From assembly GCA_964017185.1 (NCBI GenBank), contig OZ024878.1, positions 2,645,151 to 2,709,150 of the forward strand: a stretch of DNA of 64,000 nt, given 5' to 3'. The position numbers and the translations under genes are program-made. Origin of the DNA: Rugalucina vietnamica. Lineage: Eukaryota; Mollusca; Bivalvia; Lucinida; Lucinidae. Within the stretch, counting starts at the first letter, position 1. Every line of letters begins with the position of its first letter. The notes under the pieces are model-generated. The model had not been told where the DNA came from. It was given only the letters and a program-made list of their open reading frames with translations, and made no database searches. Of the stretch, positions 1 to 64,000 are shown in pieces.

Positions 1-369
1 TATGAACCACTGCAGAAGCTGAGGGTGAGGTTATGGCCATGTAAAACCGGTTTAAGCCCGCCAGTAACTTTGTGTTACTGATCGTTCCAAGTCGATACTT
101 CTGTGGTGGTTCTTTTCGTTTTATGTCTTGGTGTTTGAATTTTTTTTTTTTTTTGTGCTGTTGGCGCCTTATGTATGTTTTCATATTTTTAGTTAAGTTA
201 AGGTAACTGAGTGGCCACCTATTGGGAAAATAGCTGCTCATTCGGCTTACGATATGTTTCATGGTATAAGTACCTGATTGTTGGTTTGGTTTTTTCCCAC
301 CTCGGTTTTTGGAGTGGGAATCTTTTTCTGATTGCGCCTTTTCCTGATCTTTGCCTACTTGTACCTTTT
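1..369 (+). mobile_element. 3' tail of YLDD-type RT retroelement, copy 1
   Basis: This matches the non-coding 3' region that follows the RT reading frame in the copies at 19415-20985 and 61491-62926. Shared landmarks are the start at 'gaaccactgcagaagctgag', the block ending GGCGCCTTATGTATG, and the fixed terminus TTTGCCTACTTGTAC. The window begins inside it, so its true left end is not visible. Confidence 0.85.
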
Positions 370-779
370 AATTTATCAGCTTAACATTAAAGGCATTTTT
401 AATTCTGTAGGCATTATCCAATAAAACGTTTACTGAACATCTGTTTAGAATCAAACTCAATAAAAGATACAGTTCCCGCGCTCCTTGGATATTCTTGAGA
501 ACAGAATAACAATTATATGAGAAAAAGCACTTGCTGACCAGGGATTTTACTTGCATGCACTTTGTATTAAACATTTATTTGACAGTAGATGATAAGCAGA
601 GACAATCTCCTTGTATAATTGATAAGACAAACGTTATGGCATTTAAATTTTAAATGTGAAATTTAAATCTAAAACAAAAAAAATGATGGATAAGACCGTT
701 GTAAAATCTAATTCTCTACAGTGACCCTCTGAAATTGAAACGGGAAATGTCATTTTAATTGAAAATCGGTAATCTTTTA

Positions 780-1010
780 AATATTGGCAATCCTTATTTC
801 GAAGGCATGGTCAAACGAATTTATCCACATGAACTACAACTGAATAAATCTTACATCACAGATACTGAAGCCTCCTTTTTATTAGATTCACATCTTTCTG
901 TTGCAAATGGATTTGTGTGTTGTTCTAAAATGTAAGATAAGCGCGATGACTTTGATTTTGATGTAGTAAATTTTCGTTTTTGGATGGTGACGTTCCTCGG
1001 CGTGCTTCTT
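780..1010 (+). pseudogene. Degenerate RT fragment (post-YLDD region)
   Basis: The translation resembles the part of the RT just after the YLDD motif (NPYFEGMV, then LDLHLSVANGF), but the frame is broken by indels and by a TAA where other copies read an isoleucine-tyrosine-aspartate stretch. It is an old, isolated fragment with no 3' tail attached. Confidence 0.75.
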
Positions 1011-1228
1011 AGAATAGTATAGAATAGAATATTTTATTAGGTATACCAACTCACAGAGTAAGTGTTCACCACAACAACAGCATACATAATGAACAACATT
1101 TCAAATGACACACATACAAAAGCAATGTAATTTCAGGATAGATTGCGTGCTCATTAGACATTTTAATTCTGTAATGAAAGCTGAGCAGGTCAACCTTAAG
1201 TGATACAAATTGTGCATGTTAAATTAGG

Positions 1229-1985
<757 letters not shown>

Positions 1986-2079
1986 ATTAATTTATATACA
2001 TCTTGTATCTTTTGATCCAGTCAAACCTGGTCATTCTCCATATTGTATCAAGTAGTCTTGATACAATATGGAGAATAAT

Positions 2080-2409
2080 TGTTAGATCCTTTGGAAGCAG
2101 TAAAAATATTCAAAGAGAGGTGGGTCATATTGTACAATTTCGGGTAATGAACCTTCATCAGTGACCCTTTACAAAACTGGCAGCGAAAGCCAGACATTCA
2201 TGATTGCTGTAATTTCAAGAATTTTCACCAGTATAGTCTGAATCAAAGACTTTAATTCCCAAAGGGGCCAAATATGCAAAATTCTGTTAAGATAATGATT
2301 CTTAACGTACAGTATATTTCAAATACTCCAAACATCTTCACTGATCTCAAAGGATCAAAAGAAAAATATAATCTGCACTATGGATGATGTACGGGGAGAC
2401 TTTTTAGGG
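2080..2409 (-). mobile_element. Hammerhead-bearing dispersed repeat, truncated copy
   Basis: Homologous to the repeats at 33597-34070 and 31750-32290; for example, all share GATGATGTAC followed by GGGAGACTTTT. It ends abruptly at about 2410, where the RT-element 3' region of copy 2 begins, so one of the two truncated the other. It carries the ribozyme motif at 2122-2167. Confidence 0.7.
2122..2167 (-). ncRNA. Type I hammerhead ribozyme motif
   Basis: Minus-strand order: stem I strand GGGTCA, core CTGATGA, 13-nt stem II, GAAA, self-complementary stem III TTGTACAA closed by U16.1, cleavage nucleotide A, stem I strand TGACCC. Stem I pairs perfectly over 6 bp. One defect is an A/C mismatch at the first stem II pair; the paralog at 33650 has the expected G-C there. 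Confidence 0.7.
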
Positions 2410-3847
2410 CCAACAGCACAAAAAAATTTAAACACCAAGACATAAAACAAAAAGAACCACCACAGAAGTATCGCCTTGGAACGATCAGTAACACAAAGTT
2501 ACTGGCGGGCTTAAACCGGTTTTACAGGATCCTCTCAGCTTCTGCAGTGGTTCATAACATTTAGTAAGTTCTTCGGTCCTCGTGGTGAATCTCTAACTAG
2601 TCAATGAATCATCAAGAACAAACAAATAAATCATGATAAACATCCTGATGAATCAAAAACAAGGACTCACAGATTGAGTAAGCTGCCCGACGATGGAGAT
2701 CCCTGGGCGCCGAATAACCTACTAACTCCGGAGCAAAAGAAAAACACCAGTTAAACCCCGGTGGGCCAAGCAACAGACAAGAAGCTCCGGCCCCAACCAA
2801 CTAAAATGAATAGCTTTAAGTCGGGGCCATCATAGAGTCTGACGCCCGATCCACCGGCGTGCAATTAAAGAAGGCAGCATAGTTATCAACCATGATTGGG
2901 TTAAAAACTAAGCATGCTGACTGTCGCATAACATTCAAGTTATAACCTATACGTCTGTAACGCGTTATGATTTTTCTGAACTGAAAAGAAAAATCATTAA
3001 TTCCTATAAGTTTCTTAAATTTGTAAACTAAGTCACCATAAAATTCAGGTTCCGAAAGGCCCTCACTTAAAAGCGTCTTTAATCAAACATTATATTTGGA
3101 AATCAATTCATAGTGTCTACGATAAAATTTAGAAAAGGTTTTTCGAAGTTTATGATACCGATAGCCCTGTTGGAGAAGTTTTGCCGTTAAACATTTATTT
3201 CGAGCGTTGAAGTCTGTAACATGATTGCAGACTCTAGCAAACCTAATAAGTTGCGAAATGTAAACACCATAAGAAGCACGACGAGGAACGTCACCATCCA
3301 AGAAAGGAAAATTTACTATATCAAAATCAAAGCCATCGCGCTTATCATAAATTTTAGAAGAAACAAATCCATTTGCAACAGAAAGATGTAGATCTAAAAA
3401 GGGGGCTTCGGTATCTGAGATACTGGCTTTGTTCAACTGAAGTTCAAGTGGATAAATTTGATTGACCATACCTTCAAAATAAGGGTTGTCAATGTTCAAA
3501 AGGTCATCGAGGTACCTAGATGTGGAATTAAAAGCCTCGATAACATCAGCTTGATTATCATGGTTAAGAGAATCCATGAAATCTCTTTCGTAGCAGTATA
3601 AAAATAAATCAGCTACGAGAGGTGCGCAATTTGTACCCATCGGAATTCCAACAATTTGTCTGTATAACTTGGTCCCAAATCTAATATAAATATTATCAAG
3701 GAGATAGGACAAGGCGTCGCACACATTCTGACATGACCAAAGTGTATACCGACTTTGGTCAGAGGAAGTGAAAAAAGCCTTTCTGTCATTACATGCCAAA
3801 CAAAGTGAACCATAGTTTTTTAAGACTGAATGATTTTTTTTTTTCAT
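2410..3847 (-). pseudogene. RT retroelement, copy 2 (5'-truncated, nonsense)
   Basis: Reading leftwards, it opens at the NYGSL region (about residue 223 of the longest copy), passes through IPMGTNCAP and RYLDD, and meets a TGA at 3083-3085 where other copies read GGG. The frame then continues to the family stop at 2816-2818 (last residues MMAPT). The 3' region is cut at 2410, losing the last ~170 bp including the TTGTAC terminus. The 5' end meets another copy in opposite orientation. Confidence 0.85.
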
Positions 3848-3864
3848 TTCAGTTTACAAAACAA

Positions 3865-4240
3865 CATTATACGTTACATTCATATAGGATATAACTGAAA
3901 TGTGATACGACAGTCTGCATGCTTAGTTTTATCCCAGTCATAGTTTATAACTATGCTTCCTTCTTTGATTGCACGCCGGTGGGTCGGGGGTCAGACTCTA
4001 TGATGGCACCGACTTAAAGCCTTTCCTTTTAGTGGGTTGGGACCGAAGCTTCGCGTCTGTTGTTTGGCACACCGGGGCTCAACTGGTGATTTTTCTTTTG
4101 CTCCAGATTTCATAGATGGTTTTTGTGCGTAGAAATCTCCAACGCCGGACAGCTTATTGAATTTTTGAGTCCTCGTTTTTGATTCTTCATGGTGGTTATC
4201 ATAATTTATTTGTTTATCCGTGATGATTCAATGGCAGGAC
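3865..4240 (+). pseudogene. RT retroelement, copy 3 (degenerate C-terminus and 3' region)
   Basis: It starts near the codons for RQSACLVF and continues through the family stop into the non-coding 3' region (TTGATTGCACGCCGGTG), fading out by about 4240. It is more diverged than copy 2. It lies head-to-head with copy 2, with only ~20 bp between the two truncated 5' ends. Confidence 0.75.
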
Positions 4241-5251
4241 CACGATCTGTACAACCCTCAGCATTAAGTCATTTTATCATTTTATCATTGCAGAGTACTA
4301 AGTGTAATAACAGCATGATACTATACAGCTGTACTAGCATTGTATGTCAGTTATTTTAAGTGGACTGAATATTCACTTGTCTACATCGGACTGTATCATG
4401 CGTTGCCAAGCGTCTGCGTGCATTATTTAAATGTTCTGTCTGTGATAACTCCTAAGCAAACACATATTTATATAGCTACATCTACATCTTCATCTACATC
4501 TTCATCCTTAATTGTGCCATAAACTAACAAACTTATTGAAAGTAAAGCCGCGTGTGTGTCACTTTTTTGACCCTTACCCTACACCCCGTTCGAAACAAAG
4601 TTACAAAGTAAGCAGTGAACAGGAATTGAAGTTGACAAACGTTACACAAGTGCAGTCCACAGGAAAAAAGAAATTGGATAACTACGACAAAGTACGTATG
4701 AAAGATAACAGAAGATGGGTTTGTCGTGTGAGCTGTTCAATTCTAATCTACCAAAATCGACAACAGAACAAACAATCACTTTTTGTGTGACGAAAGCTTT
4801 TGTAAAGAAAAAATAAAATAAAAAATATGTGGATTTTGAAATTTTATGATCCATGCAGGCCATCTTATCTTATAGGATGCGTTCGGATTTTCTCCATTGA
4901 ATATATGCGTGTTCGGATCAAATGCTCTGCTTCACAGAACGAGTTGTTTCTGCCAGTAAGGGCTCACCGCACAATAACGATATTTTTACTACATTTTATT
5001 TGAATCAGATTGATATCCAGGAATTATGGGGTAGGTATATATGCATTAAAACTGTCAACGTTAAAACGATTAGGTACAGACTCACTGAGCGTTTAGCTGT
5101 CAAGCTAATGTAGTGATGTAATTTCAACAACAGAGCAATCTAGTCTTGTGTCCGTCAAAGATGGATTTCTGTCCCACATCTATGTATCTTGTGCTTAGGT
5201 ATCACTACTACATCACTGAGCTTCTATGCACTGTCAACAGAGTAATAATAT
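4241..5251. other. No recognisable feature
   Basis: AT-rich DNA. Two short open frames (about 4512-4790 and 4922-5113) have no domain, no bias and no repeat partner visible. Nothing is supported here. Confidence 0.5.
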
Positions 5252-5533
5252 GACTGGAACAGTTTGTCAGAGGACGGTGTGTCTTCAGGCTCCATTAATC
5301 AATTCAAGAGTGGACTAAATAATTTCTGGAAAAATAAAATTACCAAATTCGAGCCAGACTGTTATTCATACCCACTTGCGCATGTTAGACATCACCAGTT
5401 TAATGAAAGAAGACAGGAAAGGGCCCAAGAGTCGAGAGACTATACAAGGCCTCAACGACAGTACGACAGTAAGATCATGCATCCTGTACCCTATTGCAGA
5501 ACAGATATTTATCTTCGACAATTATCGTTTTAA
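5252..5533 (+). pseudogene. Possible C-terminal remnant of a non-LTR retrotransposon RT
   Basis: The frame begins DWNSLSEDGVSSGSINQFK and runs 94 codons. The pattern W-N-x-L-(x)5-V-(x)3-S-(I/V)-N-x-F-K is common at the end of reverse transcriptases of CR1/L2-like non-LTR elements. No RT core is present upstream, so it would be an isolated tail. The downstream part (RRQERAQESRDYT) is unassigned. Confidence 0.35.
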
Positions 5534-6019
5534 AGATGTTTCTTGTTTGAAATAAGACGGAAAATTTCATGTCCGTTAAACAGAAATAAAATATACACTG
5601 AATCTTAAGAAGTAGAAATTGGTTTTAGCAAATATCGTTGGTTGAATTGGCTAACAGAATGTTAACAAGATTTCTAGGATGTCCTTTCAGTCTCAACAAG
5701 TATCAGATAATGAAAAATAAACATTGCGAAGAGGCCGTAGAGTGCACCATTTGAAACTGATTTATGCAACAACGGATACAGAATCATATTTCGCATTTAA
5801 ACCTTATTTTTATTCAATCGGTATTATAAGTTCGTCATAGGTAGGTAACGCGTAGCTTTGTTGTTCGCTGCAATTAGACAGTTTGATGATATAAGTTTAC
5901 AGGCCTTCACAGCATTCCGTTTGATGCCGAATAAAATGTCGTTTTGTGTCTACTCGGTTAATAATATTGACTTGTCTAGGTATTTGATCAAACAAATTAA
6001 TCAGGAAAACACGTCCATG

Positions 6020-6200
6020 AAATGTATACCCCTTCATATCCCACTTCTATATAAAAACTGGGGTTTACAGGGGGATACCTATTTTCTTATTTTTGCTCCT
6101 TAACATAGACCGAGGCGGTTCAAACGTGTACCCACAATCAATGTTAAGGAGCTAAAATGTTAAAAACATCGATATTTTTTCCGGTACAATTTTATTTTTT
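6020..6200. mobile_element. Hairpin MITE, family M2
   Basis: Contains GGAAAACA followed by ATACCCCTT, a GGGGTTTACAGGGGG block and an inverted pair around CATAGAC / CAATCAATGTT. Related copies lie at 7205-7350, 7425-7560, 15690-15830, 36897-37090, 39880-40060, 49990-50245 and 56263-56399. The mirrored 'CATAGATTGTGGGTA' segments form the hairpin. Confidence 0.6.
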
Positions 6201-7204
6201 TACATCTGAAAAAAATCTCTGTATATTGCATGGGCAAGTTGTCTTAATGTCCTTGCTCGATGCATACCATTGTGGTTTGAAGAAGGTCCCATAATCTAAC
6301 ATAAACGTCTGGCAATCATTTCCAAGTCATATTTAACTCGTATAGCCTAGCTGGTCGACATACGTTAATCAATTTTCATTTCCCTGGTTTATGACAGTAG
6401 AGTAATAAATGATCATATGCCGGGAAATAAAAGCTGATTTTTGTAGACTCTTGGGGCTCGTTAACAGGGATGATAGATGTTAATGGCTTCTGACGACAAA
6501 ATCATGCACTTTACTATCTATATAAGAAACTATTGATTTAAACAAAAGGCTAATAACCTACAGAAGGGTTTAGCAAATATCGTTGGTTGAATTAGGGTTA
6601 AGATCTAACAATTATATTTTATTTAAATGTACACGTAATTCAAAATATATCAATTGACAAGTCTAAACAGTTTGCGGTAAGTAGTGTAAGACCGTTTATC
6701 CTTCGGATCGGGACGGTAACTGGAGGCAGGTCAAAAGATCCATTCACAGGTCCTATCCACATGCATGTAGGCTCATCCTGCAAAAACACCGGAGTGTACA
6801 ATGTACACCTCCCAATTGATTGATGGGAGTAACAAGAAAACAAGCAAACAAAACAAATGTTACAACAAAAGATCTAAGAATAGACAAATATCAGCCACGC
6901 TTTTTATGCTATTTTTGTAACTAGCGCCCATTCAATATGCTAGTCATTTTATCTTCTCGCTAGATTGCCGATTGTTTATCAACTACTCAATAAAGAGAAC
7001 TGAAATATGATCAAATATTGAATAGATATCAGCGTTTTTGCACTGGCGTTACCTGTATCAATTATATAATTAACACAAATGCATGTTCAATAAATCGCTT
7101 TGGGGTCGCCAGGAAGTGCAGCCATGTTTTCAAAGTTCGCTTGCTACTGACTAATGCAAAGCTTTGGACGTTAATCGTAGGATTAACTTTGATGTACTTC
7201 AAAC

Positions 7205-7350
7205 TCATCATCAGGAAAACATGAAACTGTGTTACAGGGGTATGCCTATTTCCTTATTTTCATCCAAAACATAGATTGTGGGTACTCGTTAGAACCACCA
7301 ATCTATGTTTTGAGCAAAGATAAGAACAAATATCAAAAGTGTTCTTCTGG
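7205..7350. mobile_element. Hairpin MITE, family M2
   Basis: AACATAGATTGTGGGTACTC is followed within ~25 bp by its near-reverse complement (ACCACCAATCTATGTTTTGAG), flanked by the M2 left part ATCAGGAAAAC. Confidence 0.6.
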
Positions 7351-7424
7351 AAATTTAATCTTGACCGTTTCCTAAAACTTAATAACTCAGCTGTAAAACA
7401 TGTTCGTGAAATAAATATCTCCTT

Positions 7425-7560
7425 TATAACCAACTAATAATAGTGAAATGGGATTTAAAGAGGATACGCTTTTGTCTAATTTTTGCTCCAAAACAGAGAT
7501 TGTTGGTGCTCATTAGAACCACCTCGAACAATCTTTGTTTTGAGCAAATGTATTTATGAT
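7425..7560. mobile_element. Hairpin MITE, family M2 (partial)
   Basis: A hairpin of AACAGAGATTGTTGGTGCTC against CAATCTTTGTTTTGAGCAAA. The left part of the family is reduced. Confidence 0.5.
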
Positions 7561-7775
7561 ATGATCCGCCGCATGGAAAATCAACAATCTGCATATGCGA
7601 AAACAAAGGCGCAGATCAGCTTCGCAGTAACTGTGAAGCAGTAACTGTGAAGCTGGACAGCTCATTTTCTTTTCGCTGAACGGAGGTACAATTCATCTAC
7701 TTTCCAAATCTTGCCTATCCATCTTCTTTGACTGTACAGCCCGGTTTGTATCGGATCTGATCGGAACCCAAATCG
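7556..7775. mobile_element. M1 MITE, rearranged copy
   Basis: Shares GCATATGCGAAAACAAAGGC and the CTGTACAGCCCGGTTTGT segment with the complete M1 copies at 16978-17213 and 41174-41409. A short internal tandem duplication (GTAACTGTGAAGC) is visible. Confidence 0.6.
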
Positions 7776-8119
7776 TTTGTTTCTCATGCACAAGCTCATA
7801 TATATTTTTTTCAAATGACAGTTTTAAATTTTACAGATGAAGAAACCTTTATACATTCACAGCTGAGAATCACTTGGGATGGTATACATACAAACCGATA
7901 AAAGAAAAGACACAATTGCAATTGAGGCCGAAGTTGAAGTTAGATTCTCGAGATTTCTCCTATAGAGGTTACTCTACTGATTGATAAGATGGTGCAGTCA
8001 ATGCAGAAATTGAACATTTATTGAATGAAGGTAACATTAGAATTCCGCTTATTTCGTTTTCGCAAATACTTCAATCTTATTGTGATGGAAGCACTATAGG
8101 TTCATTTTTTAGAAATTGG

Positions 8120-8265
8120 ATTTAGAAAGTAGAAGAATTATACTATCCGTGTAGCGAAAACAAAGAAGTTGATCAGCTTCGAGGATACCGCGAGGCTGCA
8201 TGATCTGCGCCGTTGGTTTCGCATATGCAGCGTGCTGGTTTTCTCATGATGCGGCTCAAATGCAT
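8120..8265. mobile_element. M1 MITE fragment
   Basis: Contains TAGCGAAAACAAAG, GATCAGCTTCG and TTTCGCATATGCAG in the M1 order, but the central palindrome is degraded. Confidence 0.55.
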
Positions 8266-8541
8266 GTAATGTTTGTCTTCAATCACTCAACAGTTAATAG
8301 AGAGGTTGAGAAAATAAACTTGTAACGTGTACGTGTACTTGTAGCTTTATTTACCCGTACACGATCGTTTTGAGTGTAAAATCGTTTGAGAAAATCGAAC
8401 GTGTACGTGTAGATTTCATAAAGTATATACAGCTGAATTTTTTATTGTTTATACATGTATATTATTTTTGAAACAGGTTCCTCATCTACAATTAATAAAC
8501 ATGATTAAAGGTTCAAGGTCAAAGGTTAAAGCTCAAACAAG

Positions 8542-8746
8542 GGGAGCGCGATGGCTCAGTGGTGGAGTGTCATACTCCGGAGCGAGAGGTCCTTGGTTCG
8601 AACCCCACCAGCGCCATATATTGAGCAAAAACACTGATAGCTTCCCAAACCACTGGTTAACAACCCAGGAAGCGGTGGCTCCGTCCCAACATGACTGAAA
8701 AATTGTTGACCGGGACGTAAAGCCTCAATCAAGCAAACCAAACCCA
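8542..8746 (+). mobile_element. tRNA-derived SINE, family B
   Basis: The head GGGAGCGCGATGGCTCAGTG resembles a tRNA A box and GGTTCGAACCC is a pol III B box. It is followed by a body with GGCTCCGTCCCAACATGACT shared with 10948-11156 and with the minus-strand copy at 50247-50433. Confidence 0.75.
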
Positions 8747-8935
8747 GGTCAAACAAACTGTGTGTATTTTTGAAGTACGAAATAAGTTATCCAACACACA
8801 TTACACATTTCACACGGTTTTCAATGTTTTTTAGCAACGCCTTAACTTGTAAAAGCACGACCGCTTTCCTCGCGTTACAATTTTGCATCCAAAAATAACA
8901 AATAAATAAAAAAAATGAAAAAATTAAAATAAAAG

Positions 8936-9105
8936 AAGCCTTCGTGACCTGGTAGTTAAGCTACCGGCTTTGTAAACCAGGGATAGTGCGTTCGATTCTG
9001 GGCTTATCCAGTCTTTCGAACGATATTTTAAACCGAGGTCCCGTCTCTATATGACCTTAGCTGTTGAGTAAACCGTAAAACCCCAAATCAACAAACCAAT
9101 CAACT
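8936..9105 (+). mobile_element. tRNA-derived SINE, family A
   Basis: The head is AGCCTTCGTGACCTGGTAG, with a B box-like GTTCGATTCTGG. The tail TATATGACCTTAGCTG and the block AACCCCAAATCAAC are shared with 44139-44287 and 61023-61165. Confidence 0.75.
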
Positions 9106-9599
9106 TCTTCATCCAAAATTTACAGCCTCCAGTCAACTTTTGTGACTGTACAGCCTGGTTTATCTCGGACCTGGTCGGAAACTAAAACGCGGCTAAATAC
9201 CCTATAAACAAATTAAATTGCGTTACCACAAACGTCAGAAAGTACATACCTACATACATATATGGTCACATGTACGTCGATTCGCCTTTGGTCAGATATA
9301 CTTCGGCTGCACGTGCAAAACGATTTGGCAACGCTTCATCGAACTTCGTTTCTGCTTGTACCTACCTGACCTATCGATGGAAACATATAAAGAAAACTTA
9401 CAAGTCGCAAATTTATTTCATTCACAGCCTAACTGATTCTCAACGTGTAGCGAGTATTTTGAACTTGTAATAAATGACGAAGTTTGGGGATAAAACTGTT
9501 CTACACGTACACGTACAAGTTACAAGTTCATTTTCTCAACCTCTCTAATATCATCTACAGATGGTTTGGCAATCTTAGTGATTAACATGAATGAAGTTT

Positions 9600-9990
9600 A
9601 CTACGACGTGCTATTTCTATTAGACATTTTTCACTTTTGAACGTAACTGCTGCTGGCGCTTGCGGTTATGACTTTCCGTGTGATGGGGAACGACTCGTGA
9701 GGGCATATTTGAGACGAAGACGAGGGACGATATGAAGAATTACTTAGTCAAAACTACCAATAGCCCGACGAAGACGAATTAAATAAGACATGCAATAAAT
9801 GCTATAGCGTAGGACGTCTAGCTCTGTAGCTCAGTAGCTAGCGTGCTTGGAATTAAAAGCGAAAGGTGCTGGGTTCGAGTCCCGGACGCATCACTTTTTT
9901 TCTTTTCTTTATTTGTCTCTCTTGTGACAAAAAAGCTTTGGAAATAAAACATATATTATCAGCTGATTATATTTTTGGCAAATGCAAGAA
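9600..9990 (+). repeat. Dispersed repeat R4 with tRNA-like head
   Basis: An inverted partner lies at 15175-15600 (shared GAGGGCATATTTGAGACGAA). Inside is a tRNA-like stretch at about 9822-9895 with GTAGCTCAGTAGC (A box-like) and GGGTTCGAGTCCC (B box-like). No clear cloverleaf was found, so it is annotated as a SINE-like repeat rather than a tRNA gene. Confidence 0.65.
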
Positions 9991-10798
9991 TCATGAAATG
10001 CCCTACTACATTAAATTCTTAAATCGTAAAGGAATTGAAGTTTGAGACGGCAGCCCACATGTATGTTTTCTCTTGTATTGGGAGTTCGATCGTATTTTTG
10101 GTATAAGAGCTGATCTATCCTCGCGTCAATATTTCTTTCTGGGAGACATGAAAATATGAATATACTGAAGGCTTGTACAGGCATAATGTGGCTAAGATAA
10201 GGATAGCCACCCTGAACGACTTAAAAATGTTTTCCGCGGACGTAGGCACTAACTCAAACAGTACACTGTATAGTGTACATGTAAAGATATATGTATATTT
10301 ATTAGGTGTAAGACCTACAGTTCCACGTGCTGTCTCGTGAGAGAACATAATTTATTTTGGCATGTTTATACATGTACTTCAAACAGATACTCGAAATCTT
10401 GATGTTATTTATACGGTTGATGTTTCGTTTTGAGTTCATTAGACAATCATCTGCAAGTCATAAGTGCGATATCCTAGCTACATTTTGCATAGACATAGAA
10501 ATAAGTTGAGGTTTTGTAGACCTTCCACAGTATTTCAGCATTTTGAATGCGATAATTACGATTTTTGGGATGTTTTTTCCAAGTCAAAGGCTTTCTTTCT
10601 GATCCTCCTTTATTCTCTTGAACTATGCGTGATGTTTATCTGGGTGAATTCAAATAAATACGAGTATAATTAAACTTCAAACTAAAACAGTATCATTTTC
10701 AAGAAAATGAATGTTTATAGACTGAGAAACATACAGTTCGTTTTTTCATAACGTATCTTGCTTACCCTAAAACAGGACGACAATATTCTTTATGCGAG

Positions 10799-10835
10799 CA
10801 CACACACACACACACACGCACGCACGCACGCACGC
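10799..10835. repeat. (AC)n/(CACG)n microsatellite
   Basis: A CA dinucleotide run passes into a GCAC tetranucleotide run. Confidence 0.95.
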
Positions 10836-10947
10836 AAGTTCCGTAGATGACTTCATGTCGCAGTGGTTCAGTCAGTCGCTTCGTAAAATCACATGTCGAG
10901 AATAAATACGTACATGTAGTTGATATAAGACTGGTACAAAATTATTA

Positions 10948-11156
10948 GGGAGCGCGGTGTCGTAGTGGTAGGGCGTCTGACTCCTGAGAGGTCCTGGGTT
11001 CGATCCCCACAGGCGCCAGCCGTGTTGTGTCCTTGAGCAAGACACATTAACTCCTTACTAACTGGTTAAACCCAGGAAGCGTTGGCTCCGTCCCGACATG
11101 ACTGAAAAAATGTTGACTGGGACAAAACAAAAAAAAAATAATAAAAAATAAAAACT
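10948..11156 (+). mobile_element. tRNA-derived SINE, family B
   Basis: Best-preserved family B copy: head GGGAGCGCGGTGTCGTAGTG, B box GGTTCGATCCC, body with GTCCTTGAGCAAGACAC, and an A-rich 3' end. No target-site duplication could be recognised. Confidence 0.8.
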
Positions 11157-11884
11157 TTAAACCTATATGCATTGGTAAAATGCAAAAATAAAGAAATCCA
11201 GACAGCAATTAAACATATAAATCGTAAACAATGTTATCATATGCAATGGTAACAATGATTATTGTTGTCTTCCCGTTTAGCTGTCTGATTCTAATTGAAC
11301 AATGAACCAGAAGTGGTCTTTGACACGACAGGTTTACAAAATCGCATCATCAACTGTCATGATTGCCATTAAAGATACATTACGCGTTCAACGCGAGTCG
11401 GCCTTACAAATGCTTGGCGCGAATAAAACAGCTTCCAGTGCAGAATATTATTTTTTGACACTCGTGTGTATAACTAGGGATCGCTTGTTCAATTCTGAGC
11501 TGCCCATGGCTTTATGGTGACACTATAAACCGAGATCCCGTCTGTTGGTGGGAAAACAACTATCAACTATTTGTTATCGCCATGTGACTTTCAACATACT
11601 GGTGCATGTATATACGTACATTGGTTCTGTTTAGCTACATTTCACATGTTTTTCGTGAACACACAGAATTCCTTTTACATGTAAACATGGCAAGATTTAC
11701 GATTTGAAACATTTAGTTGATCTTTAATTTTATGTGCAGTTTTTTTTTTATTCTACGCCTTACAACGTTTTGACACATTTTAAGTAATATCGAGCATGGT
11801 CTGTTATCCTCATCAGGATAACATGTCCGTGACATGTTTACCCTATTGAACAACGCTTTTATAAAGCAAAACTTGAGTATGCAG

Positions 11885-12690
11885 GGGTATATCTAGTTTT
11901 AGCTCACATGAGCCCGGTGAGCTTATAGGATGGCCATGCCCCGTCGTCCGTCCGTCGTCGTCTGTCAACAATTACCATGATCTTGTTCTCTGAAACAGCT
12001 TGGCCAATCAAAGTTAAAACTGTTTGCAGAGCATTCTTAGGAAGGGGGAACGAAATTTGCATAAATGGACCAGGTCACATGACCAAGATGGCCGCCTTGG
12101 CTATAAATAGCAAAAACCGTTAAAATGTTTCTTCTCCAGAACCAGAAGGTCTATGATTTTGTAACTTGGCATGAAGCATCAAACAATATTAAAAGCACTA
12201 CAAAGTTTGTATAAATCATTTCGCTGGGATGACCTTGACCTATTTTACGGTAAGATCAACTTACATGTAGGTCGCCCATGCATTTAAATGGGGAAATTAG
12301 TTAAATGTAATTAAATGGGTGGAAACTTGCTATGATAATACAAATGGGCAGATTTATTTTTATGAAAACATTAAGACCCGGGTGGTTGTCAGCTCCTGCC
12401 TGGGGGGATATATACATGTATATGACTATAATATTTAAACATCTTCTCTGCAACCGCATGGCCGATCAAAGCCAAACTTCGTGGAAGGGGATCGAAAGTT
12501 TGTATTAATGGTCAAGGTAACTTGACCAAAATGGCCGCCATGGCTATAAATTGAAAAACCTTTAAAATTGTTCTTCTTCAGAACCAAAAGGCTTATGATT
12601 TTGAAACTTGGCATGAAGCATCTACAAAGTCTATATATGACCCAGGGATTACATTAACCTATTATAAGACAAGGTCAACTTAGGTTGTCT
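11885..12690 (+). repeat. Duplicated repeat unit with GTCCGTC runs
   Basis: Two diverged tandem units (about 11925-12280 and 12430-12690) share ATGGCCGCC, TGGCTATAAAT and the phrase GAAACTTGGCATGAAGCATC or close variants. The first unit begins with short GTCCGTC repeats after an AGCTCACATGAGC palindrome. No coding content. Confidence 0.65.
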
Positions 12691-13049
12691 ATGCTTCTGA
12701 AAACATAGATTGTGAGTATTCGTTCTATCTTGTGTCCACAATCTATGTTTTGTACAAATAAGAAAATATCAAAACTGTTGATTTTGAAAATTTTCATTTT
12801 TGTTTTTTCAACTTAAAAAAAAACAAAAAAACTGTATTTTGCTTGATAAGGTTTTGTAATGATATCGTCATGATATAGGGTACCGTTTTAGTGCACATGT
12901 ATTACACATGCTGACGGCAGATCTACAACATTTGATCATTCTCAACCTTACTCATTCGGACCCATCTTTGCGTCCGGAATCGGGCAAGCATATAAGCACA
13001 TAAGCTTCTTACTCAATCTGAATTTAAATAAATAATAAATTGAATCGGT

Positions 13050-13195
13050 TTGTTGATTTGAGCGTTAATCCAACAGCAAAGGTCATATGGAAACGTTTAT
13101 AGTCTCATCCGACAGACTCAAGAAGACCCGGATCAAACCTGCCATCTCTGGTTTATAAGGCACGTGAAATAACCACTGCACCATAGAGGCTTGCT
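13050..13195 (-). mobile_element. tRNA-derived SINE, family A
   Basis: Reverse complement of the family A pattern: GCCTCTATGGTGCAGTGGTT at the head (right side) and the AAAGGTCATATGG tail block at the left. It is diverged from the other copies. Confidence 0.65.
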
Positions 13196-14712
13196 TAATA
13201 GGTTCAGTATAAACTTTATCATGATAGAAATCGTACTTTTAAATGTTAAAAAAGGACAAAAGAACGCATGCCCTTAACACCAACTGCGTTCGGCTTTCCA
13301 AGCTGCAATGTGGTTTGATAACTGATTCGGCTTGATATGATCTTTGTTTTGTCGATGGGCCCTAGGACAAAATTTCAATAGCCAAACACAACACGATTAA
13401 ATTTCCCCTGTTACATGTATATATATTAGAATCATGAATGGCGGTACGTTTGTATAAAAGGTCGGTAAATGGACACGTGAAATGTCTGCGTGGTATACTG
13501 TACATGAATATGTGTATTCGGGTATTGTCTATCAGTGTCAGCACCATCGTATATGCTTGCGATACAATCAAAGTCCTTACAACAAAGATTGATGCAACAT
13601 CACACAACATGTGATAAAATGGATTAAAACAACCTTCAGCGCAGCAATATCGCTTTGGCAACTACCAACACCAAGACAATGAACTCTTCGCCTTAGGTTG
13701 CTGCCCAATTGATCAGTCTTACAATCAAGGGTGACACAAAACCAAGTTCTGCTTGTGGGTGTGCAAGTTCGTTTTCTCAGGGTTCTCCTCTTTTCCTCCT
13801 GTTACTGATTTACCCGTCTCATATGAACTAAAATAATCTTGAACGGGCCGAAAATTGTATAAAAACGCATCATTATGATCAGAAATGAGCACAATGAGAC
13901 CCTTATCTGTAATCAAGTAACAATAGAATGACCAAGAATCTATAAAATTAAATTTCCCATCCTAACATAGACACCAGGCGGGAGAGACATGGCGGTGCAA
14001 CACATCACAAGCAATTTAACAACAGGCATAAAAAACAAAATTACTAGCTCTTTCCAAACAAGACCAGCGTCCATTCTGTTAAAAGGGACAATACACGAGG
14101 CAATAATCTTAAGAAAACACATGTCAATGTGAAGACTGTATACACCATTATTTGTGAAACAAATGAATAATTTGTGCAGTTTGACAGAATGTGTAGTGTC
14201 CAAAATTGCTTCTACGTGTATGTGAAAATGGCGAACATCAAAAGTAAACTATGGGGCGACTGAAACACTATGCGTCCTCTACGGAAACACTTTAGAAACT
14301 CATGAAAATAATATAATTGTGTTAGTTTGATTTTGATTTATTTATTGAATTCAACCAGGTGAAACAACACGCATACTATCACACAGAATAAATGAGGATC
14401 AGAACGAAAGCTTATGTCTTGCCAAATTAATTTTCTACATCGTAACCATCGCACTCGATATGGCAGAAAAACTGTTGAAAGTCTACAATTAACAAAAACA
14501 GTTGTGTGGCTAGGCATATTGTAGCTACATGTAGGGTATTGCCCCCATCGCTCTTCCTACTGTCGAATGGACTCAAAACGAGACATCGACAAAATAAACA
14601 TCGTTCGCTCACGAGATAGCACGTGAAACTGTAGTTTTACATCTAATACGTAATACACATACATGTAGATCTGAACATGTACCGTGACTATACTTTTTGA
14701 TTTGGTGTCTTG

Positions 14713-14955
14713 TGTAGTTGTTAAAATTCAGTTTTACGTCCCTTTCAAGATTATTTCAGCTCATATGAAAAGCGCCAAACAGTAGGTGGGGCGAAAACGG
14801 GAGTACCCCGAGAAAAACCGCCTGGCACACCCGCAAACAGAACTTGGCCTGTCTCACATGTGGCCATTGTGGGTCTCGAACTCACACCAGACACAACGGT
14901 GAGATGATTAAGTGATTATGAAACAGCGCTCTGAACTGCTCGGCCACGGGGGACG
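14713..14955 (-). mobile_element. tRNA-derived SINE, family C
   Basis: On the minus strand the head GTGGCCGAGCAGTTCAGAGC resembles a class II tRNA A box and GAGTTCGAGACCC a B box. The body contains CGGTTTTTCTCGGGGTACTC and the tail AAAGGGACGTAAAAC. It is the only copy in the window. Confidence 0.65.
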
Positions 14956-15174
14956 CTTGCGTATTTTTTTAGTCATTAGAGGCGGTCAGCTTATCCTATC
15001 CACATTATCTGTACCAGCCAGTCAGGAAATAAATGTTGACGTTAGGATCGGTCGCTGATCCGTTCTTCTAATGACGATCAATATCTCGGCTTCCAACAAG
15101 ACCTATAAAAAACCTATACATGCGGTCTGCCTTCTCACTAGACAGTTTAATCCAGAAACTTACGATTTAGTATT

Positions 15175-15600
15175 AAATGCAGCATTGCATTTTGTGATTC
15201 TTGCATTTGCCAATAGATAAAATTTTATTTTCTTTTTTCCTTTTTTTTATTTCTTTTTAATTTTTTTAAGCTTTAATGTCACAGGTGCGAAAAAAGGAAG
15301 AAACAAAGAAAAGGAAAAATAATTTTTGTCCTACCCGTACTCGAACCCAGGACCTTTCGATTCTATGTCTTACTCTCTACCTACTGAACTATTCAGCTAG
15401 GCGTCTTGGACAATTTCGTTTTTTGCGTGTCTCATTTAATACACCTCCGGTGGGCTGTTGGTAGTTTTGACTAAGTAATTCTTCATATCGCCCCTCGCCT
15501 TCGTCTCAAATATGCCCTCACGAGTCGTCGCCCATCACACACAAAGTCGTAACCGCAAGCGCCAGCAGCATTTACGTTCAAAAGTGAAAAATGTCTAATA
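15175..15600 (-). repeat. Dispersed repeat R4, inverted partner
   Basis: Reverse-complement match of 9600-9990, including the tRNA-like segment (15335-15410) and the CATATTTGAGACGAAGGCGA block. Separated from its partner by ~5 kb, it could pair as a large hairpin. Confidence 0.65.
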
Positions 15601-15689
15601 TGAGTCACCAACCCGATAAATTTTCAAATTTGAAAATATATCGATAAGTCAGAAAACATGCACACTTTTTATAATTTGCGAATACATAC

Positions 15690-16400
15690 ATAAGGAAAAC
15701 ATGTCCTTGCAATGAATACCCCTTATATAGTGAAAATGGGGTGTACAGGCGTATACCTATTTTTCTTAATTATTGATTCAAAACATGACCATTAATTATC
15801 TTCTTCTTTTTTTTTTTTTTTTTTTTTTTTTTTGCTTGGGAGTATTTTAATTATAAAAGCTAATGCGTGCGTAAATCTAACAATTCGTATCAACCGATGA
15901 ATAAGCGTCGCCTCTCCGTCTCCAGTGTTGGGGATATGAGGCAATGATAAGCTTATATATGCTTTTATGAAGAGTATTTAATGCACTAGTCATTTTTATC
16001 TTCGGCTCCCCTATAGCCGGTGAATAGCGGGACTTTTAATTTTTCAATCTTTAAAGCCCCGGTAAACGCCCGGCCCTGTGGGGTCAGATTTGTGGTAAAA
16101 TAACTGCTAAAAGGCCCGGCTACCTGGAGGGTGACAATAATGTGGAACAACAGCTGGGAAATGTTCTGATGTAATTGAAATATTGAATATGGGTTTGAAT
16201 TTCTGCATGTAAATGTACAGGTTCATTTGCAAATTAAATAAGGACCATAAAAGTAATTAAATTGTTAAAATGCAACTGATATCTAGATAATTTGTATGAA
16301 TTTGACTGCGTATTGGCGGAAAATTGAAACCCCAGCACATCCCCGGCACTGCCGGGACTAATCAGATGTTAAATCCTGGCACATCAGCTATCGCCGACCC
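15690..16400 (+). repeat. Dispersed repeat R2, uninterrupted copy (empty site)
   Basis: Starts with an M2-like piece and a poly-T run, then a GC-richer body containing GTCTCCAGTGTTGGGGAT and CCCCTATAGCC. Its left part matches 36897-37532 and its right part (TGCAACTGATATC, then TTTGACTGCGTATTGGCGG) matches 52471-52530. The junction at 16265-16268 is a single TTAA. This makes it the empty site for the 14.9 kb transposon. Confidence 0.8.
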
Positions 16401-16977
16401 TAGGTAAGGAAATAGTTTGAAACATTAGTTGGCCCCAACATGTATAATAGCTGATCAGTGCGTTCGTTTTCGTATTACATCGATATACAAAGTAAACTTC
16501 TTTTCTTCTTTAATCAGAAATTTCAAGCTTCTAGCCTTCGTTTTGGCTGCACATTCAAGTTTGTGTTTGACCTAGTCGGAAATCCCGAAGTCTGGTTTTC
16601 TTGTATAAGGAGGAATTAGTCACGGATATAACAAACGGTGGCGTCACTAAATTAAACTCTAATAACATGATGAAAAGATTTTATGCAGGAGCATCAGATC
16701 TAATTAACTGGATCGAACATCATATCCATTTATGCAATAGTCTCATAATCGGCTTAAATGTTAACAGGAAATGTGACATTTTTTATTTTCTTTCTTACCC
16801 AGGTGTGTAGTTATCTTGGGTTGGAAAGCTACCCGGATCCAATAACATGGATCAGAGAAAATAATAAAACAAATCGAGACAGGGAGAAAAGGTAAAATAA
16901 GCACTGCTCAGTAAGTGGTGCAAATAAAAGCAAGGAAATTCTAAAATACAATTAGGTACTTATACAGTCAGAACATA

Positions 16978-17213
16978 TGAGCCGTCTAGTGGGAAAACCA
17001 ACAATGTGGTTTCCGAACAGGTCCGACACAAACCGGCCTGTAAAAGCACAGAAAAGAGCTAGAAGCATGAAATTTTGTATTTATGAAGTAGAGGGAGTGT
17101 ACTATCCGAGTAGCGAAAACAAAGGCGCTGATCAGCTTCGCGGTTACCGCGAAGCTGATCTGCGCCTTTGTTTTCGCCTATGCAGATTGTTGGTTTTCCC
17201 ATGGGGTGGCTCA
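16978..17213. mobile_element. M1 MITE, complete copy with TA duplication
   Basis: Terminal inverted repeats of about 28 bp begin TGAGCC and contain GGGAAAACCAACA; they are flanked by TA on both sides. The centre is a near-perfect palindrome at 17114-17178 with arms starting GCGAAAACAAAGGCGCTGA. The TA duplication and the TIRs suggest mobilisation by a Tc1/mariner-type transposase (inference). Confidence 0.75.
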
Positions 17214-17223
17214 TATAGTAAGT

Positions 17224-17455
17224 CTAGTGAAAAGGTACAAGTAGGCAAAGATCAGGAAAAGGCGCAATCAAAAAAAGATTCTCACTCCAAAAACGAGGTG
17301 GGGAGAACTAAATTAACAATAAGGTACTTATACCATGAAAACATATCGTAAGCCGAATAAGCAGCTATTTTCCCAATAGGTTGCCACTCAGTTACCTAAA
17401 CTTTACTAAAATTATGAAAACATGCATTAGGCGCCAACAGCACAACAGCAGCTAC
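17224..17455 (-). mobile_element. RT retroelement 3' tail
   Basis: Begins with GTACAAGTAGGCAAAG (reverse complement of the family terminus) and covers the last ~230 bp of the element, breaking off after GGCGCCAACAGCAC. It lies 10 bp from the M1 MITE. Confidence 0.85.
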
Positions 17456-19172
17456 CCAAATGGATGGTCACTTAGTTACCTGACCGTACCTGAATATGAA
17501 CACGCAATTAAAAGACGCAACCAGCACAAAATTCGACACCAAACTATGACACAAATAGAACAGATTGTCGATCGATTGCTGAAACACAGAGAATATAACG
17601 TAAACTGCAATAATTACTCTTAAGAAGGACATTCTGATACCCAAGCTTAACTTTTCATATGAATACGCACATGAAAGGAACAAACACCAAAGCGTAAACG
17701 TAACAGAGCCATAATTAGTTTTGGCTTTGATACCGATCAGATCTTGGCGTAAACTTCAGGCTGACGGCCTAACAATGCGTACAAAAGGAAGAAGACATTT
17801 CCCTTGGGGGATAAAATGTTCATAGCTAATTAAGCTCTCGTTCGATGGATGAAAAGAACATATAAAAGGATCTGTATAGGTTAATTATACGGGAATATGT
17901 TTTGATCTATGCAAATGGAAAAATCCGACATTATTAGTAAGGTATTGCAGATCCCTAAAGTCATAGTCAAGATTGCATAAAATAGGAACTAGTACATGTT
18001 ACATACTTTGTCTAGGTTAGCCAATAAAAATACGGTCTAAGCAATTATTCGTTGTAATAAACTTAATTTAATAAGCTATGTGTCAGACTGATGCAATAAA
18101 CCAAATCAGCCAGTTAGTAGGGACATAATGAGTTAAGCATGCGCCACAGAAGAGCATTGTCCCTTGGAATAACACACGGTCGGATAATCAAATCCTTTTA
18201 AGAGCTAAAATATTGGGCCTTCGTTTATCGCGCACATTCCTTAGAATTAGCGTAGCAGAACATCAATTTCAATTTTGTCTATTAACTGCTCCAAATTTGA
18301 CATTGCGGATTTATAAGTCGTATGATGGCATCTTGTGGGAAAGATGACAAAAATGGCTAGCAATCAACAAAATTGAGTGTCTGAAACTCGTGGTTCATGC
18401 ATAAATAATAACTCTGGTAGCTGACAAAAGGATTAGACAACATAAAATATTCAATAGCCACAGGACGTTATTGTACGTACAAAGCTTCGGAAATAATTGA
18501 CTGTCTAGCAAATGTCTCGTCGGGTCGAACTATAGTGTCAAAGAAAATCATAGAATTATTTTCTATTACTCGAACGTAATATAAGGATATGCACACCAAC
18601 TTACGCATTCATTTATCGTCGGTATTGCCAAATTACGTAATTGTTCAGATCCCATTCGTCCTGTTCTTGTCCTAATATCGATCTTTTCTGGACTGACGGC
18701 ATAACAATGCATACAAAAAGGAAAAAGGCCTACATTTCCCTTGGGGGATAAAATATTCACAGTTAATTAAGCCCTCATACTGCGGATGAAAAAGATCATG
18801 TAAGATCAGAAGTACAGGTTAATTATACGGGAATATCTTTTGATCATTGCAACTACATTTTGTCTGGTATTACGGATCCCTTAAGACATAGTTCATTGAA
18901 TTAGAACTGAAGAATGAATTTTCCGCGGCGATGATCGAACAGTGTGTTTTTTGCTGTTTAAATGCATTCGGAACTTTACTCCTACATAAATTATTGATGG
19001 ACCACGGGATAACACTATTAAATAATGAGGTCCTAATTTTCGTCAGTAGGACAGATTACTATTCAAGTACTAGCAATTTTATTCCTATTTACTTTTAAGC
19101 CTTCAATTCAGTATTTTATTGATTAGCATATAAGGTATTCTGCGAAAACAGAAATTCATTATCGGTTTAGAT
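17456..19172 (+). repeat. Long dispersed repeat LR, left segment
   Basis: Colinear with 56787-57740 plus 58367-58663, and with fragments at 52735-52855, 54985-55400 and 29820-30130. Shared landmarks are GTGTCAGACTGATGCAATAA, AAAATTGAGTGTCTG and GGGGGATAAAAT. No open frame is conserved between copies. It is interrupted at 19173 by a 6.5 kb element. Confidence 0.75.
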
Positions 19173-19414
19173 GGGTGGGACTAGATAGCGAAAAGAGGCT
19201 CTTTTTGCGAAAAGATGCGAAAAGAGGCAAAATGATAGGAAAAGAGGCAGGAGTTAGTATCAAAGTTGTATATATCATACAGACTAGATATTTTTGGAAA
19301 TATTTATTATGTCAATGTTTATTTGAAGCAAAAATATTACCTTTTTAACAATTTTATATAGCTACCTGATTTATGTTGAAATGTTGTTAGACACCCTAAC
19401 GTGGTTTTCATCAG

Positions 19415-20985
19415 GAAAAATTGTTGGAATTCCGATGGGTACAAATTGCGCACCTCTCGTAGCTGATTTATTTTTATACTGCTACGAAAGAGATTTCATG
19501 GATTCTCTTAACCATGATAATCAAGCTGATGTTATCGAGGCTTTATTCCACTTCTAGGTACCTCGATGACCTTTTGAACATTGACAACCCTTATTTTGAA
19601 GGTATGGTCAATCAAATTTATCCGTCTGAACTACAGTTGAACAAAGCCAATATCTCGGATACCGAAGCCCCCTTTTTAGATCTGCATCTTTCTGTTGAAA
19701 ATGGATTTGTTTCTTCTAAAATTTATGATAAGCGCGATGACTTTGATTTTGATATAGTAAACTTTCCGTTTTTGGATGGTGACGTTCCTCGTCGTGCTTC
19801 TTATGGTGTATACATTTCGCAACTTATTAGGTTTGCTAGAGTCTGCAATCATGTTACAGACTTCAACGCTCGAAATAAATGTTTAACGGCCAAACTTCTC
19901 CAACAGGGCTATCGGTATCATAAACTTCGAAAAACCTTTTCTAAATTTTATCGTAGACACTATGAATTGATTTCCAAATATAACGTTAGGTTAAAAAAGG
20001 TAAAAGTAGGCAAAGATCAGGAAAAGGCGCAATCAGAAAAAGATTCCCACTCCAAAAAACGAGGTGGGAAAACACCAAACTAACAATCAGGTCTTAAAAG
20101 ACGCTTTTAAGTGAGGGCCTTTCGGAACCAGAATTTTATGGTGACTTGGTTTACAAATTTAAGAAACTTATAGGAAGTAATGATTTTTCTTTTCAGTTTA
20201 GAAAAATCATAACACGTTACAAACGTATAGGTTATAACTTGAATGTTATGCGACAGTCTGCATGCTTAGTTTTTAACACAATCACGGTTGATAACTATGC
20301 TGCCTTCTTTAATTGCACGCCGGTGGGTCGGGCGTCAGACTCTATGATTGCCCCGACTTAAAGCTATTCATTTTAGTTGGTTGGGGCCGGAGCTTCTTGT
20401 CTGTTGCTTGACCCACCGGGGTCCAACTGATGTTTTTCTTTTGCTCCGGAGTTAGTAAGTTATTTGGCGCCCAGGGATCTCCATCGTCGGGCAGCTTACT
20501 GAATCTGTGAGTCCTGGTTTTTGATTCATCAGGATGTTTATCATGATTTATTTGTTTGTTCTTGATGATTCATTGACTAGTTAGAGATTCACCACGAGGA
20601 CCGAAGAACTAACTAAATGTTATGAACCACTGCACAAGCTGAGGGTGAGGTTATGGCCATGTAAAATCGATTTAAACCTGCCAGTAACTTTGTGTAACTG
20701 ATCGTTCCAAGTCGATACTTCTGTGGTGTTTCTTTTTGTTTTATGTCTTGGTGTTTAAAATATTTTTGTGCTGTTGGCGCCTTATGTATGTTTTCATATT
20801 TTTAGTTAAGTTAAGGTAACTGAGTGGCCACCTATTGGGAAAATAACTGCTCATTCGGCTTACGAAATGTTTTCATGGTATAAGTACTTGATTGTTGGTT
20901 TGTTTTTTTCCCGCCTCGGTTTTTGGAGTGGGAATCTTTTTCTGATTGCGCCTTTTCCTGATCTTTGCCTACTTGTACCTTTCCG
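19415..20985 (+). pseudogene. RT retroelement, copy inside E1 (frameshifted, self-invaded)
   Basis: Starts at the VGIPMGTNC motif, so it lacks motif A. A 2-base deletion just before RYLDD (near 19545) shifts the frame. From there a 170-codon stretch reads through YLDD to KYNV. A 98-bp piece of the same family's 3' tail in reverse orientation (19996-20093) then splits the C-terminus. The remainder resumes and ends at the family stop and complete TTGTAC terminus. Confidence 0.85.
19996..20093 (-). mobile_element. 98-bp RT-element tail inserted in an RT copy
   Basis: Contains AGTAGGCAAAGATCAGG to CTAACAATCAGG, the last ~95 bp of the family, on the minus strand. TTAAA lies on both sides (19991-19995 and 20094-20098), where intact copies have a single TTAAA. 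This fits a severely 5'-truncated retrotransposition event. Confidence 0.8.
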
Positions 20986-21242
20986 TGTAGAATATACGAA
21001 ACAGACTAAAACGCTGAGTTTTCTGCTGAATCTGAGATAAAGATGAATCTGTATAATTATGTCTCTGGCTGAATTCAGCAACTGACTGATCAGCAGAAAT
21101 ATTCTAAAACGCTGAAATACTGAACTGCTGATTTATTGTTCGTTGTCAAATTTAAACTTTGTTTTGATTATTATAACATAATTTTGATACAAAATATTAA
21201 TTTTTCATTAAATAAAAATAATGACTATCACGATTACGATGG

Positions 21243-24200
21243 TATAGAGACAACAGAATGTAATGGTCCATGAGCTATTTAAGATATCGGTACCACCTGA
21301 CCTGAACAGATCCCCCCGCACTTTTTGACAATTTTGGCATGTATAGAATTAGATAAAATCGGGGGGACCTTTCTAGGTGGTAGCTTTATGGTTAAAATCT
21401 TCAAGTTTATTCTAGTATACCCCCTTCATTTGTCTGTGTTTTTCTCTTATATCTTAAGTTTTCTTCAATTTTGGAACAAGATAGTCAGCTTGTTCATATG
21501 TCTTATTATATAACATGGCTATCAATTATTGTCATATCAATCATTTGATACCAATTTTAGCTCTCTAGGACTTTTGGCCGCTGAGATATAAACGTTTCTG
21601 TTGGTATACCCCCTCTATTTTTCTGTCATTTTTATCTAATATTTTAAGTTCTCATCAACATTTAACACTAAGAAAGCCTAGTTTTTCATAAATCTTATCC
21701 TATGATTATAGAGCAACACCATAGCAATCAGCTGATACCAATTTCGGCTCTCTATAACTTTTAGTTGCCGAGTTATACAGATATTTTGGGGATATACTCC
21801 CTCCACTTTTTTCTGTGATTTTTCTCTAATATTTATAGTTTTTATCAATATTCAAAAAAAGTAAGTCAGGTTGTTTGTGAGTCTTACCACGTGGTTTTAG
21901 AACATTATCTTAGCAATTATTTGATACCAATTTCAGCTTTCTAGAGTTGTTTGTCATTGAGATATTAGCAGTTTTATTGGTATACCCCCTTCGTTTGCGA
22001 GTGATTTTTCTCTTATTTCTTAAGTTCTTTTAAATATTTGAGAAACAAGAAAGTCAGCTTGTTTACATACTTGTTGCATGGTTATAGAATATTGTCATAG
22101 CAATCATTTTATAGCAATTTCAGCTCTGTAGAGCCTATGGTAACTGAGATATAAGCAGTTTTATTGATATACCCCCTTCTTTGCCAGTGATTTTTCTTCT
22201 ATATCTTAAGTTTTCTCAAATATTTGAGCAGCAGATTGTTTAAGTGACTTACCATGTGGTTTTAAAGCATTATTTTAGCAATCATTTGATACCAATTTCA
22301 GCTTTCTAGGGCTTTTTGTCGATGAGATATTAGTAGGTATATTGGTATACCCCCATCGTTTGCAAGTGATTTTTCTCTTATATCTTAAGTTCTTTTAAAT
22401 ATTTGAGCAACAAGAAAGTCAGCTTGTTTATATACTTGTTACATGGTTATAGAATATTGTCAAAGCAATCATATTGTAGCATTTTCAATCTCTAGAATTT
22501 TTGGTTATTGAGATATATACGTTTCCGTTGGTATACCCCCTATATTTTTCTGAGATTTTTTTATCTAATATTTAAAGTTCTCATCGCTATTTCATCAATG
22601 AGAAAGTCAAATTATTTATGTTTTTATCACATGATAAAAAAAGTTATTCTAGCAATCATTTGATACTAATTTAAGCTCTCTAGATATTTTGGTCACTGAT
22701 ATATTAGCAGTTTTCTTGGTATACCCCCTTCGTTTGCCAATGTTTTTCTCCTATAGCTTACGTTCTCTTAAATATTCGAGAAACAAAAATACATTTTGTT
22801 TATATACCCTTTACATGGTTATAGAATATTGTCATAGCAATCATTTGATACCAATTTCAGCTGCCTAGAACTTTTGGTTGTTGAGAAATACGTTTCCGTT
22901 GGTATACCCCTATATTTTTCAGAGATTTTTATCTAATATTTAAAGTTTTCATCTATATTCCAACAATTAGAAAGTCAAATTATTTATGTTCTTTATCTTA
23001 TGATTATAGAACATTATTCTTGCAATCATTTGATACCAATTTTAGCTCTCTAGAGCTTTTGGTCACTGACATATCAGCAGTTTTATTGGTATAACCCCTT
23101 GGTTTGCAAATGTTTTTCTTCTATAGCTTAAGTTCTCTTAAATATTCGAGAAACAATAAAGACAGTTTATTTATATACCCTTTACATGGTTATAGAATAT
23201 TGTCATAGCAATCATTTGATACCAATTTCAGCTGTCTAGGACTTTTGGTTGCTGAGATATATACGTTTCCGTTGGTATACCCCCTATATATATCTGAGGT
23301 TTTTATCTAATATTTAAAGATCTCATCTATATTCCAACAATGAGAAAGTCAAATTTATTATGTTTCTTATCTTATGATTATAGAACATAATTCTAACAAT
23401 CGTTTGATTCTAATTTTAGCTCTCTAGAGCTTTTGGTCACTGAGATATCAGCAGTTTTATATGTTTACCCCTTCGTTTTCCAGTGATTTTTCTCCTATAT
23501 CTGAAGTTCTCTTAAGTATTTGCGCTACAAGAGAGTCAGCTTATTGATATATCTTATTGTATAATTATAAAATATTGTTATAGCAATCATTTGATACCAA
23601 TTTCTGTTCTTTATGACTTTTGGTTCCTGAGAAATACACGTTTCCGTAGGTATACCCCCTTCATTTTCTGTGATTTTTCTCTAATATTTAAAGTTTCCTC
23701 ATTATTTGAACAGCACAAAAGTCTGACTATTAATGTATCTTGTTATGTCATTTTAGAATGTTATCATAGCAATCATTTGTTACAAACTTCAGCTCTCTAT
23801 GGCTTTTGGCTGCTGAGCTATAAACGTTTCTGTAGGTATACCCCCTACATTGGTCTCTAAAATTGAAAGTTCTCATCAATATTTGAACACCAAGAAGGTC
23901 AAAATCATTCTGTATTTTTTCACATTAATATAGAACATTATCATAACAATAATTTAATACAAATTTCAAGTCTTTGGAGTTTTTGGTTGCTGAGATATCA
24001 GAATTTCGTTGATTTTTCCCCTTCGTTTATCTGTTATTTTTCTCTAATATCTGAAGTTCTTTTTAATATTTGAGCATTAAGATAGTCAGCTTGTTTATAT
24101 ATCTTATTACATGGTTAAAGATCATTGGCATAGCAATCATTTGATACCAATTCAAGCTCTTTAGAGCTTTTGGTTGCTGAGATATAAACAACTGTGCTGG

Positions 24201-25315
24201 TATTCTCCATTTTCTGTGATTTTAGCATAATACATAAAGTTTTCATTAATATTCGAAGTCAGTTGGATAATTATATCTTATAACAAAGTTATTGAGCATT
24301 GCAAAAGCAATCATTTGATACCTATTTCTGCTTTCTATATCTATCAGTAGCCAAGATACATGTGGTAATATAGGTGTACCACCTGACTATCTGCGCTTAT
24401 AAAGGGGTCGTGTTGAACACTCTGTGATTTTAGGTGACACAAATGGGCACTAAAGTGATCCTCTGACCAAACTGGCACCCTTGAGCATTTGTTCAAATTA
24501 CATCCAATAACCCAAACCAAACCCTTCAAATGGCAATATAATCATTTTCCCTTTGTAAATCCTGATTTTCGTCATTTTCATTAATATTCATGAAAATGCA
24601 AATGAGATGATTTTTATTTAGGCCCATGGCATCAACAAATTTGTCAAATAGAATAATTGATACAATAACAAGGAGCCACAATGATAGTTTAGGCCTGAAA
24701 TTAGTTTTTATGAGATAATTGATTTTTAACTCTTTTTTTTTTCATTTTAATGTTTCAATGAAAATTCATGAATATGCAAGTGAGATAATTTCCATTACTT
24801 ATCATAGGATAAAAGGGATATGTCTAAGCTTTAAAATGAGACCAAGTTCAATGGTCTAGGATAAAAAACAATTGAGATATTTTTAATTTTCTATGTGTAA
24901 CCCCATTATAAAAACGCAAAAATTGAATATTTAGAGTAATTTAATAAAACATAGCTTAAAACGCAAACACCTCGACTTTCAGATGGCAGAAAACAGGATT
25001 TGATTGGTTTTTTTATGTACTTTTAGAGAATAATAGTGTAGAAATTTCCCTTGGGGAGGAAAGGGGGATATGGATAGCTAGAAGACTATTCCCTTACGTT
25101 TTTTGTGTTAAAATGACGTTTTTTTTTAAATTATGGGGTATCGTAAATAACGTGTCGTTTCACCATTAAAGCTACCAGCAATGCAAGTCCCCCCGATTTT
25201 TTACAAGTCTACAAACATAGTCCTACACGAAAATCATATGGGGATTTGTTCAGGCCAGATGGTACCGACCCCCAAAATTTACGGTATTGGCTCATGGACC
25301 ATTATATACTCTATA
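21243..25315. mobile_element. TIR element E2 carrying a satellite array
   Basis: Inverted termini of ~120 bp: left has AATGGTCCATGAGC, GGTACCACCTGACCTGAACA and AAATCGGGGGGAC, and the right (25145-25315) is the reverse complement in the same order. Between them lie the tandem array (21414-24380) and ~750 bp of unique AT-rich DNA. No transposase frame was found. It lies wholly within E1. Confidence 0.75.
21414..24380. repeat. ~185-bp satellite array, ~16 units
   Basis: GGTATACCCC or close variants recur near 21414, 21603, 21791, 21980, 22167, 22344, 22530, 22717, 22900, 23088, 23274, 23461, 23648 and 23836, degrading to about 24371. Each unit also contains AGCAATCATTTGATACCAAT and a TTTTGGTTGCTGAGATAT-like block. 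Units near 22344-23650 alternate between two variants. Confidence 0.9.
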
Positions 25316-25701
25316 GTGGCGTCTACGAATTAGGTAAAGTAGGCAATGATCTATCCTCTTAGTATTTATCAACTTAATATCATTTCTTATTTGTTCATTT
25401 TATGAACATATATTACTTAATGACACGACATGAAAACATCTCAAGATCAATTACGAACTTTAATATCAGATAATCTCAGTCAATATCCCAGGCGTTTTAA
25501 AAACTGCCAAAATGACAAAATAAACGTACTAGGTCAATACAAAATCTTCTTCATTAATACTATTTCATATTTTCTCCATCTATATGTCTTGCATACATCT
25601 TTTCCCCTTTCTTTTTTCCTCTTTGCCCATTATTTTGCCTCTTTTCGCATCTTTTCGCAAAAAGAGCCTCTTTTCGCTATCTAGTCCTACCGGGTTTAGA
25701 T

Positions 25702-25890
25702 ATATATTCTAACCAACGTTTCATATATTTGGCCCCGTCTGGATAATACAAGTCTGTTGAAAGTTACTAAATTACAGTATTTCTCTTTGGCTCCAGTTTA
25801 CCAAATTTAAAGGGTCAATGGAGTTGCTTGAGTAGCCGAAACCGTGGTATGGCCCACCCCTTTTCTCATTGATATGCTCACTGCTCTTAA
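25702..25890 (+). repeat. LR, middle segment with hammerhead-like remnant
   Basis: Continues LR after E1 (TTCTAACCAACGTTTCATAT) and matches 58664-58850. At 25812-25855 it has GGGTCA, a stem II-like hairpin, GAAA, CCGTGGT, A and TGGCCC, but the CTGANGA core reads ATGGAGT, so it is a decayed hammerhead. Confidence 0.65.
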
Positions 25891-28110
25891 GCAGTCACAC
25901 AGTAGCGTATAACCCAAACGCGCGCCGGGCATATGAATGAAGACTTTGGACGTATAAAATTAATTTGTTCCTTTAACTCGCTTTAGCAGTCACACATTAG
26001 CGCGTGACTGAGGCGAGTACCGGACGTATAAAAAATCTCAAAGTTTTGGAGTACTGTTGTTATACGTCCCAGACACGCTAAGCACGCTCTACATGCGCGC
26101 ATCGAACGTTCAACGCGCGTTTCACACACGCTTGGGGCACGCTACTGAAGCAAAATCTAATTAAATCGGAAAGCGCATGGAACGTACACTGGCGTGTATC
26201 AAACGCACACCAAGCGCATTCAGAGCGTATTTAAAGCGCCTGTAGCGCGCGTGGAACTTATTCGGGACGTATAAGTAACACGCCCAAGGCACGCCGAGGT
26301 TTTAGAGAAAAAAAATTAAGCATGTTTAAAAAATTTTGAGCCCAAACGCGCGCGAAACGCGCATAGATTTTTAAACAGCAGTCACACATTAGCGTACATA
26401 AGTGAAACGCGCGCCGGGCGTGTTGAAAAATTGCAAAATTCCACATACGCCAGAAACACGTCGGAGACACGTTCGAAGCGCGTTATGAGGACGTTGTGTA
26501 CGCTTGGTGTACATCCGGCATGCATCGCTGTATGTCGCTAAAAATCATCAATTTAACATGCTTAAAAATCTTCTAGAAGCCCGGCGTGTCCCGGGCGTAT
26601 GACTTATACGTTTCGAATGAGTTCCACGCGCGCTACAGGCGCGTTAAATACGCTTCGAACGCATTTGGCACACGTTTGAGGCACGCAAGTGTATGCTCCA
26701 CGCGCGTTCCGATTTTATTAGATATTGCTTCAGTAGCGTGCCCCAAGTACGGAAGAGCATTACAGCCAGGTATTTTATTTTTTTTTTTTTTTTAATTTTG
26801 AAATTTCGACTTAGTAACTCGAAATTTCGACTTAGTAACTCGAAATCTCGACTTACTATCTCGAAATTTCGACTTATTATCTCGAAATTTCGACTTAGTA
26901 ACTCGAAATTTCGACTTAGTAACTCGAAATTTCGACTTACTATCTCGAAATTTCGACTTATTATCTCGAAATTTCGACTTAATAACTCAAAATTTCGACT
27001 TAGTAACTCGAAATTTCGACTTACTATCTATTACAGGAAACTGGCGTACAGTAGAGTAAATAAGTCGAAATTTCGAGATAGTAAGTCGAAATTTCGAGAT
27101 AGTAAGTCGAAATTTCGAGATAGTAAGTCGAAATTTCGAGATAATAAGTCAAAATTTCGAGATGGTAAGTCGAAATTTCGAGATAGTAAGTCAAAATTTC
27201 GAGATAATAAGTCGAAATTTCGAGATAGTAAGTCGACATTTCGAGTTAATAAGTCGAAATTTCGAGATAATATGTCGAAATTTCGAGATAGTTAGTCGAA
27301 ATTTCGAGATAATAAGTCGAAATTTCGAAATAGTAAGTCGAAATTTCGAGTTACTAAGTCGAAATTTCGAGTTATTAAATCGAAATTTCGAGTTAATAAG
27401 TCGAAATTTCGAAATAGTAAGTCGAAATTTCGAGATAGTAAGTCGAAATTTCGAGTTATTAAGTCGAAATTTTGAGATAGTAAGTCGAAATTTCGAGTTA
27501 CTAAGTCGAAATTTCGAGATAGTAAGTCGAAATTTCGAGTTACTAAGTCTAAATTTCGAGTTACTAAGTCGAAATTTCGACAAATTTCGACTTACTAAGT
27601 CGAAATTTAGACTTAGTAACTCGAAATTTCAAAATTAAAAAAAAAAAAATACCTGGCCCTTATACTCTTCCGTACCCAAGCGTGTGTGAGGCGCGCTTTG
27701 AACGTTCGCTGCGCGTCCATAACGTGTGCTTAGCGTGTCTTGGACGTAAGACTAACGAACTCTTAAACTTTGAGATTTTGTATACGTCCGCACACGCCTC
27801 AGTCGGGCGCTAATGTGTGACTGCTAAAGCGAGTTAAAGGTACAAATTAATTTTTATACGTCCAAAATCTTTAGCGTATTGACATTTTTCTTTTCATACG
27901 CCCGGTGCGCGTTTGGGTTATACACTAATGTGTGACTGCTGTTTTAGCGACGTACAGCGACGCGCGCCGGACGTACACCAAGCGAACCCAACGCGCTTGT
28001 AGCGAGTTTTAAACGTGTTTCGGACGAGCGTCTGGCGTATGTGTAATTTTGCTATTTTTTCAACACGCCCGGTGCGCGTTTCACTTAATACGCTACTGTA
28101 TGACTGCTGT
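25891..28110. mobile_element. 2.2 kb nested foldback element flanked by TTAA
   Basis: Flanked by TTAA (25887-25890, 28111-28114) where the LR paralog near 58853 has a single TTAA. Ends are inverted copies of GCAGTCACACAGTAGCG. The same GCAGTCACAC module recurs inward at about 25984 and 26374, with mirror copies at 27820, 27940 and 28095, so the arms are repeated inverted repeats rich in GCGCG. The centre is a 21-bp tandem hairpin. The TTAA flanks suggest piggyBac- or Kolobok-type mobilisation (inference). Confidence 0.7.
26800..27625. repeat. 21-bp palindromic tandem repeat in inverted halves
   Basis: The unit is built on CGAAATTTCG plus a spacer such as ACTTAGTAACT. About 11 units run one way (26800-27030), then a ~30-bp spacer, then ~25 units in the opposite sense (27061-27585), and a short return. 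It is framed by a poly-T left and poly-A right, with mirrored AGCCAGGTATTTT sequence. Open frames here (SKFRLSN-type repeats) are artefacts. Confidence 0.92.
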
Positions 28111-28860
28111 TTAAGTTTTATTTATGTTTTACATGACTTAGTCAAAATCTGATTTATCGCGGGTAGCATCATTTGTTTGGGATTTTGTCTTGCAAAATGG
28201 AAGCTTAGCAATTATTTCATTGTGATTTACTTAATTTAATAAACAATGTGTCAGCCTGACGCAATAAACTCAATCAGCCAGTCAGTGGGGGAAATAATGA
28301 ATTTAACCTAGTAATGGGGAATGGATTCAACCATCATTACCATTTGGGTGAATCCACTGTCGTTTTAAGGGGCATAAGGAGTAATTTTGAACGTTTGTCT
28401 AATTTTTCGGCGAATTTCCTCGAAGCGAACATAATAGCCCCAAATGGGACGCCGCACATATGGGGCTATAATGTTTGCCTATGTCCTAAAAAAGGAAACA
28501 GGTTTATATGATTTAAGCATGCATCTTAATACCACATTGGCCTCTTGGAAAAACAGATGCTCGGATTAGTGAATCTTTCTAAGAGCTTTAACATTGGGCT
28601 TTCGATTAACGCACACATTCCTTAGGCTTTCGGAGCAGAACATCATTTTCATTTTTTATCAACTGCTCCAAATTTGACATTGTGGGTTTATGAGTTTTAT
28701 GGTAAAACTCAGAATTAAGATTAGAAAATAACAATACAGACGTGAATGGCATATACAGAGAAATATGGTGACTGGCAAACGAAGCCGTAAACCGACCAAT
28801 GACGTTTCCCCCAAATGCTACATGTGATACAAATCGGATTGAATACATTTATACAAGTAT
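28111..28860 (+). repeat. LR, right segment
   Basis: Resumes LR after the foldback (TTTTATTTATGTTTTACATG, as at 58864) and repeats the GTGTCAGCCTGACGCAATAA module seen at the start of LR, then TAAGCATGC and TTTCTAAGAGC blocks. The recurrence of the starting module ~1.45 kb on (insertions removed) suggests that LR copies are tandem or have terminal direct repeats. Confidence 0.65.
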
Positions 28861-28866
28861 CATATA

Positions 28867-29222
28867 CCGTATTCGTTCTAATTAGCTCACAGTGCGTTTA
28901 ACTTTTCAAAATAATTAAAAGTTAAGGTAACAAAATATGGTTCTAATAAGCGCACACTACATACCAAAACAACACATCAACTGATGAAATAAACGTGTCA
29001 AAATAATTAATGATGATGATATTTCAGTTTTCCAAGCGTCTCAAAATAGTGTGACCATTTAATGTTAAGTTTTAAAGCGGTTAATGCGGTGTGTTTGTGT
29101 AAAACTTGTGTAAAATACCAATATGCAAGTCAAGCAGTGTACGCTTATGCACATGTTTTTTTTTCGGAAACGACACGGGTTTGCGCTTAATGGAACATGT
29201 GCGAAAATTAGAACAAATACGG
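28867..29222. mobile_element. MITE with CCGTATTYGTTCTAATT termini
   Basis: Left CCGTATTCGTTCTAATT and right AATTAGAACAAATACGG are inverted termini flanked by TA. The inner part has paired GCGCACA / TGTGCG segments. ~356 bp, non-coding. Confidence 0.7.
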
Positions 29223-29376
29223 TAATACTTGTTAAATATTTTTTGCCATGAACAATAGATGTGTACAAGTAAGCTGAATTCGTTTAACCAAATGCTGTGT
29301 TTAACGCCCCGAGAAAATTATTATTGAAATGAACAGACTTTGTTTTATAGAGGTGTATTAATTGTTCGGTTTATCC

Positions 29377-29693
29377 ATTCTTTAAACCCGCCAGTAACTT
29401 TGTGTTACTGATCGTTCCAAGTCGATACTTCTGTGGTGGTTCTTTTTGTTTTATGTCTTGGTGTTTAAAATATTTTTGTGCTGTTGGCGCCTTATGTATG
29501 TTTGCATATTTTTAGTTAAGTTAAGGTAACTGAGTGGCCACCTATTGGGAAAATAGCTGCTCATTCGGCTTACTAAATGTTTTCATGGTATAAGTACCTG
29601 ATTGTTGGTTTGTTTTTTCCCATCTTGGTTTTTGAAGTGGGAGTCTTTTTCTGATTGCGCCTTTTCCTGATCTTTGCCTACTTGTACTTCTTT
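29377..29693 (+). mobile_element. RT retroelement 3' tail
   Basis: Starts at AAACCCGCCAGTAACTTTG and ends at TTTGCCTACTTGTAC. Heavily 5'-truncated, near-identical to 62615-62926. Confidence 0.85.
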
Positions 29694-29819
29694 ACCATTC
29701 GCTCCATCAAAGGAAGGGGTACAGTTGAGGGAAATGTTAATAATTTTCTTTATCATGGACTGGCACAGTGCAAGTCATTTTTAGAATAAAAGAGCAATGC
29801 ATACCGTCAAACTCACTTA

Positions 29820-30130
29820 ATTCTGTGGGTTTCTATATCAGTGACCCTTTGATATCGTGGCAGCACTTGGTGACATACGACTTGCAATCAACAAAATTGA
29901 GTGTCTGGAACTCGTGGTTCATGCATAAATAATAACTCTGGTAGCTGACAAAAAGATTAGACAACATCAAATATTCAATATCCGCAGGACTTTCTTGTAT
30001 GTACAAAGCTCTGAAAATAATTGACTGTCTAGCAAATGTCTCGTCGGGTCGAACTATTATGTCAAAACAAAGTAGTCAATCACTCTGTATTACACGAACG
30101 TAATTCAAGAAAACCAACTTACATACTCAG
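29820..30130 (+). repeat. LR fragment
   Basis: CAATCAACAAAATTGAGTGT through TCTCGTCGGGTCGAACTAT matches 57190-57400 and 18360-18540. The start (CAGTGACCCTTTGATATCG) resembles the hammerhead-repeat stem I strand but has no core. Confidence 0.65.
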
Positions 30131-30267
30131 TGTTACAGGAATTGAAGTGAAATACTTATCACACCTTTAAAAAGTGTTTGTGAACTTGCACCGTGTTCAT
30201 TTATTTAGAGTTAGTATGTAAATCACATAAAAATCTGTAGCTAATGCCAACGTTATTAATTTAGAGA

Positions 30268-30632
30268 AAAAGCTACAAGTAGGCAAAGATCAGGAAAAGG
30301 CGCAATCAGAACAAGATTCCCACTCCAAAAACCGAGGTGGGAAAAAACAAACAAACTAAAAATCAGGTACTTATACCATGAAAACATTTTGTAAGCCGAA
30401 TGAGCAGCTATTTTCCCAATAGGTGGCCACTCAATTACCTTAACTTAACTAAAAATATGAAAACATACATAAGGCGCCAACATCACAAAAATATTTTAAA
30501 CACCAAGACATAAAACAAAAAGAACCACCACATAAGTATCGACTTGGAACGATCAGTAACAAAAAGTTGCTGGCGGGTTTAAACCGATTTTACATGGTCA
30601 TAACCTCGCCCTCAGCTTCCGCAGTGGTTCAG
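30268..30632 (-). mobile_element. RT retroelement 3' tail
   Basis: From TACAAGTAGGCAAAGATCAG to the CAGCTTCCGCAGTGGTTC block; ~365 bp of the 3' region on the minus strand. Confidence 0.85.
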
Positions 30633-31713
30633 TATGTAAGTATGTAAATTACAGAAAAAAAGTTTTTTGCTCAAAATCTAATGCTTATGTTATAGCAAAA
30701 TTTTCAAAAGTAATTCATTAGAACTAGCATTGTTCCAAAGCCAAACATATTATTTTCGATGGTATTAGCATTAGTTGAGGTACTGCTAATACATTGCTAA
30801 TGCATTGTCATTAGTTCAAGGCATTGCCCAACCTTGGTATATATATTTTACTATATATTATGCAAATTCAAACAAACAATTTTTCAAAGAGTTGTTTATT
30901 ATACTCGTCATTGACTACCCGTATACAACCGCATTCATAGCTGATTGTGATAATAAATTCATAAGTAATTTTAGGCACGCCTGCCCTCTGATCTCCGAAA
31001 GGTTCCGTATAGTGTGACCTATAGGCTGAGTTGAATGCTTTGTCACATGATAAAACCAAGACATCTTAAAGTGTACATGTTGGAGATATGACGTAGATCA
31101 GTAGCTCACATCGAGTTCTTCATAAAGAGACGAAGCAATCTTCAGAGAGTTAACACAAAATGATACAGTATAAAAATATTACTTAATTGTAGTTATTTAG
31201 TTGACCGCTTCCGTGGACTGATCTATTTTTGTTGTGTACCTTTTCAAAATATGATAATATCCATGTACACGTTGCAAACGTTTTAACCATTTCAATGAAA
31301 CGATTTTGAAAAGAATCAGTCAGCCTTGACTTTGATATTTATAGTCTTAGCCCATTCTCGATAATGATAAGACAGTGGTTCACGTATATAAAGTAGCGAC
31401 GACTCAGCGTTACCTGTATTTTGGCGACAAGGAAAAGCGTAAATTCTCTGTGTCTTAATTTATAACCAGTAGGAAAGTATCTCTCAGAAAGCAGACGACT
31501 TACAACATTAATCTCTCTGAAAGCAGATAGCAAAATAGTATGCTGCTTGTGTTACATGCTATTTTGTAAATTTTGTAACTTATGCTAAATTTTGTTACTT
31601 GATCATGCATGTACGATGTTTAAAATTAGGTTTATAGAGGACAGCAGTATATTTGGGACGACTACTGGTAGGTGATTTAATTTTAATTCATAATTTTGTA
31701 AACGAACATGTTT

Positions 31714-31741
31714 GTGCGTGCGTGCGTGCGTGCGTGTGTGT
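31714..31741. repeat. (GTGC)n/(GT)n microsatellite
   Basis: GTGCGTGCGTGCGTGCG passing into GTGTGTG. Confidence 0.9.
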
Positions 31742-31749
31742 AATTCAGT

Positions 31750-32290
31750 ACGGGAAGACTTTTAAGGACAGCCACACGGCACAACCAGCTGCAGTAATGG
31801 TAAATAAAAAATAGAACTCAGATCCTTTAAGAGCAGTGAAGACACTAATGATAAAGAGGATGGGCCATACCGTGGTTCCGACTATTTAAGTCTCGACAGT
31901 GACCCTATAGACATGGCAACATGAAGCCAAAGAGAATAACTGAAATTCTGCAACTTTCAACAGTGTAGTCGATACAAAGACTAATATTATCTAAATGGAA
32001 CCAAATATATTGAACATTGGTAGGAAAATGAATCTTAACCGATAATAAATTTCTGATTTCTCATAATATCCTCGCTGATCTCAAAAAACCAAAACAAAAA
32101 TATAATCTGCACTATGGATGATGTACTGGGAGACTTTTGAAGGCCGTCACACGGCACAACACCAGCTGCGGTAATAGCAAATGAAATTACGTAACTTGTT
32201 AGAAATGGAAGCGTTCCATATCGCCACAAGTTCCACATCGCCACAGCGGCATTTTCAAAGGTATTAAAATCCAACAGAAATAATCATCTT
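31750..32290 (-). mobile_element. Hammerhead-bearing repeat, about 1.5 units
   Basis: The block CACACGGCACAACCAGCTGC (31770) recurs as CACACGGCACAACACCAGCT (32147), giving a unit of ~370 bp in direct repeat. A decayed hammerhead lies at 31862-31906. No coding capacity. Related to 2080-2409, 33597-34070 and 54300-54950. Confidence 0.65.
31862..31906 (-). ncRNA. Decayed hammerhead motif
   Basis: Stem I strands GGGTCA and TGGCCC and a GACT/AGTC stem II are kept, but the core reads CTGTCGA (A6 lost) and GAAA has become GGAA. Predicted inactive. Confidence 0.5.
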
Positions 32291-33329
32291 TGTTAATATT
32301 TTAATGAACAACATAACGCTAACCGGATCCTCTTAGACCTGTACCCACACGCCTGTAAATCGGTCATTTTGTTCACAGCCGGTGCACAATGGTAAAGAAA
32401 GGACTTATGCGTGGTCACGGTATATACATTTTTGAAGATTTACCTGTATAAAACCATTCAACAGTGTTAAATTCTTTAGCATGATTTATCATGGGCCTGT
32501 TGAATATGTTGCAAATATGTGGATTTTTGTGTACATGATTGTGAAATGAGCGGTCAGCTCATAGCAAGTTAAGTCATTTTTCAGAAACCGGGGATCCATA
32601 TTTCTTTGCTTTTTGAAACATTTTAATGAGCTTCTTCGGTACATTGACCCCTTTACCTTAAGACATTTTTCTATGTAGCCACTGAATATTATTATCTAAG
32701 AAGTTAAAACAGGGGGCATGTCATGATTCAGCAAGCAATAAGCGCACACGAGCCGCCCCAAGTTACCAACTTTGAGAATTTTCCAGAAAAAAAAACAACA
32801 ACAACAACAAAAAAAGCAACAAAAAGAAACATGTATACACTAACTTTTCCAAAAGAAATACATTTCCATGGCTTCAAATTATTCCTTTATTTTTCAGAAT
32901 ATGTATCCTAGACATGTAGGCTTTGTGTAGTTTTTATTCAAATGTATTCTGTTTTCCAGAAAATGGGTCCCACGAAAAACCAGAAAACCAAGCTATTTAA
33001 AATCTTAAAGAACCCTATGAGCAATAAATGCACCACATCATTTGATTGACAGATTGAAAACAACAGTTAATGTCTTTTTAACATACACCACCAACTCATG
33101 CCAATGTTGATAAAGTCTTAAAACACTTTTTTTTTTTCATCTTAGTTTCAATGAGGATCAATTCCCATAAAGAACTTAAAGTCCCATTTTAATGCATACA
33201 CATGCTACACTGTCGCACAAAAAAATAGAAAAAGGCTGAAAATCAAGGTCATATAAAGAGGTCTTACAAACCGTTTATCAAATATTCTGACCTTCACCTT
33301 GCCTTTACAGTGTGTGGGGCGATGTGTGT

Positions 33330-33595
33330 TTAATGATTTTTCTATACTGAAAAGAAAATACATTCCTTTTTATACGTTTCTAAACTTTGTAAACCATGTC
33401 ACCATAAATTTTGGTTCAGTAAGTCACCTATGTTCAGTAAAGCGTCTTTAGCCAAGCATTACATTTTGAAATCAATAACCATGACTGCGATAAAAGTAAG
33501 AAAAAGTTTTTGAAGCCCTGCTGGAGAAGTTTGACTGTAAAACATTCATTTCACGCGCTATAGTCAGTAACATGATTGCAGACCCTAGCAAATAA
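33330..33595 (-). pseudogene. Degenerate RT fragment (C-terminal region)
   Basis: Diverged match to 45640-45910: the CTGGAGAAGTTTGACTGTAA and ACATGATTGCAGACCCTAGC blocks correspond to the KLLQQGY and RVCNHV regions. Frame lost; no 3' region attached. It borders the next hammerhead repeat directly. Confidence 0.7.
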
Positions 33596-33649
33596 AATAT
33601 AAATGCTGGATTCGTTGGATGCAGTAAAACATTCAAAGGTAGATAGTAT

Positions 33650-33695
33650 GGACTTTATTGCGCAATTTCGGGTAATAAACCCTCATCAGTAGCCC
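33650..33695 (-). ncRNA. Type I hammerhead ribozyme motif
   Basis: CTGATGA, stem II with GGG pairing CCC, GAAA, then TTGCGCAA closed by U16.1 and cleavage A. The stem I strands GGGCT and AGTCC pair (one G-U), with an A-A mismatch next to the core. The core is canonical. Confidence 0.65.
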
Positions 33696-33974
33696 TATTG
33701 AATCCGGCAACGAAAGCCAGACTATTGTGCTGCAATTTCGAGAATTTACACGAGAATTCTAAATCAAAGATACGTTCCTAAACGGGGCAAATGATTCAAC
33801 TATTGCTTAGAAAAATGAATATAAACGTAAGTGTTTTGAACACTCTGAATATCTTTACTGGTCTCAAAGAGCCGAAAGAAAAATAGTATCTGCACAATTG
33901 ATGATGTACGGGGAGACTTTTTAGGGCCGCTAATAAAAAATAAAACTGAGATCCTTTTAGAGCAGTGAACACAT

Positions 33975-34018
33975 GGGTCATACCGCGGTTTCGACTATTA
34001 AAGTCTCGTCAGTGACGC
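33975..34018 (-). ncRNA. Type I hammerhead ribozyme motif, canonical core
   Basis: Minus-strand order: GCGTCA, CTGACGA (position 7 may be any base), stem II GACT with a 5-nt loop and AGTC, GAAA, CCGCGG stem III closed by U16.1, cleavage A, TGACCC. Stem I pairs at 5 of 6 positions. All conserved core nucleotides are present. The short stem III is typical of metazoan type I motifs, which often work best as dimers. Confidence 0.78.
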
Positions 34019-34110
34019 TTTAGATTTGGCAGGCAACATAGAGCCAAAGAGAATAATAAATAAAATCTATATTGTGTCAGTAATTTGATAAAATTATCAA
34101 AGATAATATA

Positions 34111-34116
34111 TTTCAG
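34111..34116 (+). promoter_or_regulatory. Candidate 3' splice acceptor before TRIM-like frame
   Basis: TTTCAG preceded by an AT-rich tract and followed 4 bases later by the ATG at 34121. It would place the coding region in one exon behind a 5' UTR intron. Confidence 0.4.
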
Positions 34117-34120
34117 CAGA

Positions 34121-35524
34121 ATGGCGTCGGTTGGAGCATCTTACGACTTAGAGTGCAGTGTTTGCTTAAAAAAGGGACAGCACAAAGAAGCAAAGGCTTT
34201 CTGCGAAGACTGTGAGGGATATCTTTGTAGTTCTTGCATGGACACTCATGGTCAATTTCCGACCCTACGAAATCATTAAACGGGATCCATTGAAGAAATA
34301 AAGAAATTGTGTGGTATTTGTAAGGCAAAGGGTAAATTGAAGGACGCGAGATGTTTCTGTAAAGACTGCGAAGCATGGATATGTGACGACTGTAAGGATT
34401 CGCATAGAGACTTTCGAGACTTGCAAAAGCATGCCATTGTCACTAAGGATGCCGTAATATGCATTGAATCATCTGCCCCCAGTGACATCTCAACTCGATT
34501 AGAGGAGTTGTCAACTAAACCTTCAGAAGATTCATCGGTCCACACGGATCTCGAAACTAAACCACAAGTATATAATGAAGATAAACCCCGAAACCTACAA
34601 ACGAAACCAAGCGAATATGCTGCATCGAAATATCTGGCTAAACCCTCAACCGACTCTTCTACTCCTGCTGCCGAGCATAAAAATATGGATATATTGCATT
34701 ATAAGACAACAAAGAAAATTATAGAAATTGATGTGAATCTTAAGATGTCAGGCGATAAATGGAAGTGTGATATAACTGGTTGTTGTTTCATGCCGGGTGG
34801 TGAGCTAGTCTTATGTGACAATAGCAATTATAAACTCAAACTATTAGATCGTTCCATGTCGATAGGATACCAGGTAGACATACCGGCTATACCCTATGAT
34901 GTAGCAGCCATAGACAACAGTAACGTTTTAGTAACTATGCCTTGGGTTAAACAACTCCAGTTCATCCATGTGTTACCATCCCTTAAGCTAGACCGTACTA
35001 TTGATGTTGGCCAGAAATGTTGGGGTGTTGATGTAGCCGTTGGAAATATCTATGTCTCCTGTTACGACATTGATGAAACAATGGCTGAAATACATGTACG
35101 AGTGTATAACCTCGAAGGAAGGGACCTTGGGAAGAGAATAAACATCAATCCAGCCGGTTCTAACATGTTCCGTGACCCTCGTTATGTCGCAGTCAGTAGG
35201 TTAGGTGACAAGATATTCGTATCTGACTGGACTACCAACATAGTAACCTGTCTAACAAGTAACGGGAGGATAGTGTATCAATATCGAGATGATTTGCTTA
35301 GAGGGCCACAAGGGTTATTGGTAGATGACAATGACAATTTTTGTGTATGTGGTTTTGACAGTCACACCGTTGATGTTATAACATCATCTGGTAGGAAATA
35401 TAAAACGATGCTGTCGCGTAAAGATGGTGTATCATGTCCCAGATATGTCTGTTTCAGACCCAGTGACGGAACTCTTGTTGTGGTTGGTTGGAAATACAAA
35501 CCTCTGGCTTATAAAATGTCATAA
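34121..35524 (+). pseudogene. Tandem B-box / beta-propeller (TRIM-like) gene with internal stop
   Basis: A single frame of 467 codons. Box 1 has C12, C15, C28, C31, C36, C39, H43 and H52. A TAA at codon 53 (34277-34279) follows, and a second box has exactly the same spacing, starting at codon 64 (CGIC, CKDC, CDDC, H, H). A linker with repeated TKPSE-like motifs leads to a C-terminal half (about codons 200-467) like an NHL/six-bladed propeller (FVSDWTTN, GPQGLLVDDNDNFCV). The family acts in ubiquitin-linked signalling and innate responses, usually with an N-terminal RING, absent here. The piece after the stop has no nearby ATG (codon 63 is TTG). One point mutation explains the stop; the rest is open, so it may be a recent pseudogene, a polymorphism or an assembly error. 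Confidence 0.8.
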
Positions 35525-35825
35525 AAGGCTCCAATGTTTATCACAATCATAATTAAAATGATTCCAAGTCACTTAGACACATTATGCTGATCTTGGTTTT
35601 GGCATTACCATTTGTTCTCATGATGCAATGTTTATCCAAACATTGTTTTCGCACTTTGGTCAGCTTTACCAGCTTTGCAATACGTGTCCTTCTAGATATT
35701 ATGGTGGCATGAATATAATTTAGGATTTGTGAATAACTATGCCATATGTGATGTTGTTTATTTAATATGTATCAAGCCATGCTTATGACATGAGATTTCA
35801 TTTTATTATTGCACCTAACATTTTA

Positions 35826-35935
35826 AGAAGGTATGAGTAGGCTATGATCAGGAAATGGCGCAATCAGAAAGAAATTTCCACCCCATAAACCGAGGTGTGG
35901 GAAAAAACTAAAATGACACTTAGGTACTTAAGGTA
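35826..35935 (-). mobile_element. RT-element tail, diverged subfamily
   Basis: GTATGAGTAGGCTATGATCA and GGAAATGGCGCAATCAG correspond to the family terminus with substitutions shared with 53918-54288, indicating an older subfamily. ~110 bp only. Confidence 0.7.
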
Positions 35936-36896
35936 CTAAACATTTTTCTGTGTTGGAGTTTTTGAGTGAGAAATAATTTAAATAATTTCTGTTAATCATA
36001 TCGATTAATTCAGATGCAGTCGAATCTACGTTATTTTCCCTTCATTCTGCAACCGCTCAGTACATTTATCTTCATTTAAAATTGTATTTATGCTTAAGTT
36101 CGTCTTTAGTTATTGTTCCATCGTCTGGCATCTTTTACTGCCTTTTTCTTATATTGGTTAACGCCGTTAAAAAGGCGGCCAATGTACAAAGCCGTGTGTT
36201 CCGAAGTTGTTTACGTTACTTTGTGTATTTCACATTTTGGTTTGGAACACGTAATTAGAAAAAAAAAAACAGTTAAGGCAGTACGTTGACGTTTCGGGTT
36301 AGATCAGCTGGCTAATTTGCACTCCCATACACTTCGTGACCTCACTCTACTCCCGTGACAGCTTAGCACTGGTTGCATTTAAAGCAATGTCAAAGTGGTT
36401 GCGGATTTTGCAAGTTAATTCTAGCAGCGTTATTTTGATGTGAATGGTATTGTTTTTGCTATACATTTGTGCCAGGAGCAAAAATCTTACAGTAAACACA
36501 TAAAATTACAAAGTTTAAATAATTACTTCTGACGTTTCCATTTACTTGACGTCATTAAATGTGTCTCACTTCAGAAATTCAAATGTCTATAACTCCGTTA
36601 TTTATGAACGAAAAAATAAAGTGTGGGTATTCATTTTCTTAGTTAGAACGTAACGAATAATGTGGTACCAAAATTAGTTGTGTTTTCAAAAAAGTTTTGT
36701 TTTTTGCATTTTCATCGCCTGCCTTGTGAATTGGAAAATGCCCACGTAATGTTGTATAAAATAAAAAAGAAAATTTGCTTTTTTCGGTGAATACCAAATA
36801 CATGTCATCTCATGAGTTCAAAACATAACAAATTTCACTCGTGCTGCGCACTCGTGAAAATTCTGATGTTTTCAACTCACTCGATGAAATATATTT
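35936..36896. other. No recognisable feature
   Basis: AT-rich DNA downstream of the TRIM-like gene. The segment 36300-36420 resembles 61165-61260 (ACAGCTTAGCA, ATTTAAA), so at least part is repetitive. Confidence 0.4.
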
Positions 36897-37532
36897 GGTA
36901 TATACCCAACTTTTATATAGTGAAAATGGGGTATACAGGGGTATACCTTTTTTTTTTTTTTTTTTTTTTTTTTCAAAACATAGATTGTGGGTATTCGTAA
37001 CGTGTACCCACAATCGATGTTTTGAGCATAAATACAGAAATATTTTTTTTGAGCTGAACATTTTCAAATTTTGCAGCGGAAATATCTTTGTTTTTTGCAT
37101 GGAAGTATTTTAATGACAAAAGCTAATACAAGCGTAAAACTAACAATTCATATCAACCGATGAATAAGCGTCGCCTTTCCATCTCCAGTGTTGGGGATAA
37201 GAGGCAACAAATAGCATATATATGCTTTTATGAAGAGTAATTGATGCATCAGTCATTTGCATCTCCCGCTCCCCTATAGCCAGTGAATAACGGGTCTTTT
37301 AACTTTTCAATTTTTAAAGCCCCGGTAAAAGCCTGGTCCTGCGGGATCAGATTTGTGGTAAAATACCAGCTAAAAGCCCCGGTTCCCCGGAGGATGACAA
37401 TAATGTGGGACAACAGCTGAGAGTTGTTCTGATGAAATTGGAATATGAGATATGGGTTTGAATTTCTGCATATAAATGTACAGGTTCATTTGCAAATTAA
37501 ATAAGGACCATAGAAGTAATTAAATTGTTTAA
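36897..37532 (+). repeat. R2 repeat, left half (interrupted copy)
   Basis: M2-like hairpin and poly-T at 36897-37090, then the R2 body (GTCTTCCAGTGTTGGGGAT-like, CCCCTATAGCC, TTCATTTGCAAATTAAATAA). Similarity to 15690-16264 stops at TTAA (37529-37532); the right half resumes at 52471. Confidence 0.8.
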
Positions 37533-38592
37533 GGTATTAGGGTCGTAATAGCTATGATTTCAAAAGTGTTCTTTTATGCTATTTTGTTAATCTACCTCTT
37601 ATTCTGCACAGAATTACAGATTTTTAGAAGTTTTTACCGTTCGGTTTAAAAATTATTCATATTTTCTCTTCCATACCCCCTGTTTGAAAAGTCGGCCTTT
37701 CAAAGACGACGCCTTCTTTGTTAAATGATACATTATTTTTTTTTATTTTTGAGTTTTTCTCTATTTTCTTGGTATTTCTTTATGTAAATAGTAATAAGAA
37801 GCTATGATAAGCTAATTTTTACATCAATTTATTGCCCATAGTGATTATTTTACCACTTTTCTCCACTATTTGTCTACAAAAACTGCAAAAAAATGCATTT
37901 GCAGAAAACGTACCAGACAATATGATGTGACCTAGCATCCTCATATATAAGGGGGCATTAAATGTTTGCCAATAAAAATTATCTACAAGACTATATTGAA
38001 AGTTTGAATTAAAAAAAAAAATAACTTTTACCGTAAAAATGTGCATAAAATTAGCGTAATTTACCCCTGGGGTCATTTTTAGGGCTCGGATTCTGTATAA
38101 TCAAAAAATACATTTTCTATGTTTTTGTTGTTTCTCATGAAACAAATGCAAAAATCAATACAATGTTGATACATATTCATGAAATTTGACTTAAAGAGAA
38201 AGCATTTAGTTTTTGTGACTAGTATTGACATTTCAAAAAGTGTTTGTGACAAGTATTGACTTTTCAAAAAACTTGACTTTTCCGTTTGTCTCCTTGCTCA
38301 AACTTACATACATTGCAAAAATAAGATATTAAAGTGGAATCAGCTCCACATGCCTTTATACTCTAAGTGTTGTAACACACAACATAGCTTTCAAGCCTTC
38401 ATACATGTGAACAGATAGCATGTATTTGATATTATGTATTTGAGGCTTCTGACCAGGTCTTACATAATTTGTGCTCTGCAGTAATAAGTGATGACTATTG
38501 AGGCTTGAAACTTTGGTTTTTGCATATATACATATGTGTATTGTTTTTTTTCTTCTTTTAATCAAAGCAAAACAAAAATCAAGATGTCATAC
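37533..38592 (-). other. Transposon left (3') end, non-coding
   Basis: AT-rich region between exon 9 and the left TIR. Both strands were scanned for the missing exonuclease motifs; none was recognised. Confidence 0.5.
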
Positions 38593-38721
38593 TTAGATTG
38601 GTTGTTTCGAGGTCAAACATGATGAAGGTTGGGCTTCCTGCGGGAATTACTGGTTTAAAATTCCCTCTCGCAATACTGTCAGGAAGTCTCTCAACATCCA
38701 CGTTGGATTCATGACCAATTT
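38593..38721 (-). CDS. Transposase exon 9, exonuclease ExoI motif
   Basis: TTTTCAG acceptor; EIGHESNVDVERLPDSIARG, then FKPVIPAGSPTFIMFDLETT. F-D-L-E-T-T is the ExoI motif of DEDD 3'-5' exonucleases (DnaQ/TREX type), carrying the first D and E metal ligands. The donor is CTAA|GTATGA. No ExoII or ExoIII exon was found in the remaining ~1 kb before the transposon's left end, so this copy is truncated. Confidence 0.65.
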
Positions 38722-39257
38722 CTGAAAAAAAAAGATAATATGAAATGAATTATACCACAGGCGTTTGAAGTCCTATATCGTATTATAAAAATATATCTAG
38801 AACTTAGACGTACAACCGTAAATCTGTCAGAATGATTTTTGAGTCACTAATATACCGGTAACTTTTAGCGCCTGTGATTATACTTACCCTGAGTAACAAA
38901 GCTAATTCACAAAATAAATTTTGGTTCATCTGATCTCAAGATTGTAAATCTTTCTCCATGCTTTTCTGTCTGACACTGTAAGACCTCTGAAATGACTGAT
39001 TGATTCAGTTCAATCAGCCAGTAACTAAGGTCATATCGGGGCATCAGCTATTATCATTGTAAAAGTATTCTTGGGCAAGACCCACAGAGGCAGCTTACGA
39101 GTATTTTGTGCAAATTTTTTCACCACTAGCTGTTCATGAATCAGCAGAAGAAGAAAAATTGCCATAGAAATAATTTTGTAAACAAATATGTTACTTATCA
39201 GGCATGCCACCCATTGAGTCATTGTGCACTAAAGTAAATGCTTGTGTGCAAAAGTAC

Positions 39258-39436
39258 CTGATTGATAAGAAACACCTTCTAGAGCTTCCTGGGCCCCCTG
39301 AGTTGTCGCACGTTCTTGTTTCAGCAGAAGCCGCCGTCTTTTAGTAGAAGGCAATTGGGACTTCTCTTGGGCTAGCTTTCGTTTCTTAGTACATTTGTCT
39401 GCATACTTTAAAGTATGTACACCTTTTTGCATGTGC
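39258..39436 (-). CDS. Transposase exon 8 (basic linker)
   Basis: TTACAG acceptor; reads HMQKGVHTLKYADKCTKKRK and a KRRRLLLKQER stretch, ending VSYQSG with an ATCAG|GTACTT donor. Probably a nuclear-localising or DNA-contacting basic segment. Confidence 0.75.
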
Positions 39437-39737
39437 CTGTAATGGAACAAATTAAATCATACATGATGACTGTCAAACCAAGAATGAATACTATAAAACA
39501 AACTTCTACAATGAATGTAACAGTAAATTGAGAGGAAAGACATGTTCTTATGAGCTTATATTCACGGCAGTGTGTTTTATCTTTCAAATATGCAGGTTAA
39601 TTGTAATATTATGGGAGAAACAACCTTTATATAATAATTACAGCAAGAGTTTTTGAAATCATCACATGTACCATCAAATTTTAAAATCTGGCTTCTTTCA
39701 AAATTTATTTTGGAAAGACCAAAAGAAATTAACTCAC

Positions 39738-39802
39738 TCCTGTTTAATAGCTTCCTCGACAAGTGTTTTCTGTGACCGGCTCGCTAGTATATCAGAAACA
39801 AA
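39738..39802 (-). CDS. Transposase exon 7
   Basis: TTTAG acceptor; FVSDILASRSQKTLVEEAIK; CAGGA|GTGAGT donor joins to exon 8. Confidence 0.7.
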
Positions 39803-39879
39803 CTAAACAAAACAAAAGTTATTAACAAAAATTAACAGCAACAAGAACAATAACTAAAATCATTTTCAATGTATAGTAA

Positions 39880-40060
39880 AACTGGGGTTTACAGGGGCAT
39901 ACATACATTTCTTAGTTTGATCCGATAGTTTGATCCGAATCATAAATTGTGGGTACTCATTAGAACCGCCTCGGCGAGGCGGTTCTAACGTTTACCCACA
40001 ATCAATGTTTTGAGCAAAAATATAAAAAGATATATATAATTTTTTCAATGAAAATTTCAT
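39880..40060. mobile_element. Hairpin MITE, family M2
   Basis: A perfect palindromic centre at ~39965-39987 (AACCGCCTCGGCGAGGCGGTT), with flanking ATTGTGGGTACTC / TTACCCACAATC arms. Lies in the intron between exons 6 and 7. Confidence 0.75.
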
Positions 40061-40251
40061 TTGTACAGCTTGAACCTGTGAGATTAAGTATAAAATTTAA
40101 GACTAACAAACACATAACAAAAACAACCAGTAATAACTCATAAGTTTGAGGATATGCATGGACTTCTGACACTCCCTATGCAGGTTCTTTAACAGGAAAT
40201 AAAATATAAACAAAGGCAATATACAAACAAGTGAACATAAATGCAGCTAAC

Positions 40252-41063
40252 CTGTGGAACAAAGTGTCTTCCATCATTTATGAATGCAGCCGTAGCGTGG
40301 ACCCTATAGTCTAGTGACTCGGAGTTGCCGTAGTGTAGAGACTTTGGGGCCCTCAAGGTGACCTCCCTGTTGGCATGTTCGCATTGTTGACTGGAGCCTA
40401 AATCTGAATATTGTTCTGAATTGTTCACTAGTGCTTCGAAGATTTTCTCAAGGCGTTCCCGAAGCTGACTGTCCTTTAAAGCACTTTTATATTGTTAACT
40501 TCTGTGTGAGTATGCCTCGCCAGGTCTCCGCTTGAAACCACAGAATATTGCATCACATAATGAATGGTCCCCAAACTGATGTGGTATAATAGCCTTTAAG
40601 TTTTTCCGTAACCCGTCTGTATCACCTTGATTCTTTGCAAATGCATACTTCAAACACTTCTGTATGTGTAGGATCACATTTTTACTCAGTTTTATTCCTT
40701 TTTCATCCTGCAGAGCGTACAGTCGTTTGCCAACATTTTTTACAATGTGATTCTTGTCAAAACGTTTCTTAATTTCAACATTTGAATTTACTTTTAATCG
40801 GGAAATCAACGTTGTATCCCCATCGCCCTCCAAATACTCCACCGGGGTTCCTTCTTCCGCAAGCTGTTTCACACCAAGCTCCCCGCTAACACTCTCCATC
40901 ATGCGGGCGCTTCCAGAATGTGTTTTGACACAACGGTGTGGTCTCACTTTTTGACCTGGTCTATTTCTTTTCCACCAGTCGCACACACCACATTTTCTAT
41001 GACTGATAATAGCTTTCACAACTTTTTTTCCATACCTTGCTTTACTCATAAAGAAGGTGTGAG
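40252..41063 (-). CDS. Transposase exon 6 (catalytic core) with in-frame TAA
   Basis: TTTCAG acceptor joins SHTFFMSKARYGKKVV. It continues through CGVCDWW, HRCVKTHSGSARMMESV, GDGDTT, KRFDKNHIVKN and HQFGDHSLCDAI to SHRS, then TAA at 40495-40497. The same frame continues for 81 more family-like codons (RERLEKIFEALV, CEHANREV, SESLDYRV, FVPQ) to a CAG|GTTAGC donor, so the TAA is a nonsense change rather than the true end. Confidence 0.8.
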
Positions 41064-41173
41064 CTGAAATGAAAAATAATAAAATGCACCTAAACCTCTT
41101 TATAACACGATTCATTACAACACATTGATAATTGTTGGACCTCCATTGGTCATTTTTTACTATCATTACTATA

Positions 41174-41409
41174 TGAGCCACACTATGAAAAAAACAACAA
41201 TCTGCATATGCGAAAACAAAGGCGCAGATCAGCTTCACAGTAACTACAAAACTGATCAGTGCCTTTGTTTTCGCTACATGGATAGTACAATTCCTATACT
41301 CTTTACATCCAAAATTTCAAGCTTCTATCCATCTTCTGTGCTTGTACATGCCGGTTTGTGTCGAACCTGGTCGGAAACAACATTGATGGTTTTCCCACTA
41401 GGCGGCTCA
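41174..41409. mobile_element. M1 MITE, complete copy with TA duplication
   Basis: Termini TGAGCC and GGCTCA flanked by TA (41172-41173, 41410-41411). Shares CATATGCGAAAACAAAGGCG and TTGTACATGCCGGTTTGT with 16978-17213, in opposite orientation. Lies in the intron between exons 5 and 6. Confidence 0.75.
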
Positions 41410-41808
41410 TACATGTATGTTGATATATTTTACTCTTGTTTTAAGACATATTGGATATCTAACACAGAAATTTTCAATCGTGTAAGGAAGGAGCCACCCT
41501 TTCCAGTGTGATAACAAGAAAATAACATCCCAGGAACTTCCTTGCTCAAGAAATACATGGTAAAGGTAGGTATTAAACACCGGAACTCTTGCTGCAGACT
41601 ACTGAACTGTTCCACTATGCCACCACACAACACATTAAAAAATAAAATTTACTATTAAATGCAAATACATTTGTGCCAACACTGAATTATTATAAGAAAA
41701 TGCATTTCAAGCCTCCAGCTATCTTCTGGAGCTGTTTATTCCAATTTATATGAGGATATGATAATATGTAGCACCAAATAAAACATAAAAATCACATACA
41801 TGTAAAGC

Positions 41809-42000
41809 TATCGAGACCTCTCTTTTGCCATGCTGTGTCAACTGCACAAGACATTCCCTTGCGTGTTCTGCATGGAAATTTTGTTGAAAGTCTGGTTCGC
41901 TTAACAGGACGACCCTGGGTGTTGGATGAATGCACAGGTTGCTTCCTTCTCTTCCTAACGGCATATAGTCCGGCAGGAATATGGGATATTTTCACTGGAC
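41809..42000 (-). CDS. Transposase exon 5
   Basis: ACCAG acceptor; reads HIPAGLYAVRKRRKQP, RPVKRTRLSTKFPCRTRKG, then CAVDTAWQKRGLDSFT to an ACAT|GTATGTG donor. VDTAWQKRG contains a likely catalytic aspartate. Its incoming phase does not fit exon 4, so an exon is missing or one junction has decayed. Confidence 0.7.
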
Positions 42001-42039
42001 CTGGTAATCAGGTATAAAGTTTTTTTCTTGATGGATTCC

Positions 42040-42560
42040 TGTACTATAGGCATTGTCTTTCAAGAATCTGACTGATGACACTTTGTCATCATTGGGGGTT
42101 TTGAGAAATTCAAGATGGCGTCCAATATATCTGCCAAATACAGGGATTTCAACTATAATTTTAGTTATAATGATTTTAAAGTATTTCTGTGCTTATTTTG
42201 TCTTCAAATCATGACTGATGATTAAAGGTGAAGCTTCACTCTTTGTAAGAAAGCTGTAAACATCAATCTTTTTCAAGATGGCACCCAAAATGGCCACCAG
42301 AAATATATTATTGAACCAAATTATTAATAACAATGACCTAAAAGTATTGTTGTCTTTATTTTAATGACATTAATAATTGGGGACAATTAAAGGTGAAGCT
42401 TAATTCCTTTTAAGAAAGCTGTAAACATATGATGTTTCAAGGTGGCATTCAAAATGGCTGCCAGAAATATGCGATTTTTCTTTAGTTTTCATGTTGGTGC
42501 TAAATTGGCAAAAAATGCCTAGGTATGATGATGCCATATATCTTTTAAGTCAATTAACAA
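42040..42560. repeat. Intronic repeat with CAAGATGGC modules
   Basis: Two tandem ~180-bp units (about 42210-42330 and 42385-42480) contain TAAAGGTGAAGCTT and AAGATGGCACCCAAAATGGC. The left edge, with exon 5 sequence, has an inverted counterpart at 48340-48530. Confidence 0.65.
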
Positions 42561-43439
42561 GTGCTTTGCCTATATTTAATGAAAATAAAAGCTTTGCTGC
42601 ATCTTAATACCTAATGAAAAGTACAGATTTAACACAATAGAAGACTATATGTTCACAGTTCTAATATTGTATTACTGAACATGAAATGACAAGTCGGGGA
42701 ATATGATCCATGAATAAATGGTTTCATTGTAATTGTATATTTAACACAAAGCAGTTATCGTTAGGCAATAACTTCAAACGTAGCATAAACATAAACAGTG
42801 TGGCATAATAGGCTGACACAAAGATTTGTTAGCTTGTATATGTGTGTCCAATTTGATCAGAGTCTTTGCTTCGTAGGTGGAAATCATAGTGAGAATCTAC
42901 TAAGCAGCAGTGGGTACTTATATGGTTTATAATGTCCAGGTTTCCATATTAATAAGTAATGCTGTGTATGAATTGTTATATTCTTACCAGACCAGATGCA
43001 TCTACTGAAAGTTAGAATAAAGGGTCTGGTTTCCTGTCCACTAAGTGGTTTGACTCAAAACTCAACTATAATTGAGCCGCGACGTGAGAAAAAACCAGTC
43101 TTCGGGGTTTCCGACGAGGTCTGACACAGAAACAGCTTTAGCTTGTAAATTTGCTTTTAACTTAATTTCACGTTGAGGTAAAGAAGACTTTACTAGAATA
43201 GAACTTCCACCAGAAGCTCTGGCACAATCACAGTGGATGTGATTGTAAACATTAAAGCGTCAGTTTTCAGAAAAGTTTCTCGAAGACAGAAAACCGACGG
43301 TCCTAGCAGAGTTAAGAGTAACATCAATTCATCATAACATGGTTTAATTCCTTGACAACTCCACTGTATACATTTAATTCTTTGTTTATTCTTTCCATTA
43401 AATAATTTTCAGAGAATTAAGAACTTGACCTTTCTTAAT

Positions 43440-44750
43440 TATAAAAGACAGGAACCTACTTGCAAATTTTCATTATTGGTAATTCTTGGAAGATGCACTT
43501 TGCGAGGACTAGGAGGAGTGATATCCTCTTCCATGCTCTCACCAAGACAGTCATAGTAATTCTAAGATCTAAAGGGGTCATCAGCCCCTTTAGGTATTGT
43601 CTCGGACAGAAGCTTCTGTTTGTCCTTTGCTGAGTGAGGTTTTGATGGTGCAATGGTCTTTCCTGTAGCAGCTGAAGGTTTACCCCCTTCAGTTAGAGGC
43701 TTACCTTCTGCATTTTTGCTCTACGGAGTGCTTTGCACAGGGGGAGGATTGTCTCCTGCTAGTGCAGGGGATACTTTACCTCCTGCAGTCTGGTTGGTAC
43801 CGGAAGGGGCATCGCCTCCTGGAATTTTTATGTTTTTCAATCTGAACGTCGTATGTTTCATCAGTTTGCGTCATGGCATCAACTTGTTTGACTTGTGTGC
43901 CAGCATTTATGATGCTGGCATAGTTATTGTTTGTCATGGACAATTGCTGTTCTACGATTTTTTCGCGCTTCGAAGAAGGGCAGATTTCTTGTATATTTTA
44001 TCTTAAGGAGCTCCTTATCGTTGTGCCAAGTCGGACAGTCATGTGAAAAAGTCGAGTGTGGGCCACTGCAGTTGGAGCACTTTGCTGCTTTCTCAAAGTT
44101 GCGATCATCACTGCAGTGTTTCTCTTCTCCACAGTTTGAGAAGCCTTCGTGGTGCAGTGGTTATGCCACCCGCCTTGTAAACCAGGGGTCGCAGGTTCTC
44201 CAGTCCGTCGGATGGGACTATAAACCGAGGTCCCATCTCCATATGACCTTAGCTGTTGGTGAGATGTTAAACCCCAATCAACCAACCTCTCCACAGTTTG
44301 CACATACTTTTTTCCTGGTACATCTTCTTTCATGATGACCGAAAAACTGGCAATTGTAACATCGTTGAGGATTTGGTACGTATACCTCTACGTTCACAGA
44401 TATATATGCTGCTTTTATTTTCTTTGGCAATATGGTTGTATTGAAAGTCAAACATGTTTGTTCGTTTGAGGACACCGTTTCTGTGAACGTGAATGTTTCG
44501 AATCTCTTTGACACTTTGAGTTTTCACTTTGAGACTGCACGACTAAGAAGTGCGATACGTTCGAAGCTGATTGTGACGTTGATTGTGTAATGGGCTGTTG
44601 AGTTGGTGGTTCAGAATCCGAAGATTCATCCGACTCTTCAGCGAATTTCTTACGCTTGAAATTGTATATTCGAATCTCTCATAATTAAATGGATGGATGA
44701 TTCATCTCAAATGCTCTCCGCCGTCCATTTTTCCCTACAAGGGAACACAA
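43440..44750 (-). pseudogene. Non-LTR retrotransposon ORF1 (gag-like, CCHC knuckles)
   Basis: Reading leftwards: an acidic/serine-rich start (SDESSDSEPP), FETFTFTETVSSNEQTCLTF, VEVYVPNPQRCYNCQFFGHH, ARRCTRKKVC-type second knuckle, then after a SINE a third (KCSNCSGPHSTFSHDCP) and LPFFEARKNRR. Three CCHC-type knuckles after a PNPxRCxxC lead are characteristic of ORF1 nucleic-acid-binding proteins of Jockey/I-like elements. Frameshifts follow and no RT is adjacent. Broken by a SINE at 44139-44287. Confidence 0.75.
44139..44287 (+). mobile_element. SINE family A inserted in ORF1, with 13-bp duplication
   Basis: TCTCCACAGTTTG occurs at 44126-44138 and 44288-44300. Between them lies a family A SINE (GAAGCCTTCGTGGTGCAGTG, TATGACCTTAGCTGTTGG, AACCCCAATCAACC). 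Removing it restores the Cys-knuckle frame of ORF1, so it is the younger event. Confidence 0.85.
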
Positions 44751-44868
44751 AATGAGTGGCTTTCCAACTCAAAAGTGTTAGAAATACACGGAGATATACT
44801 CGTACAATCTTGATGCTTACACGATTGACCCGTTGAGCTGCCACCTTCTAGGAATGATAAAGATAGAA

Positions 44869-47405
44869 AGGTACAAGTAGGCAAAGATCAGGAAAAGGCG
44901 CAATCAGAAAAAGATTCCCACTCCAAAAACCGAGGTGGGAAAAAACCAAACTAACAATCAGGTACTTATACCATGAAACATATCGTAAGCCGAGTGAGCA
45001 GCTATTTTCCCAATAGGTGGCCACTCAGTTACCTTAACTTAACTAAAAATATGAAAACATACATAAGGCGCCAACAGCACAAAAAATTTTAAACACCAAG
45101 ACATAAAACAAAAAGAACCACTACAGAAGTATCGACTTGGAACGATCAGTAACGCAAAGTTACTGGCGGGCTTAAACCGGTTGTACAGGTACCTAACCTC
45201 ACCCTCAGCTTCTGCAGTGGTTCACAACATTTAGTTAGTTCTTCGGTCCTCGTGGTGAATCTCTAACTAGTCAATGAATCATCAAGAACAAACAAATAAA
45301 TCATGATAAACATCCTGATGAACCAAAAACCAGGACTCACAGATTGAGTAAGCTGCCCGACGATGGAGATCCCTGGGCGCCGAATAACCTACTAACTCCG
45401 GAGCAAAAGAAAAACACCAGTTGGACCCCGGTGGGCCAAGCAACAGACAAGAAGCTCCGGCCCCAACCAACTAAAATGAATAGCTTTAAGTCGGGGCAAT
45501 CATAGAGTCTGACGCCCGACCCACCGGCGTGCAATTAAAGAAGGCAGCATAGTTATCAACCATGATTGGGTTAAAAACTAAGCATGCAGACTGTCGCATA
45601 ACATTCAAGTTATAACCTATACGTCTGTAACGTGATATGATTTTTCCGAACTGAAGAGAAAAATCATTTATTCCTTTAAGTTTCTTTAATTTGTAAACCA
45701 AGTCACCATAAAATTCAGGTTCCGAAAGGCCCTCACTTAAAAGTGTCTTTAACCCAACATTATATTTGGAAATCAATTCATAGTGTCTACGATAAAATTT
45801 AGAAAAGGTTTTTCGAAGTTTATGATACCGATAGCCCTGTTGGAGAAGTTTTGCCGTTAAACATTTATTTCGAGCGTTGAAGTCTGTAACATGATTGCAG
45901 ACTCTAGCAAACCTAATAAGTTGCGAAATGTATACACCATAAGAAGCACGACGAGGAACGTCACCATCCAAAAAAGGAAAATTTACTATATCAAAATCAA
46001 AGTCATCGCGCTTATCATAAATTTTAGAAGAAACAAATCCATTTGCAACAGAAAGATGTAGATCTAAAAAGGGGGCTTCGGTATCTGAGATATTAGCTTT
46101 GTTCAACTGAAGTTCAGGTGGATAAATTTGATTGACCATACCTTCAAAATAAGGGTTGTCAATGTTCAAAAGGTCATCGAGGTACCTAGATGTGGAATTA
46201 AAAGCCTCGATAACATCAGCTTGATTATCATGGTTAAGAGAATCCATGAAATCTCTTTCGTAGCAGTATAAAAATAAATCAGCTACGAGAGGTGCGCAAT
46301 TTGTACCCATCGGAATTCCAACAATTTGTCTGTATAACTTGGTCCCAAATCTAATATAAATATTATCAAGGAGATAGGATAAGGCGTCGCACACATTCTG
46401 ACATGACCAAAGGGTATACCGACTTTGGTCAGAGGAAGTGAAAAAAGCCTTTCTGTCATTACATGCCAAATAAAGTGAACCATAGTTTTTTAATGCCCTT
46501 TTGAAGGTCCACTCTATCAAATCCAGAAGTTTTTCTTTAATTAGATTATGTGGTAATGTTGTATACAGAGTAGAAAAATCATATGTGGACAAGCTTGTCG
46601 CACGGAACCCTCTACACTTCAATTTACTGAGCACCTCACCAGAATTTTTTATTGACCAAAACCAATTTTTATTTGAAGTTTCATACACTGTCTCACAATA
46701 TCTTATAACATGAGATTTGATAGCAGTAAGACAAGAAGTTAATAATTTAGAAAGTTCAGTGGTAGTACAAGAGCTAGAATTTGCAATAAATCTAGCTTTG
46801 TATGGTCTTTTGTGAAGCTTAGGTAACCAATACATCGTAGGAAGTTTGTCTTGGCCTTCATTGACACAAACAGAAAACTTAACAGGTAAATCGTTTAAGT
46901 GGGCATTTACTACAGACACCTCATCAGTATCTGTCTCCAGATAAGCCCTGGTACCATCAAGCTCCTGTTTTAAGGTGTTAACGTAGTGAAGTCTACAAAC
47001 GACAACAACATTGTTTGCGGCTTTATCTGCCGGAACCAAGACATACTTTCTATGAAATTCTTGGATACCCTGCTTCAAATGCCTAAATGACGATTTGGGT
47101 TTAGGAGGTAAAAGATTAGTATTTTGTGAATAAAACTTAATACGTTTATCCACGATAGTGAAGATACTTCTTTTCCATTCTTTAAGAGCATTATCCTCAA
47201 CACCCTCTCGTTTACACCATCGATTACCGAAATCATTTAATGCAGATGCAATCTCCTCTCTACATTTGTCGAAATTAATGTAGGAAGGGAATCTATATTT
47301 CGGACCTTTAGAAACAATTTTGCGAATTCTAGAATCCGAAATTATTTTTAAATTTCCAGTAACTATATGTCCAGCTGGTTGATAAACATATTTTGAATCT
47401 TTACA
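44869..47405 (-). mobile_element. RT retroelement, most complete copy (Penelope-like?)
   Basis: One open frame runs from after a TGA near 47405 to TAA at 45486-45488 (~640 codons), with a ~615-bp 3' region ending TTTGCCTACTTGTAC. Counting from the MDKRIKF methionine at 47153: PADKA 41-45, LPKLHK 110-115, motif A YDFSTL with D192, motif B PMGTN 281-285, motif C YLDD 324-327, thumb to MIAPT. Upstream codons read GNLKIISDSR and KGPKYRFPSY, known in this animal RT family. No endonuclease, GIY-YIG or RNase H is visible. Variable 5' truncation of all other copies fits target-primed reverse transcription. Penelope-like affiliation is my best guess. The 5' end may also be truncated. Confidence 0.8.
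45486..47153 (-). CDS. Reverse transcriptase, intact frame
   Basis: 555 codons with all RT motifs (D192 in YDFSTLY, D326-D327 in YLDD) and no internal stop. The upstream frame stays open for ~84 more codons without a methionine, so the true start may lie in lost sequence. It is the only copy in the window with motif A and the only plausible source of functional enzyme, located inside an intron of the dead transposase gene. Confidence 0.8.
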   Translation of the reverse strand: MDKRIKFYSQNTNLLPPKPKSSFRHLKQGIQEFHRKYVLVPADKAANNVVVVCRLHYVNTLKQELDGTRAYLETDTDEVSVVNAHLNDLPVKFSVCVNEGQDKLPTMYWLPKLHKRPYKARFIANSSSCTTTELSKLLTSCLTAIKSHVIRYCETVYETSNKNWFWSIKNSGEVLSKLKCRGFRATSLSTYDFSTLYTTLPHNLIKEKLLDLIEWTFKRALKNYGSLYLACNDRKAFFTSSDQSRYTLWSCQNVCDALSYLLDNIYIRFGTKLYRQIVGIPMGTNCAPLVADLFLYCYERDFMDSLNHDNQADVIEAFNSTSRYLDDLLNIDNPYFEGMVNQIYPPELQLNKANISDTEAPFLDLHLSVANGFVSSKIYDKRDDFDFDIVNFPFLDGDVPRRASYGVYISQLIRFARVCNHVTDFNARNKCLTAKLLQQGYRYHKLRKTFSKFYRRHYELISKYNVGLKTLLSEGLSEPEFYGDLVYKLKKLKGINDFSLQFGKIISRYRRIGYNLNVMRQSACLVFNPIMVDNYAAFFNCTPVGRASDSMIAPT

Positions 47406-47879
47406 ATCTCAAAGACACTTATGGGCATATGGTTGGTATCAGGGACGATACTAAAAGACAGGAAGAGAAAGCAAAAGGTATTCCTAGGGCTTGGCGTGAC
47501 AAAGCCGATTGACCATACCTGAGTCCGCATGGCCTCCCGTCTAGCCGAAATCAGGGCCAGAGTGATGTGTGGTATGCCGACTATTAACGTCAGCACAGCA
47601 GACACACTCAATACCCAGGATCGCTTAATCCAAATGACACGGGTCGCCGCTCATGGCAAACGAGCCGCTCCTCTATTCGACCAGGTTTAATGGTTCCACA
47701 AGAGGGGGGCGACCGGCCAATTCTAACGCAGGTCTGGCACGGGACGGAGGTTAATCATGTTTTGTTTATAATTATGCACCTTCTTGGACACGTTTTTCTA
47801 TGTAATGGCTGAGAAGTACTTATATCTGATGAGTCCATAATCTCCCTATTGTCAAAACTATTAAACATCACAGGCTTTC
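47406..47879. other. Unassigned GC-richer segment
   Basis: Contains GGCCTCCCGTCTAGCCG and CGGGTCGCCGCTCATGG; unlike its AT-rich surroundings. No frame or repeat partner was recognised. Confidence 0.35.
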
Positions 47880-48530
47880 CACATTATGGCAGACATCTTG
47901 GACATCACCTATGATTAACAAATGTTAATGCCAAGACTGTTGAGTTAAAAGCACTACGAGTGAATCCATAATTGCTATGAACAATATCACTGAAAATCAA
48001 TATTCTGGAAGCCATCTTTGAAAACTATCGGCAATCAATATTGTGGCAGCCATCTTAAACATCGTAATTCATCGACAAATCTGTGAAATTATGACACAAT
48101 CAGACATGTGAATGTGGACAGTTTTTATACAAAACAATGTATGTTGATATGCTAAATGCATTGTCAAAACTGTTAAAATTACCGAAAATCGATATTCTGG
48201 CAGCCTTCTTGGACACCATCTGTGATACACCAGTATATTCAGAATGACTACGGTCAGATAAGTTGCTGTGTGCAATATGTGAAGGAAAAATGCATTTTTG
48301 ATTCATTTACGGGACGAAAAGTACCATTATATCAAAGCTTTGAATTTCTGAAAGACCTTTTGGACGCCATCTTGATTTTCTCAAATTCCCCAATGATGAC
48401 AAGGTGTCATCAGTTGGATTCTTTGAAGACAATGCCTAACCAACACGAATCAGTAAAGAAAAAAACTTTATACCTCATTACCAGGTCAAATTGATTTCCT
48501 GCTGGACTAATATGGGGTTCTGCAATATAA
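47880..48530. repeat. Repeat with inverted match to intron 4/exon 5 junction
   Basis: Modules such as GGCAGCCATCTT recur. At 48340-48530, GGACGCCATCTTGA, ATGATGACAAGGTGTCATCA and AAAAAAACTTTATACCTCAT match the minus strand of 41960-42130, including a degraded piece of exon 5. Confidence 0.65.
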
Positions 48531-48861
48531 AATGCCCTTAGAGATTGACATTTGTGAGTTATTAAATTATCTTGAATATAAAAATGCATGTTGGCATTTC
48601 AACATTTTATGTCAGATTGAGCATGATAAATTTTGTGCTTAGCTGAACTGAAAACAAAAACAAGGTTTATAACTTCGTTCAGAATGCATGAATATGACAA
48701 TCAACAAAAGCATGGACCTCTAAAGCAGTTTTAAATGTCACCTTTCTTAACAAGCTTCTACTTTGCACCTTATGTGCATCTTTTGAGCTGACAGAGAGAT
48801 TCAGAAAATGGTACATGTATTCCATCCTATAAGCTTGACAAATAAAGGTGTGAATAGATAC

Positions 48862-48963
48862 CTGTTAGGAGATGTAGCAGCCTGGGAACCATTTTCATCA
48901 ACATCTTCAGTATCTGACCATTCAGAGTCATTTGTACATGTCAGGTTCAGCTTAAGATTTGCC
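48862..48963 (-). CDS. Transposase exon 4
   Basis: TTTACAG acceptor; reads ANLKLNLTCTNDSEWSDTED and ends SQAATSPN with an ACAG|GTATCT donor in phase 2. The acidic SDTEDVDENG stretch is probably a linker. Confidence 0.7.
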
Positions 48964-49285
48964 CTGTAAATGGATAACACAAAACTTGTTGCAACATAGA
49001 GATTTTTCAAATTACATTATAGTTGTACAGTGACTACTGTATGCAAGAACTGTACTAAATGAATCAAAACCATAAAACATTCAGGTAATACTTATGCAGC
49101 TTTCGCTCCTTAGTTCGGCAAAGGTGGATGTAGAGATCTCTCTTTATAGTGCGCAGATTCTTGATCTATCATAAGACTGCATGTTGTATAGTTTGATTAA
49201 TTTTAGACTAAAACAAAAAGTAAAATATCTATTATAAAGATTGAGATAATGAGTTTTGTAAGACATCAACACAGATATATCATAC

Positions 49286-49387
49286 TTTGTGGCTGGGGAA
49301 GCATCTGGAAGTAGACTAACACCAAGGTCTTTTATCAATCCCACCATGGTAGATTCCGCAGCCTGGGACTCTTCATCGGCAATATCT
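49286..49387 (-). CDS. Transposase exon 3
   Basis: TTTGCAG acceptor; the join completes EMKDIADEESQAAES. It reads through VSLLPDASPATK to an AAA|GTATGA donor. Confidence 0.75.
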
Positions 49388-49774
49388 CTGCAAATAAAGT
49401 ACATATTCGGGTGATCTTAGAAATGTCAATATATTTCTGCCAATCATCAGCTTACTTTTGCTGATTATACTTATTTGTATTACATGTATTATGATAAATC
49501 ATTTAAGTTACTATGTTTGAATATTTTGACTGAAAACAAAGTACATATATTTTGCAATAAACTGAAATCATTACAAAATATTTTCTGTCAGTACAGAAAA
49601 ACAACAAGTAGCACCGACAGCAGGGTCAATACCTAAAGTCTTTTTTCTCTCTCTAAATTTCACTCATGATTTTTTAGACACGGTAGATTGACGTAACTAT
49701 GTCATAATGATAATGAAAGATTCCATGCAGTGGGACTGCTTCAAATTGATGAGAATGTGTTGTTCTAAGCTTAC

Positions 49775-49955
49775 TTCATTTCATCTTTGTATGCTTCATC
49801 AGCTGCTTTACGTGTGGAGTCTTTAGCATAGGTTGTGATGAGGTCCCCAGCTCTGTTTTCCATATGCTTCAAATTCTTAGACTGAATTTCGGGTATATTG
49901 AGGGTACTCAACAAGTTGTTCACTCTCACTGGTCCACCAATGCTGTCTACCATTG
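49775..49955 (-). CDS. Transposase exon 2
   Basis: TTTTCAG acceptor, then AMVDSIGGPVRVNNLLSTLN through AKDSTRKAADEAYKDEMK; the GAA|GTAAGC donor joins in phase to exon 3. The VNNLL(x)3NIP pattern is typical of the N-terminal half of this transposase family. Confidence 0.8.
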
Positions 49956-49989
49956 CTGAAAATATAATAAATACACATTCTTGAATAAT

Positions 49990-50245
49990 ACAATCAGGAA
50001 AACATGTCCGCGAAAACTATACCCCCTTTAACCCTTCTTTTATATTGTCAAACTGGGGTATGGAGGAAATACCTACATGCATTTTTATTTTTTTTTTCGT
50101 TCCAAAATATAGATTGTGGGTACTTGTTAGATCCACCTCTGCGAGTCTGTTCTAATGTGTACCCCGTAATCTATATTATGAGCAAAATAAATCAAAATAT
50201 CAAACTTTTTCCTATGAAATTTTCAATTTTTATGGCGCTGAAAAA
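49990..50245. mobile_element. Hairpin MITE, family M2
   Basis: CAGGAAAACATGTCCG to ATATAGATTGTGGGTACTTG and a mirrored ACCCCGTAATCTATATTATG. Lies in intron 1 beside a SINE. Confidence 0.65.
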
Positions 50246-50246
50246 A

Positions 50247-50433
50247 ATCTCTTGTTTGTATTGGGGCTTTACGTCCCAGTCAAAAATTTTTCAGTCATGT
50301 CGTGACGGATTTAACAAGAACTGTAGGTACTTAATGTGTCTTTCTCAAGGACACAACGCAGTGCCGCCTGTGGGGATCATACCTCTCAATTCAGACTCCC
50401 ATGCTCTACCACTACGCCACCACGCTCCCTAAA
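50247..50433 (-). mobile_element. tRNA-derived SINE, family B
   Basis: On the minus strand: GGGAGCGTGGTGGCGTAGTG head, ATGATCCCCACAGGCGGCAC, GTCCTTGAGAAAGACAC and ACATGACTGAAAAATTT, as in 10948-11156. Confidence 0.75.
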
Positions 50434-51068
50434 AAAGTCTCTGTATTTTGTATGGGGAAGTTTTCGTAGTGATTCAGATATATTGCAAAAATTACATTTA
50501 TTAACCCTGTTAACCTATAACACCACATTATTTGCAACTACGGTCAGTCTTAAATTTCTTTGTGGAGTCTTCATCAATACATAAATTCCGGCCCATAATG
50601 TTGTAAAACCGACTCATCCTGTCTCTGCACCAGTTACGGGACAAGGGTCAAGGCCTGGCCCGAAGGTTATTAAACGTTTTTCAAGCTCAACTCAGCTGAG
50701 CATAAAATTTAAGCTGTTCATAAATATGAAAATAGCACAAATTAATTCAAATTTCAGGTTTATATCACCAAAGCTGATAATGTATCCTGCTTATAAATTG
50801 TTGGCATTTTAATATTTATGGGCAGGATAAATTTTAGTCTCAGCTGAGCTGAGCATGAAAAAAAGTCTTATAACCTCAGGACCAGGTTAGATCTCAGATA
50901 GGTTCGAAAGGTCTCACTCTTGAGCCTCTGCTGGGGAGCTGTCGGTTGTGGCCTTGAGCAAGTCACATAAATTTCCACATGAGGCGCTTGAGGTAATGGC
51001 CAGAAATTGATCAACTCTGAGGACAGTAAACAAATCTCACCAACAATTGTGTTTTTTAAGCACTGGTG

Positions 51069-51355
51069 ATTTGTAACCACGCCCCCACCCCCGGGGGAGG
51101 GCGGGGGATACCCCTGAAAATGAGCGGGACTTTGACCAAAGTTTTGCCATGGCAGCCACAGTGCGGGGGAAATATCTGGGGTTTGCTTTATATAGGCAAA
51201 AAGGGCCGTGAAATGAAAAGAGCAGGGGAAAAGAGCAGTGGTTTTACCAACGAGCAGTCCCCGCAGGGTGGGGCTATTAGCGGGGATTTGATGGACCAAA
51301 AGTAAAAGTCCCCGCTATTCCCCCGGCCCGGGTCTGGGGGGCCGTGGTTACAAAT
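51069..51355. mobile_element. GC-rich MITE with ATTTGTAACCACG termini
   Basis: 13-bp perfect inverted termini (ATTTGTAACCACG / CGTGGTTACAAAT), extended by C-rich/G-rich tracts. 287 bp, unusually GC-rich for the region. The target duplication is unclear. Lies in intron 1. Confidence 0.7.
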
Positions 51356-51389
51356 GACTAGTGCATTAAAAATAACAATAATAAGTTAC

Positions 51390-52264
51390 CTGTTCCTAGC
51401 TTTGTATTCACAGCAAAGGATGGCATACCCCGTGTTGACTTCTTCCTGTGTGTTTTTCCATAAGGGACCCTGTTAACTGTACCACAATCACTGTTTGTAC
51501 ACAGATACTTGGGGTTACTGTTTAGACTTTTTCAAAAGCTCATACTTGTACTCTTTTTTTCAAAACTTACAGTTATATTTTTTGTTATCTTTTTGAGCTT
51601 TTCTGCAATAGTCGTGACCTTGAAAAATTAGAAAAAAATGTCTAGAATCTATAGAAAGCAATCGAAATACTGATATGCCATCCTGAATGTAGAGAAAAAA
51701 CACGTGCTTTTTCTTTACATTAGTGATTGCTTATCAGTATTTCTAATGCTTTATATGTATTCTAGACATATTTTTCTAATTGTATAAGGTCAGGACTAAT
51801 GCAGAAAAGCTAAATGAAGAAGAAAAAAAATACAAGAATAATTAAAAAAAAATAGTACAAGTATTAGCTTTATGCAAATCTAAACAGTAACCCCGAGTAT
51901 CTGTGTGTTTGTACACTTCACATAAATATACCCGCTAAGTCCCTTTTTCAATTCCCCAACAATGTTGAAATATGTGAGAGGTACCGGCCCCAATCTACAT
52001 TTAGAACACGACTTGAGGGAGGACAATAAATGATCTAACTCCACAACGCGTCTACCGAACTTCCATCCCTCTCTGCTGGCCGTTGGTGGAATCGGGTCGT
52101 GCAACGCACATGTCGCATTTACGCATGCATTTCCTTCACATAAATGTCCCGATGAATAATTATGTTCGATCTGTATGTGTGTTTTCAGTTTTTTCTTTTT
52201 TTTTAACGGAGGATTTTGAGAATCTTCCCCGTTGATCTCGGTGCTGGTTTACCATCGACGCCAT
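51390..52264 (-). CDS. Transposase exon 1 (split by foldback)
   Basis: The ATG at 52264 opens a basic N-terminus. A run of nine A puts the next part in another frame, which reads through HLCEGNACVNATC and GWKFGRRVVELD to YVKC. The 406-bp insertion at 51500-51905 follows. Removing it with one TGTTTGTA copy joins YVKCTN directly to SDCGTVN and GKTHRKK. The donor is GGAACAG|GTAACT, phase 1. Confidence 0.75.
51500..51905. mobile_element. 406-bp palindromic foldback in exon 1, 8-bp duplication
   Basis: Termini CACAGATAC / GTATCTGTG; the two ~200-bp arms are inverted copies along their whole length (ACTTGTACT, ATTAGAAAAA, ATGTCTAGAAT in both). TGTTTGTA flanks both sides (51492-51499, 51906-51913). 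An 8-bp duplication fits hAT-type mobilisation (inference). Confidence 0.82.
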
Positions 52265-52470
52265 TTTCTTCCGCCGGAAAAATACCCAGGAATCACCGAC
52301 TGTTACTATTTTTAGTAACATGACGCGACAATCTCGCGCGCTTGACATCATATCCGATTCTATTTTAAGTACGGCGGAGAATGGCGCGCTTTGCCGAATG
52401 GGGTTACGGTTTATATCGATGTTTGTCGATATTAGCCGATTATTAACGGAGTTATTATGGGTGTAATACC
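52265..52470 (-). promoter_or_regulatory. Transposon 5' region, candidate promoter
   Basis: Between the right TIR and the ATG; contains CpG-rich stretches (CGCGACAATCTCGCGCGC and GGCGGAGAATGGCGCGC). No TATA box identified. It is the only GC-rich block upstream of the transposase, so it is the likely promoter/5' UTR. Confidence 0.4.
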
Positions 52471-52530
52471 TTAAATGCAACTGGTATCGTATTTGAATGA
52501 ATTTGACTGTGTATTGGCGGGAAACAAAAA
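52471..52530 (+). repeat. R2 repeat, right half
   Basis: TTAAATGCAACTGGTATCG and TTTGACTGTGTATTGGCGGG match 16265-16315, completing the copy interrupted at 37532. Confidence 0.75.
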
Positions 52531-52734
52531 AATTTTGAATCCGAGAAAAAAGATCAGAAAAGAGTGCATTTAGAAGCTAAATCACACCCTAAAACCCCAG
52601 GATGATTCCAAAATACAATTAACTATATTGTATTTACTATTTCAATGAGAACATATAGTAAGTCTAGTGAATAAAAATAATTGTTAGATAGTAAGTCTAG
52701 TGAGCAGCTATGCCAATAAGGATGGTCACTTAGT

Positions 52735-52855
52735 TACCTGACCGTACCTGTATACATGAATACGCAAATAAAAGACACAAACAGCAGACAATTCGACACC
52801 AACCTATGACACAAATACAACCAATTGACGATCGGTTGCTGATACACATAGAATG
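52735..52855 (+). repeat. LR fragment
   Basis: ACCTGACCGTACCTG and CAAATACAACCAATTGACGA match 17475-17600. Confidence 0.6.
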
Positions 52856-52856
52856 C

Positions 52857-53340
52857 AACTTCTTGTCTGTTGCTTGGCCCACCGGGGTTAAACTGGTGGT
52901 TTTCTTTTGCTCCGGGTTTCAGTAAGTTACTCGGCGCCCAGGGATCTCCATCGTCAGACAGCTTACTGTGTCTGTTGAGTCCTCGTTTTTGATTCATCAA
53001 GGTGGTTATCATGATTTATTCGTTTGTCCTTGATGGTTTATTAACTAGTTAGAGATTCACCACGAGGACCGAACAACTAACTAAATGTTGTGAACCACAG
53101 CAGAAGATGAGGGTGAGGTTAGGCGCCTGTAAAACCGGTTTAGGGAAAATAGCTGCTCATTCGGCTTACGATATGTTTCATGGTATAAGTACTTGATTGT
53201 TAGTTTGTTTTTTTCCCACTTCGGTTTTTGGAGTGGGAATCTTTTTCTGATTGCGCCTTTTCCTGATTTTTGCCTACTTGTACCTTTTTAAGCCCCCCAG
53301 TGATTTATAACTGACCGTTCCAAGGCGGTATTACTGTTGT
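52857..53340 (+). mobile_element. RT retroelement 3' region with internal deletion
   Basis: From CTTCTTGTCTGTTGCTTGGC to TTTTTGCCTACTTGTAC at ~53283, with ~190 bp missing at 53145 (GTAAAACCGGTTTAGGGAAA). A further 50 bp (CCCCCCAGTGATTTATAAC...) repeats an earlier part of the same 3' region, indicating a second overlapping fragment. Confidence 0.75.
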
Positions 53341-53639
53341 GGTTCACACTTATCTGAATTGTTCCAATAACGAGTTTCATGTTGCATGGCTTTGTGGCCA
53401 CCCGAGTATAATTTGGCTGTTACTTAGCCCTCTGCATTTTACTTGTTATATTATAATAATAATAATAATCTCTATATTTATAGAGGAAAACGTATTTAGC
53501 ACAACGGCTAGTCTTCCATACGGTCCTCTAGTGAATACAGACATTGATTATTTTCGGACCTTTTTTGTTATTATTCGGACTTTTTCATATTAGACATGCG
53601 ATGTAAGTGATGCTATAGTTTTGTTTTGGGAGAAGAGAA

Positions 53640-53783
53640 GCCAGTGCTTGCATTATAATGCTGAGCGCTAAGCAAGGTAGCCAATGGTACCATTTTTAAA
53701 GTCTTTGGTATGACCCGGCCCGGGATCGAACCCACGACCTCCCGCTCCCAAAGCGGACGCTCTAACCATTACGCTATCGGAAT
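53640..53783 (-). mobile_element. tRNA-derived SINE, family D
   Basis: The minus-strand head is strongly tRNA-like: GATAGCGTAATGGTTAGAGC (A box), an anticodon arm with TTTGGGA loop (TGG, Pro-like) and GGGTTCGATCCC (B box). It continues CATACCAAAGACTTTAAAAA and CTTAGCGCTCAGCAT, so it is a SINE rather than a free tRNA gene. Confidence 0.7.
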
Positions 53784-53917
53784 CTATTCTGTCCAAGCTA
53801 GCACTGTGGCCACCTAATACCTTCAATAACTGCTCACCCTGCTTTCCGTTATTCATGTTAAACGTTGGGATCTATGTTTAATATTTTCTTAATATGTTTT
53901 TTTTTTCTTGTATATCA

Positions 53918-54288
53918 CTGAACCACTGCAAAAGCTGAGGGTGAGGTTAGGTACCTGTAAAGCCGGTTTAAGCCCCCCCCCCAGTAATTTTATATTACTG
54001 AACGTTCCAAGGCGATACTTCTGTTGTGGTTCTAATTGTTTTGTGTTTTGAAGTCGAATTTTTGTGCTGTTTGAGCCTTATGTACGTTTTCATATTTTAG
54101 TTCAGCTCGGGTAACTGAGTGGCCGCCTATTAGGGAATGGCTGCTCACTCGGCTTACGGCGAGTTTCCATTGTATAAGTACTTAAGTGTCATTTTAGTTT
54201 TTCCCACCCCTCGGTTTATGGAGTGGGAATTTCTTTCTGATTGCGCCATTTCCTGATTATTGCCTATTTATACTTTTTTTAAAGTCCC
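53918..54288 (+). mobile_element. RT-element 3' tail, diverged subfamily
   Basis: CTGAACCACTGCAAAAGCTG to TTGCCTATTTATAC. It shares CGCCATTTCCTGATTATTGC-type substitutions with 35826-35935. Confidence 0.75.
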
Positions 54289-54448
54289 AGTCCTACTGCG
54301 CTTAAGATCGCCTTACGATTGTCTAAATATTAATTTGGGGGCCATTTCTTTGACCTCGATATGCAAATTAAGAAAGTAGAAACACGTTAGAAAATATTTA
54401 ACAATTTTGCATACGCAGCCATATTGGCTCCATGTTGCGAAATCTATA

Positions 54449-54483
54449 GGGTCACTGAAGAGGCCGAAACCGCGGCATGGTCC
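54449..54483 (+). ncRNA. Hammerhead motif with deleted stem II
   Basis: GGGTCA, CTGAAGA, then only GGCC before GAAA, CCGCGGC, A, TGGTCC. Relative to 54818-54861 nine bases of stem II are gone; probably inactive. Confidence 0.6.
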
Positions 54484-54817
54484 ATCCCCTTTCTTATTAA
54501 TATATTCGCTGCTCTTATAGGATCTCAGTTTTATTTTTAATTGCTATTACTGCAGCTGGTGTTGTGTCGTGTGGTGGTCCTAATGCGTCTCCCCGTGCAT
54601 CATCCATAGTGCGGATTATATTTTCCTTTTGGTCCTTCGAGATCAGCGAAGGTATTCTGAGAAATCAAAAGTTATTATCGGGTTTAGATTCATTTTCTAA
54701 CCAACGTTTCATATATTTGACCCCATTTGGATTATACTGGTCTTTGCATCGACTACCCAGTTAAAAGTTGCAAAATTACAGTAATTTTCTTTGGTTCCAT
54801 GTTGCAAAATCTGTAGG

Positions 54818-54861
54818 GTCACTGAAGAGGTTTAAGCAGCCGAAACCGCGGTATGGCCCAT
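54818..54861 (+). ncRNA. Type I hammerhead ribozyme motif, canonical core
   Basis: GGGTCA; CTGAAGA core; stem II GGTT/AGCC with loop TAAGC; GAAA; CCGCGG stem III closed by U16.1; cleavage A at 54855; TGGCCC. Stem I pairs over 6 bp with one G-U. All core positions match the hammerhead consensus. Confidence 0.78.
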
Positions 54862-54984
54862 CCCCTTTCTCATTAATATATTCGCTGCTCTTACAGGATC
54901 TCAGTTTTATTTTTATTATCAATAAACTTATGACTATACAATCGTATGATTGCTAACGATTCAGTGGGTCTGGCGCTTAAGCTG

Positions 54985-55400
54985 AGTGAGCAGTAATTAC
55001 TCATAAGAAGGACATTCTAATACCCAAGCTTAACTTTTGTTCTAATACCCAAGCTTAACTTTTGATAGGAATACGCACATAAAATGAACAAACACCAACA
55101 CGTTAAAGTAACAGAACCATAATTAGTTCTGGCTTTGATACCGATCGGATCTTGACGTAAACTTCAGGCTGACGGTCTAACAATGCGTACAAATGGAAGA
55201 AGACATTTCCCTTGGGGGATAAAATGTTCACAGCTAATTAAGCTCTCGTACGATGGATGTAAATGAACGTATAAAATGATCTGTATAGGTTAATTATACG
55301 GGAATATGTTTTGTCTATGCAAATGGGAAAATTCGACGTTATTGGTAAGGTATATTGCAAATCCCTTAAGTCATAGTTCTTCAGTAATATGTGGCGATGA
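54985..55400 (+). repeat. LR fragment
   Basis: TAATTACTCATAAGAAGGAC through GGGGGATAAAATGTTCACAG matches 17610-17960, with a small tandem duplication of AATACCCAAGCTTAAC. After it, 55401-55620 has no recognised content. Confidence 0.65.
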
Positions 55401-55673
55401 TCGCACAGTTTTCTGAATCAATCGATTCAGAGTGCTTTCCAAATCTGGGCGGCTACCATTCCTACACGACGGCATTCGAATTACTATAAGGTATTTTAGT
55501 TCTCCTTGGTACCGGCGAATGCATAGGATGCGATTGCTCCTCACATAGTGAAAATAATATGACTCCAAATTAAAAGACAAACAAAAACTCATTTGAACAC
55601 ATTACAATTTGTTTACATGGTTCGGTCAAAACATCAGGAAAACATGTCCATGAAATGTATATCCCCTTAAAAA

Positions 55674-56262
55674 AGTACAAGTAGGCAAAGATTAGGAAAA
55701 GGTGCAATCAGAAAAAGACTCCCACTCCAAAAACCAAGGTGGGAAAAAACCAAACTAACAATCAGGTACTTATACCATGAAAACATTTCGTAAGCCGAAT
55801 GAGCAGCTATTTTCCCAATAGGTGGCCACTCAGTTACCTTAACTTAACTAAAAATATTCAAATATACATAAGGCGCCAACAGCACAAAAATATTTTAAAC
55901 ACCAAGACATAAAACAAAAAGAACCACCACAGAAGTATCGACTTGGAACGATCAGTAACACAAAGTTACTGGCGGGTTTAAATCGATTTTACACGGTCGT
56001 AACCGCTTCTGCAGTGGTTCATAACATTTAGTTAGTTCTTCGGTCCTCGTGGTGAATCTCTAACTAGTAAATGAAGCATCAAGAACAAACAAATAAATCA
56101 TGATAAACATCCTGATGAATCAAAAACCAGGACTCACAGATTCAGTAAGCTGCCCGACGATGGAGATCCCTGGGCGCCAAATAACTTACTATCTCCGGAG
56201 CTAAAGAAAAACATCAGTTTGACCCCGGTGGGCCAAGCAACAGACAAGAAGCTCCGGCCCCA
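55674..56262 (-). mobile_element. RT retroelement 3' region
   Basis: From GTACAAGTAGGCAAAG to AGAAGCTCCGGCCCCAA, nearly the whole non-coding 3' region, truncated ~20 bp short of the RT stop codon and abutting an M2 MITE. Confidence 0.85.
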
Positions 56263-56399
56263 ATACAACCCCACTTTTATACAGTGAAAGTTGGGTTTGC
56301 AGTGGTATTTCTATTATTTTTGATCCAAAATATAGAATGTGGGTACTCTTTATGGGTTCTAACCTGTATCCACAATCAATGTTTTCAACAACAATATTG
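56263..56399. mobile_element. Hairpin MITE, family M2 (right part)
   Basis: ACCCCACTTTTATACAGTGA and ATATAGAATGTGGGTACTC with mirrored CCACAATCAATGTTTT. Confidence 0.55.
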
Positions 56400-56720
56400 A
56401 AGGTACAAGTAGGCAACGATTAGGTAAAAAGGTACAAGTAGGCAAAGATCAGGAAAAGGCGCAATCAGAAAGAGATTCCCACTCCAAAAACCGAGGTGGG
56501 GAAAAACCAAGGCGCAATCAGAAAAAGATTCCCACTTCAAAAACCGAGATGGGAAAAAACTAAATTAACAATCTTACACTTATACCACGAAAACACATCG
56601 TAAGCTGCTCATCTATTTCTAAATAGGTGGCCACTCAGTTACTAAAAATATCATAACATACATAGGCGCCAACAGCACAAACGATTTTTAAACACCAAGA
56701 CATAAAACAATAAGAAGAAC
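56400..56720 (-). mobile_element. Two or three nested RT-element tails
   Basis: A 25-bp terminus (GTACAAGTAGGCAACGATTA) is followed directly by a second GTACAAGTAGGCAAAG copy, and the GCGCAATCAGAAA to GGGAAAAA block appears twice (56459-56505 and 56511-56560). Truncated tails inserted into or next to each other. Confidence 0.75.
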
Positions 56721-57740
56721 ATTTTTTTTTCAACAGAAAATTTTGATTTTTTCTAACTAAGGAAAAATCTGTATATTGCTTGGTCAAGATTGCATAATAT
56801 AGGAACTAGTACATGTTCCATACTTTGTCCAGGGTCTGGACTTGCAGAAAGCCAATAAAGAAATACGGTCTTAGCTGTAATAAACTTAATTTAATAAGCT
56901 ATGTGTCAGACTGACACAATAAACCAAATCAGCCAGTTACATTAGTAGGTACATAATGAGTTATGCATGCACCACAGAATAGCATTGTCTCTTGGAATAA
57001 CACACGTCGGTCGGATAATCAAATCCTTTTAAGAGCTAAAATATTGGGCTTCCCTTTATCGCTCACATTCCTTTGAATTTGCGTAGCGGAACATCAATTT
57101 CAATTTTGTTTATTAACTGCTCGAAATTTGTCATTGCGGATTTATAAGTCTTATGGTGGCATCTTGTGAGAAAGATGACAAAAATGGCTAACAATCAACA
57201 AAATTGAGTGTCTGGAACTCGTGGTTCATGCATAAATAATAACTCTGGTAGCTGACAAAAGGATTAGACAACATCAAATATTCAATAGCCACAGGACTTT
57301 GTTGTACGTACAAAGCTTCGGAAATAATTGACAGTCTAGCGAATGTCTCGTCGGGTCGAACTATAGTGTCAAAACAAATCATTCAATTATTTTCTATTAC
57401 TCGAACGTAATATAAGGATATGCACACCTACTTACGCATTCATTTATCGTCGGTATTGCCAAATTTCGTAAAAAGATCATTGATATTCAACCTGTTCTTG
57501 TCCTAATATCGATATTTTCTGGACGTTAACATCAAACTGACGGCCTAACAATGCTTACAAAAAGGAAGAAGATCTACATTTCCCTTGGGGGATAAAATAT
57601 TCACAGTTAATCAAGCTCTCTTACTGCGGATGAAACAGATCATGTAAGATCAGAAGTACATGTATAGGTTAATTATACGGGAATATGTTTTGATCATTGC
57701 AACTACAATTTGTCTGGTATTACGGATCCCTTAAGACATA

Positions 57741-58364
57741 CAGTACAGTCAGCGTGATGTTTATATCCTTCGCGCTCACGCACGAAAGAAAAAAAAAGAT
57801 TAAATTCCACGCAAAACCCTCGCAAAACCCTCGCTTATTCCTCGCAAAATAACTTAAAACACAAAAAAATGAAATATAGGAAATGCAAACGAAAAATACG
57901 TTTGCACGTGTCTTCATTGATGCGGAAATGTAACACGTCATACTGATTAGTACATGTACATGTCCGTACACGCCAAAGTTTCAGACTTTCAGTGGCGGAA
58001 ATGACTTCTTTGCTGTAATTTAGATTGACAAGATACATCAACATATATACAAAAATGAAAAATAAAATCACTTTTTTATGTCCCTTTTACCTGATCGTGA
58101 AACGAATGTGGAAGGCGTGAGCGAGCGTGGGACTGTTGATATCTCACGCAACTCTCTTAATCCTTTCCACGTTTCTTTTCACGCTACAGTTGTGCAGTTT
58201 CACGTTTCATTTCCACGCTCCACGCAAATCTCACGCTACTTCCTCGCAAAACTCACGCAAAATCCACGCTAATTCCACGCAAAATCCACGGAAAAAAGTC
58301 ACGTGACATGCGAGATCCCACCTTCGTAAGCGTGAGGGATATAAACATCACGCTGACTGTACTG
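57741..58364. mobile_element. 624-bp palindromic MITE, TA duplication
   Basis: Termini CAGTACAGTCAGCGTGATGT and its reverse complement are identical for ~28 bp and flanked by TA. The interior has repeated CACGCAAAATCCACG and CCTCGCAAAA words. The LR copy at ~18887 lacks it. Confidence 0.82.
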
Positions 58365-58773
58365 TAGTACGCTGGATTAGAACTGAAGAATGAATTTTCC
58401 GTGGCGATGATCGAACATTGTACGTTTTGCTACTTAGATGTATTCGGAAATTTACTCCTACATAAATTATCGATGGACCACGGGGTAGCACTATTAAATA
58501 ACGAGGTCCTAATTTTCGTCAGCAGGATAGATTACTTCATGAAGATATTTATTCAAGAACTAGTATTTTTTTCTTCATATTTACTTTTAAGCCTAAATTC
58601 AATATTTTATTGATTAGCATATAAGGTATTCTGAGAAAACAGAAATTCATTATCGGTTTAGATATATATTCTAACCAACGTTTCATATATTTGGCTCCGT
58701 CTGGATAATACAAGTCTGTTGAAAGTTGCAAAATTACAGTTATTCTCTTTGGCTCCAGTTTACCAAATTTAAA

Positions 58774-58817
58774 GGGTCAATGAAGATGCTTGAGTAGCCG
58801 AAACCGTGGTATGGCCC
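58774..58817 (+). ncRNA. Hammerhead-like motif with mutated core (C3 to A)
   Basis: GGGTCA, ATGAAGA instead of CTGAAGA, a hairpin GCT/AGC, GAAA, CCGTGGT, A, TGGCCC. Everything except C3 is kept, but loss of C3 abolishes hammerhead catalysis in characterised ribozymes. Confidence 0.5.
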
Positions 58818-58980
58818 ACACCTTTTCTCATTGATATGCTCACTGCTGTTAAAGGATATAAGTTTTATTTATGTTTTACATGACTTAGTCAAAATCTGAA
58901 CTATCGCGGGTAACATCATTTGTCTGGGTTCTTGTCTTGCAAACTGGAGGCTTAGCAATTATTTCATTGTGATTTACTTA

Positions 58981-59923
58981 AGGACATCTATGGATTAGAT
59001 GGGAAAAGTCCCTAAAAGCCTAAAACCAAGGGATCATTTTTTAAACATGTAATTAAAGCCAATTTTTAAACTGTATTATTGGGTATTAATGTAAATTGTA
59101 CAAAAATGGACTTTGCAGCATTCCCAAATGCAAACAGGAAGAGATAACTCATGATTGTTTATACATATCCAAACGTTTACAATTACATACACAGTATATG
59201 TTCATGGAGCGAAATTATAGTTTCCTATGTATTTGACTGCACGTTTTTGCTATAAACCGAAGCAAAATTGATGTTGACGATATAAATAGTTTTCGTTTTG
59301 TCGTTATTACGCATGCGCATCATTGGTACATGTTTTACATTGTAAGGTCATTCTTCTTCCAATCACGCTTAAATGCTTATGTTCCACGGTCTGGTGAACA
59401 TCGTTCTCCCCCCTAGACCCAGCTTCTCGCTAACATATATCGTGTAAATATACATAAGGTGTCTCCAGTAAAACGATTTGTTTGGTCTTCGGGGGGAACA
59501 TACTTCAAAAATAAAAATAGTAATGGTCCCCATTTTTTAATTTCCGAGCGGAATCAAAATGATCTTAGAGCAGCTTCAAATGATGCGCATGCGCAATAAC
59601 AACAAAACCAAAACCAGTTTATGTCGACAACATCCATTTTGCTTCGATTCATAGCAAACAACTGCAGAAAAATACATCAGAAACTATGATTTTGCTCCAT
59701 GAACTGTAGCAGTGTGAAAAATTGTAAATATTTGGGTAGGTACAAAAAACAAGAATCATCTTCACTTATTTGCATTTAGAACTGCTGTTAAATCCATTTT
59801 TGTACAATTTACATATATATCTTATAATGCAGTTTAAAAGTTTGCTTAAATTACGTGTTTTAAAAATTGATCCCTCGGTTTTAGGCTTTTAGGTACTTTT
59901 CCCATCTAATCCATAGATGTCCT
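58981..59923. mobile_element. 943-bp full-length palindrome, TTA duplication
   Basis: Arms of ~470 bp in inverted orientation, starting AGGACATCTATGGATTAGAT; both contain CATGCGCATCAT and AAGCAAAAT. TTA flanks both sides (58978-58980, 59924-59926). The LR copy at 28233 lacks it. A 3-bp TTA duplication fits PIF/Harbinger-type mobilisation (inference). Confidence 0.8.
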
Positions 59924-60310
59924 TTAATAAAAAATGTGTCAGCCCGACGCAATAAACCAAATCAGCCAGTCAGTGGGGAAATAATGAGCTAACCCAGATA
60001 TGACGAATGGATTCAACCATCATTATCATTTGGGTGAGTCCACTGTCATTTTAAGGGGCATCAGGAGTAATTTTGAACGTTTGTCTAATTTTTCGGCGGA
60101 TTTCCTCGAAGCGAACAGAATAGCCCCAAATGGGACGCCGCACATCTAATGCTATACTGTTTGTCTATGTCCCAAAAATACCCTATAGATTCACTGTACA
60201 CCGTAGAATCAGTGAAAGACACTGTACCAGTGATTGAACACATTTTTGTGGCAAAAAATGCAAGATAGTGGTAAGTATTTGGCATGTTTTCGTGTAATCC
60301 GTTTGTTTTT

Positions 60311-61022
60311 GTGCCATAGTTTTTAGTTGATCACTTCGGTACATGTTCTTGTTTCATCTTATGGTCGACAAACCGCAAAAGGTGTTCGTAGGAGCATACG
60401 GGAGGTATTTGCTTTGGATTAGAGTTGTAAAAAAGTTTAAAGTCGCTGCATTTTCTCCTCTTGTTTTACTATCAAACATTTTTGAGAAAATAAAATACGC
60501 GCAAAAGAAAGAAATACTTCGGAACTTTCAATATAAGAAAACGCACGCTGATCCGTTCCGTCGATTTCGAAATTTCTAACCATGAAGGGAAAGGAACTAC
60601 TGTCCCAGTCAAAGAGAGGTCGATTTCTTTTTTGTACCCAGTTATATAAATTGGCTGTACGAAGTTATTGAAACTGCTGGCGAGTAAAATTGCCTTGTAA
60701 GCAAAGAAATATATGCCTTATTTAGGAATAATGGGCCAGTTTGCAAACCATATTAGTATATTACATCTTCTCGATTTACCTTTGCATTTTGTCAACCCCA
60801 TTTACTGCAAACACAGTTAGCAAAAACAAGTACTAGTAAATGACAATATTACTGATAAAGGTGTTTCTTAGGGAACCCAGCATTGTGTTATCTGCTCCTA
60901 AAGAAACCAATAAGAATATAAGGGGTTGAAGTTTATATCTATGAGCATTATCATTTGGTTAATTTCTATCAAAATCAATCAGCCTCAATATTTGTGGCCA
61001 AGAGCTTTTTCAATTAACAAAC
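60311..61022. other. No recognisable feature
   Basis: AT-rich; an open frame at 60343-60579 has no domain or repeat partner visible. Confidence 0.4.
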
Positions 61023-61165
61023 GAGGAGCCTCCGTGGTGCAATGGTTATGTCACTTGCATTATAAACCAAGGGTCCGAGTCGCAGGTTTGATTTTGGGCT
61101 TCTCCCAGTCTGTATGACGAGACTATAAACCGATGTACCGTCTATATATGACCTAGAACAGCTGG
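61023..61165 (+). mobile_element. tRNA-derived SINE, family A
   Basis: GAGCCTCCGTGGTGCAATGG head, CGCAGGTTTGATTTTGGGC (B box-like), GACTATAAACCGATG and TATATGACCTAGA tail. Confidence 0.75.
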
Positions 61166-61490
61166 CTTACTGTCACTCCGCTCCACTTCGGTACCTAGTT
61201 CCACTTATCTGACAGCTTAGCATAGATTGCATTTAAACCAATGTCGAAATGATTGCGGATTTCGTAAGCGACTTGCAGCTATGTTCTGTTGCTATTAATC
61301 GTATTATTTTTGTTATGTATTTGTACCAGTGCTGAAGATCTTCCAGAAAACACACAAAATTGCCTAAAACGCTTATATTAATGTAGAAAAACAAACAATT
61401 TTCGACTTTGAGTCGCTAATTCTACAGTAGTCTCCCCTGATCTATTTATAGACATCTTTGAAATTTTTCCAAAGCAAAAATGAAGTATTT

Positions 61491-62926
61491 TGCGCACCTC
61501 TCGTAGCTGATTTATTCTTATACTGCTACGAAAGAGATTTCATGGATTCTCTTAACCATGATAATCAAGCTGATGTTATCGAGGCTTTTAATTCCACTTC
61601 TAGGTACCTCGATGACCTTTTGAACATTGACAACCCTTATTTTGATGGTATGGTCAATCAAATTTATCCATCTGAACTACAGTTGAACAAAGCCAATATC
61701 TCGGATACCGAAGCCCCCTTTTTAGATATACATCTTTCTGTTGCAAATGGATTTGTTTCTTCTAAAATTTATGATAAGCGCGTTGACTTTGATTTTGATA
61801 TAGTAAATTTTCCTTTTTTGGATGGTGACGTTCCTCGTCGTGCTTCTTATGGTGTATACATTTCGCAATTTATTAGGTTTGCTAGAGTCTGCAATCATGT
61901 TACAGACTTCAACGCTCGAAATAAATCTTTAACGGCCAAACTTCTCCAACAGGGTTATCGGTATCATAAACTTCGAAAAACCTTTTCTAAATTTTATCGT
62001 AGACACTATGAATTGATTTCCAAATATAATGTTGGGTTAAAGACGCTTTTAAGTGAGGGTCTTTCGGAACCAGAATTTTATGGTGACTTGGTTTACAAAT
62101 TTAAGAAACTTATAGGAAGTAATGATTTTTCTTTTCAATTTAGAAAAATCATAACACGTTACAGACGTATAGGTTATAACTTGAATGTTATGCGACAGTC
62201 TGCATGCTTAGTTTTTAACCCAATCACGGTTGATAACTATGCTGCCTTCTTTAATTGCACGCCGGTGGGTCTGGCGTCAAACTCTATGATGGCCCCGACT
62301 TAAAGCTATGCATTTTAGTTGGTTGGGGCCGGAGCTTCTTGTCTGTTGCTTGGCCCACCGGGGTCCAACTGATGTTTTTCTTTTGCTCCGGAGTTGGTAA
62401 GTTATTTGGCGCCCAGGGATCTCCATCGTCGGGCAGCTTACTGAATCTGTGAGTCCTGGTTTTTGATTCATCAGGATGTTTATCATGATTTATTTGTTTG
62501 TTCTTGATGATTCATTTACTAGTTAGATATTCACCACAAGGACCGAAGAACTAACTAAATGTTATGAACCACTGCAGAAGCTGAGGGTGAGGTTACGGCC
62601 GTGTAAAATCGATTTAAACCCGCCAGTAACTTTGTGTTACTGATCGTTCCAAGTCGATACTTCTGTGGTGGTTCTTTTTGTTTTATGTCTTGGTGTTTAA
62701 AATATTTTTGTGCTGTTGGCGCCTTATGTGTGTTTTCATATTTTAGTTAAGTTAAGGTAACTGAGTGGCCACCTATTGGGAAAATAGCTGCTCATTCGGC
62801 TTACGAAATGTTTTCATGGTATAAGTGCCTGATTGTTAGTTTGGTTTTTTCCCGCCTCGGTTTTTGGAGTGGGAATCTTTTTCTGATTGCGCCTTTTCCT
62901 GATCTTTGCCTACTTGTACTTTTTTA
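61491..62926 (+). pseudogene. RT retroelement, 5'-truncated copy with open C-terminus
   Basis: Begins at CAPLVADLFLY (about residue 286 of the longest copy) and is open through YLDD to the MMAPT stop near 62303, then a complete 3' region to TACTTGTAC. Motif A and most of motif B are missing, so no active enzyme. Close to the copy at 19415, but without its frameshift or nested tail. Confidence 0.87.
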
Positions 62927-63104
62927 TGATTCTGCGTACTTAAACAACTAGAATATTTATAATTTATGTCATATATGCAAGAAAAGATCTAACATAAGTT
63001 AGAATAACACAGTTTTGTAGTTTCGCTGAATTTTCATTTTCGACCAAGGTCTGAATATATCCTATTTCCGTCGGTATGGAGAGGTATAACGGAATACCGA
63101 TGGA

Positions 63105-63170
63105 AATATTCCGTCTATATATGACCTTGGCGGTTGGTGGGACGTTCAAACCCCAATCAACCAACCAAGA
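63105..63170 (+). mobile_element. SINE family A, 3' end only
   Basis: CCGTCTATATATGACCTTGG to ACCCCAATCAACCAACC. Confidence 0.6.
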
Positions 63171-64000
63171 CATAAACAGGTTGGATCAACGTTGACAATA
63201 CTGATAAATCAGACGACATTTCCAATCTACCATATATATGACGTTACACTCTGCTAAACGTGTATAATAAGTCCGTGCTTTATTTTACGTGTACATTGGT
63301 TATTTTATCTCGGATACACATGTCTAAAAGTCTGAAGTTAGATTATGATTATTTTCGCCATTTTCGTTTTGATACTTTGTGCAATGTTTTACTATTATTA
63401 TCAAGTCGCATGTATAATTCTCTCGCTGATGGCTTAGTACTTAAAACGTAAATGTATTTCAATGAAGTGAAATTGAGGTTTACTTATACACTGAGGGGAA
63501 CTTCTAACGCAACACTTTCATTTTCCATCATATCTCAAAAATTAAACCACCAAATTCATTGAAATTTTCCGCAAACATAAATCAATTATGCTTGCGTATT
63601 GTCTGTATTTTTCACTGAAATTGATTGTCCACAACCTATAGAATATTAAGTTTATCTAACAAGACTCAAAAATGAAAAAGCCACGACATTTGGCGAATTT
63701 AATAGTATCACAGCGGTGTCTCAAAACGTATCATATCAAGCTCGTATCCCGTATCCCTAACCCCACGAGCTTGCAAATAAGTTTTCAAGCAATAAAAAAA
63801 AACAACATATGATGTGTTTAGTCCAAGAAGTAGCGTTATTGGTTACCTCTGGGATGCGTTTAAAAACAGGCATGTGCGGTGTGTTGTTTCAAGAAATCCG
63901 CAGTAGCTGAAGTAGATCCTTATGGAGGAGTAGAGAAACATCCCACACGGACTTGCTATGAAATAAATATGTTTTGTTTATGAGGAGGAGGTGTTCCTGT
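63171..64000. other. No recognisable feature
   Basis: AT-rich sequence with only short frames; nothing supported to the window end. Confidence 0.4.

Follow-up and report, generated by a model that had tools for sequence, protein, structure and literature searches.

In metazoan retrozymes, as studied in mussel, coral and axolotl, self-cleavage of the transcripts and their circularisation by tRNA ligase have been described, and reverse transcription of the resulting circles is proposed there as a model (PMC7229834). The repeats of metazoan retrozymes offer, according to the accessible text of PMC7761336, no conserved motif that would help to deduce an autonomous partner. Penelope-like elements are a further point of reference. 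In the one from Anolis, the reverse transcriptase (RT) starts internally, 111-118 nt into the open reading frame (ORF), and the RNA must reach +172 (PMC11167929); head-to-head inverted pairs are frequent among Penelope elements (PMC3846280). Where the copies of a retrozyme end gives a hint at its mode of transposition.

Here, a window of 64,000 nt (the whole stretch of DNA that was analysed) from the bivalve Rugalucina vietnamica, contig OZ024878.1, is considered, in which a sequence-only reading had pointed to a hammerhead ribozyme (HHR) at 33975-34018. Judged from the sequence comparisons discussed below, this motif is probably the HHR of a non-autonomous metazoan retrozyme of which a decayed copy is present here and which would have spread by internal-start copying of circular or multimeric RNA. 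The useful part of the analysis is an end footprint, i.e., a fixed array 3' end bordering a block that is common to two otherwise diverged families, A and B. The retrozyme-related features of the window and its flanking gene are:

33975-34018, minus strand: HHR-A, type I hammerhead of family A, assessed by core, Rfam score, descriptor search, two-sided changes and fold energy
33931-34056, minus strand: family-A retrozyme fragment, 5'-truncated, unit 303-374 followed by 1 to ~65
33586-33930, minus strand: family-B retrozyme fragment, near-complete, unit 98-373 followed by 1-70
33650-33695, minus strand: HHR-B, a second hammerhead 323 nt from HHR-A, the first pair of its stem I mismatched (A-A)
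33333-33599, minus strand: decayed internal RT repeat piece, directly 3' of the B fragment
54424-54917, plus strand: family-A-like copy of 1.3 units, HHR core at 54816-54859 intact, upstream HHR damaged
31748-32189, minus strand: family-A copy, HHR core broken (CTGTCGA, GGA)
58627-58876, plus strand: family-A-like copy, HHR core broken (ATGAAGA)
25707-25890, plus strand: family-A-like fragment, HHR core broken
2075-2411, minus strand: family-B-like copy abutting an RT repeat at 2409, HHR at 2122-2167
34121-35524, plus strand: B-box/NHL-like (TRIM-like) coding region, best Pfam matches under the cut-offs

The last five retrozyme entries are further copies in the window, three of them with broken cores; in the HHR at 2122-2167, an A-like stem I is combined with stems II and III that resemble those of B.

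Read on the minus strand from 34018 to 33975, HHR-A is GCGTCA CTGACGA GACTTTAATAGTC GAA ACCGCGGT A TGACCC, and the core, the 4-bp stem II, the A at the cleavage position and a stem I paired at five of six positions are found as the sequence-only reading had described them. Cleavage is predicted between 33981 (A) and 33980 (T). The unpaired position is a C-C mismatch at the fifth pair of stem I counted from the core. The proposed ACC/GGU stem III would be a hairpin of 3 bp around a 2-nt loop, which is not feasible; the segment can instead form a 2-bp stem under a CGCG tetraloop, or pair two ribozymes with each other as an 8-nt palindrome. Calling the motif canonical was too strong, the copy being decayed: in addition to the stem I mismatch, 16 nt beside stem I are gone, a deletion just 3' of this stem where intact A copies have TGRCCCATCCCCTTTCTCATTAATATGTTCACTGC. 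Canonical HHRs are defined by tertiary contacts between loops 1 and 2; in this respect, a possible extension of stem I past a 6-nt bulge, with all three pairs present in 56 of 133 contexts, mainly of family A, is lost in HHR-A.

A search with the Rfam hammerhead model had been set beforehand as the check on the motif, and here the result went against it, HHR-A scoring 17.3 bits with RF00163 (E 0.11, on 201 nt) at a gathering score of 34. This model is insensitive to the present HHR family, though, because full-core copies held by five of six loci go unlisted; no HHR was reported among these six loci at E ≤ 10, which corresponds to ~17-18 bits in that search. The whole-window Rfam scan at gathering cut-offs reported only a SECIS. 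While a comparable HHR descriptor matched once per 400 random windows (first-order Markov sequences of window length), it matched at two places in the real window. In its 53-nt context, the fold of HHR-A is no more stable than those of shuffled sequences (z 0.08), and none of seven copies tested with Vienna energies has the HHR fold as its minimum free energy structure (MFE); the energy of the HHR fold is -2.3 kcal/mol for the window copy, -8.8 and -9.4 kcal/mol for two intact A copies and -7.0 kcal/mol for an intact B copy.

At the level of the family, the picture is clearer. The family A HHR reads GGGTCA CTGACGA GACTTTAATAGTC GAA ACCGCGGT A TGRCCC, that of family B GGGCTA CTGATGA GGGTTCATTACCC GAA ATTGYRCAAT A TAGTCC. 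Across 44 distinct rows from both families, chosen by homology and not by fold (51 distinct rows less nine ragged ones, plus HHR-A and the window HHR at 2122-2167), 6 of the 13 HHR pairs are changed on both sides with 96% of the cells paired, a count that is uncorrected for relatedness among the rows and in which most changes separate family A from family B. When the partner was slid by 1-3 columns as a control, 18-47% of the cells were paired and one to four pairs showed two-sided changes. The whole three-helix core, which is open at stem I and comprises CUGANGA, GAA and a UH cleavage site, is contained in 35 of the 44 rows, the window copy included, and 37 of the 44 have a stem III that is perfectly palindromic; read as a hairpin, it has only 2-3 bp and a tetraloop. 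The palindrome fits ribozymes that would act in pairs. The fetched loci contain intact HHRs whose stem I is completely paired, and many of these recur in tandem at a spacing of ~372-377 bp. The hammerhead is confirmed as real in the family, with the window copy a decayed type I HHR.

The genome searched comprises 1.09 Gb on 47 contigs. The 121-bp locus query gave at least 40 matches (40 scored of 2010 first-look candidates), a neighbouring 331-bp query at least 88 (40 scored of 3839), revealing family B, which is tandem as well, and a whole-unit family A query at least 131 (40 scored of 3031); 2010, 3839 and 3031 are candidate counts at first look, not copy numbers. Units measure 372-381 bp in family A (30 units) and 370-380 bp in family B (41 units), each with one HHR, and one real unit per family has a GC content of 0.38 (A) or 0.39 (B) and a longest ATG-initiated ORF of 30 or 56 aa. 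Among the loci fetched, the arrays of both families are dispersed and range from about 0.5 to 14 units, with 5.4 copies of 374 bp each at L009. Unit identity is higher within than between arrays (98.4 vs 94.6% in A, 97.4 vs 93.0% in B). The 14 units of L045 differ at 51 columns, and the heterogeneous units of such long arrays would fit a multimeric template or later expansion just as well as a circle.

The flanks differ from array to array, as read with L001, L007, L011-L017 and L019 set aside as duplicates of the window or of other loci that are longer or came earlier. Direct target-site duplications of ~12-15 bp are clear in 2 of 33 A arrays, none being clear for the remaining 31. Head-to-head inverted pairs occur at L064 (33-bp spacer) and C1:18721183-18721938 (18 bp), inverted flanking repeats have one strong case (L008, 17 bp), and a target-motif test on 54 3' junctions gave mild A/T enrichment only. 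The two-family ~374-bp repeat is a metazoan non-LTR retrozyme, i.e., of a known kind; the placement of a type I HHR within a dispersed metazoan retrozyme-like repeat is upheld by the tandem ~374-bp units and the two-sided changes between the families. The start codon of a TRIM-like gene that had been noted on the opposite strand is indeed there (ATG at 34121, 103 bp from HHR-A); this neighbourhood looks incidental because the other retrozyme arrays read have different flanks. The frame from this ATG appears to stop ahead of the long ORF at 34307.

The most regular property of the arrays is their 3' end. Among arrays ≥150 bp outside the window, the 3' end lies at unit 55-75 for 33 of 35 in family A and for 21 of 22 in family B, a count that leaves out the window arrays, arrays <150 bp and L024, whose flanks are the same as those of L023. 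In both families this end point lies about 65 nt downstream of the predicted cleavage site and is directly preceded by TTTT. The first A query, consisting of the HHR and ~50 nt after it, was biased against arrays ending earlier, not later. In the whole-unit A search, 40 of 41 arrays among the matches listed end in a partial copy stopping at unit 45-68, and one stops at 198; these arrays were hand-grouped from match rows, with 8 of the loci already in the first set, and the list is coarser, most matches stopping at 48-52 with the T-rich tail apparently skipped. Shortly upstream of arrays lie two irregular pieces, namely unit 57-274 (C6:11061804-11062021) and unit 184-253 (C11:29140643-29140712); they were not counted as arrays and do not fit a simple end rule. 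In the open-access main texts searched, no description of fixed retrozyme 3' ends was found. While the element itself belongs to a known kind, its fixed array 3' end is a new observation.

The window locus carries this signature in composite form. On the minus strand, the B-box-gene flank is followed by the A piece, the B piece with HHR-B and the decayed RT piece. The A fragment ends at the usual family A 3' end point, and the B piece (83-90% identity over 33600-33930 with other family B copies among the matches listed) starts where the A piece stops, i.e., at that very point. A B array follows an A 3' end at L046 and a B 3' end at L050; arrays placed directly at earlier 3' ends may reflect re-insertion at old ends or template jumping. 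At the junction of the B fragment with the RT piece, which is probably Penelope-like, there is microhomology, and ~14 nt of the overlap are ambiguous. This RT piece belongs to a repeat of which the window has several further copies. Among 65 array entries outside the window, the repeat lies within 10 bp 3' on the same strand at L028 (9 bp) and L040 (0 bp), and no direct duplication was found around these two composites; L039 lies within a copy of it, and on the opposite strand it adjoins L031 (14 bp) and the two entries of L060 (8 bp or overlapping). The repeat makes up 4.8% of the fetched loci. Chimeras of retrozyme and RT repeat formed by template jumping were considered and kept as a weak lead only.

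A diverged RT repeat is present in the window in four copies, and every one of them has a SECIS-like structure, located either at the end of the copy or behind it (SECIS cut-off 35 bits). These copies and other features of the window are:

45486-47153, minus strand: RT repeat copy, SECIS match at 45444-45511 (minus), 30 bits
3083-3847, minus strand: RT repeat copy, SECIS match at 2774-2841 (minus), 39 bits
19514-20083, plus strand: RT repeat copy, SECIS match at 20336-20403 (plus), 30 bits
61458-62303, plus strand: RT repeat copy, SECIS match at 62276-62343 (plus), 31.9 bits
62611-62674 (plus), 49-113 (plus), 30521-30585 (minus) and 55921-55984 (minus): twister ribozyme matches of type P1, weak at 20.8-23.3 bits against a cut-off of 67.2
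21415-24185: large satellite, rich in A/T, with a period of 187/374 bp and 68-79% matches
26800-27580: 21-bp tandem array of GAAATTTCGAGTTAGTAAGTC

In the copy at 45486-47153, in-frame TGA codons stand just upstream of the SECIS. The SECIS-bearing RT repeat presumably resembles Naiad-type Penelope-like elements, for which selenoproteins have been reported in clams; Pfam assigned it no clear family, and a literature search on the link between Naiad-type elements and selenoproteins found nothing. All four twister matches fall within the 3' region of this repeat, the one at 62611-62674 with E 0.0045 on 171 nt, and represent a twister in decay or else a hairpin that merely looks like one. Despite the close 374-bp period, the retrozyme unit had no match in the satellite at 21415-24185.

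The 5' ends of the arrays are variable but not simply random. In the ≥150-bp set from outside the window, 1 of 34 A and 1 of 22 B arrays start at unit 55-75, and the starts are spread over the unit (Rayleigh p 0.73 for A, n = 34; p 0.08 for B, n = 22). Two excesses, both noticed after the fact, stand out. Among the matches listed in the whole-unit search, 17 of 41 A arrays start at unit 331-374, inside the HHR (4.8 expected, p 1.4e-6), a stretch lying just past the cleavage site in the direction of copying; none of these 41 starts exactly at the cleavage site. For 12 of them, which had no listed 5' partial copy, the start was read from the sequence (three fetched loci, nine short stretches). 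In the ≥150-bp set, six of the 34 A starts and two of the 22 B starts fall within the same stretch or at unit 1. In family B, 8 of 22 arrays start at unit 45-65, where ~1.2 would be expected, and have made near-whole laps; among A arrays, the starts near this position number 3 of 34 (unit 40-67, ≥150-bp set) and 3 of 41 (unit 39-67, whole-unit search, among the matches listed). Both excesses, inside the HHR in A and at unit 45-65 in B, are possible sites of RT stalling. Copying across the cleavage site followed by a stop in the hammerhead would imply an uncut template. The near-whole laps of B fit either a stop at the circle's own start site or a linear RNA with its 5' end near unit 50.

A block that the two families have in common begins at the array 3' end point. 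When 30 A and 41 B units are aligned, A-B identity is 93-97% over unit 57-135 vs 35-80% elsewhere, making this the sole strongly conserved stretch. The block sits 3' of the insertion end, and an RT starting there would therefore not copy the block first; this geometry resembles that of the Anolis Penelope-like element in that RNA beyond the RT start would be needed (PMC11167929). The RNA fold of unit 57-184 is not convincing (z -1.36), and a 23-nt stretch of the block had no exact match in viral contigs. The genome contains open frames of 760-977 aa bearing a GIY-YIG domain (150 scored of 451 candidates), and one whole Penelope-like unit was taken from it:

G000:C15:425700-429900: L065, unit of a tandem Penelope-like array with a period of 3893 bp; its open frame of 964 aa recurs in neighbouring units

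In this unit and in the start regions of two partial elements, L066 and L067, the block found no significant match, the best one, in L066 and L067, being a 14-nt stretch with E 0.06. The retrozyme HHR is absent from all three sequences; L065 and L067 have minimal HHR-like motifs of their own. Short insertions in the window at 1309-1510 (minus) and 1881-2044 (plus) match the region upstream of the L065 ORF, the former with a minimal hammerhead-like motif, CTGATGA AGCCGAAAGGC GAAA, and both matches stop about 150-190 nt past the hammerhead place.

As a working model, multimeric retrozyme transcripts would self-cleave, perhaps as ribozyme pairs via the palindromic stem III, and a host ligase would close ~374-nt circles. 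A reverse transcriptase would dock on the conserved block (unit 57-135), target-primed synthesis would start at the U-rich site at the 5' edge of the block, and the enzyme would go round a varying number of times, passing the uncut cleavage site on its way, before it stops at variable points; the A 5'-end excess would correspond to copying that passes the uncut site and halts in the folded hammerhead. The head-to-head inverted pairs and the GIY-YIG-bearing frames of the genome favour this model; the scarcity of clear direct duplications (2 of 33 A arrays), the Penelope-like sequences sampled, in which neither the block nor the retrozyme HHR occurs, and the two irregular pieces upstream of arrays speak against it. 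From the end positions and the alignment of the families, we infer internal initiation at one site, with the block as a putative docking site; a Penelope-like nature of the mobilising enzyme is speculative. The complete proposal, according to which retrozymes are satellites of internally initiating Penelope-like RTs that dock on the block, start at its 5' edge and make several laps of a circle, often stopping in the folded HHR or at their own start, is offered tentatively and would fall slightly short of an even chance. If it is true, the start site has left its in vivo footprint in the array 3' ends, and the block is a handle for finding the partner. If the block is the docking site, the question of the helper becomes open to binding and priming assays, for which genomes like this one provide many natural insertion ends for mapping.

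Because of the 5'-end excesses, the circle has been weighted down and a linear multimer up as template. Such an RNA would have its 3' end at unit ~65 by T-rich, Pol III-like termination at TTTT and its start perhaps near unit 50, a LINE-type RT would begin at that 3' end, and the block would act as promoter for the unit that follows. LINE and SINE insertions have a fixed 3' end and 5' truncation, which is the behaviour seen here; TTTT just before the end point in both families and the 8 of 22 B arrays starting at unit 45-65 speak for it as well, with the U-rich end as a possible terminator for Pol III and the block as a possible promoter. Promoter-like motifs have been described in the pLTRs of Penelope (PMC3846280). 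However, arrays of up to 14 units would demand equally many terminator read-throughs, a working hammerhead should remove the last 65 nt, and A arrays lack a 5' excess near unit 50 (3 of 34; 3 of 41 among the matches listed), so that we regard this as an unlikely, if serious, competitor of internal initiation on circles. Far less probable is ordinary satellite DNA amplified by unequal crossing-over or as rolling-circle DNA, with the hammerhead as a passenger: tandem arrays of homogenised units would suit it, but the dispersal of the arrays with differing flanks and one common 3' end point, the two of 33 arrays that have direct duplications (~12-15 bp) and a hammerhead fold kept via paired changes do not. 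That the 44-nt motif is no ribozyme and resembles one by chance can draw on the Rfam score below threshold and on an HHR fold that differs from the MFE; set against one descriptor match per 400 random windows, intact relatives at other loci and two-sided pair changes across 44 rows, its probability is practically negligible, and for the family chance is refuted.

In comparison with known systems, the plant LTR retrozymes (PMC4918200, PMC7229834, PMC7761336) are likewise non-coding hammerhead retroelements, but they carry type III HHRs in their LTRs together with PBS and PPT (PMC7229834, PMC7761336), whereas simple tandem units with a type I HHR are present here. As a class, metazoan non-LTR retrozymes have no LTR, PBS or PPT and are expressed as abundant linear and circular RNA of ~170-400 nt. 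The tandem units with one type I HHR fall into the ~150-450 bp range of metazoan non-LTR retrozymes, and they share with these a GC content below 45-50%, the non-coding nature and, where present, target-site duplications >4 bp (~12-15 bp, 2 of 33). Closest are the retrozymes of the mussel Mytilus galloprovincialis (PMC7229834), which, like families A and B, have one type I HHR per unit, with a unit size of 350-390 bp as compared with 372-381 and 370-380 bp here. Low GC, the non-coding nature, dispersed tandem arrays, two HHR families and the presence of Penelope-like elements in the same genome are common to both (PMC7229834), a likeness at the level of unit features. A fixed array 3' end is seen here, while none is given for mussel or other metazoan retrozymes in the accessible text of PMC7229834 and PMC7761336, and the conserved block at this end contrasts with the lack of a helper-pointing motif in metazoan repeats stated in the latter (PMC7761336). 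Penelope-like elements encode an ORF with RT and GIY-YIG, whereas the retrozyme unit has no ATG ORF >56 aa and showed no significant similarity to those sampled (one whole unit, two partial regions). With them it has in common partial tandems, head-to-head inverted pairs and target-site duplications that are sometimes absent (PMC11167929, PMC3846280), and in Penelope-like elements with a minimal type I HHR the ribozyme is located, as in the retrozyme described here, upstream of an internal insertion 3' end (PMC11167929, PMC3846280).
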